The notes under the pieces: model-generated
Databases searched by the model: none
The model's input: the letters and a program-made list of their open reading frames with translations, nothing else
Told to the model about the DNA's origin: nothing
In this document: in pieces, positions 1 through 64,000 of the stretch
Layout of the letters: every line of letters begins with the position of its first letter
Position numbering within the stretch: position 1 is the stretch's first letter
DNA from: Trichormus sp. M33_DOE_039
GTDB lineage: Bacteria; Cyanobacteriota; Cyanobacteriia; Cyanobacteriales; Nostocaceae
Length of the DNA: 64,000 bases
NCBI GenBank assembly: GCA_015296085.1
Contig: DVDT01000105.1
Location: 1 to 64,000 of the forward strand
Reading direction: 5' to 3'
Translations under genes and position numbers: made by a program

Positions 1-384
1 CAGTTTTTCCTATTCCTCAACTGTATGAGGGTTTTTCTAAGCTTCAAGCCATCGTTTATAGGCTCACTTCTCCAATTTTAACCTTCCTGGCTCACCCTGA
101 ATTCTATTTTTCCTCTGCCTAAAGTGACACAACAGGGATAAGCTTGTAGCTATCCAAATTCCTAAGCTTGAGAGCTTTTTAGCAACATAATTCAGTTTCA
201 TAGAATACAATCTGCATTATATTTAGCATCCTATTTTTACTTGATCTAGCTCATCAGTTATATCGTTCTCTAGGTAGAGGTTTTATCACTATCATCTGTC
301 AGATAAATTCGCTCTTTCAATAGATTCATCATTTGTACAATATTGGGTTATTATCATCTGTCGAAATCACCTGACGTTAAATAG
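1..384. other. non-coding stretch before the dnaK terminator
   Basis: AT-rich sequence without a convincing reading frame on either strand. The motif ATCATCTGTC occurs twice (around 291-300 and 354-362), but I can assign no function. The gene to the left lies outside the window. Confidence 0.5.
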
Positions 385-421
385 AAAAAAACCCAGTTTC
401 TCGAAGAAACTGGGTTTTTTA
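385..421 (-). terminator. bidirectional-looking intrinsic terminator downstream of dnaK
   Basis: Inverted repeat with arms ACCCAGTTTC (391-400) and GAAACTGGGT (406-415) and a 5-nt loop. It is flanked by A-runs on the left and T-runs on the right, so it can act in both directions. It lies about 40 bp past the dnaK stop codon, the right place to end dnaK transcription. Confidence 0.8.
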
Positions 422-459
422 TTTTGATACTAAACTACTCCCTACTCTCTATTCTCCAC

Positions 460-2355
460 TTACTTACTTTCAGTGAAATCAGCATCAATTACATCATCAC
501 CGCCATCAGAAGGAGGAGTAGCACCGCCATCACCAGGAGCAGCACCGGGAGCAGCACCACCAGCTTGTTGATAAATGTTGCTGCCAACTGCAAACAATGC
601 TTGCTGCAATTCTGGTGTCAGCTTCTTAATTTGCTCATCATCTTCCTTAGCCACAGCTTCGCGCAGGTCTTTCACCAAACCTTCAACTTTGGTCTTATCA
701 GCCTCAGGAACTTTATCACCTAGTTCTTGCAGTTGTTTTTCTGCTTGGTATGCTAAGGAATCAGCTTGGTTCTTGCGTTCAATCTTCTCACGCCGTTCTT
801 TATCAGAAGAAGCGTTTTGTTCAGCTTCTCTCACCATGCGGTCAACGTCGTTCTTATCTAAGGTGGAAGCACCAGTGATACTGATGGATTGTTCCTTACC
901 AGTACCTTTGTCCTTAGCGGTGACGTTGAGAATACCGTTAGCGTCGATATCGAAGGTAACTTCAATTTGAGGTACGCCACGGGGTGCGGGGGGAATGCCA
1001 TCGAGGCGGAAAGTTCCCAAACTCTTGTTATCGTTGGCAAATTCTCTCTCACCTTGGAGGACGTGGATTTCTACGTTGGTTTGACCATCCACGGCTGTAG
1101 AGAAGACTTCGGATTTCTTGGTGGGAATTGTGGTGTTGCGGGGGATAATCTTGGTCATCACACCACCCAAGGTTTCTACACCCAAGGACAATGGTGTTAC
1201 GTCTAACAACAAGATACCTGTAACTTCACCGCCCAACACACCTGCTTGAATTGCTGCACCAACAGCTACTACTTCATCAGGGTTAACGCTTTGGTTGGGG
1301 TCTTTGCCCAATAAATTCTTCACCAGTTGTTGTACAGCAGGGATACGGGTAGAACCACCTACTAGCACAACTTCATCAATGTCATTTTTGCTTAACTTAG
1401 CATCACGTAGCGCATTTTCTACAGGAATGCGAGAACGGTCGATTAAGTCTGAGCAGAGTTCTTCAAACTTGGCGCGAGTCAGCGTCATATCCAGGTGTTT
1501 GGGGCCATCCTGGGTAGCGGTGATAAATGGGAGGTTAATTTCTGCTTGAGTAACGCTAGAAAGCTCAATCTTAGCTTTTTCTGCTGCTTCAGTTAAACGT
1601 TGCAGGGCTTGTTTGTCTTTGCGGAGGTCGATACCTTCGTCTTTTCTGAACTGTTCAGCTAAGTAATCAACGATTTTTTTATCGAAGTCGTCACCACCAA
1701 GGTGGGTATCACCAGAAGTAGCTAATACTTCAAATACGCCATCGCCTACTTCGAGGACGGATACGTCGAATGTACCACCACCTAAGTCAAATACCAAAAT
1801 GGTTTCGTTGCTCTTTCTGTCGAAACCGTAAGCTAGAGAAGCTGCTGTAGGCTCGTTGATAATCCGCAGAACTTCAATGCCGGCAATTTTACCAGCGTCT
1901 TTGGTGGCTTGGCGTTGGGAGTCGTTGAAGTAGGCGGGAACAGTGATTACAGCTTGGGTAACGGTTTCGCCCAGATATTTGCTAGCGTCTTCTACTAGTT
2001 TGCGGAGAACCTTGGCAGAAATCTCTTCTGGTGCAAATTGTTTACCAGAGGAATCTAGCTTGACATTACCACCACTGCTGATGACTTTGTAAGAAACCTC
2101 TGTGGCTTCGTTGGTCACTTCATCAAAGCGACGACCAATAAAACGCTTCACTGAGTAGAAAGTGTTTTCTGGGTTCATCACCGCTTGGCGTTTGGCGATT
2201 TGTCCTACCAAAGTGTCGCCATTTTTAGCAAACGCTACTACTGAGGGGGTGGTGCGAAACCCTTCAGCGTTAGCAATAACCGTGGGTGTACCACCTTCCA
2301 TTACTGCGACGCAGGAGTTAGTTGTACCTAAGTCAATTCCAACTACTTTTGCCAT
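460..2355 (-). CDS. dnaK: molecular chaperone DnaK (Hsp70), DnaK2-like
   Basis: ATP-dependent Hsp70 chaperone that works with DnaJ and GrpE in the cytoplasm. The 631-residue product begins [14 protein letters not shown], the phosphate-1 loop of the ATPase domain. It continues with [10 protein letters not shown], the substrate-binding domain (residues ~390-510) and a helical lid, and ends in a Gly/Ala-rich tail with [12 protein letters not shown]. The frame is open 23 codons further upstream, but ATG at 2355 fits the family. Cyanobacteria carry several dnaK genes. The full-length lid and acidic C-terminus resemble the main housekeeping type (DnaK2), which is my inference. No grpE or dnaJ lies next to it here. 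A terminator-like hairpin follows at 385-421. Confidence 0.97.
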
Positions 2356-2860
2356 TTTAGGTGCTGGCTCCGTATAACTACAAATGAATGAATGAGAATA
2401 TAGGGGACTTAATCTTTGAACCAACTAGGTGAAAAAGCAGTTAGTTCAGCATTGATAACCTTTGTTTTGGTTGTCTTGGAGTTACAAACCCAAGTTACGC
2501 TGATATATATACTGAGCTTGTGTAGCCAGTCCATGAAGGGTGGTTTCCCGAACAATGGATGGATCGGTTAATTTTAAAGTATGTTTCTAGTTGGTTCATT
2601 GATTAAACTGCTTTCACTCTGTCTAATTTATGAGAATTAATACCTTGAGTAATTAGGGTGAACCGTAATGCTAAAGTGGTGTTTGCCGTCTTGAGGAGGA
2701 AAAAACCTCCGTATGACTGAGGATCAACGGGCAATATTTGGGAAAGGCAGACGGCAGGGAGTAAGGGGAAAAATGATTTGAGCTTTTATACTGTTCTTTA
2801 TATGGTTTGATATTTACTAGTCATTCTACGTAGTGTTGAATTTCTTTCATTTTGAATTTT
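2356..2860. other. divergent intergenic region dnaK / ADP-ribosylglycohydrolase
   Basis: About 500 bp holding the promoters of two divergent genes. I see no CIRCE element (TTAGCACTC-N9-GAGTGCTAA). A small hairpin GGAGG-N6-CCTCC lies near 2695-2710. Nothing else is recognisable. Confidence 0.5.
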
Positions 2861-3853
2861 ATGATGCGCCGTGCCTCTGGATGTTTGTTCGGTCTAGCTT
2901 TTGGCGATGCCTTGGGTGCAGCTACGGAGTTTTTAACTGTGGAGGAAATTTGCCGTCGCTTTCCACCTCATGGGCCACAAGAAATTTCAGGCAACCCAGC
3001 ACTGGTGACTGATGATACCCAGATGACACTAGCGGTAGGTCAGGCATTAGTTAAGGCTGAAACAGATTTAAATGTATCTGATTTAGAAGTAACGCTCAGA
3101 CACGCATTTATTAAATGGTTGCACAGTCCCGATAATAACCGCGCTCCTGGTTTAACTTGTTTACGTTCTTGCCAAGAGTTAGAAACAGGAATACCTTGGC
3201 AACAAGCCACCAGAAAAAATTCTAAGGGTTGTGGTGCAAATATGCGGGTTGCACCTGTAGGGTTATTGAAATTAGATGCAAAAAGGCGAGCTGCTGTTGC
3301 TCAATTTCAAGCTGCACTCACCCACGGTCATCCTACCGCCTTGGCTGCTTCAGATTTAACCGCAACGGCGATCGCACTTCTAATTCAAGGATGTAAACCT
3401 CAAGACTTACCTACTCAACTTTATGACTACGCTTTAAGTCAACGCTCAGTCTATCATGCTGATTGTTTGGGTGAACTGTGGCAACAACCCTACACCAACA
3501 CCCCAGAAGAATTTATTAGTCGTGGATGGGATGAATGTTTCGCTGTATTAGACAAACTCAACACCGCATTAGCCAACCCTGACCGCGATGCTGACCCATG
3601 TTTAGCCACAGGAGAGGGCTGGATAGCCGAAGAAGCATTAGCTACAGGACTTTTATGCTTTTTGCTGTTTCCCGAACAACCATTAGCTGCACTGCGCCGT
3701 GCAGCGGTCACAGCAGGTGATTCCGATTCAATTGCATGTTTGACTGGTGCTTTTGCTGGGGCTTATCTAGGGATGTCAGCTTGGCCTGAAGATTGGGAAA
3801 TTCGCATTGAATACCGCGAACAACTAGCCGCATTAGGTCAACTTTGGGATTGA
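2861..3853 (+). CDS. ADP-ribosylglycohydrolase family protein
   Basis: Member of the DraG/ARH family, which removes ADP-ribose from proteins or small molecules using a binuclear Mg/Mn centre. The 330-residue protein has the family N-terminus GCLFGLAFGDALGAATEF, the metal motif TDDTQMTLAVG, and the C-terminal metal-binding segment GDSDSIACLTGAFAG. A TTG lies 9 bp upstream, but ATG 2861 (MMRRASG) is the natural start. It runs convergently into the methyltransferase gene with a 16-bp gap. The substrate cannot be read from sequence. DraG itself reactivates nitrogenase reductase in some diazotrophs, but nothing here ties this copy to that role. Confidence 0.9.
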   Translation: MMRRASGCLFGLAFGDALGAATEFLTVEEICRRFPPHGPQEISGNPALVTDDTQMTLAVGQALVKAETDLNVSDLEVTLRHAFIKWLHSPDNNRAPGLTCLRSCQELETGIPWQQATRKNSKGCGANMRVAPVGLLKLDAKRRAAVAQFQAALTHGHPTALAASDLTATAIALLIQGCKPQDLPTQLYDYALSQRSVYHADCLGELWQQPYTNTPEEFISRGWDECFAVLDKLNTALANPDRDADPCLATGEGWIAEEALATGLLCFLLFPEQPLAALRRAAVTAGDSDSIACLTGAFAGAYLGMSAWPEDWEIRIEYREQLAALGQLWD

Positions 3854-3869
3854 ATTAATATCAAACCTC

Positions 3870-5321
3870 TTACACGCATGGATAAACTTGATGATCCCTA
3901 ATTTCTACACCGTGTGCAGCTAGGCATTTTTGCCAACCTTCTCGTGTACCAATCTCACTTTTTTGTTTTAGTAGCCCTAATTCCTCTTCCTGCTTGGTAA
4001 GTTGGGCAAATTGTTCATAGAGAGGATAACTAGGTGTGACAAAGGTTTCTTTCCGATGCAAAACGGGAGGATTTGCTCTGTTACTGTAGTCACGATGGGT
4101 AATGTACAGAGTTTTTAAGTCAATAGTGATGCTTGCTGACAAGGCTGGGTGGGGGTCTGCGTCGAATTCTGGGTAAAACAAGTAGGAAATTTGCGGTTGG
4201 TCGATGTAATATTTGATTAACGTAGCCTCATCTACACGGCCAATGGTACGACTAGCACAGCTTTCATAGATGCGTAACAGAGGATCAAGAGATGCTAAAG
4301 CGGAAACATGGACGTAAAGTGCGCCGCGCGTGTGTTTGCCAATTTTACTTTTATCACAGGCGGTTTTGACAATCCCTGGTCTACCGAGACTAAATAATTT
4401 TTGGTCAGCGACTTCACAAGCTTCCTCATAGCTACCGAAAAAGGCTTTGATGTCGTGACGCATTTCTGGTGCTAACTGGGAAAATTGGGGACGCTGATCA
4501 AAGTGGGTGAGGGCAAGATACACTTGAATATCTAATGAGCGACGATAGGCGATCGCATCCCATTCAGCTTCATCGGTAGCTTGTAAAATTACATTAAAGG
4601 CGCGGCGGAAATTACCAAATTCTGTCAATAATTCCTGTTCTGTGGCTAACTCACCTTTTACGGGTAATCTTCCGCGTTTGGTGAAAAACTCCATTAAAGG
4701 TTGGAGTTGTTCTTGATAATCTTCAAACCGCTTAACAGGAATACGAACTCGCGGTGTTGAGGTACGAGAAAAGAAGCGGATAGCTTTAAAGCTTTCTTTT
4801 TCGGCTTCATCTCGAAACACAAAGTAGACACCCAAGGCGACTGGGACAGCATCTACATTTAGGACTTCATCAATATATTTTTTCAGTTCTTCTTGTTCGT
4901 AATATTTTTGAAAGGTATTACGACGGGTGACGATACCATCACTGTAAGCTAATTGTGCCTTACTGGGAGCATTAATTAAGACTTGCGCCGCGACAATTAA
5001 AACTTTGCGGGTGAGTTCCCAGGCTTGGATGAGACTTTGACGACGTTCGGTAATATCTTCAATCACATTGAGGACATAACCCAAATTCACCACATCGGCG
5101 GGGGTAATTGATTCATTGGGATAGTAGTAAGGATCCCAACCTAAACTACTGTAGCCGAGGTTAGCTACACGCTGGACATCCCCACCATAGCCACAACCGT
5201 AATCAAAAAAACTGGTGTCCTGGTTGAGAATTGCCCATTCTATAGCCAATCGTACAGGACGAGAGATTTCCGTGCGGGCGATCGCAGCTCGATGACGCTC
5301 AATTTCTACCGTTTCAGGCAT
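3870..5321 (-). CDS. DNA phosphorothioation-associated putative methyltransferase
   Basis: A 483-residue protein. Residues ~35-125 form a Rossmann-type SAM-binding region with FDYGCGYGGDVQRVANLGY as motif I and NLGYVLNVIED as a motif IV-like segment. The N-terminus (ERHRAAIARTEISRPVRLA) and long C-terminal half match the family annotated as phosphorothioation-associated methyltransferase, known to travel with dnd genes. It lies 28 bp downstream of dndE on the same strand, so co-transcription is likely. The substrate is unknown. The assignment rests on recognition plus the dndE neighbour. Confidence 0.82.
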   Translation of the reverse strand: MPETVEIERHRAAIARTEISRPVRLAIEWAILNQDTSFFDYGCGYGGDVQRVANLGYSSLGWDPYYYPNESITPADVVNLGYVLNVIEDITERRQSLIQAWELTRKVLIVAAQVLINAPSKAQLAYSDGIVTRRNTFQKYYEQEELKKYIDEVLNVDAVPVALGVYFVFRDEAEKESFKAIRFFSRTSTPRVRIPVKRFEDYQEQLQPLMEFFTKRGRLPVKGELATEQELLTEFGNFRRAFNVILQATDEAEWDAIAYRRSLDIQVYLALTHFDQRPQFSQLAPEMRHDIKAFFGSYEEACEVADQKLFSLGRPGIVKTACDKSKIGKHTRGALYVHVSALASLDPLLRIYESCASRTIGRVDEATLIKYYIDQPQISYLFYPEFDADPHPALSASITIDLKTLYITHRDYSNRANPPVLHRKETFVTPSYPLYEQFAQLTKQEEELGLLKQKSEIGTREGWQKCLAAHGVEIRDHQVYPCV

Positions 5322-5349
5322 AATATTAATTAACAGTGATCAATTACTG

Positions 5350-5751
5350 TTACTTAATATCCTTTCTCTCTTTAATCGCCAACGCAATTAAATCTTCAAT
5401 TTTCTTGATATTTGTATCGCCTGCCAAGTAACCAATGCCACGATGTAAATGCAGGCGGAATTGTGCAGCTAAAGTTTCTTTATCAGTCGGATACCCATCA
5501 TTGTGACAGCGTTGTTTGAGGACGAGGAGAAGAATATCTGCCATGTCCCCACCAAAGACACGCCAAGTCATTTCCACATTACTATCTTGGGGAATGGGAA
5601 CGGGAGAAGGTGGCGTGGCTTCAGCCAGAGAACGACAAAAAGCCCAACGACAAAGAATATTCCACTGCTCAATTTTAGTATTACGTTTGAGTTTGAGCAG
5701 TTGTTCCTTAGCCGTTTGGGAAAGCTTAATCCTTTCAATAGGGGATTCCAT
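5350..5751 (-). CDS. dndE: DNA sulfur modification protein DndE
   Basis: Small DNA-binding component of the Dnd phosphorothioation system, which places sulfur in the DNA backbone. The 133-residue protein carries the family N-terminus IKLSQTAKEQLLKLKRNTKI, then WNILCRWAFCRSLAE and a C-terminal HLHRGIGYLAG segment. Gaps are 18 bp to the upstream DUF7219-like gene and 28 bp to the downstream methyltransferase, an operon arrangement. DndA, B, C and D, needed for the reaction in known systems, are not in this window. They may sit elsewhere in the genome, or this DndE may have another role. Confidence 0.85.
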   Translation of the reverse strand: MESPIERIKLSQTAKEQLLKLKRNTKIEQWNILCRWAFCRSLAEATPPSPVPIPQDSNVEMTWRVFGGDMADILLLVLKQRCHNDGYPTDKETLAAQFRLHLHRGIGYLAGDTNIKKIEDLIALAIKERKDIK

Positions 5752-5769
5752 AATCTTTAGTCAACCTTC

Positions 5770-6108
5770 CTACTCATCCCCTATATATTCCCACACCCCA
5801 TCAAAATTCTCTGCGTGCTTCTGTGCCTCGCTTTGCACCTCTTTGCGTTCAAAATTCTCCCCTGCACCACTCACCAATGATTTTTTAGCAGCCTTTAACT
5901 GCTTCCAAAGATGATGAATTTGTCTATAAGCTTCTTCTGGAGAAATCTTGCCCCCAGTTTGTAGACTACAAATATAGTTAACTCGTTGAGAAAACTCTTG
6001 GAGGTGTGCATTGAAAGCTATATACTCCACCTGAAATTGTCCGTGATATGGATTACGCGGATAGAGAAAATCACATAGTTCCGAGAGAAAATCAGAGTTA
6101 GTAACCAT
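5770..6108 (-). CDS. DUF7219-like conserved protein
   Basis: A 112-residue soluble protein, mostly predicted helix, with the recognisable block NPYHGQF...FNAHLQEFSQRVNYIC followed by GGKISPEEAYRQIHHLWKQL. It resembles short cyanobacterial proteins I know as DUF7219; their function is unknown. It lies between a frameshifted small membrane-protein gene (gap about 28 bp) and dndE (gap 18 bp), all leftward, so it is probably co-transcribed with them. No catalytic motif is visible. Confidence 0.75.
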   Translation of the reverse strand: MVTNSDFLSELCDFLYPRNPYHGQFQVEYIAFNAHLQEFSQRVNYICSLQTGGKISPEEAYRQIHHLWKQLKAAKKSLVSGAGENFERKEVQSEAQKHAENFDGVWEYIGDE

Positions 6109-6136
6109 GAGAATAAATCAGGAATAGTTTGATATT

Positions 6137-6432
6137 TAATGTGACAGGAAACTTATCTTGCTAAATTTCCAGATTTGCCCTTTTTGGCAAGCATTACAAG
6201 CCACTGTTTGAAGCTCAAAGTCAAAACAACCAAGAGCTTGTTCTGAACAAGCTTTCTTAGGGTGTACAGTACATTTTAGGCATAATCATTAGTGAAATAT
6301 TCACACTTATGATAGGGAATCTGATGTAATTTCCATAGAAAACCTATACCTTTTTTGGGAGTTGTCCAACTACTCCAAAGCAATAAAATCGTTATTGTCC
6401 AAGCAGACAAGGCACAAACAATTGTCGCCATC
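6137..6432 (-). pseudogene. frameshifted small membrane protein gene
   Basis: The reading frame from ATG 6432 encodes 51 residues: a hydrophobic N-terminal segment, then HQIPYHKCEYFTNDY, stopping at 6277. From that point the neighbouring frame continues the same kind of protein with LKCTVHPKKACSEQALGC to a stop at 6137. Adding one base after the TAT of Asp-Tyr (TATGCC to TATCGCC) would give a seamless NDYRLKCTVHP. This matches a Cys-rich cyanobacterial family I recognise. The whole product would be about 98 residues with one membrane helix. This is either a real inactivating deletion or a sequencing error. Confidence 0.7.
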
Positions 6433-6486
6433 AAAGAGTTAGATAAAAAATTAATAGGGTGTATTTACACCCATATAAAATACTTG

Positions 6487-7239
6487 TTAATTTTTTAGAT
6501 GACGAGCAACCAGTTGAGATTCTAGAACTGATGGCAGATGATATGGTTGCCAAAAATTTAACATTTGTCCACCAACTTGTTGCGGATAAAAATAGTGGAA
6601 AAAATGATAACCATTGGCACATTCCCAGAGATAATCTTGTGTTTTCAGTATTTTTAACCAGTCTTTTAATACAGGTGAATTAACAATTGGATCATTCTTG
6701 CTACCACAGATCATCATGGGCATAGAAACCCCACCTTTAGGTAACTCAGTTAACTTGAAGAGAGAGTGGAGAAGTGGGGTTTGTTCTAAATCCCTATCTA
6801 ATACTGCCATTAACTTCTTAGTAGTGTTATGGGGTTGCTCACCAAAGAGATGTCGAACGCTACTTGCTAATACCTGTTCACGACTCATTGTCAACACTTG
6901 TCTTTGCAGATAATAGTGGACATGCCAAGTATTTGCAGGTTGAGAGGCGACGGCTAATAAGGTCAGCGATCGCACTTTTTGCGGATAGCGACGTGCGAAG
7001 ATTAAAGCGATCGCACCTCCCGCACCATGACCTGCTAAGTGTACTGGATAAGAACAATCTGATAAAAATTCATCCAATAAATCTACAGCTTCTTCTATCG
7101 AACCACCTTCATCTTTACCGTGACGATATTCCCACTGAGCCACATTTATATATTGTGATAAATATTGCAGCAATGGTTTATCGAAACGTTGCAAAACAGG
7201 GCTAGAACTAACCCAAAGCACATCAAGATCATCTGACAT
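6487..7239 (-). CDS. alpha/beta-hydrolase-like protein downstream of flavodoxin (IsiC-like)
   Basis: A 250-residue alpha/beta-hydrolase-fold protein. The nucleophile elbow HLAGHGAGGAIAL (GHGAG, residues 70-74) has Gly where the catalytic Ser normally sits, although a candidate acid (SKNDPIV) and His (NGYHFFHY) remain. ATG 7239 gives MSDDLDVLW; an upstream in-frame start at 7269 would add 10 residues. It follows isiB on the same strand with a 93-bp gap. In Synechocystis the isiAB operon is followed by isiC, a hydrolase-like gene, so this is probably the equivalent. Esterase activity is doubtful without the Ser. Confidence 0.75.
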   Translation of the reverse strand: MSDDLDVLWVSSSPVLQRFDKPLLQYLSQYINVAQWEYRHGKDEGGSIEEAVDLLDEFLSDCSYPVHLAGHGAGGAIALIFARRYPQKVRSLTLLAVASQPANTWHVHYYLQRQVLTMSREQVLASSVRHLFGEQPHNTTKKLMAVLDRDLEQTPLLHSLFKLTELPKGGVSMPMMICGSKNDPIVNSPVLKDWLKILKTQDYLWECANGYHFFHYFYPQQVGGQMLNFWQPYHLPSVLESQLVARHLKN

Positions 7240-7332
7240 AAAGACCCTACATTTTTCAGATTTAAACATATCAGGAGACAGGTTACTAAAATTCCCTGTC
7301 GCCTGTCACCTATCAACTATTAGCTATGTATC

Positions 7333-7845
7333 TTACAAACCAAATTCTCGTTGCAACTGATTCACCCAAGCTTTAATGCGATCATCTGTTAAGTCAGATT
7401 GATTATCTTCATCAATCGCTAGCCCAACAAACTTACCATTTCTTAAAGCTTTAGAATCATTAAAATCGTAACCATCTGTTGACCAATAACCTACAGTTTT
7501 ACCACCGCGTTGAGAAATCTTTTCTTCCAGTATGCCAATTGCATCTTGAAAGTTATCTGCATAGCCAAGCTGATCACCAGTGCCAAAATAAGCAACCATC
7601 TTACCATTGAAATCTATCTCATCTAGTTCTGGAAAAAAGCCTTCCCAATCGCTTTGAACTTCACCAATATTCCAAGTCGGACAGCCCACAATTAGATATT
7701 GATATTCATCAAAGTCGGCAGTGTCAGCTTGGGAAATATCATGCAATGTGACTATATCACCACCAAACTGATCCCGAATTATTTCTGCTACAGATTCAGT
7801 TTTACCAGTTTGAGTACCGTAGAATAAACCAATTTTTTTCGCCAT
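7333..7845 (-). CDS. isiB: flavodoxin
   Basis: FMN-containing electron carrier that replaces ferredoxin after photosystem I when iron is scarce. The 170-residue product matches cyanobacterial long-chain flavodoxins in length. It has the phosphate-binding loop GLFYGTQTGKTES, the FMN-stacking Trp in CPTWNIGE, and the YFGTGDQLGYADNF loop. ATG 7845 (MAKKIG) has AGGT six bases upstream; ATG 7851 is the alternative. The gene begins only a few bases after the remnant of an isiA-like gene, suggesting that it still uses the old isi promoter, normally Fur-repressed. That regulation is inferred. Confidence 0.95.
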   Translation of the reverse strand: MAKKIGLFYGTQTGKTESVAEIIRDQFGGDIVTLHDISQADTADFDEYQYLIVGCPTWNIGEVQSDWEGFFPELDEIDFNGKMVAYFGTGDQLGYADNFQDAIGILEEKISQRGGKTVGYWSTDGYDFNDSKALRNGKFVGLAIDEDNQSDLTDDRIKAWVNQLQREFGL

Positions 7846-7853
7846 TTTCATAC

Positions 7854-8052
7854 CTAATATTTAAAAGAACAAACTACCATCGGCTGCGAGGTCTGAAACC
7901 GATCTATTTCAAATAAGGTGGTCGCACCTGCCCACAATTAAACCTGCATGTGCAACAGGCGCGTCTAACAGCCGCCCTGAAAGATTGCTTAACCGGGCAT
8001 TCCCTGACCACCAAGGAATCGATTCCGGAGTTTGGACAGCCATGTTGGTCAT
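7854..8052 (-). pseudogene. 5' remnant of an isiA/CP43-like chlorophyll-protein gene
   Basis: From ATG 8052 the frame encodes [20 protein letters not shown] and then [20 protein letters not shown]. This is the N-terminus and start of the first membrane helix of IsiA/Pcb-type CP43-like antenna proteins. The frame then closes at 7909. One frame over, the expected continuation [19 protein letters not shown] appears, ending at a TAG at 7854-7856. About 5 bases seem to be lost at the frame change. About 65 of the usual 340 or more codons remain, directly abutting isiB. Confidence 0.85.
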
Positions 8053-8145
8053 CGTGTCATGTCCTGAAGTTATCTAAAGTCAGCCCTTGCACTTATTGAA
8101 TATCTATATCAATAAGCTTTGGAAATATCCTACCAGATTATTGAA

Positions 8146-8163
8146 AATTTATTGCAATAAATT
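8146..8163. promoter_or_regulatory. perfect 18-bp AT-rich palindrome upstream of the isi region
   Basis: AATTTATTG followed directly by its reverse complement CAATAAATT. It lies 94 bp upstream of the start codon of the isiA remnant, in the leader region serving isiB. Iron-regulated isi promoters bind the repressor Fur at AT-rich palindromes, so this is a candidate operator. It does not closely match the enterobacterial Fur box, and binding is an inference. Confidence 0.35.
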
Positions 8164-8369
8164 AAAAATAAAGTTTTGTAAATGTGAGGGTATAGAACTG
8201 AGAAGACGAGTGGATAAGATTTCTAGAGTAGATCATTGGACAAATTTATTACTTCAGTTATCGCCATTAGTGATGCTATTAGTTGGCAATAAGTTGATTT
8301 TGTGTGCTAGATTCCGAAAGTAGTTATGAGCAATTGGTATTGTTGAATCGTAGAGTTTTAGGCTAAGTA

Positions 8370-8495
8370 GCCGTCATGAACTGCGTACATAAGAAAAGAT
8401 GAAAAAGTCTTTCCCTTACACCCCTACACCCCTTTTTCAAGTCAGCCGTCATGAACTGCGTACATAAGAAAAGATGAAAAAGTCTTTCCCTTACA
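8370..8495. repeat. 51-bp direct repeat, two copies 75 bp apart
   Basis: Positions 8370-8420 and 8445-8495 are identical, each starting GCCGTCATGAACTGCGTACA and ending in TTCCCTTACA. C-rich runs of the CCCTTACACCC type, common at the edges of dispersed repeats in this window, follow each copy. Confidence 0.9.
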
Positions 8496-8827
8496 TCCCT
8501 ATACCCTTACACCCTTACACCCCTTTTTCTAGCTAGAATATTTTCTACCTAGAGATGACTAACACACCGAATAAGTCTCCTCTAGAAAAGGCAATCAATG
8601 CAGCCTATTGGACAGAAACATCCAGAAAGCTTAGAAAGGTTAGAAGTTAGGTTGCAGTGGTTTTGCGATCGCTTTCACAAATTTTCTTCATCACGAGTGC
8701 CTTAATTTTTGTGTCTGTCTTAACTATCTGCCTGCCATTTTCCCCAGTAGACGATAACCTAGGAAGCAGCAAGGAGACTAGTCAATTCCAAATTCAAAAT
8801 TAAGAACTTCTGACTAATGACTTGATT

Positions 8828-10324
8828 ATGATATATTCGCTAAATTGCCAAAATTATATTAATGGTCAGTGGTTAGATGCTAGAGCAGAAAATATCCTAG
8901 CTAGTCATAACCCTGCTAATAAAACTGAGGTTGTCGCTACTTTTCCCCGTTCCCAAGTGGAGGATGTAGATATTGCGGTAGCAGCAGCTAGACAAGCTTA
9001 CCAACATTGGCGACAAGTTCCCGCCCCAGCTAGAGCGGAATACATTTTTCGTGTCGGAGAATTGTTAGCTGAACATAAGGAAGAACTAGCTCAGTTAATT
9101 AGTCGGGAGATGGGTAAACCCTTAACTGAAGCTAGGGGTGATGTACAAGAAGGTATTGACTGTGCATTTTACAGTGCTGGGGAAGGAAGGCGACTGTTTG
9201 GACAGACGACACCTTCGGAAATGCCCAATAAATTTGCCATGACAGTGAGAATGCCCATTGGGGTTTGTGCTTTAATTACTCCCTGGAATTTTCCTGTAGC
9301 AATTCCTTGCTGGAAAGCAATGCCGGCTTTAGTTTGTGGTAATACAGTAATTCTCAAACCTGCCGAAGACACCCCAGCTTGTGCAACTAAATTGATTGAA
9401 ATTTTCGCCGCCGCAGGCTTACCACCAGGAGTGATTAACTTGTTGCATGGGGTAGGTGAAGAAGTTGGGAAAGCTTTAGTTGAGCATCCAGATATTGATT
9501 TAATCTCGTTTACTGGTTCGTCTGAAACTGGGGCGTATGTGGGTGCAACTTGTGGACGCACTCACAAACGTGTCTGTTTAGAAATGGGAGGTAAAAATGC
9601 CCAAGTTGTGATGGAAGATGCAGACTTAGAATTGGCCTTGGATGGTGCAGTCTGGGGTGCATTCGGCACAACTGGGCAAAGATGTACGGCTACTAGTCGT
9701 TTGATTTTACATCGTGATATCAAAGAAAAATTTACTAGTATGCTGTGTGAACGTGCTAAAAAGTTACGTTTGGGTGCTGGTAATCATCCTGATACAGATA
9801 TCGGCCCAATCATTAATCACAGACAACAGCAAAGGGTAAACGAGTATATGAAAATTGCCCGTGAGGAAGGGGCAGAAATATTAATAGGTGGAGAAATTGC
9901 TACAGAAGGCGAGTTAAAACAGGGTTACTTTTTTCAGCCAACAGTTTTAGACAACGTTACACCAAAGATGCGGGTGGCTCGTGAAGAGATATTCGGCCCC
10001 GTAGTGGCATTAATTGAGGTGAATACATTTGAGGAAGCGATCGCTATCCTTAACGATACTAAATATGGTCTGTCTTCTTCTGTTTATACCCGCGACATTA
10101 ACCGCGCCTTTGCTGCTATGCGTGACATCGAAGCTGGTATTACCTACATCAACGGCCCAACTATTGGCGCAGAGGTTCACTTACCTTTCGGTGGTGTCAA
10201 GCAAACAGGTAACGGACACAGGGAAGCAGGAACTACTGCTTTAGATGTGTTCACAGAGTGGAAAAGCGTTTATGTGGACTTTTCTGGTAGTTTGCAACGC
10301 GCTCAAATAGATAACCGTGGATGA
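8828..10324 (+). CDS. NAD(P)-dependent aldehyde dehydrogenase
   Basis: A 498-residue ALDH-superfamily enzyme oxidising an aldehyde to the acid. Visible motifs are the oxyanion/NAD segment [13 protein letters not shown], the cofactor motif [10 protein letters not shown], general base Glu in [10 protein letters not shown], catalytic Cys in [11 protein letters not shown], and the late motif [14 protein letters not shown] 8828 (MIYSLNCQ) is chosen; a TTG six bases upstream is in frame. The overall look is of the piperideine-6-carboxylate/succinic semialdehyde type, but the substrate cannot be fixed. It stands alone and converges on the glycosyltransferase gene. Confidence 0.92.
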
Positions 10325-10400
10325 GAAAAGAACGAATATCGAGTTAGCGAATACTGCCAAGAAAATATAAAAAAGATTTACGAAAAGAGTCTGAAAGATT

Positions 10401-10446
10401 AAAAAAATTGCTGATTTCGGAGGTATTGAACCCCGAAATCAGCAAT
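10401..10446 (-). terminator. intrinsic terminator between convergent genes
   Basis: Arms ATTGCTGATTTCGG (10407-10420) and CCGAAATCAGCAAT (10433-10446) are a perfect 14-bp inverted repeat with a 12-nt loop. The A7 run at 10401-10407 becomes a U-tract on the minus strand, so it should terminate the glycosyltransferase gene. On the plus strand the following T content is weak. Confidence 0.8.
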
Positions 10447-10522
10447 TATATTCTCCGTCACCTCCAAGTTCTGTGACTGTGGCAGGAGTAACCCGAAGAT
10501 TTAGATGGAATGAAATTAACCG

Positions 10523-12190
10523 TCAAATTCCGTAAGACCGGGGGTAGGGCTTTAAAAGTGTCTTAGCCTGATAGACATGAATAATATTGATTACCTCTCC
10601 ACCTCGTCTGATTGGTATTGTTTCAATCTCAGTCAGGCTATTAAAGTAAGTTCGATAATTAGCTATCAAATCTTTTCTATTTTTAAAGGGGGCAGTAGTA
10701 ATGTACAGCGCATTTTTTCCTACCCATTGATCCGCTTTTGACCAAAAAGCAAACCCACGTAAATCTTTGCCAATATCAAAGCAAGTAATCGGGATGTTCG
10801 CTAGAGGGCTAAGGGACATAGCAATTGGCCCACCTAAATAATAGCGATTGGTAAATATAAAGCTAGATTTCTCTAGAGCTGTACTCAAGATAGGAGAAGA
10901 AGCAAAGCCACGCCGCAGTTGCTGAATATCAATTAGTTCTGTAGAAGGGTCATCTTTGGGAGGTAAGAAACCCCCCATTAGCGCGTATTGGCTAGGCTTT
11001 TGCAATATTCCTGTTGTCACTTGCAGCAGGGCAATCAGTAAAATACTGGCAACCATAAGTCCCGAACCAAAGAGCCATCGCCGCACCCAAAGTCGCTGAT
11101 GCTGCTCCCAGATGACTGCCTGTTGCCCTAACAACAAAGTTGCTGCCCAAAATCCAGGCATTGACCAAGCCGGTAAAATTTGCCGATATCCTCCAATGAG
11201 AGTAAACCCTAAAGTTAAAGGCAAGGATACCCATAAATTCAATAATTTAGTCCCATCTAAATTTCCCTTAGAGGTTGGTGATTTGTGAAAAAAAAGTTGA
11301 ATTGTGCTTAACACCACTGGTCGTAAACTCACCCACCAAAGTGGCAATCCTATGGTTGGGAACAGATAAGCTACTCCGGCAAAATAGACGGCAGCTACAC
11401 TCAGCAGATTGTAGCCACTCGTTGGTATCGCTCGTTCTGATTGAAAACGCAAGGACACCCAATCATGCTGCATATTCCAAAACCAAATGGGGAAGATGGT
11501 GATGACAAATAAGCCTAACCCTAACCATGCCCAAGGGGAACGCACAACACAGCGATGAGGTGGACTCGTTAAACAAAAACCAATTAACCCCAGTCCTAGA
11601 ACAAACCCGTGATATTTGCTATTGCATGCTAATCCCACCAAGATACCAAGGTAGCTCAAGCGGTAACTAGGGACATATAAAGTAGATGAGTCGGACTCAT
11701 TTTTCCACAGACTATGCTTTTGACTCTCTGGCTGCTGAAAAAATTCGTTGACTGCACAATATAAACTGGCTGACCAAAAAAACATCAGTGGACTATCGGG
11801 CAGACTTAGTATGCCAAAGCCAACTTGAAAAATTGGACTTATAGTGGCGATGGCTAAAGTCAGGCAGGCTGCTCTAGCAGAGAATAGTCTTTTGCTCGTC
11901 AGATACAATAGCACCAAACTGCCTGTATATAAAATCAGTGTTCCCAGGCGAATCGTGAATTGGGATACATTTCCAGTTAACCACGGGCCAAAACCAGTTG
12001 TCAGAGCCACAAACACCGGATGATCAAAATAGCTCCAGTCTAGGTGCAGACTGTAGAGATAGTAATAAGCTTCATCAAAGGTGGGATACAGCCAGAAAGC
12101 AATTATCGAACGAAACAGCAATCCCCCAACCAGCAATATCAGCACTAACTGATTAGTTTTTTGAGTCGACCATTTCTGGAGTTTTTGCAT
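10523..12190 (-). CDS. ArnT/GT39-like membrane glycosyltransferase
   Basis: A 555-residue polytopic protein with about a dozen hydrophobic segments. The N-terminal region has the dolichyl-phosphate-mannose transferase pattern: an acidic loop after the first helix (LYPTFDEAYYYLYSLHLDWS, then YFDHPVFVAL) with the Asp-Glu pair expected to bind the lipid-phosphate sugar. Such enzymes move a sugar from a polyprenyl-phosphate donor to lipids or proteins on the outer face of the cytoplasmic membrane. Donor and acceptor are not deducible. A strong terminator follows at 10401-10446. Confidence 0.85.
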   Translation of the reverse strand: MQKLQKWSTQKTNQLVLILLVGGLLFRSIIAFWLYPTFDEAYYYLYSLHLDWSYFDHPVFVALTTGFGPWLTGNVSQFTIRLGTLILYTGSLVLLYLTSKRLFSARAACLTLAIATISPIFQVGFGILSLPDSPLMFFWSASLYCAVNEFFQQPESQKHSLWKNESDSSTLYVPSYRLSYLGILVGLACNSKYHGFVLGLGLIGFCLTSPPHRCVVRSPWAWLGLGLFVITIFPIWFWNMQHDWVSLRFQSERAIPTSGYNLLSVAAVYFAGVAYLFPTIGLPLWWVSLRPVVLSTIQLFFHKSPTSKGNLDGTKLLNLWVSLPLTLGFTLIGGYRQILPAWSMPGFWAATLLLGQQAVIWEQHQRLWVRRWLFGSGLMVASILLIALLQVTTGILQKPSQYALMGGFLPPKDDPSTELIDIQQLRRGFASSPILSTALEKSSFIFTNRYYLGGPIAMSLSPLANIPITCFDIGKDLRGFAFWSKADQWVGKNALYITTAPFKNRKDLIANYRTYFNSLTEIETIPIRRGGEVINIIHVYQAKTLLKPYPRSYGI

Positions 12191-12610
12191 TTACTCGAAT
12201 TATTATCCTTGATAGACCAACCAACTCATCAATTCCAGCTAGATTTAAAGCCTAGATTAAAAGCGCACTGTGCGCTATTTTTTTGATTTTTTGGTCAACT
12301 TACACAACACTAAGATTTAAGAAATCGTTGCGAATAAGCGGCAAAGATTTCCTGTAAAACGTAAAACTAATTCCTACGCCAAAGACAGGCGAAGGAAGAC
12401 GTAGCGCAGATAGGCGATCGCTAATGTCATCTTATACATCTTGTGTGCGGGTTGTGCGTGGTGAATGCTGCCAAATGATCTTCCTAAGTTAAAAAATATA
12501 TATCATCACTGCTGACAATGACGAAAAGATGAAATATGGTCATAAATTCTAAATTTGGGAAAAAGATTAAGAGACATAAATTTCATATACTTGTTAATAC
12601 TTTGGGTTTA
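12191..12610. other. intergenic region between the glycosyltransferase and tetR genes
   Basis: AT-rich, with one HIP1-like site inside a repeat fragment near 12370-12425 (GCCAAAGACAGGCGAAGGAA and surroundings). No gene seen. Confidence 0.5.
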
Positions 12611-13255
12611 CTAATAGGTGATTAGATAATTATTGAGATAACCCAACATTAATATTTTGGTTTCTGTTAATAGCAGTTGACGCATTTCAGGATTTTGACT
12701 GGTAGCTAGCCATAGCAAATCACCCACTACTTTCACTACTACCAAAGCGATCGCCTGACATTTTTCAGTATCTAGCTTAGGATTCAATCTACCAAAAAAA
12801 GCCGCAAGTTCATCTACTATCCGATATTCGTAGTTATCCATTGCTGCAACTGCTGAATATGTCATCAAATTCAACAGTTGCTCATAAACCGCCCGATATC
12901 CCGGATGGTTATTCATAAAATGATCAAACGCATCAATTACTCGATCAACATACACCTCTACTGGTAAAGTTTCGGCTTCTGGTGTGTGCAGTTGAGCAAA
13001 CAACTGATACTCCTGTTGAAAATATCGAGTTGCTAAGGCTTTGAGTATCGCTTCTTTATCTGGAAAGAACTGGTACAACGAACCTATGGAAACTTTAGCA
13101 TGAGTTGCGATCGCCCGTGTCGTTGTCTGTTCATATCCCATCTCAATAAATAACTCCTCAGCTGCATTCAAAATACTATCTACTCGCTCCTGACTCCGCA
13201 TCTGCTGCGGTTGGCGGCGCATTTTTGAGGCGTTGGGGGAATTTTTCGCTGTCAT
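12611..13255 (-). CDS. TetR/AcrR family transcriptional regulator (1)
   Basis: A 214-residue one-component repressor. The N-terminal helix-turn-helix (residues ~18-65) includes RSQERVDSILNAAEELFIE and TTRAIATHAKVSIGSLYQFF; the C-terminal ligand domain is divergent, as usual. ATG 13255 (MTAKNSPN) is preferred; an upstream in-frame start at 13291 would lie inside the operator. It is divergent from the COQ4-like gene. Two copies of the palindrome ATGAACA-A-TGTTCAT sit between the genes, so it probably represses itself and its neighbour. Confidence 0.92.
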   Translation of the reverse strand: MTAKNSPNASKMRRQPQQMRSQERVDSILNAAEELFIEMGYEQTTTRAIATHAKVSIGSLYQFFPDKEAILKALATRYFQQEYQLFAQLHTPEAETLPVEVYVDRVIDAFDHFMNNHPGYRAVYEQLLNLMTYSAVAAMDNYEYRIVDELAAFFGRLNPKLDTEKCQAIALVVVKVVGDLLWLATSQNPEMRQLLLTETKILMLGYLNNYLITY

Positions 13256-13276
13256 CAATAGACCTCTTGACAAAAC

Positions 13277-13323
13277 ATGAACAATGTTCATAATCTATAA
13301 ACATGAACAATGTTCATGTTTAT
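13277..13323. promoter_or_regulatory. tandem TetR-type operator palindromes
   Basis: Copy 1 (13277-13291) is ATGAACA-A-TGTTCAT. Copy 2 (13297-13323) extends the same core to 13-bp arms, ATAAACATGAACA-A-TGTTCATGTTTAT. The centres are 26 bp apart, in the 93-bp gap between divergent tetR and COQ4-like start codons. This is the usual layout for autoregulated TetR operators. Confidence 0.85.
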
Positions 13324-13348
13324 TATCCCATCTTCAGGAGATGTTGTC

Positions 13349-14071
13349 ATGCAAACCCTTAATCCTGACACTTTTCAAGTACTTCAACTTGATTCGGACG
13401 TACAACGGCAGATGAATTTCCAGTTTTTGACGGCGATGAAAGGCTTTTTCACATTACTGACGACAGAAGGCAATTTAGATGCAGTTGATGAACTGAGTAG
13501 CATCTTAATTCATAGCCGTGCATATGAACTTGCGGCTGAAGCTATGCAGACTCATCCTGATGTGGCAAGTTTAATCCGAGAGCGTTACAGCCCTCCAGCC
13601 CATGATTTAGAGCAACTGTTGCAACTTCCGCCTGATTCTTTGGGTTATCTTTATGCTTCCAGACTCAGGGAATTAGGTTTTCAGCGCATTGATTTAGAAA
13701 TTGACATCAATTCAGATACAACTTACATCGAATATCGGTGGCAACAAACTCATGATATTTGGCATTTGATTACAGGGTTTAGTGCCAGCAGCATTGAAGA
13801 AATTGGACTACAAGCATTTTATTTGGCACAATTTCGTTTACCCTTGGCTGGGATGTTAATTGCTAATGCTTTGATCAGCATAACTTTACTCACACCAGAA
13901 GATTTACCCCGACTTCTTGAAGTTATTGCCCAGGGCTGGATGATGGGATTAAACGCCAAGCCTTTATTTGCTCAAAAGTGGGAAGATGCTTGGGAAAAAC
14001 CTTTATCACAATGGCAAACTGAATTGCATATTCAACCGTTTAACTCAACTGGTGAAACCATAGTATGTTGA
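13349..14071 (+). CDS. COQ4-like protein (ubiquinone biosynthesis Coq4 family)
   Basis: A 240-residue protein with the Coq4-family signature: the Zn-binding type motif HDIWHLITGF (HDxxH), upstream PPDSLGYLYASRL, and a C-terminal helical part with QGWMMGLNAKPLF. ATG 13349 is preceded by AGGAG at 13336-13340, so the longer frame from 13310, which begins inside the operator, is unlikely. Coq4 in mitochondria acts in the CoQ assembly complex and in C1 decarboxylation of the ring. Cyanobacteria make plastoquinone, not ubiquinone, so the substrate here is open. Probably controlled by the divergent TetR gene. Confidence 0.85.
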   Translation: MQTLNPDTFQVLQLDSDVQRQMNFQFLTAMKGFFTLLTTEGNLDAVDELSSILIHSRAYELAAEAMQTHPDVASLIRERYSPPAHDLEQLLQLPPDSLGYLYASRLRELGFQRIDLEIDINSDTTYIEYRWQQTHDIWHLITGFSASSIEEIGLQAFYLAQFRLPLAGMLIANALISITLLTPEDLPRLLEVIAQGWMMGLNAKPLFAQKWEDAWEKPLSQWQTELHIQPFNSTGETIVC

Positions 14072-14277
14072 CAAAACCTTGCCATCTCTGGTTTCGTCTC
14101 ATTCGCAAAACTTACCCCTGGTTATCTCTGCTAATACAGGCTAAACGAGTGCTATTTGCTGGCAGTGTTGAGCAAATGCGCGAACAAGTTCGTTTTTGGA
14201 CAATATTTTACAAGTTGGACTTTGTTAATCTGTTAGCGATCGCCATTGACTTAATTCAACCAGAATTTTGGGTTTAA
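14065..14277 (+). CDS. small hypothetical protein overlapping the COQ4-like gene
   Basis: A 70-residue frame whose ATG overlaps the end of the COQ4-like gene (ATGTTGA), a layout typical of translational coupling. The product is rich in aromatic and hydrophobic residues (LWFRLIRKTYPWLSLL, FYKLDFVNLLAIAIDLI), suggesting a membrane-associated peptide. I do not recognise it. Its end overlaps the convergent tetR gene by 4 bp. It could be spurious, although the overlapping start favours a real gene. Confidence 0.45.
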   Translation: MLTKPCHLWFRLIRKTYPWLSLLIQAKRVLFAGSVEQMREQVRFWTIFYKLDFVNLLAIAIDLIQPEFWV

Positions 14278-15071
14278 TTCCGTAAGGCTGATGCCTGGTT
14301 AGATTTTTCTAAAAATTGTTTACCGCAGTCTTTGCAGAGATAGCGTTGTTTACCATAACGATGCCCATTTTTAGATAGACGGGAGGAATGACAGTAAGGA
14401 CAAATCATTACTTTCATTACTTGCTGAGGGGTTGTTACTATGTGGGGTGTCAAGTATGCTACTAATAAAGCCTTTATTTCCGCATAACGAACTTGCCTTT
14501 GGTCTTGATCTTGGCGTAGGGCATTGACTAGTAAAGCGTTGTAAGATAAATGAACGGTTTCTGCTAAAAGTTTGCTCTTTTCTACTGCTAACTCTGGATT
14601 CCACCTGCGAAACAAGCCAGCAAATTGTTGTATCAACCATTCATTAAAGGTTTCGTCAAATAGTTTAAATAATTCTGGCGCAACGAAATATTGAATGTAC
14701 ACAACACGCGGCATGGGATCTGCAAAATATTCAGCATAGGTATTCACCACCAGATCAATAAACTCCGGTAAAGACTCTTGCTTTTCAGCTGATTGCATCA
14801 GCTTGGCATGAATGGCTGTCACTTGTTCCATGTGACGAGCTTCCAAAGCCTGAAAAATTGCTAATTTATCTGGGAAAAACTGATATAGAGAACCAACAGC
14901 TGTTTCAGCTTTCGCCGCAATTATGTGGGTAGTTGCGGCTTCATATCCCACCTCCACAAAAACTTCTGCTGCTGCTTGGAGAATTTTCTCGACTCGTTCT
15001 TGACTGCGTTTTTGCTTGGGTTGACGGCGCATTGGGGTAGGTTCGGGTTTGGTCACGGTCTGAGTTGACAA
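14274..15071 (-). CDS. TetR family regulator with C-terminal zinc ribbon (2)
   Basis: A 265-residue protein. The N-terminal TetR helix-turn-helix (RSQERVEKILQAAAEVFVEV, then VGSLYQFFPDKLAI) is a clear paralogue of the regulator at 12611. After the ligand domain the chain continues into a CPYC...CKDC zinc ribbon (C224, C227, C246, C249) like the one at the N-terminus of IS1-type transposases. The start is probably TTG 15071, which gives an N-terminus parallel to the first TetR; ATG 15032 is the alternative. It is divergent from the Rieske oxygenase gene, likely its target. Confidence 0.85.
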   Translation of the reverse strand: MSTQTVTKPEPTPMRRQPKQKRSQERVEKILQAAAEVFVEVGYEAATTHIIAAKAETAVGSLYQFFPDKLAIFQALEARHMEQVTAIHAKLMQSAEKQESLPEFIDLVVNTYAEYFADPMPRVVYIQYFVAPELFKLFDETFNEWLIQQFAGLFRRWNPELAVEKSKLLAETVHLSYNALLVNALRQDQDQRQVRYAEIKALLVAYLTPHIVTTPQQVMKVMICPYCHSSRLSKNGHRYGKQRYLCKDCGKQFLEKSNQASALRN

Positions 15072-15120
15072 ATGTGAAGAATATGTCGTATTTTTAAAAT
15101 CAAAGATGAAACATTTGTCA
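15066..15120. promoter_or_regulatory. candidate operator region of the second TetR regulator
   Basis: TGACAAATGT (15066-15075) and its exact reverse complement ACATTTGTCA (15111-15120) lie 35 bp apart in the divergent promoter region. The left copy is also part of an imperfect palindrome, GACAAAT...ATATGTC (15067-15087). Spaced inverted sites of this kind are plausible TetR targets; no binding is shown. Confidence 0.5.
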
Positions 15121-15200
15121 CAATTTTACTCTGGCGATGGCGATCGCTCAAAGATCGCATTCGTTTCACATACCTTCAAACCAATCCTTGGGAGACTCCT

Positions 15201-16154
15201 ATGGAATCAATTCTGCCTGGCGCACCTTGGTTAATTGCCCATCGTTCCATGTTGGGCATTAACAAACCTTATAAAGTTACCTTGAATGGAAAAGACTACG
15301 TACTTTGGCAAAATCAACAAGGCGAAGTATTCGCCCTCGATAACATCTGTCCTCATATGCAAGCACCGTTATCAGACGGTTGGATTTGTTCAGACAGGGA
15401 TACAATCGCCTGTCCCTTTCATGCACTAGAGTTTGATGGACGGGGAAGATTGCACAATGCCGATAAAGTGGGAAGCCAACCCCTCACCAGTCCTCTAGAA
15501 CTAGTGATTCAAGACGATTGTATTTGGACATACGGCGGCTATCCTCCCAAAATTCCCGTTCCAGATTTAATCTCCAAAGTCAGTACAGGTATGAGCTTTT
15601 TAGGGGTAGCCGGAGAAAAAAGTATTCGTGGTACTTTTTTGGACAGTATATCCATCAATTATGACTACAACCATCAAAGTGGTACACATCGGGATCTATT
15701 TGGCATTAAAGCTAATCGCATCCCCGTATTTGAGCATGATGGTTATTGGGCTAAAGTTGTGCAGGAACTAGATCGTGAGGATAGTACCTGGAATGATATC
15801 CTCCGTAATCCTGTGATTTTAACTGCACCAAAAACTTACACCGGAACATTAGAATATGCTTTCCCCGCATTGACAACATTCCGTACTGATTTTGCCCTTG
15901 GAGAAATTTTGCAAGTTCATGCACTGTATCCAGAAACCGCAACTAAAACGAAAACCTTTGTTTTAGTCTTTAGTCAACCCAAACACCCAATTTTGCAGCC
16001 ACTAATGGGACGCTTTGTATTAGATGCAGTCGAAACGGTTATAGAGCAAGATACACGTGCCATAGAAACATCTTATCCTCGCCAGCCAGCCAAGATTCGC
16101 CTACCCAACGAAGAAATTATGTTTCATGCCCAAAAGTTGTATCGTGATTGGTGA
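15201..16154 (+). CDS. Rieske [2Fe-2S] oxygenase, terminal component
   Basis: A 317-residue aromatic-ring-hydroxylase-type oxygenase alpha subunit. The N-terminal Rieske domain has CPHMQAPL and CPFHALEF (two Cys, two His for the 2Fe-2S cluster). The C-terminal part has the mononuclear-iron region NYDYNHQSGTHRDLFG with two His four residues apart. ATG 15201 follows GGGAGACTCCT. Such enzymes hydroxylate or demethylate small aromatic or isoprenoid compounds and need a separate reductase, not found next to it. It is divergent from the TetR-zinc-ribbon gene, which likely controls it. Confidence 0.9.
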   Translation: MESILPGAPWLIAHRSMLGINKPYKVTLNGKDYVLWQNQQGEVFALDNICPHMQAPLSDGWICSDRDTIACPFHALEFDGRGRLHNADKVGSQPLTSPLELVIQDDCIWTYGGYPPKIPVPDLISKVSTGMSFLGVAGEKSIRGTFLDSISINYDYNHQSGTHRDLFGIKANRIPVFEHDGYWAKVVQELDREDSTWNDILRNPVILTAPKTYTGTLEYAFPALTTFRTDFALGEILQVHALYPETATKTKTFVLVFSQPKHPILQPLMGRFVLDAVETVIEQDTRAIETSYPRQPAKIRLPNEEIMFHAQKLYRDW

Positions 16155-16519
16155 TTGGGGACTGGGAAAGCAGGGGGAGAAAATTGAATGACTAATACAT
16201 TCCTTAAGAATTACTCGGAATAACTTCATTTAATTTGCAGCAAGATATAAATTCTTTCTTAAGAAAGGGAATACTTCAAGAAGTCGGTGAAATTGCTAGT
16301 AAATACAAAATACATTGACAGGCATAGCTTTTGTATTCGCGCTAATCTTTAAAAATAATTGCATTGTCCAAGAAATCATCAACGAAAGTATTAAATAGAC
16401 TTATGTTCACAGTTACATTACTTGTCAAAACTGGACATATCTATTTCGTGGGATGCTGAAATCTCTATCAGGATGAATTCCCACTCATTACTTTGCTGCA
16501 ACATCATGAGGGGGAAATC
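16155..16519. other. intergenic region upstream of the P-type ATPase gene
   Basis: The palindrome CTTTCTTAAGAAAG lies near 16254-16267. No reading frame of interest. It should hold the ATPase promoter. Confidence 0.5.
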
Positions 16520-18754
16520 ATGACGATCGCCACCAAACAAAACATTAATCAACGAGTAGCTGACGAATTAAAACTCGTCACTGGAATTGACTATTATATA
16601 GTACATAGAATTCCCGGTAGAATTAGATTTCGTATTCCTCTTTTAGCCCATGATCCCGATTACGCTCAATGTCTACAAGAGTTACTCAAATCTGATAGTC
16701 GTGTTTTGGCAGTTCGTGTTAGTTGTTGGGCTAGTTCTGTCGCAATTAAATATCAATTACCTGATAGTAAAAATGATTTAACGCCAGCCTACTTAGTGCG
16801 TTTACTACATGAAGCCAAGATTCGCAAAACTCACAAGTCACAAATTCCCAGTCAAACAGTAGCAGCAAGCGATGATACTGGGGTAAAGTTACCAGCATTG
16901 GCTACAGTTTTAGCTTTACTGGGGTTAGGATTTCCCATTCCCAGGGCAATAATTGGGGCAACTGTCGCACTAGCAGCTTTACCCATTGCCAAACGTGCTT
17001 ATGCCAGCATTACCCGAAGCCGGAAATTAAATATAGATTGTCTGGATTTGATGGCGATCGCCTTAACTTCTGCCCAAGGAAATCTTCTCACACCAGCTTT
17101 GGTAATGACACTACATGAAATCGGCGATTTAATCCGCGATCGCACCGCCAGAGTGACCGAACATCACGCCGCCGATTTACTCGATTCTTTGGGACATTAC
17201 GCTTGGGTAGCCCAACCAGATGGGCAGAAAAAACGCATCCTCGCCACCCAAGTGCAGCCACAAGACACAGTAATCGTTTACCCTGGTGAACAAATCCCCG
17301 TTGATGGGCAGATTTTGCGAGGTAAAGCGTTAATTGACCAGCAAAAGCTGACAGGGGAATCAATGCCCGTTGTCCGTCAGGTAGGACAGGCTGTTTACGC
17401 CTCCACCTTAGTACGGGCAGGAGAAATTTACATCCAAACCGAACGCGTAGGGAGTGCTACCCGCGCCGGGGCAAGTATAGAGTTAGTACAACAAGCCCCG
17501 GTTCACGATACCCGCATGGGTAACTATGCAGCTGCGATCGCTGACAAAGCCGTATTACCAGCCTTAATTTTTTCTGGGCTAGTGTTAGCAGCTACCCGTA
17601 ACCCCGCTAGGGCAGCATCTATCCTCACCTTGGATTTTGTCACGGGGATTCGCGTTTCTCTCCCCACCACCTTCTTAGCTGCCTTGCATCACGCCACGAG
17701 ACACGGAGTACTCATCCGTAGTGGCCGCGCCTTGGAAAAATTGGCACAAGTAGACACATTAGTTTTTGATAAAACAGGCACTTTGACTAAGGGTGATATT
17801 GAAGTTGTGGAAGTGGAAACCGTCACAGGGAGATTGTCTAGCCAAAGACTGTTAAGCCTAGCCGCCGCCGCCGAACAACGCCTCACCCACCCAGTCGCCC
17901 AAGCCGTAGTTAAATATGCTGAAAAGCAGGGGATTGAGATTCTCCCCCGCCAAGAATTTGCCTATGAAATTGGTTTAGGAGTCCGCGCTGAAATTGACGG
18001 GGAACAAGTGATTGTAGGAAGCGATCGCTTTTTGCGTCAGTGTGGTGTTCCCCTTGATTGTCTCTATGAACCCCATCGCTGCAACCATGCAGATTGTCCC
18101 CATCACCTCAACTGCCGTATTTCTGCTCATGATTCCTTGCTGTATATTGCGGTAAATCAGGAGTTTCAAGGCGTTATTTATTACACAGACCCCTTACGCT
18201 CAGAAAGTGCCACCGTAATTGAAAAACTGCAAAGTGAATACGGTATGGAAATACATCTACTGACGGGTGATAATCAGCAACGGGCTATAGCTGTAGCCGC
18301 AGAATTAAATCTTCCCCTGTCCCAAGTTCACGCCAAAGCCTTTCCCGAACAAAAAGCCGAAATCATCAAAAAGTTACATAATTCTGGCAAAACCGTAGCG
18401 TTTACTGGCGATGGCTTGAATGATTCTATCGCCTTAGCTTATGCAGACGTAGCGATTTCCTTTGGTGGCGGTTCAGAGGTTGCTAGGGAAACGGCCGATA
18501 TCGTCCTGATGGATGATAACCTCAGCAGTTTCTTAGAAGCAATCGCGATCGCCCGTGAAACCCAAGCAGTCATTAAACAAAATATCAGTTTAGCCGTATT
18601 CCCCAACCTAGCCGCCTTGGGGTTAGCCACCACAGTCGGACTGCATCCCCTAGCCGCCACCGTCGTTCACAATGGTTCAGCGATCGCTGCCGGATTAAAT
18701 GGGTTGCGCCCCCTTATGCACCAAGATCCGCCGAGAAAGGATGTAAAGGTGTAG
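16520..18754 (+). CDS. P1B-like heavy-metal P-type ATPase lacking a CPx motif
   Basis: A 744-residue P-type ATPase. Visible are an HMA-related N-terminal segment with HRIPGRIRFRIP but no CxxC, the actuator motif KLTGESMPV, phosphorylation site DKTGTLT (Asp ~417), TGDN and GDGLNDS. The transmembrane motif that is CPC or SPC in metal pumps reads LDFVTGIRVSLPTT (residues ~370-384), without Cys. A Cys/His-rich insertion (RCNHADCPHHLNC) lies in the ATP-binding domain. ATG 16520 has GAGGGGG just upstream; a TTG at 16493 is in frame. The transported ion is uncertain. It stands alone after the Rieske oxygenase gene. Confidence 0.88.
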   Translation: MTIATKQNINQRVADELKLVTGIDYYIVHRIPGRIRFRIPLLAHDPDYAQCLQELLKSDSRVLAVRVSCWASSVAIKYQLPDSKNDLTPAYLVRLLHEAKIRKTHKSQIPSQTVAASDDTGVKLPALATVLALLGLGFPIPRAIIGATVALAALPIAKRAYASITRSRKLNIDCLDLMAIALTSAQGNLLTPALVMTLHEIGDLIRDRTARVTEHHAADLLDSLGHYAWVAQPDGQKKRILATQVQPQDTVIVYPGEQIPVDGQILRGKALIDQQKLTGESMPVVRQVGQAVYASTLVRAGEIYIQTERVGSATRAGASIELVQQAPVHDTRMGNYAAAIADKAVLPALIFSGLVLAATRNPARAASILTLDFVTGIRVSLPTTFLAALHHATRHGVLIRSGRALEKLAQVDTLVFDKTGTLTKGDIEVVEVETVTGRLSSQRLLSLAAAAEQRLTHPVAQAVVKYAEKQGIEILPRQEFAYEIGLGVRAEIDGEQVIVGSDRFLRQCGVPLDCLYEPHRCNHADCPHHLNCRISAHDSLLYIAVNQEFQGVIYYTDPLRSESATVIEKLQSEYGMEIHLLTGDNQQRAIAVAAELNLPLSQVHAKAFPEQKAEIIKKLHNSGKTVAFTGDGLNDSIALAYADVAISFGGGSEVARETADIVLMDDNLSSFLEAIAIARETQAVIKQNISLAVFPNLAALGLATTVGLHPLAATVVHNGSAIAAGLNGLRPLMHQDPPRKDVKV

Positions 18755-18804
18755 GGATACAGGGAAAGTCAAGGAAAATTTTATCCCAATGCCCAATTGC
18801 CAAG

Positions 18805-20073
18805 TCATTCCCTAATTATCTGCTTCGCCAACTCTATCGCCTCTTGTGGCGTGGAAACTTTCCCCTCAGCTTGTGCAACAGCAATTTCAGTCAGTAGTTT
18901 TCCTACTACTGGCGATGCGGGGATATTAAGTGCTATCATTAGATTTTTACCACTTACTAGCTGAGTGGGATGAGCGACCAGATCATCAGGGTTAAGGTAG
19001 CGGCTGATCAATGGTGCGTATACCTGAAATGGATGAGTGCCAGAAATCGGCTCTACCAGATTATCGTTTATTAAGGCTAACAAAATTGTAGCCGTAAATA
19101 CAATCCCTGCTTCTTGAAACAAAAAATACTGTTCTCGTACGGAATCAGCGACTTTTAGCTGAGGGAACAATTTCAAAGCAGTGGTGACAGCGCGAACTTC
19201 AGCGCGGCTATAGGTAAGTTCCTGTAGTTCTAATTCGGCTACGGTTGGTTCTGGATGCACGAGACAGGCGAGTTTAGTAATACCTAGCCAAGTTGTTTTG
19301 ACTGTATCACGGACATAATTTTGTAATTCTAAGGCTAATTGTGGCCAATGTTCCTTGATTGAAGTAGCTACGTTGTCAATTGCTGCGAGTTTATCAAAGC
19401 TTTGGTGAGTGGCATTTTTAAAGAATGGTGCGAGTAAACCGTCTTCTCCTGCTTTGGCAATCCAAGGTGTACCCTGAGAATTAGCTAGCAAATAACCAAT
19501 TTCTACCCGAACTCGTTCGGCGGCTACTTGAGATATCTGCGATGCTAAGGTACGGATAGTATTTTGAGTATTTTCCTCAATAGTAAAACCTAGTTGAGCA
19601 GCTTGGCGATAAGCACGCAAGAGGCGCAGAGGATCGTCTGCTAAGTTAAGGGGTGATATCATCCGCAATAGACCCAAAACTATATCATCACAACCACCTA
19701 AAGGATCAATGATTTCTTGGGTGTGGGGATTGTAAGCGATCGCATTTACAGTAAAGTCCCTCCTATGTAAGTCAGTCTCTAAACTCTCGCCTTCCTGTTG
19801 GGCAAAATCGGCTGTCGCATCAGGAAAAACCACACGGGCAATTTGGCGTTCTGAGTCAAGTAAAACAAAACCAACTTGGTAACGACGAGCGATCACTCTG
19901 GCTACTTGGACAGCATCCGATGGGATAATAAAGTCAAGATCCCAATATTCACGAGTTCTACCCAAAAGGGCATCCCGCACAGCACCACCTACCATGTAAG
20001 CTGTTTGGGGCAAACATTCCAGACTAAAAGGCCAATTTTCGGGAGCTAGGCTAGAAAGAACATCAGAAGACAT
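18805..20073 (-). CDS. tRNA nucleotidyltransferase / poly(A) polymerase family (1)
   Basis: Class II nucleotidyltransferase of 422 residues that adds or repairs the 3' CCA of tRNA, or part of it. The head domain has YMVGGAVRDALLGR, the metal-binding DLD in YWDLDFIIP, and HRRDFTVNAIAYN; the RNA-binding part follows (LRLLRAYRQAAQLGF). ATG 20073 (MSSDVLSS) is preferred over an in-frame start 15 bp upstream. A second family member fused to DHH and CBS domains lies at 43615-46314, so the CC- and A-adding steps may be split as in some bacteria. The tRNA in this window does not encode CCA. Confidence 0.9.
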   Translation of the reverse strand: MSSDVLSSLAPENWPFSLECLPQTAYMVGGAVRDALLGRTREYWDLDFIIPSDAVQVARVIARRYQVGFVLLDSERQIARVVFPDATADFAQQEGESLETDLHRRDFTVNAIAYNPHTQEIIDPLGGCDDIVLGLLRMISPLNLADDPLRLLRAYRQAAQLGFTIEENTQNTIRTLASQISQVAAERVRVEIGYLLANSQGTPWIAKAGEDGLLAPFFKNATHQSFDKLAAIDNVATSIKEHWPQLALELQNYVRDTVKTTWLGITKLACLVHPEPTVAELELQELTYSRAEVRAVTTALKLFPQLKVADSVREQYFLFQEAGIVFTATILLALINDNLVEPISGTHPFQVYAPLISRYLNPDDLVAHPTQLVSGKNLMIALNIPASPVVGKLLTEIAVAQAEGKVSTPQEAIELAKQIIRE

Positions 20074-20162
20074 TGTAATAAAAATCAACCCAACAACAGG
20101 TGAATAAAGGTTGGGCTTAAGCTAGATTAACAATAATCAAGGCCTCTGGAGTTGGTTCTATT

Positions 20163-20411
20163 ATGTGTATTTGCGTAAACTGCCACTATGTAGATCGCTG
20201 CGTAACGTATCATGCCGTCGAAACACAGCACCAACAGCCCCACTTAACAGAAAACCCAACTTTTGACCCCAACGAACCATCCATTAACGTTAACATTCGC
20301 ACAAAAGAAGATGTGATCGAAATGGAATGGGATGTGGTTGGTTGTCTCAGCTTTAAGCAAGAAACAGGCAAATGGTCGAAGTTACGCCCAGGTGAATTAG
20401 TCCCGACTTGA
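20163..20411 (+). CDS. ycf34: Ycf34 family protein
   Basis: An 82-residue protein starting MCICVNCHYVDRCVTYHAVE, the family hallmark: conserved Cys residues in CICVNC and DRC, proposed in Synechocystis to hold an iron-sulfur cluster. It continues with QHQQPHLTENPTFDPNEPSI and ends with the conserved WDVVGCLSF. Ycf34 is conserved in cyanobacteria and some algal plastids and is linked to thylakoid function and photosynthetic electron transport. It is divergent from the tRNA nucleotidyltransferase gene. Confidence 0.92.
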   Translation: MCICVNCHYVDRCVTYHAVETQHQQPHLTENPTFDPNEPSINVNIRTKEDVIEMEWDVVGCLSFKQETGKWSKLRPGELVPT

Positions 20412-20498
20412 TGACGAAAGCAAAACTTGATCACGCGAAAATCGGAAAAGCACTTTAAATCACTTTTCCGATTTACAAATTAGGTTTTCAACTATGAA

Positions 20499-20750
20499 TT
20501 AACACCATTTTCCGTAGTCATAGCCATAACCGTAGCCTCCTGAATAGCCACTTCTGGGAAAAGAATTGTAAGAATATTGGGAATAGGAATTACTATAAGA
20601 ACCAGATCCCCAGAAACCACCATAACCGCTATAACCACTACCTGCGATCAATTCAATTGTCTGATTAGTCAATTCATTCAGAAAACTTTCAGAGTCTTGA
20701 AATAAATCATGACCTGTCAAATAAATCTCATCAATTGTGATATTAGCCAT
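20499..20750 (-). CDS. Tyr/Gly/Ser-rich small peptide with bacteriocin-type leader (RiPP-precursor-like)
   Basis: An 83-residue product. Residues 1-37 (MANITIDEIYLTGHDLFQDS, then ESFLNELTNQTIELIAG) look like the bacteriocin-type leaders found in Nostoc peptide families (xxDLFxDSESFLNEL, ending near a small-residue pair). The rest (40-83) is almost only Gly, Ser and Tyr: 11 Tyr in 44 residues, ending YGYGYDYGKWC. ATG 20750 fits the leader; the frame is open 12 codons upstream. No maturase, peptidase or ABC transporter lies next to it, so processing enzymes would have to act in trans. A plain Gly/Tyr-rich structural protein is the alternative. Confidence 0.7.
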   Translation of the reverse strand: MANITIDEIYLTGHDLFQDSESFLNELTNQTIELIAGSGYSGYGGFWGSGSYSNSYSQYSYNSFPRSGYSGGYGYGYDYGKWC

Positions 20751-21100
20751 CAAACTTGCTCCTAAATAAATTACTTTTAACGACACAATGAGTTAGACAT
20801 GATGGAATGTAGAGAGGAATTGCATCAATATTTGGTAATAGCTGAATAAAAATACATATAAATGATGGTAGGCGCGAACTAAGCCGCAAAAAATAAATTT
20901 GTACAGCCACTTTTGCAGTTACCAAATATTTGTGCAAAATTTCTGAGAATGTATCTAACTAATTCTGATGTTATCTAATTAGTCAAATATAATAAATCAA
21001 ATAATTAGACAGAAATATTTCATTTATGTCTTGAAGTTCGTAGTAAGGACTTTAGTCATTATTTGTTTCGTTCTCGCTACAAACCAATTGAAACATACTA
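20751..21100. other. AT-rich promoter region of the Tyr/Gly-rich peptide gene
   Basis: This 350-bp stretch lies upstream of the peptide gene and ends at a terminator for petJ. No convincing gene or known operator seen. Confidence 0.4.
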
Positions 21101-21139
21101 AAAGAATCCCGCTATTTCCAAGATAGCGGGATTCTTTTT
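21101..21139 (-). terminator. intrinsic terminator of petJ
   Basis: Perfect 15-bp arms AAAGAATCCCGCTAT (21101-21115) and ATAGCGGGATTCTTT (21123-21137) with a 7-nt loop. A-rich on the left and T-rich on the right, so it works in both directions. It lies 78 bp after the petJ stop. Confidence 0.9.
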
Positions 21140-21216
21140 GAGCAAAACTAGATTAGTGCAGGTTAACAGAAATCATTATTCAGCCAAAAAGATGAAAAAA
21201 CTTCTGCCTGATGCTA

Positions 21217-21546
21217 CTACCATTTATCTGCTTGTTCTAGAACGTAAGCTGCTACATCTTCAATTTGATCAGCTTTTAAACGTCCGCTAAAGGCAGGCAT
21301 GGCATTTTTACCCTTGGTGACTTGAGTAATGATTGCCTCTGCTGAGTACATACCGTACTGTTCCAAAGCATCTTTCTTCAAGGTTTTGTTCGCTTGCACT
21401 AAATTTTTACCACCTGCATGACAGGAAGCACAGTTAGCACTAAAGATTTTTGCTCCATTTGCACTGTCAGCAGCTAAGGCCGAATTACTGAAGGCAAAAG
21501 TGAAGATTGCTATGCCTAGCAGTAGGATTGAAAAGATTTTCTTCAT
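21217..21546 (-). CDS. petJ: cytochrome c6 (cytochrome c553)
   Basis: Soluble lumenal electron carrier between cytochrome b6f and photosystem I. The 109-residue precursor has a Sec signal peptide ([20 protein letters not shown], then NSALA) and a mature domain starting ADSANG. It carries the haem motif CASCH and the axial Met in [10 protein letters not shown], ending [15 protein letters not shown] 21546 is chosen over an upstream in-frame start because it begins the signal peptide. The GNAT and sigma-factor genes lie upstream on the same strand. Copper control is usual for petJ, but no site was identified. Confidence 0.96.
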
Positions 21547-21646
21547 TTTGTGTTCTCTCTGCAACAAAGGCTCATTCAGCCCGATATCTTCCTTAATAAT
21601 TTTCTGGTGATTGAATTCCCTCAGTCAAATGACAAACTGTCAAACT

Positions 21647-22138
21647 TCATGATTCTTTAGCTGCTAACTGGCTAATTGCTTCCTGTGTGACGCGACAAAT
21701 TCGCCAGTCATCTAGAATGGATGCTCCCATACTCCGGTAAAATGCCTGCGCTGACTCGTTCCAGTCGAGAACAGTCCACTCTAATCTACCGCAATCTCTT
21801 TCGACGGCAATTTGAGCTAATTTAATGAGGAGTGCTTTCCCAATACCTTGCCGCCGATACTCTGGTAAAACAAACAAATCTTCGAGATAAAGCCCTGGTT
21901 TAGTAAGAAAGGTTGAGTAATTGTGGAAGAATAAGGCGAAACCTACAGCTTTACCTTCATATTCTGCCAATATTGCCTCTATATATTTTCGTGAGCCAAA
22001 TAAATGCTCATGTAATGCTGGAGCGTTACCTGTGACAGCATGAGATAGTTTTTCATACTCCGCCAACCCCTGAATTAGCTCAAATAGTGCTTTGCTATCA
22101 TCAGGTTCAGCGCAACGCACGATGAGATTGTTAGTCAT
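21647..22138 (-). CDS. GNAT family N-acetyltransferase
   Basis: A 163-residue acetyl-CoA-dependent acetyltransferase. The acetyl-CoA motif is YLEDLFVLPEYRRQGIGKAL (Q/RxxGxG/A), followed by the C-terminal WTVLDWNESAQAFYRSMGA. The arrangement, with EYEKL near the N-terminus, resembles the spermidine/diamine acetyltransferase group. The substrate is unproven. Its start codon and leader lie in a 14-bp tandem repeat (22136-22177). It sits between the sigma-factor gene and petJ, all leftward. Confidence 0.9.
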   Translation of the reverse strand: MTNNLIVRCAEPDDSKALFELIQGLAEYEKLSHAVTGNAPALHEHLFGSRKYIEAILAEYEGKAVGFALFFHNYSTFLTKPGLYLEDLFVLPEYRRQGIGKALLIKLAQIAVERDCGRLEWTVLDWNESAQAFYRSMGASILDDWRICRVTQEAISQLAAKES

Positions 22139-22177
22139 TAGTCCATAGTCATTAGTCCATAGTCGTTAGTCCATAGT
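22136..22177. repeat. 14-bp tandem repeat, three copies, overlapping the GNAT start
   Basis: Two copies of CATTAGTCCATAGT (22136-22149, 22150-22163) and one with a single change (22164-22177). The unit is made of the heptamer families typical of short tandem repeats in Nostoc. The GNAT ATG (22136-22138 on the minus strand) lies in the first copy, so the array forms the leader. Confidence 0.9.
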
Positions 22178-22236
22178 CAAGAGTTATTCAGTTCTTTTCA
22201 CCTACACCCTTACACCCCGATACCCCTACACCCCTG

Positions 22237-23406
22237 TTAAATCAACCACCCCTTGAGACGTTTAGCAATATGGGGACGGCGTAGTTTCCGCATAGCTTTA
22301 CTTTGAATTTGTCGGACTCGTTCACGGGAAAGATTAAACATATTGCCCACTTCCTCTAAGGTGCAGGGTTCGCTGGTTGTCAAACCATAGCGCAACGAAA
22401 TCACATCTTTTTCCCGTGGGGTGAGGACATCGCCTAAAACTTCCCAAATCTCCTGACGCATCATGTTTTCGTTCATTTTTGCTTCGGGAGACAAGTTATC
22501 TTCATCTTCTAATAAATCCATCAGTTCCGTATCTTCTTCTTTACCGACACGGTGGTTGAGAGATAGGGCTTGTCTTCTGAGTTGTTGCAGTTGGCGTAAT
22601 TGCTGGACGCTGATTTCTAACGCTTCTGCCATTTCCGCTTCGGAGGGGTTGCGGCGGAGTTTTTGCTTGAGTTCCCGTTGAGCTTTTTTGAGTTTGTTAA
22701 GTTTTTCTACGATGTGGATAGGTAGGCGGATAGTTCTGGCATCATTGGCGATCGCTCTAGTAATGGCTTGTCTAATCCACCAGTAAGCGTAGGTAGAAAA
22801 CTTATATCCTTTATCGGGATCAAATTTTTCTGTAGCGCGATTTAAACCCATCGCTCCTTCTTGAATTAAATCCAGAAAAGGTACTCCGCGATTTAAATAT
22901 CTTTTTGCAATCGATACGACTAATCTCAAGTTGGAGCGAATCATTTTGCGCTTGGCGACTCTACCTTGATATAACCGATTTTCTAATTGCTTTTCTGTAA
23001 CTTCTAACCGCGCCGCAATTTGAGCTTTAGTAGGTTGTTGTCCTAGTTCTGCTTGCAAAGCCTCTTGTAAATCTTTGACATCTTCTAAAAATCTGACTCG
23101 CCTAGCTAACTCTACCTCTTCATCAGGTTTGAGTAATGGATAGCGTGCCATTTCTTTAAAAAATGCCCCGACAGCGTCATCATGCTCGGTTTTATTGTAC
23201 CCAGAAGGGCGAGCAGCTGCCATTTGATCCCCATCACGTTCATCAGTGTCTAAATGTTCTGGGTGTGAGGATTCTTCTTCTATCACTAGTTCCAAACTGT
23301 CGAGTGACTCTTCTTCTGGTTCAACAGTATGCTCAAGTATTTCCATCGTTCCCAATTCAGCAATGTTCATATTTTCCTTGAGGGATTGTTGCTTGGTTTG
23401 GTACAT
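22237..23406 (-). CDS. sigE: group 2 RNA polymerase sigma factor, probably SigE
   Basis: A 389-residue sigma-70 family protein with all core regions. Region 1.2 is DAVGAFFKEMARYPLLKPDE and region 2 includes IRSNLRLVVSIAKRYLNRG and FSTYAYWWIRQAITRAI. Region 3 is PIHIVEKLNKLKKAQ; region 4 carries LTPREKDVISLRYGL and a helix-turn-helix FNLSRERVRQIQSKAMRKLR. The acidic N-terminus (~90 residues) is short compared with SigA. The downstream GNAT and petJ genes match my memory of the sigE locus in Anabaena PCC 7120, where sigE supports heterocyst gene expression. The family is certain; the letter is probable. A strong NtcA-type promoter lies at 24040-24081. Confidence 0.88.
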   Translation of the reverse strand: MYQTKQQSLKENMNIAELGTMEILEHTVEPEEESLDSLELVIEEESSHPEHLDTDERDGDQMAAARPSGYNKTEHDDAVGAFFKEMARYPLLKPDEEVELARRVRFLEDVKDLQEALQAELGQQPTKAQIAARLEVTEKQLENRLYQGRVAKRKMIRSNLRLVVSIAKRYLNRGVPFLDLIQEGAMGLNRATEKFDPDKGYKFSTYAYWWIRQAITRAIANDARTIRLPIHIVEKLNKLKKAQRELKQKLRRNPSEAEMAEALEISVQQLRQLQQLRRQALSLNHRVGKEEDTELMDLLEDEDNLSPEAKMNENMMRQEIWEVLGDVLTPREKDVISLRYGLTTSEPCTLEEVGNMFNLSRERVRQIQSKAMRKLRRPHIAKRLKGWLI

Positions 23407-24039
23407 AATTTAATGGCAGCTGTTCACTACTAATAATTGACAGTTCCCCTAAGCAAGAATGCACCTGTTCAAATTATGTGAATTAACGTATAGAAGTTGA
23501 AATTGTTTTTCGATTGACAGTTATTATTTATCAATCACTTAAACTTCTTTTTAATATTGATTTTTGCACCCAAATTTTATTTTTTCAATCACAACAGATA
23601 TATGTTTATTGTTTGATTAATTCTTAAATCTGTCAAATCCTTCCTAGTTTTCTCAAAGTCAACAATTAGATAAAATACAGTTACATCTCCCAGAATTTTA
23701 AAACAGTCACATGATTTTGTGAATTTTTTAGTTGATTATTTGAGATTTATGAAAGGAATCTGCCAATTTATCAGTCTGGAGTGATCAAGTGTTTATAAAA
23801 GTTATTAATGGTAATAATCAGGCAATTTACTCTTCCAAAAAAATGTTTGTATAAAAGCATCTCATATACAGAAAGGATTGAATATCTATCAAGGGGCTGA
23901 AAAAGCCTATTCCCTATTTAGTAAATAGATAAGCTATTTCAGAAAACTTCAGAGATATAGTTTGATTGTTGATAATAGACTCAAATATTTATTGCACGTA
24001 TAGGTGAAATTGATTTGTCTAGTGGATTACATAAGAGGA
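23407..24039. other. long AT-rich leader/intergenic region upstream of the sigma-factor gene
   Basis: About 630 bp without a gene. If the NtcA-type promoter at 24040-24081 is used, all of this becomes a 5' untranslated leader. I see no recognisable riboswitch; other promoters may lie closer to the gene. Confidence 0.5.
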
Positions 24040-24081
24040 AACTTATCAAGTATTATGAGTGATAAAAGTATTGTGAAATAC
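24040..24081 (-). promoter_or_regulatory. NtcA-activated-type promoter pointing toward the sigma-factor gene
   Basis: On the minus strand GTATTTCACAATAC (24081-24068) fits GTA-N8-TAC exactly. It is followed 22 bases later by TAAGTT (24045-24040), fitting the TAN3T -10 box. This matches the canonical NtcA class II promoter spacing. Read rightward toward priA, the nearest TAN3T box (TAAATT at 24108) is 26 bases away, a poorer fit. Confidence 0.7.
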
Positions 24082-24185
24082 AATTTACTTCTTTCGGAGG
24101 AAAAATTTAAATTATAGAGATTTCAGCGAATTTTGCAACCTCAGTTTAGACAAATAAGCATATTTATCTTTACAATTTTTTCCCC

Positions 24186-26744
24186 ATGTATATCAGTAAC
24201 GTAAAATCACAGAATTTAGTTGTTAATGAGGCTACAGAAATTTACAGAACATCCACGAAAGAGAATAGCTACGTCGAAGTACTGGTAGACTTTCCAGGCA
24301 ATTCAGGACTATTCACGTACCGTTTACCAACACAACTAGAAATTCAACCAGGAGACATATTAAGTGTGCCTTTTGGCGCACAACAAGTGGGAGGAATAGC
24401 CGTCCGGCTATTGAGTCAACCAAGTATCGAGCTACCACCAGAAAAAATTCGAGAAGTAGAAGATGTAGTTAGTTCTGGTTTTTTTAGCAGTGCTTATTGG
24501 GAATTATTAAATAAAGTTGCATCATATTACTATACACCTCTAATACAAGTGATACGCGTGGCATTACCACCAGGATTATTGGGGCGATCGCAACGTCGTA
24601 TCCGGTTAATCATTCAGCAACAAGAGCTATTAACTATCACTGCTTTTTTGAGTCCAACAGCACAGCAAATTCTGCATCTTTTGCAGACTCAAACAGCGAG
24701 GGACTATAGTTTCGCGTATTTACAACAAAAAGTCAAATCTGCTTATCGAGGAGTGCGAGAATTATTGCGAATGGGTTTAGTAGAAAGTTACTTAGAACCG
24801 CCCCGCACCACTAGACCAAAAAGACAAAAAGTAGTGATATTAATTGAGACTCTTGAGAGAGATTTAACCACACGCCAGAGAGAAATTTTAGAAGTATTAC
24901 GAAGACGCGGTGGTGAATTATGGCAAAGCGAATTGCTGCAAATCACAAATGCTAGTTCTTCTATCCTAAAGACGATGGAACAAAAAGGTTACATCGTTAT
25001 AGAAGAACGGGAAATCTTGCGAACAGAACAAGGACAAGCTATAGCTTTAGACAAACCAAAATCTTTGAATTCAGCTCAAGCTCATGCCTTAGAGACTATT
25101 CAAAAGCTAGATGGATTTCATCAAATATTGTTGCATGGGATTACAGGTTCAGGCAAAACAGAAGTATATTTACAAGCGATCGCCCCGCTCATCGCCCAGG
25201 GTAAATCAGCATTAGTTTTAGTCCCAGGAATAGGTCTCACACCCCAACTTACAGATAGGTTTCGCGCTCGTTTTGGGAGTAAAATCAACGTCTATCACAG
25301 TGCATTATCTGAAGGTGAACGCTACGACACCTGGCGACAAATGCTTATAGGTGATCCCCAAATTATTATCGGTACACGCAGTGCCATTTTCGCCCCCTTA
25401 CCCAACCTAGGATTAATCATTCTCGACGAAGAACACGACTCCAGCTTTAAACAAGACTCACCCATCCCCACCTACCACGCCCGCACCGTTGCCCAGTGGC
25501 GTGCAGAATTGGAAAATTGTCCCCTAGTTTTGGGTTCAGCAACACCATCCTTGGAAAGTTGGGTGAATGTGGGGCAGCTTTCAAGGGTAGGAGGAGAGTT
25601 TTTCCCCAATCCCCATTGCCCCTTATCCCCAGAGGGGGCCCCGAGTTCCCCAGTCCCCAGTCAATACCTCTCCCTCCCCGAACGCATCAATTCCCGACCG
25701 TTACCACCAATAGAAATTGTGGATATGCGGCAAGAATTACAAGATGGGAATCGCTCTATATTTAGTAGGTCGCTACAACAAGCTCTACAACAACTCCAAC
25801 AGACAAAGCAACAGGGAATTTTATTTATTCATCGGCGTGGACACAGCACTTTTGTTTCGTGTCGTAGCTGTGGTTATGTTTTGGAATGTCCCCACTGTGA
25901 TGTGTCCTTGTCCTACCATCAAACCGAAGTAGGCGCGCCACAAGTGTTGCGCTGTCATTATTGTAATTATGTGCGATCGCATCCCCAAAACTGCCCTGAA
26001 TGTATGTCCCCTTACCTGAAATTTTTTGGTAGTGGGACTCAGCGAGTCGCCCAGGAATTAAGCCGGCAGTTCCCAGAATTAACTTACATTCGCTTTGATA
26101 GCGATACCACTCGTAACAAAGGCGCGCATCGTACCTTACTTACTAAGTTTGCTAACGGGGAAGCAAATTTATTAGTAGGTACACAAATGCTAACCAAGGG
26201 GTTAGACTTACCCCAAGTCACAGTGGTTGGTGTAGTGGCGGCTGATGGCTTGCTGTATTTGTCAGATTATCGCGCCAATGAACGAGCCTTTCAAACCCTC
26301 ACCCAAGTAGCCGGACGTGCTGGTAGAGGAGATGATCCCGGTAGAGTCATTATGCAAACTTACACCCCCGAACATCCCGTCATTGAGGCAGTAAAAAATC
26401 ACGATTATTACTCCTTTGTGCAAACCGAGTTAGAACAAAGGCAAGCTCTGAATTATCCGCCTATAGGCAGGTTAATTTTATTACGCTTGAGTAGCCTTGA
26501 TCCGATCCAGGTACAGAATACAGCCCAAATAATTGCTACAGCTTTAAGTGCAAAGGAGGAATTTGAAATTTTAGGCCCAGCACCGGCTAGTGTCATGCGA
26601 GTCGCTAACCGTTATCGCTGGCAGATATTGCTAAAATTTGACCCAGAAGCCCTACCACAATTACCAGACTGGGAAGAAGTGCGATCGCTTTGTTGTGATA
26701 GCGTTAGCTTGACGATAGATGTAGATCCAATAAACATTATGTAG
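24186..26744 (+). CDS. priA: primosomal replication restart helicase PriA
   Basis: Superfamily 2 helicase that reloads the replisome at stalled forks. The 852-residue protein has an N-terminal DNA-binding part (YVEVLVDFPGNSGLFTYRLP), Walker A GITGSGKTEVY, DEEH in ILDEEHDSSF, and a Zn module (CRSCGYVLECPHC, CHYCNY, CPEC). Motif V/VI follows as GTQMLTKGLDLP and QVAGRAGRG. Between motif III and the Zn module there is an odd Pro/Ser-rich stretch at about residues 463-494, probably an inserted repeat. ATG 24186 is the only sensible start. It is divergent from the sigma-factor gene. Confidence 0.95.
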   Translation: MYISNVKSQNLVVNEATEIYRTSTKENSYVEVLVDFPGNSGLFTYRLPTQLEIQPGDILSVPFGAQQVGGIAVRLLSQPSIELPPEKIREVEDVVSSGFFSSAYWELLNKVASYYYTPLIQVIRVALPPGLLGRSQRRIRLIIQQQELLTITAFLSPTAQQILHLLQTQTARDYSFAYLQQKVKSAYRGVRELLRMGLVESYLEPPRTTRPKRQKVVILIETLERDLTTRQREILEVLRRRGGELWQSELLQITNASSSILKTMEQKGYIVIEEREILRTEQGQAIALDKPKSLNSAQAHALETIQKLDGFHQILLHGITGSGKTEVYLQAIAPLIAQGKSALVLVPGIGLTPQLTDRFRARFGSKINVYHSALSEGERYDTWRQMLIGDPQIIIGTRSAIFAPLPNLGLIILDEEHDSSFKQDSPIPTYHARTVAQWRAELENCPLVLGSATPSLESWVNVGQLSRVGGEFFPNPHCPLSPEGAPSSPVPSQYLSLPERINSRPLPPIEIVDMRQELQDGNRSIFSRSLQQALQQLQQTKQQGILFIHRRGHSTFVSCRSCGYVLECPHCDVSLSYHQTEVGAPQVLRCHYCNYVRSHPQNCPECMSPYLKFFGSGTQRVAQELSRQFPELTYIRFDSDTTRNKGAHRTLLTKFANGEANLLVGTQMLTKGLDLPQVTVVGVVAADGLLYLSDYRANERAFQTLTQVAGRAGRGDDPGRVIMQTYTPEHPVIEAVKNHDYYSFVQTELEQRQALNYPPIGRLILLRLSSLDPIQVQNTAQIIATALSAKEEFEILGPAPASVMRVANRYRWQILLKFDPEALPQLPDWEEVRSLCCDSVSLTIDVDPINIM

Positions 26745-26830
26745 GGGTATAAGGGCGTAGCTATTGCGGGAAAATTTCTTTCCTTCTAACTCCTGACTTG
26801 AAAGGGGTGTAGGGGTGTAAGGGTATAGGC

Positions 26831-26995
26831 TACGGTGTACACACGAGTCTTATAACCTTGTCCCACACCGTTTTGATCCCCCCTAACCCCCCTTGAAAAA
26901 GGGGGGAAAAAGAATCAAAGTCCCCCTTTTGAAGGGGGATTTAGGGGGATCAAGCCACATTTTGCACTTAGCAACAAAGATGTGTGTACACCGTA
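26831..26995. repeat. nested palindromic, MITE-like element
   Basis: Outer inverted repeats TACGGTGTACACAC (26831-26844) and GTGTGTACACCGTA (26982-26995) are perfect over 14 bp. Inside, 26875-26951 is a 77-bp near-palindrome bounded by GATCCCCCCTAA and TTTAGGGGGATC, a sequence type common in cyanobacterial intergenic regions. No reading frame or target duplication identified. Confidence 0.8.
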
Positions 26996-27002
26996 GGGGT
27001 AT

Positions 27003-27110
27003 AGGGGAGGCAGTTGCGTGGGCGGTGAACCACTTGCGGTGGACTGGTTTCCCGGCATAAGCTGCATTGGTGAACCCGAAGGGGTTTCTCGACTTGAGCA
27101 AACTGCCGTG
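27003..27110. repeat. dispersed repeat copy A (inverted relative to 47590-47790)
   Basis: Contains GGCAGTTGCGTGGGCGGTGA, ACCACTTGCGGTGG and CCCGGCATAAGCTGCATTGG, each found in reverse complement within 47590-47790. The segment GGTTTCTCGACTTGAGCAAA (27083-27102) recurs directly at 51055-51074. Confidence 0.85.
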
Positions 27111-27371
27111 TGTAGGAGAAAGACACCTTTCCTCCTTGACAGTGAAACTTGTTTCATTGGGACTGCCTTCTACCTAAAAATTTAAGTATTCTTGATGCAA
27201 ACTTTAAACATCAACTAAAAAATTATCAAGACCACAAACTGTAAATATAGCTAAATGAACTAGGTGGTGTGAAATATTGCCAAATTGCTCACACTCCTGT
27301 AGGTCAGTAGGTTATTTTTTATCTTTCAGAATTAGCTAGACAGTAGTAGCTGAAAATTGAGTACGAAATAA

Positions 27372-29057
27372 ATGGGACAAGGTTTATTACAAATTAGCTT
27401 AACGCTGTGTATTGTGATAGCAATCACACCCATTTTGGGTAGATACATAGCCCGTGTGTTCCTCGGCGAAAGGACATTATTAGATCGATTCATGAATCCG
27501 ATAGAACGCAGTTTTTATGTGATCACTGGCATTCGCCCAAAAGACGAAATGACGGGTTGGCAATACGCACGAGCGATTATCTACACTAACCTGTGCATGG
27601 GTATTTTCGTATATTTACTGCTATATTTTCAGAGGTTGTTACCTTGGAATCCCAACGGATTCGCTGCTCCTAGTTGGGATATTTTATTGCATACTGTAGT
27701 TTCATTCGTCACTAATACTGATCAACAACACTATACTCCTGAGACAACCCTGAGTTACTTTTCTCAAGTTGCAGCTTTAGGCTTTTTGATGTTCACATCA
27801 GCTGGCACTGGTCTAGCAGTGGGTATCGCCTTCATTCGGGGACTCACAGGCAAAAAACTGGGTAACTTTTATATTGATCTCATCCGGGCCATTACCAGAA
27901 TATTATTGCCCATCTCAGTCATTGGCGCGATCGCCTTAGTTCGTTTAGGTGTACCACAAACATTAGAGCCACCTTTAGCTGTCAGCACCCTAGAGGGAGG
28001 CACACAATATATAGCCAGAGGGCCAGTAGCCTCCTGGGAAATGATCAAAATGTTGGGTGAAAACGGAGGAGGTTTCTTTACTGCTAACTCTGCTCATCCC
28101 TTTGAAAATCCTAACAGTGCCTCTAACTTCATTGAACTCATCGCCATGATTGCGATCCCATCTGCCATGATTTACGCCTATGGTGTATTTGCCAAAAACA
28201 TGAAACAGGCATGGCTACTGTTTTGGATGATATTTGTTGTGTTTGTCATCCTAGTTTGGGTAGCAGCTGGCGGCGAAGTACAAGGCAATCCCCTAGTTAA
28301 TGGCACATTAGGTGTAGAACAGCCGAATTTAGAAGGGAAAGAAATCAGATTTGGCTGGGCGCAGACAGCATTATGGGCAGTCACAACCACCACCACCATG
28401 ACAGGTGCAGTCAACGGAATGCACGATTCCTTAATGCCATCAGGAATATTAGCCACATTATTTAGCTTATTCCTACAAATTATTTGGGGTGGTCAAGGAA
28501 CAGGCACGGCTTATCTTTTCGTTTATCTGATTCTCACCGTATTTCTTACTGGCTTAATGGTGGGACGCACCCCAGAAATTTTTGGTCGCAAAATCGAAAA
28601 ACGCGAAATCGTCCTCGCCAGCGTCGTCTTGCTCATTCACCCCATCTTAGTATTAATTCCCAGTGCGATCGCACTAGCGTATCCCTTTTCCCTTTCCGGT
28701 ATTACCAACACCGGCTTTCATGGTATTTCCCAAGTAGTTTATGAGTATGCGTCAGCTAGTGCCAACAACGGTTCTGGCTTAGAAGGACTCGCCGATAACA
28801 CCCTGTGGTGGAACTTAAGCACCAGCATCACCATTGTTGCCGGACGCTATATTCCAATGATTGCCGTCTTACTGTTAGCTGATAATATGTCTCGCAAGCA
28901 AACAGTACCCGAAAGCCCTGGCACACTCAAAACTGATTCCTTAATATTTACAACAGTTACAGCCGGCATCGTCCTGATTTTAGGAGTGTTAACATTCTTC
29001 CCAGTGTTAGCACTAGGCCCCATTGCTGAAGGGTTTAAACTAGCATCTGGCAATTAG
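27372..29057 (+). CDS. kdpA: potassium-transporting ATPase subunit KdpA
   Basis: K+-selective channel-like subunit of the high-affinity KdpFABC pump in the cytoplasmic membrane. The 561-residue polytopic protein has the repeated pore loops of the family: TNTDQQHY...[49 protein letters not shown], and [15 protein letters not shown] 27372 gives [10 protein letters not shown]. kdpB and kdpC follow on the same strand, each after a gap containing dispersed repeats. No KdpF-like short hydrophobic gene is seen upstream. Confidence 0.96.
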
Positions 29058-29129
29058 AAGAGGCGGGTAGGGAGCAAGGGAACAGAGGAAGTAGACAAAG
29101 TAAAATCTTTCCCAATGACCGCAGCTGCT

Positions 29130-29290
29130 CCACTTGGAGAGAAGTCAGAGCGGATGTTTCCTCCGCTCTGAACTTCGGGGGAAACCCCTTCCCTGCGGGA
29201 CGCTCCGCGTTCGCAGAGCGTCTCTTAGAGAAGACCGCACTGCCTCTCCCATGCCCCATGTCCCATGCCCAATTCCCAATCTCCAATCCC
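29130..29290. repeat. dispersed repeat between kdpA and kdpB
   Basis: Contains GAGAAGTCAGAGCGGATG, AACTTCGGGGGAAACCCC and the 27-bp segment 29178-29204, which is identical to 31653-31679. It ends in C-rich tandem-like runs (CCCATGTCCCATGCCC). Related sequence occurs at 47511-47550. Confidence 0.85.
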
Positions 29291-29294
29291 CAAT

Positions 29295-31379
29295 ATGAAT
29301 CCAGTTGCACCTACCCCCAAAACGAAATCTCGCCGTCAAGCCCGTAAACAAGGCAGAATTAAAGCTAGTGGGATTTACTTCAGAGCCATTGCAGATGCTT
29401 TCATCAAGTTCAATCCCAAATCTGCCATCAAAAACCCGGTGATGTTTTTGGTTTGGGTGGGTACACTCATCACTTTAGCTGCCACAATTGATCCCAATCT
29501 ATTTGGAGAAACACAACAGCAAAACCCCCAACTGTTCAACGGCATCTTAACAGGGGTATTATTCTTCACTGTTTGGTTTGCTAACTTCGCTGAAGCTTTA
29601 GCTGAAGGACGCGGTAAAGCCCAAGCTGATGCTTTGCGTTCTACTAAATCAGAAACCCCAGCCAAAAAACTCTCTCCCGATGGCACAATCACCGAAGTCC
29701 CTGCTACTAGCCTCAGACAAGGTGACACCATCTACCTAGTTGCAGGAGATATCATTCCCGCTGATGGGGAAGTCATAATGGGCGTGGCTTCCGTTGATGA
29801 ATCTGCCATCACTGGGGAATCTGCTCCAGTCTTAAAAGAATCCGGCTCAGATATTGCTAGTTCAGTGACGGGTGGGACACGCATCCTCTCCGATGAATTG
29901 ATAGTTCGCATTACCGCCGACCCAGGCAAAGGTTTTATTGACCGGATGATTGCCCTAGTAGAAGGGGCAGAACGCAGCAAAACCCCCAATGAAATTGCCC
30001 TGACGGTATTATTAGCCGTGTTGAGTTTGGTTTTTCTGTTCGTTATCGCTACCTTACCTGCCTTTGCCTACTATGCGGATAGTCCCGTCAGTGTGCCAAT
30101 TTTAGTTGCCTTACTTGTAGCCTTAATCCCTACAACCATTGGTGGTTTACTTAGTGCCATAGGTATCGCTGGTATGGATAGAGTTGCCCAATTTAATGTC
30201 ATTGCTACATCAGGTAAAGCTGTAGAAGCTTGTGGAGATATTAATACCTTAGTTCTCGATAAAACAGGAACAATTACCTTAGGGAATCGCTTGGCGGAAG
30301 AATTTATCCCCATTAACGGTCATGTAATAGAGGAAATTGCCAGTATAGCCTGGGTAGCTAGTATCTTTGATGACACACCTGAAGGTAAATCGATTGTTCG
30401 TCTCGCCGAAAAGTTGGGTGCAAGATTCGACTTCGACTTCAACCAAGCTCAAGGAGTAGAATTTTCTGCCAAAACCCGCATGAGTGGGACTAATTTACCA
30501 GGCGGAAGAGAAGCACGTAAAGGCGCAGTGGGAGCAATTAAAGGATTTGTCCGTTCCCGGAATGGTCAAATTCCCATAGACTTAGATGCTGCCTACGAAA
30601 AGGTTTCTCACCAGGGTGGTACACCCTTAGCGGTGTGCTTAGATAATGAAATTTACGGGGTCGTCTATCTTAAAGATATTGTTAAACCCGGTATCCGCGA
30701 TCGCTTTGACCAATTGCGCCGCATGGGAGTACGTACCATCATGCTCACAGGCGACAACCATATTACAGCTGCTGTCATCGCTCAAGAAGCGGGCGTGGAT
30801 GAATATATTGCCGAAGCCACACCAGAAGATAAAATTAGTGTGATTCAACGAGAACAAGCCCAAGGCAAACTTGTCGCCATGACAGGAGACGGCACAAATG
30901 ACGCACCAGCCCTAGCTCAAGCGAATGTTGGTGTAGCCATGAATACAGGTACACAAGCCGCCAAAGAAGCCGCCAACATGGTAGATTTGGACTCTGATCC
31001 CACCAAATTAATTGATATTGTCAGTATTGGTAAACAGTTGCTCATTACACGGGGAGCATTAACAACCTTTTCCATTGCGAATGATATTGCCAAGTATTTT
31101 GCCATTCTCCCAGTTATATTCATGGGAGCTAATCTGCAAAGTCTGAATGTGATGAACTTGACTAGTACTAAATCGGCGGTACTATCAGCATTAATTTACA
31201 ACGCTTTGATCATTCCCGCCTTAATTCCTTTAGCTTTAAAAGGTGTGAAGTTTAGGCCTCTCACCGCTAATGAGTTGCTACAACGAAACATCTTGATTTA
31301 TGGCTTAGGTGGAGTGATTGCACCATTCATCGCTATTAAATTGTTAGATATGCTGATGACCGTAGCGGGACTAGCTTAA
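29295..31379 (+). CDS. kdpB: potassium-transporting ATPase subunit KdpB
   Basis: Catalytic P-type ATPase subunit of the Kdp pump, 694 residues. It shows [10 protein letters not shown] in the actuator, phosphorylation site [21 protein letters not shown] and [20 protein letters not shown], plus the membrane segment [23 protein letters not shown] 29295 (MNPVAPTPK) is preferred; the frame extends 10 codons upstream, but those codons come from the repeat. The 237-bp gap to kdpA and 354-bp gap to kdpC are unusually long for a kdp operon. Confidence 0.96.
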
Positions 31380-31733
31380 AAGGCAAAAGTAAACAGTAAA
31401 AATGTAAAAAAAGAAATAATTTTATTTGGTTGGGCGGTTATACAGTTAGAAAGTATGAATAAGAAAATTAAGTATAACAACGTAAATATTTGCAGTTAGC
31501 ATCTAGCATAAAGCGGAGAATAAAGAGAATTTTAGATTGATTTCCCAGTCTCCTTTCTCTTTCAGAGACGCTAACGTGAACGGAGTAATGCTCCTAACCT
31601 CGCTAACCCTGCGCTAATGTCAGTCGCACCCATCCAGGGAAGCAACCTACATGGGGAAACCCCTTCCCTGCGGGACGCTTCTCATAGAGAAGACCTCGCT
31701 GACTCACCAGTCCCCAGTTCCCAGCCCCCACAT
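31380..31733. repeat. gap between kdpB and kdpC with dispersed repeat
   Basis: The first ~180 bp are AT-rich without a gene start; a short open stretch from about 31390 lacks ATG, so I cannot support a KdpF/KdpG-like gene. From ~31560 comes repeat sequence, including 31653-31679, identical to 29178-29204. It ends in TCCCCAGTTCCCAGCCCCCA just before the kdpC ATG. Confidence 0.75.
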
Positions 31734-32336
31734 ATGTCTTTCATTCGAGAAATCATTAAAGCAATTCGGATTACTCTTGTACTGTGGTTAGTCACAGCTA
31801 TCATTTATCCCCTAGCTGTCTTAGTTATTGGTCAAGGTTTATTTTCATCTCAAGCTAACGGTAGCATCATGCAAAACATCGATGCTCAACCAATAGGTTC
31901 AGCCTTAATTGGTCAAGTATTTACTTCCGATAAATATTTTCACGGTCGTCCTAGTTCAATTAGATACTCTCAAGGACGGAAAGCCAAGCCAACTGGCATA
32001 TCAGGCACTAGCAATCTCGCTCCCAGCAATCCAGAATTAATTAATCGTGTCATCGAAAAAGCTAATCAACTCCAAGACGAAAATATTCAACCTCTAGCTG
32101 ATTTAATTTATACTTCTGGGTCTGGATTAGATCCCCATATTTCTGTTAATGCTGCTAGACAACAGGTAGAGCGCGTTGCTCGCGCTCGTGATGTTCCAGA
32201 AAATGACATTCTACCTCTTATTAATAAATACACTGATGGCAGATTTTTAGGAATTTTCGGTGAACCAGGAGTTAATGTTCTGCGGTTAAATTATGATCTT
32301 GATTTGCAAGATATTAACCGTCAAAATCGCCCGTAA
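31734..32336 (+). CDS. kdpC: potassium-transporting ATPase subunit KdpC
   Basis: Single-span accessory subunit of the Kdp pump, 200 residues. An N-terminal membrane helix (ITLVLWLVTAIIYPLAVLVI) is followed by the family motifs SALIGQVFTSDKYFHGRPS, SNLAPSNP and SGSGLDPHISVNAARQQVER. ATG 31734 (MSFIREII) is the true start; the open frame reaches 39 codons upstream into repeat sequence. No kdpD or kdpE follows in this window. A hairpin at 32361-32387 follows the gene. Confidence 0.95.
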   Translation: MSFIREIIKAIRITLVLWLVTAIIYPLAVLVIGQGLFSSQANGSIMQNIDAQPIGSALIGQVFTSDKYFHGRPSSIRYSQGRKAKPTGISGTSNLAPSNPELINRVIEKANQLQDENIQPLADLIYTSGSGLDPHISVNAARQQVERVARARDVPENDILPLINKYTDGRFLGIFGEPGVNVLRLNYDLDLQDINRQNRP

Positions 32337-32360
32337 TATTATTGTTTGTGAGATCGAATT

Positions 32361-32387
32361 ACCCCAGTTTCTCAACGAAACTGGGGT
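32361..32387 (+). terminator. terminator-like hairpin after kdpC
   Basis: Arms ACCCCAGTTTC and GAAACTGGGGT around a 5-nt loop. The stem is nearly that of the dnaK hairpin (385-421), but it lacks a good T-run, so termination may be weak. Confidence 0.55.
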
Positions 32388-32535
32388 AAATAAAAATTAT
32401 CTCCAGATACTTAATAGCATACTGGAGAGATAATCATGAATATGATCTCTTAACTAATCTCTTTGTCCTAGCCAGATTTACTACAAATACAATCTATACT
32501 TGGTTTGGCTAGCCCAACATACTTCCAATCGAAGA

Positions 32536-33303
32536 TTACTTAGCATTTTGCAACTTTTGTCTGCGGCGTTGGTACATGAACATACCACCCACAGCTAACA
32601 TACCCAAGGTAACACCAGGTTCAGGAGTGGATTGGGATTCAAACTTACCAGTACCAAGGTGAAATGTGTGGTTATCACTTTCAAAACCACCCCCTCCTAC
32701 TTGAGAAAGTTTGATTTCATCAAAGTTGTCAGTTATACCTTCGGAGAAAAACTCAAAGAAGCCATTCTTTTGCTCACTCATGTTGATACCTACAACAGTA
32801 GCAATTGCGTTCAACTGCTCGTAGTCCCATTTTGCAACTGTTACTCCTCCCTTGAGTAATTCAAAGGTATTGCCAGTGCTTAAAGCACCTGCATCAAGAC
32901 CAAAATAATTGAAAATGCCTCCATCTTTGGCTTTGATGCTAACAGAGTTACCTTCAAATACTGCTAAATATTTGCTCTGATTTACTTCCCCATTTACACC
33001 AGCAGGGGCCCATTGATCATTAAATATACCTGTACTTCCAGGACTGGTGGCATAGCTACCAGAGGAAAAGGTGTACTGTACTAGATCATTGCCTGTGAAG
33101 TTTGTGGAATTATTGAAATCAATAGTTGTAAATCCACTAGTGTTGACGTTTTGAGAGAAAGCACCTTCATTCGTTACACCTACTGTACGGTAAGCACCAG
33201 GGGTGTAGCTCAAGTTAATAGCATGGGCAGAACCAGCATAAGCTAAAGGAGCGATCGCTGATGCAGAGAGAGCAGCGAAACAAGCAATTTTTTTGAGAAA
33301 CAT
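32536..33303 (-). CDS. PEP-CTERM sorting-domain exported protein
   Basis: A 255-residue secreted protein. It has a signal peptide (MFLKKIACFAALSASAIAPL, then AYAG), a beta-rich middle (FTTIDFNNST..., GIFNYFGLDAG, EFFSEGITDNFDEIKLSQVG) and the C-terminal sorting signal STPEPGVTLGMLAVGG ending in YQRRRQKLQ. PEP-CTERM proteins are processed by an exosortase and reach the cell surface or exopolysaccharide. The middle domain resembles other cyanobacterial PEP-CTERM proteins, but I do not know its ligand. ATG 33303 starts the signal peptide. Confidence 0.9.
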   Translation of the reverse strand: MFLKKIACFAALSASAIAPLAYAGSAHAINLSYTPGAYRTVGVTNEGAFSQNVNTSGFTTIDFNNSTNFTGNDLVQYTFSSGSYATSPGSTGIFNDQWAPAGVNGEVNQSKYLAVFEGNSVSIKAKDGGIFNYFGLDAGALSTGNTFELLKGGVTVAKWDYEQLNAIATVVGINMSEQKNGFFEFFSEGITDNFDEIKLSQVGGGGFESDNHTFHLGTGKFESQSTPEPGVTLGMLAVGGMFMYQRRRQKLQNAK

Positions 33304-33821
33304 TTTTTTGAGTTCACGTATGTTGTTGTTCAATAAGTCAATTTTGTAACTAATTTTTACTAAAACACAGGATGTAATTACTAGATTTTGATTAATAACT
33401 CAAAGGCAGCATTTGGTATTTTTTGTAATAGCCTTTGAAGATAAAAATAGTGTGATTACCGAAAAAAGATGTAAAAATAATATTGATTTTTGCAGGAATT
33501 ATGAAATTCCTATGAAATAACCTGTGGCGATTAAAAATATTGTGTTGTGCATGGCAGTAAATTAAAGAACAGATAAAATTTGCAGCCATTGATAAATGAA
33601 CAATATTCAAGAGTCTTCGCCAGTACTCAAAGGTGAATGAGCGTGATCAATGAACTATCTGTGTTTTGACATGGATAAGGGTATCAACTAAACTACTACA
33701 CGACGGTACAAGACAGAAATCAAACACTATTCAAAATCGTTCCTATATCTATCTACAGCGTCAGTACTTTATCGCTTGCCTTTCAACGTTTACTTTTGCC
33801 TATTTATCAGAGGCTATGTTT
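33304..33821. other. divergent intergenic region PEP-CTERM / anmK
   Basis: About 500 bp, AT-rich, presumed to hold both promoters. Reading frames in it look spurious; the anmK frame is open through the last ~150 bp, but without family-like sequence. Confidence 0.5.
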
Positions 33822-35009
33822 ATGCAACAAACTAGACAAAATGCTGCACCTACCCGTGTGATTGGTTTGATAAGTGGTACATCTGTAGATGGTATAGATG
33901 CCGCCTTGGTAGAAATTTCTGGTACAGATTTGGATCTGCAAATAGATTTGCTGGTGGGAGAGACCTATCCCTATTCTGGAGAACTCAGAGAAAAAATCTT
34001 GGCGGTTTGTGCAGGTGCAGCCATCTCAATGGCAGAATTAGCAGAGTTAGATGATGCGATCGCCCAAAATTTTGCCCAAGCTGCTCAAAATATTCAAAAA
34101 GACTACAAATCAGCCACCCTAATTGGTTCTCATGGTCAAACTGTATATCATCGACCACCTGAACGTCAGGGAGTGGGGAAGCACTCTCTGGGTTATAGTT
34201 TGCAACTGGGTCGTGGTGATTTAATTGCACATCTCACAAAAATTACTACTGTTAGTAATTTTCGTGTGGCCGATATTGCTGTTGGCGGTCACGGCGCACC
34301 GCTTGTACCCAGAGTTGATGCCTTTTTACTCAGTCATCCCCAAGAGGGGCGTTGCATTCAAAATGTTGGCGGTATTGGTAATGTAGCTTATATTCCCCCC
34401 CGGCGTGACGATTGGTTGCAGAAAATTCGCGGTTGGGATACTGGCCCCGGTAATAGTTTGCTTGATTTAGCGGTGGAGCAATTAACAGACGGTGCGAAAA
34501 CCTATGATGAAGATGGTAAGTGGGCGGCTAGCGGTAATCCCTGCTATCCTTTAGTGGAACAATGGCTGACTCAAGAATATTTCCATCTCTACCCCCCCAA
34601 ATCCACCGGTCGAGAGTTATTTGGTGTAGATTATCTGCATCAATGTTTCCAAGATGCTCAACCATATGAACTTAGCCCAGCTGATATGCTGGCAACACTC
34701 ACAGAACTAACCGCTGCTTCTATTGCTCATAGTTACCGTACATTCTTACCAGAAATGCCAAACCGCGTCTTTTTATGTGGTGGTGGTAGCCGGAATCTGT
34801 ATTTGCAGCACAGACTACAGTCCTTGTTGGGAGAAATACCAGTTTTAACTACCGATGACGTGGGTTTGAATGCCAATTTTAAAGAAGCGATCGCTTTTGC
34901 GGTGTTAGCCTACTGGCGACAGTTGCAACTTCCAGGAAACTTACCTGCGGCTACAGGCGCACCATACGAAGTCTTGTTAGGAGAAGTTCATCAAGCTACA
35001 GCCAAATAA
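33822..35009 (+). CDS. anmK: anhydro-N-acetylmuramic acid kinase
   Basis: Peptidoglycan recycling enzyme that opens and phosphorylates 1,6-anhydro-MurNAc to MurNAc-6-phosphate. The 395-residue product starts near [20 protein letters not shown], the ATP-binding fingerprint, and has [36 protein letters not shown] and [15 protein letters not shown] 33822 is 8 bases after AGAGG; ATG 33816 is almost equally possible. The open frame extends much further upstream without homology-like sequence. Confidence 0.93.
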
Positions 35010-35065
35010 TTTTAGATGTAGTAATGCCCGTGAAGCCACGAAAACACTCTGGTGAATGAGTTTTG

Positions 35066-35632
35066 ATGAATTTGTATCGACGTTATTTCTTGATCTTAAT
35101 CACCGCTGTTGTGCTTGTGTCTTGTACATCAACGGAAATTTCCAGCAAGCCACAGCCTTATCCTACTCAATTGACCGAATCTTCCAAGATAGTGACTATA
35201 GATCAGAATTTCCCCGTAGCAATGGGTCAAACGATCTATGTTCCTGTTTATTCACATATTTATCATCACAATCGCCAGGAAATTTTCAATTTAGCCGTGA
35301 CACTTAGTATTCGTAATACAGATTTAACAAACTCTATCATTATTACTGCTGTGCGTTACTATGACACCAACGGTAAATTGCTCAAACAGTATTTGCAACA
35401 ACCTATTCAGCTTGATGCCCTAGCTTCCACTGATTTTTTCGTTAATCGAAATGATATGAGTGGAGGTCTAGGAGCAAACTTTATTGTCGAGTGGGTCTCT
35501 TCAACAACAGTAGCCGAGCCTGTAGTGGAAGCGGTGATGATAGGTAGTGACTTCCAGCAAGGTATTTCTTTTATCAGTCCTGGTAGGGTGATTAAACGTC
35601 AAACACTCAAACAGGTAGGTAGGGAGCAATAA
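35066..35632 (+). CDS. DUF3124-type lipoprotein
   Basis: A 188-residue predicted lipoprotein. The signal sequence MNLYRRYFLILITAVVLVSC ends in a lipobox with Cys20. The body is beta-rich: GQTIYVPVYSHIYHHN, VTLSIRNTDLTNSIIITAVRYYD and GANFIVEW. This pattern matches the family I know as DUF3124, of unknown function. ATG 35066 is chosen; a TTG one codon upstream is in frame. It follows anmK by 56 bp and might be co-transcribed with it. Confidence 0.8.
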   Translation: MNLYRRYFLILITAVVLVSCTSTEISSKPQPYPTQLTESSKIVTIDQNFPVAMGQTIYVPVYSHIYHHNRQEIFNLAVTLSIRNTDLTNSIIITAVRYYDTNGKLLKQYLQQPIQLDALASTDFFVNRNDMSGGLGANFIVEWVSSTTVAEPVVEAVMIGSDFQQGISFISPGRVIKRQTLKQVGREQ

Positions 35633-35802
35633 CTCCCCATTTGTTAACTATTGAGTGTGATACAAATTTCAATAATGTTGGGACAGATGGGGTATTGTGA
35701 ATTTTGAACTGCTATTATCCCTATTTTCCACCTGACATTTTGGGAATTCCAAATATATCTTTGTAATCTGAGGACTGCTCGATTACGGCAAGGAAGATAC
35801 AG

Positions 35803-36255
35803 GTGGCTCACACTTTTTTATTAGAACCAGGACGCTGGCTGATCCAAGGTAGTTGGCTAGAACGTCATGGAATGCCCATCAGTGTTAAGGGTATGACGTT
35901 GGTGGCATGGAATCGAGATAACTGGTTTACTATGGCGACAAAACTCATCTTTCCAGGAAGCGATCGCCCAGATATCTCTTTACAATACAAGGGGCGTTTG
36001 CATGAAGGAGAACGCCAATATACTTTTTTACTCCAGCATAGTGTACTTGGTCAGGTTGAAGGCGAAGGTTGGGTTGGACTAGAGGCGATCGTACAACGTT
36101 ATTGGGCAATTAGCGATCGGCAGCGTCGTAGTGGTTTTGAAACCATACATCGCATTTCAGAAAGTACATATTATCTCAATAGTGGGATTATGGCAGGTCA
36201 TTTTTTAATCAATACAATGGAGGCTAAATTAGAACTTCAGCCTGCAAATACTTAG
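35803..36255 (+). CDS. conserved hypothetical protein
   Basis: A 150-residue protein I do not recognise by family name. It starts at GTG 35803 with AAGGAAG a few bases upstream. It reads as a compact beta-sheet protein: EPGRWLIQGSWLERHGMPIS, FTMATKLIFPGSDRPDISLQ, YTFLLQHSVLGQVEGEGW, STYYLNSGIMAGHFLINTME. No signal peptide, membrane helix or catalytic signature is visible. The neighbours give no functional hint. Confidence 0.75.
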   Translation: MAHTFLLEPGRWLIQGSWLERHGMPISVKGMTLVAWNRDNWFTMATKLIFPGSDRPDISLQYKGRLHEGERQYTFLLQHSVLGQVEGEGWVGLEAIVQRYWAISDRQRRSGFETIHRISESTYYLNSGIMAGHFLINTMEAKLELQPANT

Positions 36256-36709
36256 TGATCTAACTTTTTTCAGCAGTGTGATTTCACGGTTAATTAGGGG
36301 ATCGGGAATAGGATTTTTCCTGTGTAGATATTCGATTCCCTAAGACTGTGAGTGACAATTATGTTTACGCTTGGCTCGAATAGACTTCCTGGTCTTTTTC
36401 TGTGAAAAATTGAGTTTGATTTGTCAGGAGCAAAAGCGTTAATTGTTTTCGACAAACTAGTATAATAAAAAACTATTAATAACTCAGTATACTGACTCAA
36501 TACCTATTTTATATCTGAGTTTTAGTTGTTGAAGTTATCTAGTTGAGTAAAACTGGGCAAACTAACACTACATCAAAGCCCAACTAGAAAATATCAGGAT
36601 ACATCTACCTATTTCATTAATTAAATTACACTTGTTCACCCCAGCACTTAACACCTATCTCTGAGGCTGGTGTCACCCACAGTTGTTAAACATTGGAGTC
36701 GAATGTTCT
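36256..36709. other. intergenic region upstream of the Ser/Thr kinase gene
   Basis: AT-rich 450-bp gap, no convincing gene or operator. Confidence 0.5.
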
Positions 36710-38281
36710 ATGTCAGACCCCAACATTGGCCGTTTTCTTGGTAAACGCTACCAATTGCAGGAATTAATTGGTACTGGCGCAATGGGTAGAGTATATCGTG
36801 CTAAGGATGTCTTGTTGGGAGGCGTACCGGTTGCTGTCAAATTTCTCGCTTTGTCCATACACAACGAAAAGATGCGGCTACAAGACAGATTTGTGCGAGA
36901 GGCAACAACCTGTGCCTTACTTGGGCAAAAAAGTATTCATATTGTAAGAGTGATGGACTATGGCGTAGATGAACATAACACTCCTTACTATGTTATGGAA
37001 TATCTACAAGGACAAAGCCTCAACCAGATCATCCGACAGCAACATTTATCTTTACCCCGCTTTTTGAGCATGACACGTCAAATCTGTTTGGGGTTAAAGT
37101 GTGCTCATGATGGTATCCCAGTTGATGGTTCAATTTACCCAATTATTCATCGGGATATTAAACCTAGCAATATGCTGGTGATTCAAGACCCCAGTTTTGG
37201 AGAATTGCTCAAAATTTTAGATTTTGGTATTGCTAAATTACTACAAGCTAATGGGGATCACACTAAATACTATTTAGGAACACTAGCATATTCATCTCCC
37301 GAACAAATGGAGGGTAAAGAACTAGATAATCGCTCAGATATTTATAGTTTGGGTGTGATGATGTTTGAAATGTTAACGGGAAAAATGCCACTGATGGCAT
37401 CAACCCATTCTTTTGGAGCATGGTATAAAGCCCATCACCATACAACACCACGCACTTTTGTAGAAGTTGCTCCTAGCTTACTCATTCCTAAAGAGTTGGA
37501 AAATTTAGTAATGAGTTGTTTGGCTAAAATAGTCAAAAGTCGCCCCCAAAGTATCAGTGAAATACTCCAAACTTTAGAGTCTATCGAACAGCATCAGCAG
37601 GCACGCTCTCTTAAACATGAAATTAAAAATGAAGATGATCAACCTACTAACACTGTCACGCTGAAAGCTGAACCGGAACATAAGACAAACGGCAACAGTC
37701 AATTACAATTAGCTCCCGTCAAAAATGAAATTACTTTCACAACATCTTGGCCGAAAAATAAACCGATAGCTGATATTGTTTTTCCTCAACCCGTTCCCAT
37801 CAATGGCGAGGTTGTGCCAGCTCTATGGGTCATGCTGCCACAACAAGAGATTATTCAACGTTTAGTGTGTAGCCGTTACAATCAATTTCTGTTCATAACT
37901 GCTCCCCACCCTATGATGTTGTGGATCACTGTTCTCTGCAATCGCAAATACGGAGCTAAATGGTTGCCTTACTACCTTGATCTCAAAACTAGCCTCGGTC
38001 AAGAGATGGTGAAATTAATGGTAAAAACAGGGTATTATCGCCTGCTATTGTTTGCGCGAGAATCACCAAATAGCTGTTCTCACATTCTTGTGGCTAGTAT
38101 CGCCTCCGCTCAATGTCAACGTCTACAACAGTGGATGATGTCTGCCAAAGCTATTGTGTCTGTAACTGATCCCCAAATTAGTAAAAATCTACTTAAACAG
38201 GAATATGAGAAGATTAAACCTAAAATTTTGGCTAAGTTAGACACAATTGATACTGATTCTGCATTTGATATCTCTGGTTAG
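36710..38281 (+). CDS. serine/threonine protein kinase (Hanks type)
   Basis: A 523-residue kinase. The catalytic domain (~residues 14-290) has the Gly loop LIGTGAMGRVYRA, the Lys in VPVAVKF, the catalytic HRDIKPSN (~147), DFGIAK and the APE-like SSPEQMEG with DIYSLGVMMFEML. After a low-complexity linker (~300-355) comes a C-terminal region without PASTA or membrane segments (KWLPYYLDLKTSLGQEMVKL, then YYRLLLFARE) that I do not recognise. ATG 36710 (MSDPNIGRF) is preferred over a TTG at 36683. Its target is unknown. Confidence 0.92.
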   Translation: MSDPNIGRFLGKRYQLQELIGTGAMGRVYRAKDVLLGGVPVAVKFLALSIHNEKMRLQDRFVREATTCALLGQKSIHIVRVMDYGVDEHNTPYYVMEYLQGQSLNQIIRQQHLSLPRFLSMTRQICLGLKCAHDGIPVDGSIYPIIHRDIKPSNMLVIQDPSFGELLKILDFGIAKLLQANGDHTKYYLGTLAYSSPEQMEGKELDNRSDIYSLGVMMFEMLTGKMPLMASTHSFGAWYKAHHHTTPRTFVEVAPSLLIPKELENLVMSCLAKIVKSRPQSISEILQTLESIEQHQQARSLKHEIKNEDDQPTNTVTLKAEPEHKTNGNSQLQLAPVKNEITFTTSWPKNKPIADIVFPQPVPINGEVVPALWVMLPQQEIIQRLVCSRYNQFLFITAPHPMMLWITVLCNRKYGAKWLPYYLDLKTSLGQEMVKLMVKTGYYRLLLFARESPNSCSHILVASIASAQCQRLQQWMMSAKAIVSVTDPQISKNLLKQEYEKIKPKILAKLDTIDTDSAFDISG

Positions 38282-38729
38282 AGCCAATTTTTACAGGTTA
38301 CATCTAACCTATATCAAAAATGTAAATTTTTATAAACAATATATATATCTAGGTTGTAACTAGTATTGGGAATAAATATAATAGTCCTCAGTGATGACTA
38401 CCAAGCAAGTGCTTAGTCAAATGCAGGTAGACTTGTGACTTCACCTATTACATTGGAAATGTAACTCTTTATAGGTAAAGTAAAATGAGTAATCAGCTAT
38501 GTAAGTAAGTTTACGAGATGGTTAGTTTTTGGGCTGACAAACCGGCCAAAACTATATTAAGTAAGCACGAAACGAACAAGGGCAAATTTGTCTGTCCCGA
38601 TTTTAAGTAATGCGATTTCAGTAGTGAAGTTAGCTGAATTTAAAGTTGACGCCCCAGCATCCCCAGCTCGTTTCCTCCCTGGAACTGAGCAAGAGAAGGA
38701 GGTCGCCCACTGCGACACACAAACTTCTT
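38282..38729. other. intergenic region between the kinase gene and nblA
   Basis: No gene supported. GTAAGTAAGTTTAC at 38501-38514 fits the NtcA consensus GTA-N8-TAC, but it lies downstream of both neighbouring genes. Confidence 0.5.
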
Positions 38730-38927
38730 CTATGCCAGAGTGGAACCTGAATCTAAGCCCCACTGATGCTTGAGCAGTTCTTGGTAAGTTGCCTCACGTA
38801 CAACCATTTGCTCATAGAGTTTGACTAAAAAGTCTTTTGCTTGGTCATGGCTCATGTTCTGTACTTGAGTAGCAAAAGAACGGATGCTGAACTGCTGTTC
38901 CAAAGAAAGTTCGATAGGTTGACTCAT
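38730..38927 (-). CDS. nblA: NblA, phycobilisome degradation adaptor
   Basis: A 65-residue protein that docks on phycobilisomes and brings ClpC-type protease to them during nitrogen or other starvation. It begins MSQPIELSLEQQFSIRSFAT and continues with QVQNMSHDQAKDFLVKLYEQ and a C-terminal REATYQELLKHQWG, the full two-helix family pattern. Starvation-induced expression is expected. The 600-bp upstream region is long, but I could not identify a clear NtcA or NblR site in it. Confidence 0.96.
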   Translation of the reverse strand: MSQPIELSLEQQFSIRSFATQVQNMSHDQAKDFLVKLYEQMVVREATYQELLKHQWGLDSGSTLA

Positions 38928-39523
38928 AATAGACTCCTAACAGACAACGCGTAAAGTTGAGTTTGGTGACAGAAGACCTATAAAGATAGGGACAACTTGC
39001 CATTTGCTACCAATTCTCTGTATTAAGAAAGATAACAACTATTCAAAAGTTTGCCCATATCCTCAGAGGGTAAATTTCTGTTGGTTTTTGTGGGACTAGA
39101 ACCTACGGAAATATAACTCAAGTCTGCTTTTGCAGGTTTTGAGGCAAATTTGGTAGGTAGAATATTCTTATTCCCTCTTATTTCCTACTTTTAGCTAGAA
39201 ATATGTCCTAAGGGATAATTTCTACAGAAGTGTGAAAATGAAAGGTATTAAGATCGCATTATATGCTGCTTACATTATGATGTGCAACATGTCAATCAAC
39301 TAAATTGTGTAATTTCAGCCGCCAATAGAGAAAACTTGGTTGCTAAGAGTATTTGTATCAAGTTGTAAATAGGAAAAATGCTCAGATTGAACAAAATGCT
39401 GAGTATATGTACTATAAAAATCGCGAAATCATGAAAAACGCGTCAAAATTCAATCATCACATTTGTGATGATTAATGCCTCTTACTTGAAGAAGGCAGGC
39501 TACTCTACTGCCTCCTGCCTGCT
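38928..39523. other. nblA upstream region and pphA downstream region
   Basis: About 600 bp, AT-rich. It contains an inverted repeat AAATTC/ATCACATTTGTGATGAT near 39450-39475 (ATCA-CATTTG-TGAT) shortly after the phosphatase gene. Otherwise I see no gene. Confidence 0.45.
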
Positions 39524-40243
39524 TCAATTACTCGATACAATCACGACAGTAATGTTATCGTGTCCACCTTGTTCTTTAGCGGCTTCTACAAGAGATATAG
39601 CAGCTTTATCCAAGTCATGGATGTCTTGGAGGCAATCAGCTATTTTTTCATCAACTAGTTCTTCGGTAAGACCATCGCTGCATAATAGTAAGCGATCGCC
39701 TGCTTGCACATCCAAGGGTTGAACATCTACTTGGTGTAAGTCTTCTCGACCTAAACAACGAGATAATACATGACGGAAGGGATGAATACGTGCTTCTTCG
39801 GCGGTGATATCACCAACTTTAATGGCTCTTGCTACCCAGGTATGGTCTTCTGTTACTTGTTCTAGTTGCAACTTTCGGAAACGGTACAGCCTAGAATCAC
39901 CAACATGGGCGCACCAAGGTGCGTCACGAAAAATTACAACTACCACGGTTGTACCCATATCAGCACGTTCAGGATGACTTTGCTGATCCTGTAGAATCGC
40001 TTCATTAGCTTGCCATAAAGCTTGCTCTAACAACTGTGTAGACGAATTAGCTGCGTCCCAATTGCTAACTAAGTATTGTTGGATTTCCTTCGTGGCGATG
40101 CGACTTGCTTCTTCCCCGCCTGCGTGACCACCCATCCCATCAGCAACAATGAAAAATCGGCCTTCTTGGTCGATATGGTAATGATCCTGATTATTAGAGC
40201 GAACAAGTCCCGGATCGCTAAGACCCGTGAAGTTAAGTTTCAT
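39524..40243 (-). CDS. pphA: PP2C-type Ser/Thr protein phosphatase, PphA-like
   Basis: A 239-residue metal-dependent phosphatase with the PP2C motifs in order: NNQDHY, FFIVADGMGGHAGGEEAS, RADMGTTVVVV, CAHVGDSRLYRF, LLLCSDGLTEEL and GGHDNITVVIV. The overall pattern closely follows PphA of Synechocystis, which dephosphorylates the nitrogen signal protein PII; that role is inferred. ATG 40243 (MKLNFTGLSD). It lies 18 bp downstream of the UbiB-like kinase gene on the same strand. Confidence 0.9.
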   Translation of the reverse strand: MKLNFTGLSDPGLVRSNNQDHYHIDQEGRFFIVADGMGGHAGGEEASRIATKEIQQYLVSNWDAANSSTQLLEQALWQANEAILQDQQSHPERADMGTTVVVVIFRDAPWCAHVGDSRLYRFRKLQLEQVTEDHTWVARAIKVGDITAEEARIHPFRHVLSRCLGREDLHQVDVQPLDVQAGDRLLLCSDGLTEELVDEKIADCLQDIHDLDKAAISLVEAAKEQGGHDNITVVIVSSN

Positions 40244-40261
40244 AGCGTTTCACTGCAACAA

Positions 40262-41998
40262 TTAATACATACGGTCATAACGGTCGAGGCGGAGAAGCAG
40301 TCGGATCAGTATTACCGAGACTGCTGCGGCAATTAAACCAGCCAGCAGTGCTAACCATACATAATGATTAACTAATAAAATTGTGGCTGAAAGGGTAAAT
40401 CCACTGATTATCACAGCATAGCTCATTGCTATCTGAATATTACTTTGCCGCCGTAAAAGTCGCTCTGTTTCTATGGAGCGTACTCGCAGGCGCATATCTC
40501 CCCGCTCTAGTTTTTCTAATGTATCTTCTAACCTACGTGGTAATCCGAACGCAGTGGTACTGACTTGCACGGCCTGACGACTTAATTCATTGAGGAAACT
40601 ATTGCTATCTGAACCATTCATATTGGTCATAAGCTGCATTGCGTATGGTTGGGCAACTTCCATAAAGTTAAACTCTGGATCTAAGCCTTTGCCTACGCCT
40701 TCGAGGGTGGAAAAAGCCCGCATCACGAAAGTAAAAGTTGCTGGGAATCTAAAAGGCTGATTATAAGCTATTTCGTATAAATCATCACTGATCGCAGACA
40801 CAGATTGAGCTTCAAAGGGCTTATCCATGAAATTATCGAGCATATACTGCACAGAACGCCGCACTGGCCCCATGTCATCTACGGGAGCGATCGCACCCAA
40901 CTCTATGAGAGACTGGACGACGCGATCGCCATCTTTTTGAGCAATGCCAAATAGGGTTTCCATCAGTCCTTCCCGGATATTGGATTTAATTCGCCCCATC
41001 ATGCCAAAGTCGTAGAAAATCAGCGAACCGTCAGGACTGACAGCAATATTACCAGGGTGGGGATCAGCATGGAAAAAGCCATCATTGAGTAATTGTAGTA
41101 AGTATGCTTGTGCGCCTTGACGCGCCACTGCTTTCCGATCTATGCCTGCTGCTTCTAAAGCCTCATATTGGCTAATTTTAATTCCCGGCAAATATTCTAA
41201 CGTCAGCACTCGTGGAGAGGCGTAACGCCAATAGACTTTCGGGACTTTCACCCAGTCATAACCGCGAAAGTTACGCCGAAAAGCGTCAGCATTGCGACCT
41301 TCATTGAGATAATCAATTTCTTCCCAAAGAATGCGGCAACACTCTTCGTAAATACCCATCCAATCTCGCCCCCGCCCCCATTTAGGATGGTTTTGAAAAT
41401 AGCGAGCTATACCCTTGAGAATTTGTAAATCAATCTCAAATAATTTTTTTAATCCGGGACGCTGTACCTTGACAACAACTGCTTCTCCGCTATGTAGTAC
41501 CGCTTTGTGTACTTGTCCCAAGCTAGCAGCTGCTAAAGGAATCGGTTCAAAACTTTGAAAAAGTTCTGGAATTTTTTTACCGAGTTCTTGCTCAACAATT
41601 TTTTCTACTTGCTCGTAGCTAAAAGCTGGTACTTTGTCTTGAAGTTTTGCTAACTCTTCTACATATTCGCTGGGGAAAATATCAGCGCGGGTAGAAAATA
41701 ACTGCCCAACCTTAATAAAGGTTGGCCCTAAATCCAGCAGAGTATTGCGAATCCAGACAGCTTGAGCCTTTCGTCGTGCTGCTTGTTTCGCTTCTGTGAC
41801 ACCGCCAGCATAGCTCCAAGATTTGTTGTACCGCCAAATTTTGAACATTAGGGTTAATACAAAACCCCAAATGTCCACGAATCGCCGCTTACTAGAGTAG
41901 TTTTCCCGATTCCAACGGTATGCTTTATCTGAATAACTAGTTTCCATAGGTTGTGCGTACCGTTGTATTTCTACTGAATCACCTGGAATAAAAGACAC
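40262..41998 (-). CDS. ABC1/UbiB family atypical kinase
   Basis: A 578-residue ABC1/AarF-domain protein, linked to quinone biosynthesis and membrane lipid handling. It has the KxGQ-type motif FIKVGQLFSTRADIFP, the Ala-rich loop AAASLGQVHKA, VVKVQRPGL, the acid loop GFFHADPHPGNIAV and DFGMMGR, and two C-terminal membrane helices (SYAVIISGFTLSATILLV, then LLAGLIAAAVSVILI). The start is probably GTG 41998 with AGGA upstream; ATG 41947 (METSYSDK) is possible. pphA follows at 18 bp. Confidence 0.9.
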   Translation of the reverse strand: MSFIPGDSVEIQRYAQPMETSYSDKAYRWNRENYSSKRRFVDIWGFVLTLMFKIWRYNKSWSYAGGVTEAKQAARRKAQAVWIRNTLLDLGPTFIKVGQLFSTRADIFPSEYVEELAKLQDKVPAFSYEQVEKIVEQELGKKIPELFQSFEPIPLAAASLGQVHKAVLHSGEAVVVKVQRPGLKKLFEIDLQILKGIARYFQNHPKWGRGRDWMGIYEECCRILWEEIDYLNEGRNADAFRRNFRGYDWVKVPKVYWRYASPRVLTLEYLPGIKISQYEALEAAGIDRKAVARQGAQAYLLQLLNDGFFHADPHPGNIAVSPDGSLIFYDFGMMGRIKSNIREGLMETLFGIAQKDGDRVVQSLIELGAIAPVDDMGPVRRSVQYMLDNFMDKPFEAQSVSAISDDLYEIAYNQPFRFPATFTFVMRAFSTLEGVGKGLDPEFNFMEVAQPYAMQLMTNMNGSDSNSFLNELSRQAVQVSTTAFGLPRRLEDTLEKLERGDMRLRVRSIETERLLRRQSNIQIAMSYAVIISGFTLSATILLVNHYVWLALLAGLIAAAVSVILIRLLLRLDRYDRMY

Positions 41999-42075
41999 TC
42001 TGATTCCTAAACTGTTTTCACAAAGAGTCAGTTGTCAATAATTCTTGAATAATGACTGTTGACCTATTAACAAAA

Positions 42076-42402
42076 TTAAACAGAACTGCTGCGATAACGT
42101 TGTAACTCGTTTCGCAACAGGGCAATTTCAGCACGTAGTTCATCAATTGTGGCTTGCAAGTCAACTCCATCTGTACCAGCTTGGGTAGTGCCTGTAGTAC
42201 TGTGGCCTGCTTCAGCCGCCGTCGCCGCACGGTTGGCTCGTTCGATAACTTCTTCTGTAAATTGGCGTAGTTGTTCTCTTGCCTCAGCATCAAATTTACC
42301 GATTTCGCTCAAAGCATCGGTCAAGGCGACTTCTAGGCGTTCGTTAACTACTTCAGCTAAGGCTCTGCCTACAAAAAAGGCTTGCACAAGGGGGTTACTC
42401 AT
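42076..42402 (-). CDS. DUF6825-like cyanobacterial protein
   Basis: A 108-residue mainly helical protein beginning MSNPLVQAFFVGRALAEVVN, then FDAEAREQLRQFTEEVIERA, and ending in a coiled-coil-like segment DELRAEIALLRNELQRYRSS. I recognise it as a conserved cyanobacterial/plastid family (DUF6825) without assigned function. It lies upstream of the UbiB-like gene on the same strand with a 77-bp gap. Confidence 0.85.
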   Translation of the reverse strand: MSNPLVQAFFVGRALAEVVNERLEVALTDALSEIGKFDAEAREQLRQFTEEVIERANRAATAAEAGHSTTGTTQAGTDGVDLQATIDELRAEIALLRNELQRYRSSSV

Positions 42403-42661
42403 AAATTTTTGTTACGCTCGTCCGCAAGAGAATTATAACTTGCCTGTATGCTTTGCGGCTTCTACTGGGGAGCTAAAGATTTCCATGACGCAATGCGCAA
42501 CTTCATCTCTGGCGATCGCTTTTTCTATTTCTCCATCTCCATTTTTCCTTACAAACAGTTAAATAACTATTGTTAAAAATATTGATTAATGGATGTATCA
42601 CTGGTATTTTCAGTATATTTTCGTATTACACAACCAAGACTGAACGACTGGAAGTCGCGGC

Positions 42662-42925
42662 TACATCGCGGGATTTCATTTATTAGATGGAGAATATCAA
42701 CCTATACAAGCAAATGAGCAAGGGCATTTGTGGAGTCATCAGCTAGAGTTATATTTGGGTGTTCATCAAGGACTATTGCGGTTTTTTACACGAGATGGAC
42801 AACTAGTCCCCACACCTGAAGAAACGGCGGAACAGGCACAACAACAAGCAGAACAAGCTCAACAACAATTAGCACGTTTGGCAGCGAAACTGCGGAAGTT
42901 AAATATCGACCCAGATACAATTTAG
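42662..42925 (+). pseudogene. 3' fragment of a Uma2 (DUF820) family gene
   Basis: The open stretch encodes only the tail of a Uma2-type protein: YIAGFHLLDGEYQPIQANEQ, then LWSHQLELYLGVHQGLLRFF, and the Gln/Ala coiled tail with PTPEETAEQAQQQAEQAQQQ. No start codon or catalytic core precedes it. An intact but different Uma2 gene lies at 43004-43591 on the other strand. Confidence 0.8.
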
Positions 42926-43003
42926 AAGACTGTGTTTGCCTGTTTTGATCGTTGATTTCTCATGAAGGCAAAAACAGGCGATCGCCTCGAACCTCCACAA
43001 TCA

Positions 43004-43591
43004 TTATTCTTCTTCTACCGCCAAATTTACACCTGCATAAATATCACTCAAAGCAATTTTAAACTCTATTGATTGGAGTGATAGAATAGCCTCATAAGAC
43101 TCATATTCTGTGAATACCCATTGACCATCAGTATTTCTATGAAACTGCTCTGCAAGGTGTTCATATTGGTCAATCATCAAGTATTCTTGCAGTGTTGGAA
43201 GAGAACGGTAATATCTAAATTTATTAGTTCTATCGTAATTTTCTGTCGATTGTGATAATACTTCTATAATCATTACGGGATTGGTAACTGTAGTAGTACC
43301 TTTTCCTTCATATGTTGGTTTTCCCTGAATAACTATGACATCAGGATAAGTGTATATGCGATAACGAGGTATCCATAATTTAACATCATCCATGTATATT
43401 TTATAATCTTTGCCTCGCATCTGCAATTTAAAATTGGCATAAAAATTACCTGCTATTTCACTGTGATTAGTCGTTCCACCAGCCATTGGGACAATTTCTC
43501 CATCTCTATATTCATTTCTGCATTCTGATGTTTCCTCTAGTTGTAAATATTCTTCGGTTGTGTAGTATTTACTTGCTGCTTGAGTTTGCAT
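43004..43591 (-). CDS. Uma2 family (DUF820) putative endonuclease
   Basis: A 195-residue protein of the restriction-endonuclease-like Uma2 family, very abundant in filamentous cyanobacteria. Seen are YYTTEEYLQLEETSECRNEY, GGTTNHSEIAGN, the core YPDVIVIQGKP followed by PVMIIEVLSQSTENYDRTNK (the D...ExLS pattern of the PD-(D/E)XK-like site) and LPTLQEYLMID. ATG 43591 (MQTQAASK) is preferred over a GTG 6 bp upstream. Biological role unknown. Confidence 0.9.
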   Translation of the reverse strand: MQTQAASKYYTTEEYLQLEETSECRNEYRDGEIVPMAGGTTNHSEIAGNFYANFKLQMRGKDYKIYMDDVKLWIPRYRIYTYPDVIVIQGKPTYEGKGTTTVTNPVMIIEVLSQSTENYDRTNKFRYYRSLPTLQEYLMIDQYEHLAEQFHRNTDGQWVFTEYESYEAILSLQSIEFKIALSDIYAGVNLAVEEE

Positions 43592-43614
43592 AATCACACC
43601 TTGTTGAATATCAA

Positions 43615-46314
43615 TTACACAGGATAATGTTTAGCTAAAAAATCTTCTGCTTCTACTTGATTGTTAACCACTCCATCCAAAGTTGCCGCCAGCATATCAT
43701 CTAGCATTTGGCGAAACTGCGGACTAGGTTTATATCCTAATTTTTTTAAGTCATTACCATTTAACATTGGTTGAATATGAGATAAAACTCTCAAGTAATG
43801 CCATATCTGCCGCCTAATTATTCTTGAACTAGATATGGCAATCAAAATTAACATTTCCAGATCATACTTGCGTAACAACTGAACTATTTGACTAGGTTGT
43901 TTAGATGTTGCGAAAAAGTTTGTCACCTCAAATTTGGCAGCAGCTAATTTATGCGATCGCTCCATACTATCTTCTGGCAATTGCAGATTTTTAGCTACTT
44001 TGTGGCGATATTGTGGTGCTAGGTAGGCAATTAAAAGTTCTAGGCGCATTTGCCAAGGAGTTAATTTTTTTTGGGCATCAAATCGTTTCCAGCAGCGTTC
44101 TAATAAACGTAATTGCCATAAAAGTTCATACTCTAATTTCAGAGTAGGATGGATGCACTGTAACGCGCCTAAATCATTGAGCAACTTTAAAGCCAATTCC
44201 CAATAGGGGGCTGCAAGTATATGTTTGAGTTCGGCTTTGAGTCGAGTTTGCAGGGCAGGAGTTTTGCTGTTAGTTTGGGCAGTGCGGTCATATACACCAC
44301 TATTAATGGCGTAGCGAATATATTCTTCTGTGCGTGGTTCAATGGCAAATCCAAACCGCACTGCAAATCGGACACCGCGATAAATGCGGGTGGGGTCTTC
44401 AATAAAGCTATTGGCGTGTAATACGCGAATTTGTTTAGCTCCTAAATCTAGCAAACCGCCAAAGAAATCAAGCAATTCCCCAGCACGGGGAGAAGTTAAA
44501 CGCAAAGCCAAAGCGTTAATAGTAAAATCACGACGGTATAAGTCTTGACGAATGGAACTAGCTTCCACCTCTGGATTCGCAGCTGGATAAGGATAAAATT
44601 CTGTTCTAGCAGTGGCAATATCTACCCATAAAGAATCTAATTCGGGGTCTTTGTGCCATAACAAAGCCGCAGTTTGAAAAGCACCGTGAATTTCTAACCG
44701 AGCAGCGGGGTAAATTTCTTGGAGGGCTTTGGCTAGTTCTACTCCCGCACCCACATCAGCGGTTTTATGAAAGCCATCAACTACTAGGTCAATATCTGTA
44801 ATCATCAGCGTTCCGGATGCGCCTTCAGACAATAGCAAATCTCGTACCGCACCACCCACTAGATAAAGATGCCAACCTCGTTTTTCTGCGGCTTGGGAAG
44901 CTGTAGTGAGTAATTGCCAGAGTCGGGGAGTGAGGAGATCGCGTAATTGTTCTAGACTAGGAAGCTGAATACTCTGTTCCGATTGCCTTTCTCTGTCCTT
45001 CTGCCCTTCGGCTTGATGCAATTCCCTCAGAATATCGGTACGAGTGACAATCCCAACTAATTGCCCCTGATCTAATACAGGTAAGCGACCAATATCATAC
45101 GTCACCATCAACGACTCAATTTGTGGCAGTGTTGTATCTGGGGTAATAGTTTTTAAATTAATTGTCATGTAGCCCTTGACTGGCGCATGACTAAAGCCGT
45201 GGTGAAAAGCAATATCTAAATCCCGGCGGGAAATAATTCCGACTAATTGCCCTTGGGTATCTACTACAGATAAACCAGAGTGTCCGTAGCGTAATAGAAT
45301 GCGCTGCGCCTCCGCAATTGTGGTTTCTGGGCGAATGGTGCGGACTGGAGAAGACATTAAATCTCTGGCGGTGGGGGGATGGGGAATTGAGGTTTTGATC
45401 CCTTCTAGGAGTTGTTGCAGGATATTTTCAGCATCAACACCTCGTAAATTCAAAGAAGCAGCTTGGGAATGACCGCCGCCGCCGAAAGTTTGAAATAATC
45501 GGTCAAGATGAACACCAGGAATTTGCGATCGCCCAATGATTGTCAACCGAGATTCATCTTTATTTAGGGGATACTCACTAACTAACAGCAACGCATCAAT
45601 CTCTGTTAACTCAATCAGTTGCGACGCTAAACTAGATAACCCAGGCACAAAGCCTTCTGTCTTTAAAATTGCCCAGGCGATAGTATAACCCCGTAAACAC
45701 AGATATTCTAATTGTTCTAAAGCTTCCTTGAGCAAACGTTGTAATTGCGGTGATAAACCTGGCTCACGGTAGTTAGCAATCGCAGTTAAACTAGCACCTT
45801 GCTGCATCAACCAAGCCAACGCTAGCGCATCCCGTGGTGTAGATTGGTCGTAAGTGAGAGAACCAGTATCAACATGAATGCCTAAAGCCATTGCTGTGGC
45901 TTGGGTTGGGGTGAGAGAGATTTGCTGTTGTTGTAATTGTTCCACAATCAGAGTTGTGGTTGCTCCAACTGGAGAAATGTGAAATTGCGTAGCCGGAATA
46001 TCTGAGACTTGTCCGAGGTGATGGTCGTAGACTGTAATATTGTGAAGTTGTGGCAGATCTAACCACTCAGCAGCCTTACCCAAGCGATCGCGCTGTTGGG
46101 TATCTACAACCGTTATCGACCGAATTTTCTCTGGATTTACCGAGCGTCTTTCAATCAGCGTATACTCATCCCGATGCAGTGCCAAAAAATCTCTTACAGG
46201 TGGATGTGCGCCGCCAGTCAACACGATTTTACTGCCCGGTAGGAGACAAGTTAATCCGACTGCTGCTCCTAACGCATCAAAATCGGCTGTAGTGTGGCAA
46301 AGAATTAAGTCCAT
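43615..46314 (-). CDS. DHH-CBS-tRNA nucleotidyltransferase fusion (2)
   Basis: An 899-residue multidomain protein. Residues ~1-300 are a DHH/DHHA1 phosphoesterase ([29 protein letters not shown]). Residues ~320-430 are two CBS domains ([17 protein letters not shown] and [18 protein letters not shown]). From ~470 comes a nucleotidyltransferase head ([49 protein letters not shown]). This architecture is known from bacteria that split CC- and A-adding; a second, simple family member lies at 18805-20073. ATG 46314 (MDLILCHTT). Confidence 0.92.
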
Positions 46315-46320
46315 AATCAA

Positions 46321-46396
46321 GAATCATTAGTCAACAGTCATTAGCCATTGCTACTTAGACAAACAACTAATGACTAATGACTAATAACTAATGACT
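46321..46396. repeat. short repeats of the ATTAGTCA/TGACTAAT family
   Basis: The left half has CATTAGTCAACAGTCATTAG; the right half has the opposite strand unit ACTAATGACTAATGACTAAT. The two can pair as an imperfect hairpin. It lies between the nucleotidyltransferase gene and psbZ, divergent genes. Confidence 0.8.
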
Positions 46397-46498
46397 ATAG
46401 TGACGCAATTTCTGCTAGCTTACAAATAAGGAGAAATGTCGGTGTCGCCCTTTACGATATTCTATCTTTAGTATTTTGCTGTCTTGGGAGAAGTAAAA

Positions 46499-46687
46499 AT
46501 GACCATAATATTCCAATTTGCTTTAGTAGCACTTGTTTTAATGTCTTTTGTTCTCGTGGTCGGTGTACCTGTAGCTTATGCTACCCCCCAAAGTTGGGTT
46601 GAATCTAAAAAACTACTATGGCTTGGTTCTGGAGTTTGGATCGGCTTAGTACTTTTAGTTGGTCTATTAAACTTCTTTGTAGTCTAG
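46499..46687 (+). CDS. psbZ: photosystem II reaction-centre protein Z
   Basis: A 62-residue protein with two membrane helices ([20 protein letters not shown] and [20 protein letters not shown]) joined by [15 protein letters not shown]. This is the standard PsbZ (Ycf9) sequence and length; it stabilises the PSII-phycobilisome/antenna interface. ATG 46499 is chosen; an upstream in-frame TTG at 46484 would add five residues. ribH follows 178 bp downstream on the same strand. Confidence 0.97.
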
Positions 46688-46865
46688 GCCAACACCGGAT
46701 CATAGAACAGGTAAATACCAACAAGACTACAGGGGCAGGAAAGCTACCAAGCAAGGTAAAAGAACATGTTTATATGTTCTTGAGTCCGAATTGTGCTTTC
46801 CTGCTCTTCTACGTTTACAGAAGAAATGTATATTGGCAAAAGTATAGTGAATGTAAGAGGCAGTC

Positions 46866-47444
46866 ATGGCAGTTTTTGAGGGAACTTTCGCTCAAACAGA
46901 ACCTTTGCGTATAGCATTGGTGATTGCTCGATTCAATGACCTTGTAACCACAAAACTGCTAGCAGGATGTCAAGATTGCTTAAAACGCCACGGTGTCGAT
47001 CCTAGTCCTGAAGGCGATCAAGTAGACTACGTTTGGGTTCCTGGCAGTTTTGAAGTGCCGCTTGTAGCTCGTCAGTTAGCTCTTTCTCACCGCTATGACG
47101 CAGTAATTTGCCTAGGTGCAGTGATTCGTGGACAAACACCTCATTTTGAGTATGTATCCTCAGAAGTAGCCAAGGGAATTGCAGCTGCTAGCTTTCAGAC
47201 GGGAGTACCAGTAATTTTTGGGATCTTGACAGTTGATACTATGCAGCAAGCCCTAGAAAGGGCAGGTATTAAGAGTAATCATGGTTGGGACTATGCAATG
47301 AATGCGCTGGAAATGGCCAGCCTCATGCGGCAGTTACGTACTAACTTGAAAGATGCCTACGCTCACAGTCCCCAATCTTTACCAGCATCGATTTCTGGTC
47401 ACAGCATCGGCAACTTCACCACTGAGTCAGAAGGAGTGGGATGA
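46866..47444 (+). CDS. ribH: 6,7-dimethyl-8-ribityllumazine synthase
   Basis: Penultimate enzyme of riboflavin synthesis, condensing a ribityl-aminouracil with dihydroxybutanone phosphate. The 192-residue product has [45 protein letters not shown] and [17 protein letters not shown], all active-site segments. It ends with a polar tail of ~30 residues ([16 protein letters not shown]) longer than the usual ~155-residue enzyme. ATG 46866 gives [10 protein letters not shown]. Confidence 0.95.
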
Positions 47445-47489
47445 CACAAAATAGGGCATGGAGCATGGTTGAATTTCTTCCTCTGCTCC

Positions 47490-47790
47490 TACGCAATTGC
47501 TCGACTTGGGGAGAAGTCAGAGCAGAGGAAAACTCCGCTTTGAACTTCGGGGGCAAAGTCCAAGACCGCATTGCTCCCCTACACCCTTATATTCCTACAC
47601 ACGGCAGTTTGCTTATGCCGAGAAACCCCTCCGGATTCACCAATGCAGCTTATGCCGGGAAACCCTTTCGGCAGTTGCTAATGGGGGAAACCCCCATTAG
47701 CAACTGCCGACGCTCCTGCGTCGCTAACGCTGCGCTAACAACACCGCAAGTGGTTCACCGCCCACGCAACTGCCTCCCCTACATCCCCAC
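47490..47790. repeat. dispersed repeat cluster between ribH and tRNA-Gly
   Basis: A mosaic. 47511-47550 resembles the kdpA-kdpB repeat (AGTCAGAGCAGAGGAAAACT); 47590-47790 is an inverted relative of 27003-27110 (CAATGCAGCTTATGCCGGGA, CCGCAAGTGGTTCACCGCCC). It also contains the local hairpin GGGGGAAACCCCC and TTGCTAATGGGGG/CCCCCATTAGCAA. Open frames here are repeat-derived. Confidence 0.85.
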
Positions 47791-47872
47791 TCCAAGCCCT
47801 CAAAATCAAAATTTAGACTTTTAACTAGTTGACAAATCAAAAACAACCTGTCATATTAATAAAGTAAGGTTT

Positions 47873-47944
47873 GCGGGTATAGCTCAGTGGTAGAGCGTCA
47901 CCTTGCCAAGGTGAATGTCGCGCGTTCGAATCGCGTTACCCGCT
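47873..47944 (+). tRNA. tRNA-Gly (anticodon GCC)
   Basis: A full cloverleaf: acceptor GCGGGTA pairs with TACCCGC, the D arm is GCTCAGTGGTAGAGC, the anticodon stem TCACC/GGTGA holds loop TTGCCAA (anticodon GCC), and the T arm is GCGCGTTCGAATCGCGT. The T discriminator is at 47944. CCA is not encoded, so it must be added after transcription. Confidence 0.97.
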
Positions 47945-48703
47945 TTTAAATTAACTAAGTGCATACTCAGACTAATGTCTGTTTGCAGTCAAATATAATT
48001 TTCACGCTACAACACACCCAACTAAAGTATGTACTAGACTGGGATAAAGCTGATGAAAGGGCTTAATGGGTAAGCAATGGGCATCTATGATCAGTTAACT
48101 TGACTAACAACCTTTGAGGTAAAAGTCAAAAAAGTAGAAATCAACACAGATCTCAGATGAAATTCAGCAGAAGCTACTGAGAATACAGCCCAATGCTAAA
48201 TAAATCATTTATTCTTGTGTGCAACCTGAGCGCATGGGTTGTCTTCCAGGTATTGGCCACGTAAGCTAAAAAAAGTACTAAATACGCCAAAACTATCAAT
48301 GCTTAAAAACGCAAATACAGAAACTTGTCGAAAATATGACTACCAAAGCAGAAATAACAGCCTAAGTTAGTCATAGTAGAGTATGTAGCTGACTTTGCTA
48401 TTTATATAAAACTTTAATTTACAAATAACCCCAAGGTTTTCAAAAGTTGTAAAAATATGCTCAAGTTATTAAGCTGTTCCACATGTGATTTTTTAATTTG
48501 CATATAGTTTGCAGCCAGGATGCTGATAGATGCTGAGTTTTTCTTTTTGCGAACGGTTATGTAAGCAGTGAGTCCAGTACGGCGAGAGGGTTTCTCGCTG
48601 TGGCAACGCTGTTTGCTACAACTCCAGAAACCCCCACAACTGCACTGTTGATGCTCCAGAGTCGCTACTACTAACGCAGTGGCGCAACTTTTCAAGACGA
48701 ATT
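47945..48703. other. gene-free region after tRNA-Gly
   Basis: About 760 bp. The last 140 bp (from ~48560) are repeat-like (GAGGGTTTCTCGCTGTGGCA and GAATTTTGAATTTTGAATTG). The rest is AT-rich, with no gene or RNA I can name. Confidence 0.5.
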
Positions 48704-49138
48704 TTGAATTTTGAATTGCTTAGAACGCTTGTGCAATCACAAAAACCCGAAAAAATAGATTTTAATATCGAATACCCCTGTCCCTGTCGCCGCAAGGGGC
48801 GGTTGATTCCTATTACTCTTACAGAAGCATTTGGATGCGATCGCTGTCAACAAATCTTTGTCGTCGAAGATAATGGCCATGTGCTAGAACAGCTTTCCAC
48901 CACCTACCCCTACAAACGTGCTTGGCGTTGGACGGGGGGTAATTGGCGAGTTGTTCACCCCAAATTAGGAGAAAGCTATTTACCTATAGCACTAGGGATT
49001 ATTTTCGTGCTAGTGATTATATGGCTACCATTAGCACTGCGATTAGCCAATGGTTCTAGCATTATTGCATGGGCTATGGTGGCAGTATTGTTGGCAATTT
49101 TGCCAGCACTCATGGTCTGGCTTACCTACCGACGATAA
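48704..49138 (+). CDS. hypothetical membrane protein with N-terminal Cys motifs
   Basis: A protein of at most 144 residues. The N-terminal half has CPCRRKGRLIPITLTEAFGC followed by DRCQQIF, a CPC...CxxC arrangement that could bind zinc. Two membrane helices follow (LPIALGIIFVLVIIWLPLAL and IIAWAMVAVLLAILPALMVW). I do not recognise a named family. The start is uncertain: TTG 48704 or 48716 both fall at the edge of a repeat. The ProA-like gene begins 4 bp after its stop, so the two are probably co-transcribed. Confidence 0.75.
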   Translation: MNFELLRTLVQSQKPEKIDFNIEYPCPCRRKGRLIPITLTEAFGCDRCQQIFVVEDNGHVLEQLSTTYPYKRAWRWTGGNWRVVHPKLGESYLPIALGIIFVLVIIWLPLALRLANGSSIIAWAMVAVLLAILPALMVWLTYRR

Positions 49139-49142
49139 TTCA

Positions 49143-50408
49143 ATGACCGTTGCAGCTGTGGACGAATTTCCCGAACCCATAAACATTGCCAAACGCGCTT
49201 ATCAAGCGTCCCTGAAGTTAAGCACTACCAAGGGAACAGACCGCAGTCGCGCTGTTTTGGCAATGGCACAAGCACTCGAAAGCGCATTTGACGACATTTT
49301 AGAAGCCAATACCTTGGATCTAGAAGCTAGTCGGGAAATGGCAGTGCCAGAAGTGATTTTAGATTGGCTGAAACTCACTCCCACTAGGCTAGAGACAACA
49401 GTAGAAATTCTGCAAAGGCTGGGGGAACTCTCAGATCCTTTGCGGCGGGTGAGAAACGCTGACTATCAACCAGAAGATTCTCAAAGTTACTCCCAATTAA
49501 TGCCCTTGGGAGTAATAGGATTTATTTATGAAGCCTTTCCTGATATTGGTGCGATCGCCGCAGGTTTATGTATTAAAACAGGCAATAGTATCATCCTCAA
49601 AGGCAGCACAGAAGCTAGTCACTCCAACGCTGCGATTACAGAAGTGTTACAACACGCCATTGCGGAAGTTGGTTTACCATCAGGTTGTATAGAACTGATT
49701 ACCGCAGAACATGGGGCTTCTATTCGCGATTTAGTTACCCAAGACCAATATGTCAATTTAGCCATTCCCTACGGACGTTCTAGTTTGGTACAGCAGGTCA
49801 TGCGACAAGCTACCTGTCCAGTGCTAAAGTCAGCAATGGGTAACTGTTACCTTTACTGGTCGCTGAATGGCAGTTTAGAGATGGTGAGGTGGATGATTAT
49901 TGATAGCCATGAAAGCGAACCAGACCCCGTAAACGCCATTGAAAAAGTGCTGATTCATCGCCAAGCTATGCCATCATCTTTGGCGGTGCTGTGGAATAGT
50001 TTGAAAGAAAAAGGCTTTGAACTCAGAGGCGATGCAGAACTAGTGGAAGCCTTCCCCCAGTTGCAGCTAGCAAAAGACGGTGAATGGGGATGTGCCTATT
50101 TAACTAAGACGGTAGCATTTAAGTTGGTGGATAGCTTAGAGGGCGCGATCGCTTGGATTAATCAATACAGTAGTGGTCATGCTGACTCTATAGCCACGGA
50201 ATCCTATCAAGAAAGTCGCCAGTTCGCTTTAGGTGTTAACAGTGCATCCACTTACATCAATACATCCCCCCGTTTTTCTCGTAACCCTTCACGGGGAGAC
50301 TCAGTATTTTTAGGTATGTCCAATCAAAAAGGCCACCGTCGGGGATTTATTAGTTTAGAAACCCTGACTACCGCCAAGCATATCATTCAGGGAAATGGAC
50401 GGTTTTAG
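49143..50408 (+). CDS. gamma-glutamyl phosphate reductase paralogue without the catalytic Cys
   Basis: A 421-residue ALDH-fold protein of the ProA family; ProA reduces glutamyl phosphate in proline synthesis. Family segments are MPLGVIGFIYEAFPDIGAIA, NSIILKGSTEASHSNAAI and GHRRGFISLETLTTAKHII. Where ProA has its catalytic Cys (family pattern ...CNAxET), this protein reads PDPVNAIEK, with Val263. The VNLAIPYGRSS segment is also unlike the usual VIPRGG. It may be inactive as a reductase or have a new role. ATG 49143 lies just after the membrane-protein gene. Confidence 0.85.
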   Translation: MTVAAVDEFPEPINIAKRAYQASLKLSTTKGTDRSRAVLAMAQALESAFDDILEANTLDLEASREMAVPEVILDWLKLTPTRLETTVEILQRLGELSDPLRRVRNADYQPEDSQSYSQLMPLGVIGFIYEAFPDIGAIAAGLCIKTGNSIILKGSTEASHSNAAITEVLQHAIAEVGLPSGCIELITAEHGASIRDLVTQDQYVNLAIPYGRSSLVQQVMRQATCPVLKSAMGNCYLYWSLNGSLEMVRWMIIDSHESEPDPVNAIEKVLIHRQAMPSSLAVLWNSLKEKGFELRGDAELVEAFPQLQLAKDGEWGCAYLTKTVAFKLVDSLEGAIAWINQYSSGHADSIATESYQESRQFALGVNSASTYINTSPRFSRNPSRGDSVFLGMSNQKGHRRGFISLETLTTAKHIIQGNGRF

Positions 50409-50633
50409 CAATAAGCAGTCTTGAATGCCCTTGTATTTTTTACCAGCTATGTTTTCCGCAAATCTTTCTTTAGAGTCGCGGCCTTGTTCATGCGTTTTGG
50501 TTATCTCAGACTTGAGACTGATCCTTCATCTTTCCCATGTCAGATCAGATATTTCAAACCGAGAGTAGATGTAAATGATACTCTGTTTCTATACTGTATT
50601 AAGAAGTGTTGCGTAAACTAGGAGCTTATACTT

Positions 50634-50861
50634 ATGCAATTATTGTTGCAAGCACCAGATTCAGTCGCTGCAGGTGGGACTCATTTTCCTCTAGCTTTTA
50701 CATTAGTTTATGTAGTAGGTTTTATTGCAGCTGTGACCATTGGTTCTATTGCTTGGTACAACTCTAAACGCCCTGTCGGTTGGGAAAGCAAAGAGCGTCC
50801 AGATTTTGTACCCAAGGTGGAAAAAGAAGAAACTCCGGGTCTGGGTGAACCGAAGTCATAA
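50634..50861 (+). CDS. Psb35-like photosystem II assembly protein
   Basis: A 75-residue protein with one membrane helix (FTLVYVVGFIAAVTIGSIAW) followed by a polar tail YNSKRPVGWESKERPDFVPK ending in an acidic stretch. It resembles the small thylakoid protein Ssl2148 (Psb35), which accompanies CP47 and high-light-inducible proteins. The identification is from memory of the family, so moderate. ATG 50634 follows AGGAG. Confidence 0.6.
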   Translation: MQLLLQAPDSVAAGGTHFPLAFTLVYVVGFIAAVTIGSIAWYNSKRPVGWESKERPDFVPKVEKEETPGLGEPKS

Positions 50862-50888
50862 TTAGTCATTAGTCATTAGTCATTAGTC
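50861..50888. repeat. heptanucleotide repeat ATTAGTC x4
   Basis: Four perfect tandem copies of ATTAGTC directly after the Psb35-like gene, a typical short tandem repeat of heterocystous cyanobacteria. Confidence 0.95.
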
Positions 50889-50939
50889 AATTAAGTCCAG
50901 GCTAAAGACTTTTGACCACCACAATTTTAGATTTTGGAT

Positions 50940-51245
50940 TTTGCGAAAAGTTGAGTGGTGAGGCATTCCTTTGGGGAGACACTGCGTTGGGCAGGCAATG
51001 CCCGACTTGTAGCCAGTGTCGTCGGCTTTGCCAACTTGAAGGAACTGCCGAAAGGGTTTCTCGACTTGAGCAAATTTTTCAAGGTGGATTTTGGATTGGT
51101 GTTTCATTACAAGCCCCACCCGTGGGAAGTCGAACAAATCTCAAATAGTCAAGCTGCGTTCTCTTGTGGATGCAGTCAATCCAGTCAATCTATTAAAGAT
51201 GCTTCTGCGTCGCTAACGCTACGCTATCGCAAATCTACAATCCAA
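50940..51245. repeat. dispersed repeat mosaic
   Basis: Non-coding sequence with pieces shared elsewhere: GGTTTCTCGACTTGAGCAAA (51055-51074) equals 27083-27102, and GCGTCGCTAACGCTACGCTA resembles the end of the 47700 repeat. Frames in it are not credible genes. Confidence 0.75.
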
Positions 51246-51261
51246 AACTGTTCGACTATAG

Positions 51262-51684
51262 TTAGTTTTGAACTTCAACCCAACGACGATAGAGTTTTTG
51301 AATTTGTTTGAGCAGTGTAGTGTGTGCTGAAGTGTGGGACTCATTGCTTTGGCTTAACTCCTGTAATTTTGTCAAGAGTCTGGCTTCTTCGATCGCTACT
51401 TCCCCATCACTGTAAATTAAACCGCTAATGGCTTCAATCAGATTTTCGCAGTCTTCGGCACTGGGGCGATCGCCTAAATATTCTTTTACCCATGTGTAAC
51501 ATTCATTGGGTTGTACGGTAACTAATTCATACAGCCAAGGCTTAATCTCTGGATCTGTGGATAAACCTTTCGCTTGAGCGATTTCACGGAGATATTGGCG
51601 TTCTTCTGGCTGAATTCTGCCATCAATCCAAGCAGCTCCAATCAGAATTTTAACTAAGTTTTTAACGTTGGCATCAGTGACCAT
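51262..51684 (-). CDS. TerB-like family protein
   Basis: A 140-residue all-helical protein. Two similar halves, KNLVKILIGAAWIDGRIQPE and NLIEAISGLIYSDGEVAIEE, each carry the acidic DGxxxxEE signature of TerB (tellurite-resistance) domains, thought to bind metal. ATG 51684 has an AAGGAGG-type site just upstream; the frame is open 8 codons further. rsmB lies upstream on the same strand (gap 57 bp). Actual tellurite resistance is not implied. Confidence 0.8.
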   Translation of the reverse strand: MVTDANVKNLVKILIGAAWIDGRIQPEERQYLREIAQAKGLSTDPEIKPWLYELVTVQPNECYTWVKEYLGDRPSAEDCENLIEAISGLIYSDGEVAIEEARLLTKLQELSQSNESHTSAHTTLLKQIQKLYRRWVEVQN

Positions 51685-51741
51685 TGCTGCCTCCTTCGGG
51701 AGATTCAAGCTTTCATCAAATGGTACAATCCCTGATCGTAT

Positions 51742-53091
51742 TCACCCCGAATCATTGGTTTTTCTTAAGCGCACCATGAAAAACCCATCCATATCCTGAC
51801 GATGCGGCCAAACTTTTAAGCAACCTTGGGGTGTACTGTAGGTAGCGTAAGGTGAATCACCGTTCAAATGTTCAATTTGCCAATTGGGATGCTCTCCTAT
51901 AAATTCTGTGATCACTTCCTCATTTTCGGCTGGATGTAAGGTACAAGTAGCATAAACTAGCACACCCCCTGGTTTGACAAACTTTGAAGTTTGTAATATG
52001 AGTTCCTTTTGTAGCGTTGAGAGTTCCGCGACAGATACAGGTGTTTGTCGCCAACGCGCATCTGCATGACGGTGTAAAGTACCTAAACCAGAGCAAGGCG
52101 CATCTAACAATACTCGGTCGGCGATATTGTGAAACTGGGGTAAATGGCGGCTGTCACCAGTAGAAATTTCAATTGAGTGTAATCCCAAGCGTTCAGTATT
52201 AGCTTTGAGTTTACGCAACCGGGAGGCAGTGCGATCGCTAGCAATAATTTTTCCCTCATCCTGCATTAACTCAGCAATGTGAGTCGTTTTCCCCCCTGGC
52301 GCAGCGCAAGCATCAATAATCACCTCTCCTGCTTGGGGGTCAAGTATATGACTTACCAATTGCGCGCTAGCATCTTGAACCACCCACCAACCTTGATGAA
52401 ATCCAGGAAGATTTTGAATCGCCCCAGTATTACCAATTAACCTTAAAGCTTGGGGTAAATGCGGTATTCTTCTGGCTAAAATCCCTGCTGATTTTAACGC
52501 TATTTCTACTTCCTCCATCGAAGTTCGCAGAGGATTAATTCTTAAATCTATGGTGGGGGTTTGGTTCATCCATTCACAGAGTCTTTCTGTCTCCTCTACA
52601 CCCAATTGCTCTAACCAAACTTGGATGATCCAGTCAGGAAAACTGTGTAAAATTCCTAAACGTTCTCCTGGATTTTCTGGTAGTTCCAAGGGATCTGATA
52701 ATGTTTCGGCTAAACGAACATACTGACGTAGCAAACCATTCACAAACCCTGTCAGTCCAGCAAAACCATTTTCCTTAGCTAGTTGGACTGTAGTATTGAC
52801 AGCCGCAGAGACAGGAATGCGTTCTTGATAACGCAATTGATAAAATCCTAAATGCAGAATGCTACGAAGTTCGCTTGGCTGTTGATGGGATTTCTTTTTA
52901 GCGAGTTGGTCAATTAACGCGTCCAGAGTGCGTTGCCTTCTCACGCTGCCATAAACTAATTCTGTCACCAAACGGCGGTCAATATCAGACAAATTAACTT
53001 TTCGTAGCACTCTATCTAATGCAATATCAGCATAAGCTCCTTTATGAACATCTTTGAGGGCAATGAAAGCTATTTGACGGGAATTGGTCAT
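51742..53091 (-). CDS. rsmB: 16S rRNA (cytosine(967)-C5)-methyltransferase RsmB
   Basis: A 449-residue RNA m5C methyltransferase. The N-terminal NusB-like RNA-binding domain (residues ~1-130: RQIAFIALKDVHKGAYADIA, LVTELVYGSVRRQ) is followed by the SAM domain with DACAAPGGKTTHIAELM, the motif IV Cys in DAPCSGLGTLHRHAD and the catalytic Cys in YATCTLHPAENEEV. Length and order are those of RsmB/Sun. ATG 53091. Confidence 0.95.
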   Translation of the reverse strand: MTNSRQIAFIALKDVHKGAYADIALDRVLRKVNLSDIDRRLVTELVYGSVRRQRTLDALIDQLAKKKSHQQPSELRSILHLGFYQLRYQERIPVSAAVNTTVQLAKENGFAGLTGFVNGLLRQYVRLAETLSDPLELPENPGERLGILHSFPDWIIQVWLEQLGVEETERLCEWMNQTPTIDLRINPLRTSMEEVEIALKSAGILARRIPHLPQALRLIGNTGAIQNLPGFHQGWWVVQDASAQLVSHILDPQAGEVIIDACAAPGGKTTHIAELMQDEGKIIASDRTASRLRKLKANTERLGLHSIEISTGDSRHLPQFHNIADRVLLDAPCSGLGTLHRHADARWRQTPVSVAELSTLQKELILQTSKFVKPGGVLVYATCTLHPAENEEVITEFIGEHPNWQIEHLNGDSPYATYSTPQGCLKVWPHRQDMDGFFMVRLRKTNDSG

Positions 53092-53175
53092 GGAAAGTTG
53101 GCAATTATTGAGATATCACGGTAATTTAGACTGAAACAAACACAAAATAAAATCATGAAAACAGAGTTAATTTCT

Positions 53176-53719
53176 ATGAGCTATCTTGAGCAGGGATTAC
53201 TTGCTTACAAAAAGGGAGACTACGAGACAGCTAAAAGGATTTTTACAAAATTGGCTACCCTCAATCGTAATGCCCAGGCTCAAACTTACTAGGGGTGATG
53301 CAGTCTTTTGGGCAGGGTTTTGAGACTGATCCAGCTGCAGCCGCTAATCATTATCAAACTGAGGCGAGCTGGACATCTCCAAGCCACCTCTAACTTAGTA
53401 GCCCTGGATGCCCTTGGTTGTAGTTTTGAGCAAGATCATACAACAGTTTTGTCCTGGTATCATCGGGTGACGGAGGCAGGTGATCTAGAAGCAATGTTCA
53501 TGATGGGGACAATGTACACCAACGGCTAGTTTGTAATACCGTTTCTTAATGAAGATGCACTTTATTCTGCACTGTAGAGACGTTGCATGCAACGTCTCTA
53601 GATCATTTATTTGGTACAACTTCATAGAGAATTGCCATAACACAATATTTTAATGCAGCCGAATATTTGTGGCTAAAGGCAGCAGAACAAAATCATACGA
53701 TCAGATCAGTGGAATAGTT
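53176..53719 (+). pseudogene. decayed Sel1/TPR-like repeat gene
   Basis: The frame from ATG 53176 reads MSYLEQGLLAYKKGDYETAK, then RIFTKLA, and stops near 53291. Pieces in other frames continue the theme: LGVMQSFGQGFETDPAAAAN, DHTTVLSWYHRVTEAGDLEA with MFMMGTMYTNG, and, after a repeat-containing insertion, FNAAEYLWLKAAEQN. At least three frame breaks and a 26-bp palindrome (53575-53600) show it is dead. Confidence 0.8.
53575..53600. repeat. perfect 26-bp palindrome
   Basis: TAGAGACGTTGCA followed directly by TGCAACGTCTCTA. It lies inside the decayed Sel1 gene and probably belongs to a small mobile palindromic repeat family. Confidence 0.9.
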
Positions 53720-53938
53720 GGGTCTCTAGTTTGTATTGAGTTAAGTGAATTATATCTGGGACTGTGTAAAAAATTGGGATGAAAATATTTGCAAATGCAG
53801 ATATTCTCTACTCCTAGTTTTTAAAATAGGGAAAGATGCAATTTTTATATAAATAAGCATTCACAACCGCGGTTGCTTCAAGAAATCGGGGTTGTGAACG
53901 TTTCCGAAAGATTTAGACTCGTAAGATCAAAAACTTAC
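53720..53938. other. gap before the invertase gene
   Basis: AT-rich. The inverted motif CACAACC-N10-15-GGTTGTG near 53862-53894 (ACAACCGCGGTT...GGGGTTGTGAACG) may terminate the invertase gene. Confidence 0.4.
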
Positions 53939-55390
53939 TTAGAGAGACATAGAAGGATCTACACTGTTAATTTCAAATTCACAAGCTCTTGAAACTAATT
54001 CTGATGGCAATTTATCAAAGCTCACTAATGATAAATAAGCTTGGTTTTTCATCAATTCTTTAGCCAGTAAGAAACCGGCGATCGTCCAAGTTTGATATTT
54101 CCTTGATTGCTTACCAATCAATCGTCCTTTTTTACCATCATAGTATTCTGGCCATTCATCTTCAAACAGTCTCGCTTGAGCTATTTCAATCGCCTTAGTT
54201 GCCAAATAAGGTTTATTTGTTTTGATGGATGCTGCCGTTAACATCCACATCAAAACAGGCCAGCTACCCGCATTATGATATGACCAAGGTATATTTTTAG
54301 GGTCGCAGCCTGTAACAATTCTGTACTCTTCATGTTCTAAAGCTGGATAACAGATTTTCATGGGCATATCTCCCACTAAATCTTCCCATCTCTCTTCAAT
54401 CAAACCCATAATTGCTTGAGATTGCTCTTCTGTCGCTAGGTCAGAAATTACCGCCATTAAATTACCTAGTGCAAAGAAGCGAGTATCTAACTGTGATGGC
54501 CCAACATTACCTGCTAAATAACCACCTTTTTTGGGTAGCCATTTATCTAATTCATAATAAGGAATAGAGTCTACATAGATATTAAAAAGATTGACTGCTG
54601 TTTTACCGTATTCTTCACTTTTGAAGCGATAAATAGCGTTGAGGCGATTAATATCTATCCAATAATGTTGACGAATATGGGCGCATAAAAGCGGTAGGCG
54701 ATTATCAATTGCTTCTACAACATCTTGATTCCCTTGACAAATTAACATCTCCCGCGCAGCACGCAACGCCGCATAAAATAAAACTTGCAATTCCAGCGGA
54801 TGACCATAAATACCCAAACGACGGTCAATCATGCAAGCACCATCTGGAACTAACAGTGTTGGATACATATCAAAGCGATTCGCCAGACAGATTTCCATGA
54901 TTAACCTAATACCTGTTTGGAATTCAGGCTGATAGGCTAAGGAAAAATCTTTGGTTGCGACTACATAAGAGTGCAATAAGATGATCCACCATAAACAAGA
55001 ATCTACTGGTGTGACTCTAGCGATCGCATGTTCACCAAAATCTGCTTCTAAATATTCTTCACCATGCTCTGATACTACTTTAAAACTCGCTGGTATCAGA
55101 CCTCTACCTGGCTTATAGGCATCTAATTGTCTTTCTTTCGGCTGTAACTTTAAAGTTTCTTCTAAAAAGTTGCGTACTATTTCTGTTCTACCTTTGATCA
55201 AAAAAATCAAAGCTGATGAAACAAAATCCCGAATAAAACATTGGTCGTAATTCAATGCTTCTACAGAAACATCATAAGCTGCTACTGTACCAATAGGACG
55301 ACCTTTATAATATATTATGGATTTTTCTAGTGCTTCCCATGCTGATGCTTCTATACTTTCATCTGTTAGTAATTCATTGATTTTCTGCAT
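53939..55390 (-). CDS. alkaline/neutral invertase (GH100)
   Basis: Cytoplasmic enzyme that hydrolyses sucrose to glucose and fructose. The 483-residue (alpha/alpha)6-barrel protein shows the GH100 segments [57 protein letters not shown] and [19 protein letters not shown]. The Asp in FIRDF and the Glu further on are the expected catalytic region. Anabaena has two such enzymes, InvA and InvB; the length fits InvB, but I do not assign a symbol. ATG 55390. Confidence 0.93.
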
Positions 55391-56005
55391 CGCCAGACTA
55401 ACTCCATTGTGGGTGTAAATTTTTGGTAGATGCGCTTTCTTTCATGAGGTTTTTTACTCTTGATCAGCATAACAGAGAGCAGGTTTTGCTATTGCAAAAA
55501 TTACCCAAGATAAGCAGCTTAAGCTTAATATCTCAAGCTGCTCATATTTGTGTATAATGTCTGATGGTGAATTAATTCACTTTTAATCAATTATCCTTGT
55601 GGTAATCTACAACTGGCTGTGATTCCATACCCAAGCAATAACAATGATTAATAAATACAGTCATGACAGATATATTTTTAGCTTAACCAACGCTCTTTTG
55701 TGTATGTAGAGCTTTCCTTTACCAAACAAAAACATATCTCTCAAACTGTTTAAGGGTTGTATGAAGTGAAGTCTCTATGACTTCTGGTGATCTTTACTTA
55801 GTTAGGATCTGTCTTTCAAGATTATTTTTCCCCTACAAATTAATAATTTATAACTTTTTGTCAAAATTTGCAATATAGGTAATTACAAATTTGAAGATGT
55901 CAATACCTATAAAGAATTATATATTTTACACTACAGAAATATAAATTAGTGTGAATACTGGGGTGCGATCGCAATTTAGTCATCAAAAATCAAGCAAGTA
56001 TATGT
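55391..56005. other. intergenic region upstream of the invertase gene
   Basis: 615 bp of AT-rich DNA with one HIP1-like site near 55965. No gene or clear operator. Confidence 0.5.
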
Positions 56006-56923
56006 TTATTCCGAAAGCTTCTGCTCATAATCTTTATAAGCCTGATTAATTGCCTGCATCAAAGCCTTTGCATTTTCAGAACTGTTGACATCAGGATGAT
56101 ATTGTCTCGCTAATCGTAGGTAGGAAAGCTTTACATCTCTAGGATTTGCATCCTAAAGCCATTGTCCGGTTTTTAAATTCCAAAGATTAACTTGTCTGTC
56201 ATCACTGCCACTGACTAAAGTATCACCATCTGGGGTAATAGCGATCGCATTCACTGCTGCTAAGTGGCCTTTGAGTGTGTGTAGACATTTCCAGGCTGCC
56301 GAAGACTGTAGTTCTGGTTCTATTTTGCTAGAAGATTCATTTGTGACTTTTTCTTTTAATTCAGCTTTCGTGGCTTGCAATTCATCCTCAACTTCCAAAG
56401 CTGCAAATTTGCGGTTGAGATCCTCTCCAGTCAGAAGTAACTCTAACTCTTGAATTGTGGCACTGTAGAAATCCATCTGTAAGACTTTTTCTTCCATCCG
56501 CACAAAAACTTCAGCCGGAGTTTCTTTAACTTCAGATTCATCTAACAACTTGGCAACTCCGTAAGCTGCAAGTCCTACCACTGCAGCAACACCAGCCATC
56601 GGTACAGTCCCAATACCAAAAGCCAGCCCAATTTTAGGTGCAATTAACCCTACACCACCAAATGCGCCAGAAAAAGCTGCACCACCAATAGCACCTATTC
56701 CCATTGCACCAACAGCGGGCGTATCTACCTCAGCTATTGCTTTGAACGCACCATAAATAGCTGCACCCGCTACAACACCAGCCACAACTACGGGAGTTGA
56801 ACCAACGCCAACAGCACCAAATCCTCCTGCTAATCCCATCCCGCCAACTGTGGCAGAAACACCTGTACCGGCTAGACTTCCTCCGGCAATAAAGGCTGCA
56901 CCTGTTTGAAAATTTTTGGTCAT
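56006..56923 (-). pseudogene. collapsed WD40 / J-domain membrane protein gene
   Basis: From ATG 56923 the frame encodes 256 residues: a Gly/Ala-rich hydrophobic part (GVGSTPVVVAGVVAGAAIYG), a helical segment, then a single WD40 repeat (TLKGHLAAVNAIAITPDGDT, then VSGSDDRQVNLWNLKTGQWL) and TAG at 56153-56155. In the same frame the next 48 codons are the second half of a DnaJ domain, DVKLSYLRLARQYHPDVNSS to a TAA at 56006. The likely ancestor had several WD40 repeats and a full J-domain; an internal deletion seems to have removed most of both. The N-terminal 256-residue product could still be made. Confidence 0.8.
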
Positions 56924-57319
56924 TTGTATTAGTTATTGATGTTATTGCTTGCTAATAATGCTGCTAGTCAATAAAAACAGCATTAGTAAGTACAGTAATT
57001 ACAAAAATATTTTTCTATTTAGAGTTCTGAAATATTAGTTGTCTAGCAGATTACATTCTCATTTAATCAAGCTAACTACCTAAGTTTAAGAAATGAAACA
57101 AACAATATCATCAGTAATTTTGCAAAATTCCGGCTCATTTGCTAGCACACATCAATATCAAGCTTTTTCCCTATTATTTCCATCAGCTAGCACGCCAGGA
57201 AAATAAATGATTCCCGACAAAAAGTCTCCCTGCCATTCCTTTTTCAATCTCTATTGTCAAGTTCACAACATCTGAAGGTATGGTAATAAAAGCGATGCCT
57301 TGATAAAACAAACATTTAT
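56924..57319. other. divergent intergenic region before bciB
   Basis: About 400 bp, AT-rich, presumed promoter region; no motif identified. Confidence 0.5.
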
Positions 57320-58519
57320 ATGACCTTGGTTGATTCTAACAAGCATAGAAAAGCTAAAGCCCTTAAACCCGGTAGCCGTCGCCCTGCGAAAGAACTATGC
57401 AGCGAGTGCGGACTGTGCGACACCTACTACATTCACTACGTTAAGGAAGCCTGTGCGTTTATCACTCAACAGATAGACACTCTAGAGGCACAAACACACA
57501 CCCGCTCTCGGAATCTGGATAACCCTGATGAACTTTACTTTGGTGTGCATCAAGACATGATGGCGGCGCGGAAACAGCAACCCATCGAAGGCGCGCAATG
57601 GACAGGGATAGTCAGTACCATTGCTATAGAAATGCTCAACCGTGGACTAGTTGAAGGCGTTGTTTGTGTTCAAAACACCAAAGAAGACCGCTTTCAACCC
57701 ATGCCCGTTATTGCCCGTACCCCAGAAGAAATATTAGCAGCACGGGTAAATAAACCCACACTTTCCCCCAACCTTTCCATCTTGGAACAGGTAGAAAAAT
57801 CAGGCATGAAGCGATTATTGGTGATTGGTGTGGGTTGTCAAATTCAAGCACTCAGGGCGGTAGAAAAAAAACTAGGGTTAGAAAAATTGTATGTCTTGGG
57901 TACACCTTGCGTAGATAATGTTACCCGTGCCGGACTGCAAAAATTTTTAGAAACCACCAGCCGATCGCCTGATACAGTAGTACATTACGAATTCATGCAA
58001 GACTTCCGCATTCACTTCAAGCATGAAGACGGCTCAATTGAGAAAGTCCCCTTCTTTGGCTTAAAGACTAACCAACTCAAAGATATCTTTGCTCCCTCCT
58101 GCATGAGTTGCTTTGATTACGTCAACTCCTTAGCGGATTTAGTCGTCGGTTATATGGGTGCGCCCTTTGGTTGGCAGTGGATTTTAGTGAGAAATGATAT
58201 AGGTAAAGAGATGCTGGACTTGGTAAAAGATCAGTTAGACACTCAGCCTGTGATGTCTGAGGGGAATCGGAAAGAGGCTGTACAGCAGGGTATCACAGCT
58301 TATGACAAGGCTGTGACTTTACCGATGTGGGTAGCAAAACTTATGGGGGTGGTGATTGATAAGATTGGTCCTAAAGGTTTGGAGTATGCGCGGTTCTCGA
58401 TGGATTCGCACTTTACACGGAATTATTTGTATGTGAAGCGGAATCATCCTGAGAAGTTGGAGGATCATGTGCCGGAGTTTGCCAAGCGGATCGTTGGGCA
58501 GTATAGGTTGCCAGAGTAA
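57320..58519 (+). CDS. bciB: ferredoxin-dependent 3,8-divinyl (proto)chlorophyllide reductase BciB
   Basis: A 399-residue flavin/iron-sulfur enzyme of the F420-hydrogenase-beta family (Slr1923 type) that reduces the 8-vinyl group in chlorophyll synthesis. Cys for the 4Fe-4S clusters are seen in LCSECGLCDTYY and in CMSCFDYVNSLADLVVGYMG, with GVGCQIQALRAVEKKLGLEK and GTPCVDNVTRAGLQKF between them. The sequence runs full length without gaps. The hairpin at 58521-58556 follows immediately. Confidence 0.92.
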   Translation: MTLVDSNKHRKAKALKPGSRRPAKELCSECGLCDTYYIHYVKEACAFITQQIDTLEAQTHTRSRNLDNPDELYFGVHQDMMAARKQQPIEGAQWTGIVSTIAIEMLNRGLVEGVVCVQNTKEDRFQPMPVIARTPEEILAARVNKPTLSPNLSILEQVEKSGMKRLLVIGVGCQIQALRAVEKKLGLEKLYVLGTPCVDNVTRAGLQKFLETTSRSPDTVVHYEFMQDFRIHFKHEDGSIEKVPFFGLKTNQLKDIFAPSCMSCFDYVNSLADLVVGYMGAPFGWQWILVRNDIGKEMLDLVKDQLDTQPVMSEGNRKEAVQQGITAYDKAVTLPMWVAKLMGVVIDKIGPKGLEYARFSMDSHFTRNYLYVKRNHPEKLEDHVPEFAKRIVGQYRLPE

Positions 58520-58520
58520 T

Positions 58521-58556
58521 GTTGCGCGCATTCGCCGCCAGGCGAATGCGCGCAAC
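58521..58556. terminator. GC-rich perfect hairpin between convergent genes
   Basis: Arms GTTGCGCGCATTCGCC (58521-58536) and GGCGAATGCGCGCAAC (58541-58556), 16 bp perfect, with a 4-nt loop. It fills the 42-bp gap between bciB and the convergent lyase gene. It lacks T-runs, so it may be a transcription barrier or a small palindromic repeat rather than a classic terminator. Confidence 0.6.
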
Positions 58557-58561
58557 AAATC

Positions 58562-59791
58562 CTAAACCTTTCCTACCGCGTCAATCGCCGCCTCAAGTGC
58601 GATCGCCACATGAGTCCAGTGAGTCCCCCCTTGGCAATACACCACATAAGGCTCACGCAAAGGCCCATCCGCTGAAAATTCCAACGTACTCCCCTCAATA
58701 AAAGTCCCCCCAGCCATCACTACCTGACTCTCATACCCCGGCATAGCATCAGGAACAGGGTCAAGGTAAGACCCAATGGGAGAATGCTGTTGTATCGCCT
58801 TACAGAAAGCAATCAGTTTTTTTGCTGAACCCAACTTAATCGCCTGAATCACATCCCCACGAGGTGCAAGAGGCGCAGGATTAACTGGATAACCCAGCTT
58901 GTCAAATACATAACCCGTGAGATAAGTCCCTTTCATCGCCTCCCCTACCATCTGTGGCGATAAAAATAACCCTTGGAACAACAGTCGATTTTGGTCAAAG
59001 GTCGCACCGCCAAAACTCCCAATTCCAGGTGCAGTCAGACGACAAGCTGCTGCTTCTACCAAATCCGCACGACCGGCAACATAACCTCCAGCCGTGACGA
59101 TAGTACCACCAGGATTTTTAATTAATGACCCCGCCATTAAATCAGCCCCGACATGAGTGGGTTCTTGAGTGTCGATAAATTCCCCATAACAGTTATCGAC
59201 AAAACAAACGGTGTGAGGATTTTGTTGCTTAACTAGATGTACAATTTCCTCTATATCGTTAATTAATAAGCTTGGTCGCCAAGAATAGCCGCAAGAGCGT
59301 TGAATTAACACTAAACGCGTTCTATCAGTAATGCTAGTGCTTAAAGCTTCCCAATCTACAGTTCCTTGTGGCGTTAGCTCCAATTGGCGATATTTTATGC
59401 CAAACTCAATAAGAGAGCCTTGACCTTGACCACGAAAACCAATGACTTCTTCAAGCGTATCGTAGGGAGAACCGACCACTGCTAGCATTTCATCCCCAGG
59501 ACGGAGGACACCAAATAAAGCGCAAGCGATCGCATGAGTTCCCGAAACAAACTGCACTCGCACAGCTGCCGCCTCAGCCCCCATTACCTCCGCAAAAACT
59601 TTATCTAAAGTTTCTCTGCCCAGATCATCGTGACCGTAGCCACTCACACCTGCAAAATGGTGCGCTCCTACACGCTGATTACGAAAGGCATCCAGCACTC
59701 TTTTGAGATTATGCTTGACCTGAGCGTCAATACCAGAAAAAATCTCTAACAGTGAGTGTTCTGCTTGCCGCAGCTGTTCTAAGCTGTTCAT
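58562..59791 (-). CDS. PLP-dependent methionine gamma-lyase family protein (YnbB/aluminium-resistance type)
   Basis: A 409-residue fold-type I PLP enzyme. It contains QFVSGTHAIACALFGVLRPG, FVDNCYGEFIDTQEPTHVGA with the PLP-binding Asp, and the Lys-bearing segment SLIKNPGGTIVTAGGYVAGR, matching proteins annotated as cystathionine beta-lyase family involved in aluminium resistance. ATG 59791 (MNSLEQLRQ) is preferred to the open frame 24 codons longer. The substrate is not established. It is divergent from desC. Confidence 0.88.
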   Translation of the reverse strand: MNSLEQLRQAEHSLLEIFSGIDAQVKHNLKRVLDAFRNQRVGAHHFAGVSGYGHDDLGRETLDKVFAEVMGAEAAAVRVQFVSGTHAIACALFGVLRPGDEMLAVVGSPYDTLEEVIGFRGQGQGSLIEFGIKYRQLELTPQGTVDWEALSTSITDRTRLVLIQRSCGYSWRPSLLINDIEEIVHLVKQQNPHTVCFVDNCYGEFIDTQEPTHVGADLMAGSLIKNPGGTIVTAGGYVAGRADLVEAAACRLTAPGIGSFGGATFDQNRLLFQGLFLSPQMVGEAMKGTYLTGYVFDKLGYPVNPAPLAPRGDVIQAIKLGSAKKLIAFCKAIQQHSPIGSYLDPVPDAMPGYESQVVMAGGTFIEGSTLEFSADGPLREPYVVYCQGGTHWTHVAIALEAAIDAVGKV

Positions 59792-59876
59792 TACTTCCTC
59801 GTTAACAAAAAATTTATAGATTGCGGATTTAGGGTTCGCGCAGATTCGGCTGAACAATTTCAATACAGGTTATTGC

Positions 59877-60695
59877 ATGACAATTGCTACTTCAACTAAA
59901 CCTCAAATCAATTGGGTGAATACCCTATTTTTCCTTGGGCTACACATCGGCGCATTATTTGCCTTTGTCCCTGGTAACTTTAGCTGGGCGGCAGTTGGTG
60001 TAGCTTTCTTGCTGTACTGGATAACTGGTGGTCTGGGCATTACTTTAGGCTTTCATCGCCTTGTCACCCACCGCAGTTTCCAGACTCCCAAGTGGTTGGA
60101 ATATCTTCTGGTGCTGTTTGGAACTCTCGCCTGTCAAGGAGGGCCAATCGAGTGGGTTGGTACACATCGCATTCATCATTTACATTCCGATACTGATACC
60201 GACCCCCATGATTCCAACAAAGGTTTCTGGTGGAGTCATATTGGTTGGCTGATTTATCATTCTCCTGCCCACACTGATGTTCCTCGTTTCACCAAAGATA
60301 TTGCCGAAGACCCAGTTTATCAGTTTTTACAGAAATATTTTATTTTTATTCAGGTTGCGCTGGGTTTATTGCTGCTATATCTGGGTGGTTGGTCTTTCGT
60401 CGTTTGGGGCGTTTTTGTTCGTATTGTTTGGGTTTACCACTGCACTTGGTTAGTGAACAGTGCTACTCATAAATTTGGCTATCGCAGCCATGACGCTGGT
60501 GATAACTCCACCAATTGCTGGTGGGTAGCTGTGTTAGTTTTTGGTGAAGGTTGGCACAATAACCACCATGCTTTTCAATATTCAGCTCGTCATGGTTTGG
60601 AATGGTGGGAAATTGACTTAACTTGGATAACAATTCAATTGTTGCAAGTGCTTGGTTTAGCGACTAATGTAAAACTTGCAGACAAAAAACAATAA
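59877..60695 (+). CDS. desC: acyl-lipid delta-9 desaturase
   Basis: Membrane di-iron desaturase that puts the first double bond in C18 acyl chains of membrane lipids. The 272-residue protein has the three His boxes of the delta-9 type (HRLVTH, HRIHH followed by HSDTDTDPH, HNNHH) and four hydrophobic segments. ATG 59877. It heads a desC-desA-desB cluster known from Anabaena and ends in its own terminator (60703-60750), so the genes need not form one transcript. Confidence 0.95.
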   Translation: MTIATSTKPQINWVNTLFFLGLHIGALFAFVPGNFSWAAVGVAFLLYWITGGLGITLGFHRLVTHRSFQTPKWLEYLLVLFGTLACQGGPIEWVGTHRIHHLHSDTDTDPHDSNKGFWWSHIGWLIYHSPAHTDVPRFTKDIAEDPVYQFLQKYFIFIQVALGLLLLYLGGWSFVVWGVFVRIVWVYHCTWLVNSATHKFGYRSHDAGDNSTNCWWVAVLVFGEGWHNNHHAFQYSARHGLEWWEIDLTWITIQLLQVLGLATNVKLADKKQ

Positions 60696-60702
60696 GTCAT
60701 TT

Positions 60703-60750
60703 ATTATTAGTCATTAGTTTTTTATCAACGGCTAATGACTAATAATTTTT
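60703..60750 (+). terminator. terminator after desC
   Basis: Perfect 15-bp arms ATTATTAGTCATTAG (60703-60717) and CTAATGACTAATAAT (60732-60746), followed by T-rich sequence. The stem is built from ATTAGTCA-type short repeats, so a repeat has become the terminator. Confidence 0.7.
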
Positions 60751-60917
60751 GGCTACCAAATATCTAGTTGATGATGAAATATTAGGCAAAATCAAATTAC
60801 AGCTGCGCTGGCGCAACTTAGATTGCTATAATCCAGAACGACTAGTGTAAAGAAACTTTGCGGCAAGTTACTTTTTAAGTAACTTTGTAGAGGATTCTGT
60901 TCGTTTTTCAGGTTTTC

Positions 60918-61994
60918 ATGACTACATCAATCACCAAGAAACAAGAGATAAGTAATGACCTTGGTAGTTCCGAACTAAGGCTTAAAGATATTATCAAAAC
61001 TTTGCCAAAGGAATGCTTCCAATTAAATAGTCGCAAAGCTTGGACACAAGTAATCATCAATGTTTTGATGGTGGGTTTAGGCTACTATAGCTTGGCAATT
61101 TCTCCCTGGTTTTTATTACCAATCGCTTGGATTTTTACAGGAACAGCTTTAACAGGTTTTTTTGTTATTGGTCATGATTGTGGACATCGTTCATTTGCCA
61201 AACGTCGTTGGGTAAATGATTTGGTGGGACATATCTTCATGATGCCGTTAATATACCCCTTTCATAGTTGGCGGATTAAACATAATCATCATCATAAACA
61301 CACAAACAAGTTAGATGAGGATAATGCTTGGCATCCCATCCGACCAGAGGTGTTTAGCAGTTGGGATAAAACTCGCCAATCTGCGTTCGAGTTTTTTATG
61401 CGTAAAAAACTCTGGTGGGTTGGTTCAATTGGACACTGGGCCGTTGTGCATTTTGATACACAAAAATTCAAACCTCAAGAGCGAGCCGATATTAAACTTT
61501 CTGTTGCAGTAGTAGTCATATTTGCAGCAGTTGTTTTTCCCACTCTCATCGCTACCACTGGTATTTGGGGATTTATAAAATTCTGGTTTATACCTTGGTT
61601 GGTTTATCATTTTTGGATGAGTACCTTCACCATTGTTCACCACACCTATGCAGATGTACCTTTCAAGGCAGCAGATAAGTGGCATGAAGCAATGGCACAG
61701 TTATTTGGCACTATTCATTGTGATTACCCTCGTTGGGTAGAATTCCTCTGTCACGATATTAATGTCCACGTTCCTCATCATATCTCTACAGCGATTCCCT
61801 CTTATAATTTGCGGCTAGCTTACAGCAGCATCAAAGAAAACTGGGGTGCTTATTTACATGATGAATTTAAGTTTTCTTGGCCTTTAATGAAGCGAATTAC
61901 CAATCAGTGTCAACTGTATGTAACCGATGCTGGTTATCAGACTTTTGATGAATATTATGCAGGAAATAAATATTCAGGAAATGAGCCACTATAG
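60918..61994 (+). CDS. desA: acyl-lipid delta-12 desaturase
   Basis: Second desaturase of the cluster, converting oleoyl to linoleoyl chains in glycerolipids. The 358-residue membrane protein has the His boxes [18 protein letters not shown] and HVPHH, spaced as in omega-6 enzymes. ATG 60918 follows a 222-bp gap after desC; a promoter in that gap is likely. Confidence 0.93.
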
Positions 61995-62174
61995 TATATA
62001 GTTAGCTGATTATCTGAAAGACAGTAAATATTCTGGCAATTTCTCCTTATATTATTGCTAAATGAATTGCCAGAATTATTTTTTGCGTGTATATTCGCAT
62101 TGCAAACATCAACGAGGCGAATTTAATTTCGACCTCAAATACAGTCCGCATTTACATCACTACCGAAGAATCTA

Positions 62175-63242
62175 GTGCAATCAACGACCGTTAACTTCGA
62201 TAATTCTCATAACAGTGAAGCCTCTCAGGATAAAAATTCACTTCCCTTTACTCTTCAGGATTTGAAAGCAGCCATTCCCGCAGAATGCTTTCAACCGAAT
62301 GTCAGTAAATCACTGTTTTACTTCTTTCAGGATATTCTAATTATTGGTCTACTTTATGCAGTAGCTCATTACTTGGATTCTTGGTTTTTCTGGCCAATTT
62401 TTTGGTTGATGCAAGGCACAATGTTTTGGGCCTTATTTGTAGTTGGACATGATTGCGGGCATCAATCTTTTTCTAAGCATAAATGGCTGAATGATTTGAT
62501 TGGTCATCTGTCTCACACACCAATCTTAGTTCCTTATCATGGTTGGCGTATTAGTCACAGAACCCATCATAAAAATACTGGTAACATCGATAATGATGAA
62601 AGCTGGTATCCTGTGACAGAATCACAATATCAGGAGATGCCTTTCTTGCAAAAGATAGGTCGATATTATGCGTTTTTATTGGCTTATCCGGTATATTTAT
62701 TTAAGCGTTCTCCTAATAAAGAAGGTTCTCACTTTTCACCTAGTAGCCCACTGTTCAAACCTGCTGAAAAATGGGATGTGATTACTAGCACCGTGTTATG
62801 GGTTGGAATGGTAGTCTTATTGGCCTTCCTGACCTATCAATGGGGTTGGATGTGGTTGCTGAAGTACTACGCTGCGCCCTACATTGTGTTTGTGATTTGG
62901 TTAGATTTAGTGACATTTCTACATCACACTGAGCCTGAGCTTCCTTGGTATCGTGGCGATGATTGGACTTTCCTCAAAGGTGCAATCTCCAGCATTGACC
63001 GCAATTACGGTTTATTCAACCACATTCATCATGATATCGGTACTCATGTGGCTCACCACATTTTCTTGAATATCCCTCACTACAATTTGCTGAAGGCAAC
63101 TGAAGCGATTAAACCTGTGATGGGTGAATACTACCACAAGTCTGAAGAACCCATTTGGAAAGCTCTATGGCGTTCTTGCGTTAGCTGTCATTTTGTACCC
63201 GATACTGGCGGTAAAGTTTATTACACTTCCAATCATAAATAA
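62175..63242 (+). CDS. desB: acyl-lipid omega-3 (delta-15) desaturase
   Basis: Third desaturase, adding the omega-3 double bond, typically important in the cold. The 355-residue protein is a paralogue of DesA with His boxes GHDCGHQSF, HRTHHKNTG and HVAHH plus the omega-3-type middle region YYAFLLAYPVYLFKRSPNKE. It starts at GTG 62175 (MQSTTVNF) with a weak ribosome site; a later start is possible, but the N-terminus FTLQDLKAAIPAECF should be kept. A terminator follows near 63280. Confidence 0.93.
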   Translation: MQSTTVNFDNSHNSEASQDKNSLPFTLQDLKAAIPAECFQPNVSKSLFYFFQDILIIGLLYAVAHYLDSWFFWPIFWLMQGTMFWALFVVGHDCGHQSFSKHKWLNDLIGHLSHTPILVPYHGWRISHRTHHKNTGNIDNDESWYPVTESQYQEMPFLQKIGRYYAFLLAYPVYLFKRSPNKEGSHFSPSSPLFKPAEKWDVITSTVLWVGMVVLLAFLTYQWGWMWLLKYYAAPYIVFVIWLDLVTFLHHTEPELPWYRGDDWTFLKGAISSIDRNYGLFNHIHHDIGTHVAHHIFLNIPHYNLLKATEAIKPVMGEYYHKSEEPIWKALWRSCVSCHFVPDTGGKVYYTSNHK

Positions 63243-63279
63243 GTTTCTCTTCGGATTAAAAATCTGAAACCATATAAAA

Positions 63280-63330
63280 GTTCGCTCGGGATTCCTTCAG
63301 GAATATCACCTGTGCGAGCTTTTTTTGCAT
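63280..63330 (+). terminator. terminator after desB
   Basis: Imperfect stem AAGTTCGCTCGG / CCTGTGCGAGCTTTT with an inner hairpin ATTCC-TTCA-GGAAT, followed by seven T residues. Confidence 0.65.
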
Positions 63331-64000
63331 TACACCAGGCTTTGGAGTACTTTCTCGTCTCACACATTCTGCAAGCAGAAACCGCAGATAGGCGGGTCAA
63401 GATGGTTCATTGAAGAATATCTGATGACGAACTTGTTATCTCCCCTTTGGGCATCAGACAGAAAGCAGAAGGGAAGAAAAAAGTTTTAAATCTTTAATTA
63501 ATAGACTTTTCAATGGTGCTATAGATTTAGGCTATTCCTCACTATAAGTCAATATAAATCCAAGGGAATAGAAAAACAATTAGCTACATTTTATCTAGAA
63601 AAAGCTACGTCTAATAGTAAATATTCACTGTATAAATCACCATACAAATAAATGCAATAAAAAAGCTCATGTCCGTTAGACAATCAATATGATATGCCAT
63701 ATTAAATTCACTAGCTTCTTCTGCTAAAAAATTAGCTGGCAGCTTCTAATTATATATGTTTAATTTAGTGATTTATCCTGAGTATATATTATTGCTTTAG
63801 TCCGTTTTTTGATAACCAAAGTTATTTTTGACAGTTAAATCATGCTTAAAATTAACGATCTTAGGTGGTTTTTACTCATGTTTGTCAAGATATTTATATA
63901 TGACAAGCTGTCAAACTTTAAGAAAACAAATCCTCAAGATAATGTTACTTGGTAAGTTCAAAAATATCATAAAAATGCTTGACATGGATTCATATTTGTC
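63331..64000. other. gene-free right end
   Basis: AT-rich, no convincing frame on either strand. A regulatory region for a gene beyond the window is possible. Confidence 0.5.

Follow-up and report, generated by a model that had tools for sequence, protein, structure and literature searches.

Accounts of IsiA and flavodoxin usually treat them as a single iron-stress response encoded by one operon. The closest described systems are outlined here as far as the available portions of the cited papers describe them. In Synechocystis PCC 6803 and Synechococcus PCC 7942 an isiAB operon carries a Fur-type iron-stress promoter with isiB downstream, and in Synechocystis the antisense RNA IsrR represses isiA (PMC8635728). 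The isi cluster of Nodularia spumigena CCY9414 runs from nsp37510 to nsp37450 and includes a CP43-PsaL fusion; a transcription start was mapped there 83 nt upstream of nsp37510, together with an antisense start at +426 of the first antenna gene (PMC3610870). Anabaena PCC 7120 has four isiA genes (PMC9938196) and predicted FurA boxes 231 and 277 nt upstream of isiB (alr2405; PMC4005646). Clustered isiA genes, their PsaL fusion and an isiB that has FurA boxes and stands away from isiA have thus already been described (PMC3610870, PMC4005646, PMC9938196). The literature searched, which left subscription papers mostly outside, yielded no description of isiA remnants preceding isiB and none of repeated one-way loss, and in the portion available of PMC5322553 isiA occurs in the reference list only.

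Here we describe the isiB locus of Trichormus sp. M33_DOE_039 in a 64,000-nt stretch of DNA (contig DVDT01000105.1, positions 1 to 64,000; the window). As in PCC 6803 and PCC 7942, it has an iron-stress promoter with predicted Fur-type control and an isiB flavodoxin gene downstream; unlike in these strains, isiA is destroyed, and the ancestral operon would have held several antenna genes, one of them a CP43-PsaL fusion. With CCY9414 the window shares the promoter block, the flavodoxin and alpha/beta hydrolase genes and the ancestral gene order, but CCY9414 keeps its antenna genes, whereas the stretch corresponding to its antisense start is deleted in the window. The resemblance to alr2405 lies in a FurA-type box of nearly the same sequence a few hundred nucleotides upstream of isiB, at a similar distance, with no working antenna gene between; judging by the locus tags alr2405 and all4003 alone, isiB would stand apart from isiA in PCC 7120 as it does here. 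PCC 7120, however, keeps its four isiA genes, while in the window genome none was found and an isiA relic is visible. This feature is very probably a dead remnant of an iron-stress antenna operon of which the promoter and isiB have been retained.

Results

An isiA1 relic lies in front of an intact isiB

The features of the locus are as follows.
8136..8154 (-), possible second FurA-type box, CAATAAATTTTCAATAATC
8092..8181 (-), isi promoter block, homologous to the block before isiA1 in intact operons (nhmmer profile 56.9 bits, E 2.7e-15)
8126 (-), projected transcription start
8091..8109 (-), FurA-type box ATATAGATATTCAATAAGT, inside a dyad (8116-8092)
7878..8052 (-), isiA1 5' relic, about 60 codons with a broken frame
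7909..8052 (-), residual open frame of the relic, 47 codons from the ATG at 8052
7933..7937 (-), 5-nt loss shifting the isiA1 frame
7879..7885 (-), deletion junction, at a 7-nt repeat present at both breakpoints in relative G001
7852..7877 (-), 3' end of isiA2/psaL (CP43-PsaL fusion) and isiB ribosome-binding region, from alignment with relatives
7333..7851 (-), isiB flavodoxin (Pfam Flavodoxin_1, E 4.2e-31), probable start codon at 7845
6487..7269 (-), isiC-like alpha/beta hydrolase (Pfam Abhydrolase_1), which follows isiB in intact clusters

The initial annotation had recognized an IsiA/Pcb-type 5' end at 7854-8052, and two profiles bear this out. The 47-codon frame matches positions 3-32 of 500 of the Pfam PSII profile (28.9 bits, cut-off 25, E 6.7e-7), and a DNA profile of the intact operon aligns through its positions 1-180 to about 8052-7878 (E = 2.7e-47). 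The CP43-like N-terminus of the IsiA/Pcb antenna family is present in the relic frame, its similarity to such N-termini being clear by both profiles. With 47 codons only, a full-length chlorophyll-binding IsiA/Pcb protein is absent at this locus; upstream of isiB there is no intact isiA (CP43-like, about 340 aa), only what matches profile positions 3-32, in a broken frame. The relic is most likely without function of its own.

The flavodoxin gene is intact and is under purifying selection (dN/dS 0.05-0.14 against G010, G012, G001 and G009). Its ATG at 7845 corresponds to the MSKKIG/MAKKIG start of relatives, in which the isiB orthologue adjoins isiA genes. Substitutions near the isiB start (-24 to +6) are absent from 7 of 11 close pairs of loci (one of the 7 has an indel) and number at most three in the others. 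An isiC-like DNA match lies downstream of isiB in 18 of the 19 relatives' loci compared, being missing in G023. An Rfam search of 6400-9000 returned a single weak, sub-threshold match, a Histone3 stem-loop at 6452-6497 at the end of isiC (19.6 bits against a gathering threshold of 34), which is probably a plain hairpin and perhaps a terminator.

Relatives carry the promoter block in front of two antenna genes

We compared 80 isiB loci from 79 genomes (G003 contributing two, the window counted as one, and L053 (G023:C4) excluded from all counts). The promoter block is present in 70 of them. In 54, here called close, the block starts within 2 kb of isiB, and in the 16 far loci it lies 2.0-2.8 kb upstream with antenna genes between; the 54 to 16 ratio is not a frequency because loci were picked by isiB rank and, in part, mostly for lacking isiA. 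The arrangement in 14 of the 16 far loci is promoter, isiA1 (339-344 codons; 179 in G009), isiA2/psaL (473-483 codons) and isiB, and CCY9414 (G170) shares this gene order. G032 and G166 differ in their second gene, an antenna gene of 357 codons that lacks the PsaL tail. In G009 isiB is followed by isiC and two more isiA genes.

Two further observations concern these loci. The isiA1 of G009 (L036, at -1982 from isiB) has an internal in-frame deletion, 179 codons remaining out of about 342, and is followed by a complete antenna gene; this may be erosion at an early stage. G003 has two isiB copies on different contigs (L043 and L044), one in a full operon and the other behind the promoter block only.

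The isiA1 relic has a frameshift and was probably joined to the end of isiA2/psaL by a deletion

Beyond the stop of the 47-codon frame, similarity to isiA1 continues in a shifted frame, owing to the absence of five bases around 7937-7933. This loss, proposed earlier as one of about five bases, was found at the expected place by alignment with isiA1 of G001, G009, G007, G110 and G012 (three full-length copies, the internally shortened copy of G009 and the relic of G012). The isiA1 match stops around 7878, and 7877-7852 is the end of isiA2/psaL, 25 of the 26 nt before isiB being identical, on a visual count, to the isiA2/psaL 3' end of G012. The shifted frame, also read by eye, stops 2 nt short of the ATG at 7851, or 8 nt short of that at 7845. 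The coordinates and reading given originally are thus right, except that the last 26 nt or so before isiB derive from the second antenna gene.

Between the isiA1 start and isiB of G001 one 7-mer occurs exactly twice, at -2302 and -34 (2268 nt apart), and the two copies coincide with the two places where similarity to the window breaks. The window has a single copy that differs from the G001 repeat at two bases. A single deletion of about 2268 nt (about 2.27 kb) at this 7-nt repeat would account for the junction and is the likely event; repeat-mediated deletion is likely rather than proven because the microhomology is read from a relative. The earlier proposal that a deletion removed most of isiA is supported as to the deletion, the block lying 241 nt upstream of isiB here against 2.0-2.8 kb in the far loci, but two genes were hit, isiA1 and most of isiA2. 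The loss extends further than the antenna gene first considered, of which only the isiA1 relic is left: past isiC, the window sequence aligns to G009 directly beyond its last isiA gene, and therefore the downstream isiA genes are gone too.

The ancestor would thus have had a FurA-type promoter followed by isiA1, isiA2 (the CP43-PsaL fusion), isiB, isiC and then more isiA genes. The deletion of about 2.27 kb, probably by short-repeat recombination, would have fused isiA1 around codon 60 to the last psaL codons, the 5-nt loss would have disrupted the isiA1 frame, and the downstream isiA genes would have been deleted as well. What was retained would be what flavodoxin needs, the FurA-box promoter and, at the opposite end, the ribosome-binding region of isiB.

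Antisense control may have disappeared with the deleted DNA. The Rfam IsrR model gave 11 matches antisense to isiA copies in three relatives, which are no proof of an antisense RNA because the model overlaps conserved coding sequence. In G001 the model lies at about +388 to +565 of isiA1 (converted by hand). IsrR-type control, if it exists in the family, would be absent in the window because the model region is well beyond the end of the relic.

The isi promoter block and a putative FurA box are retained

As proposed initially, isiB has been left behind the old promoter, the block at 8092-8181 being the homologue of the one before isiA1 in intact operons. The block was aligned with 24 other loci, and across these 25 loci only core positions are near-invariant. 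Its mean score is 50.5 bits in the 54 close loci and 48.7 bits in the 16 far loci, with a lean towards the close loci in that the profile was built from the same block-bearing loci that it scores, most of them close. In 11 close pairs the whole block is not clearly slower-evolving than isiB third positions.

The putative site ATATAGATATTCAATAAGT has two mismatches to AAATAAATATTCAATAAGT, the box predicted for alr2405 in the portion available of PMC4005646, and equally two to the all4003 box; none of 300 dinucleotide shuffles was as good. Judged by sequence, a Fur-type box with predicted binding is therefore present at the promoter. The candidate second box CAATAAATTTTCAATAATC departs from the published consensus at four positions, a fit that 1 of 300 shuffles equalled, and from the second PCC 7120 isiB box at six, which 48 of 300 equalled; it is thus weak by one of the two measures. 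The start site mapped in CCY9414 (PMC3610870, portion available), when carried over by hand on the block alignment, projects inside the block, at 8126 in the window.

As iron falls, FurA would leave the block and transcription would start near 8126. The first working gene of the iron-stress transcript would then be isiB, behind a leader of about 280 nt containing the dead antenna piece, and the cell would make flavodoxin in place of ferredoxin with no IsiA antenna. We infer iron induction of isiB, FurA binding, the transcription start and the selective reason from the DNA. The predicted fold of the leader RNA was no better than that of shuffles (z -0.51, 59 of 200 as good); a structured regulatory leader RNA is therefore not supported and was rejected.

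Upstream of the block, in the intergenic region towards an aldehyde dehydrogenase-like gene (named by eye), the window contains a 63-nt direct repeat (8369-8431 and 8444-8506, 97% identical, spacing 75). A 2022-codon frame separates the isi block from the aldehyde dehydrogenase gene in G010 (L034, -7050 to -982 from isiB); by eye it resembles a serine/threonine kinase that includes an ATPase part, and no such gene occurs at this place in the window.

Scars of isiA recur at isiB loci

We searched the region between block and isiB in the 54 close loci with the operon profile and found isiA pieces in 30 (E below 1e-3; match positions from this search run one base too high). Mononucleotide-shuffled versions of the 54 regions, which kept base composition only, gave no match. 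The 30 scarred loci show 27 different boundary patterns, with isiA1 5' and/or psaL 3' pieces in the right order. Among the close loci, 37 belong to genomes that lack near-intact isiA, and isiA pieces occur in 21 of those 37. Antenna loss is thus not unique to the window strain, relatives having scars of their own. Three of the 30 (G034, G114 and G160) retain a long antenna frame (343-488 codons), which makes them fusions or partial losses.

In the other 24 of the 54 close loci the operon profile detects no isiA piece, so loss there is deduced, not seen. That such loci are common would fit isiB with its own promoter as the old state, the isiA genes having been inserted between promoter and isiB in some lineages. 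We consider this order of events very improbable: the ordered isiA1 5' and psaL 3' pieces of the scarred loci point to a former isiA1-isiA2-isiB layout, and loci of that layout, PsaL fusion included, come from 8 genera scattered across the isiB tree (9 if the two genomes without a PsaL tail on the second gene are included).

The isiA1 start region is often what remains, in 24 of the 30 scarred loci as a piece beginning within the first 20 profile positions, and in the window it is open for 47 codons. It might therefore be a real small gene, or an IsiA-derived leader peptide still acting, for example in translational control of isiB. Such a frame should be kept among relatives, yet in the 23 loci with an isiA1 start piece (window included) a start codon is at the expected place in 17, the frames staying open for 9 to 488 codons, and absent there in 6, some of which have a later ATG. 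The short frame is thus unconserved, as the initial view of it as a fossil implied. Comparison of the 5' piece with isiB third positions in seven comparable pairs is divided. In G191/G221 and G010/G012 the piece differs less than half as much as the third positions, but in four other pairs it diverges about as much; G188/G194 was not counted, its value being unreliable because the two pieces are offset from each other (18 differences within 115 nt, compared with 17 across the entire 369-nt spacer). Over codons 1-36, 2-5 nonsynonymous changes separate the relics of the window's clade from intact G001, G009 or G007, whereas intact genes differ from one another by 0-1. These nonsynonymous and pair counts, small as they are, weaken the case for a small gene, and the leader fold, with its z of -0.51, also speaks against it. 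We regard a function of the 47-codon frame as improbable and treat it as a relic.

Some scarred loci have unusual residual genes. L078 (G034) and L074 (G114) each hold an isiA1/isiA2 hybrid gene (343 and 488 codons), which seems to have arisen by isiA1-isiA2 recombination within the similar 5' ends. L035 (G012; isiA1 start at -534 from isiB) and L089 (G021; -399) have single open frames of 174 and 112 codons, left by the deletions and leading from isiA1 into the sequence behind it; that of G021 continues into psaL-like sequence and that of G012 probably does likewise (first 90 residues seen). Either frame could be an expressed mini-protein.

No isiA was found elsewhere in the genome, and its loss probably recurred in the family

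The window genome (7.0 Mb, 116 contigs) is rated 100% complete. A PF00421 profile search of this draft assembly at E 0.001 gave three matches, of 928 bits, 446 bits and the relic. The first has the size and score of CP47 (psbB); the second we take to be psbC by the long lumenal loop in its translation. The search for an intact isiA elsewhere in the genome, suggested at the outset, thus found none at this threshold. A draft of this many contigs leaves room for the deletion and frameshift to be assembly or sequencing errors. This is hardly credible, since the sister genomes G010 and G012 are also without near-intact isiA, each with its own scars, and no further isiA piece is found in the window genome at E 0.001.

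Classification of 217 family genomes gave 89 with a flavodoxin hit and near-intact isiA, 54 with flavodoxin only, 3 with isiA only and 71 with neither. The 54 is an upper figure for isi-type isiB because the flavodoxin-only class includes other flavodoxins. Up to six isiA candidates were scored per genome, all candidates being scored in 27 genomes; a genome with two matches and unscored candidates could conceal an isiA, and a few genomes are incomplete. The skew of 54 to 3 has a sign-test p of 4e-13, ignoring kinship.

On a psbB tree of 41 of the 217 genomes (from the loci set where the place of psbB was given, plus G008), 13 changes of isiA state are required, well-supported branches forcing 11 of them, and the states cluster no more than shuffled labels do. 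If read as losses only, the tree has 15 separate groups without isiA by our own count, a number that regain of isiA by transfer would reduce. The isiB tree calls for 13 changes among the three states of close, far and absent block, and 8 of the 10 loci without a block form one separate clade in it. Both trees place the window genome, G010 and G012 in one clade, and on the psbB tree its neighbour G001 has isiA. The three scars of this clade differ, and therefore one old loss followed by separate erosion and separate losses both fit.

Discussion

From the isiA pieces, the kept block and the one-way skew of 54 to 3, we infer that the window is one case of a recurrent loss of the antenna in this family in which flavodoxin and its promoter are kept. 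The scars show that IsiA and flavodoxin are separable in the family and that losses go mostly in a single direction: among the 217 genomes it is common to find flavodoxin but no near-intact isiA and rare to find isiA but no flavodoxin, the former class including some flavodoxins that are not isi-type.

We advance only tentatively, as a possibility on the doubtful side, that shedding the antenna while keeping the iron switch for flavodoxin was a favoured and repeatedly evolved step. Deletions that moved isiB to the FurA promoter and removed the IsrR-paired DNA would then have been selected, decoupling the electron-carrier response from the costly chlorophyll-antenna response. The relics form a graded series of natural isi-operon deletion mutants with the promoter in place, and the worth of IsiA under iron limitation is therefore testable by comparing sister strains.
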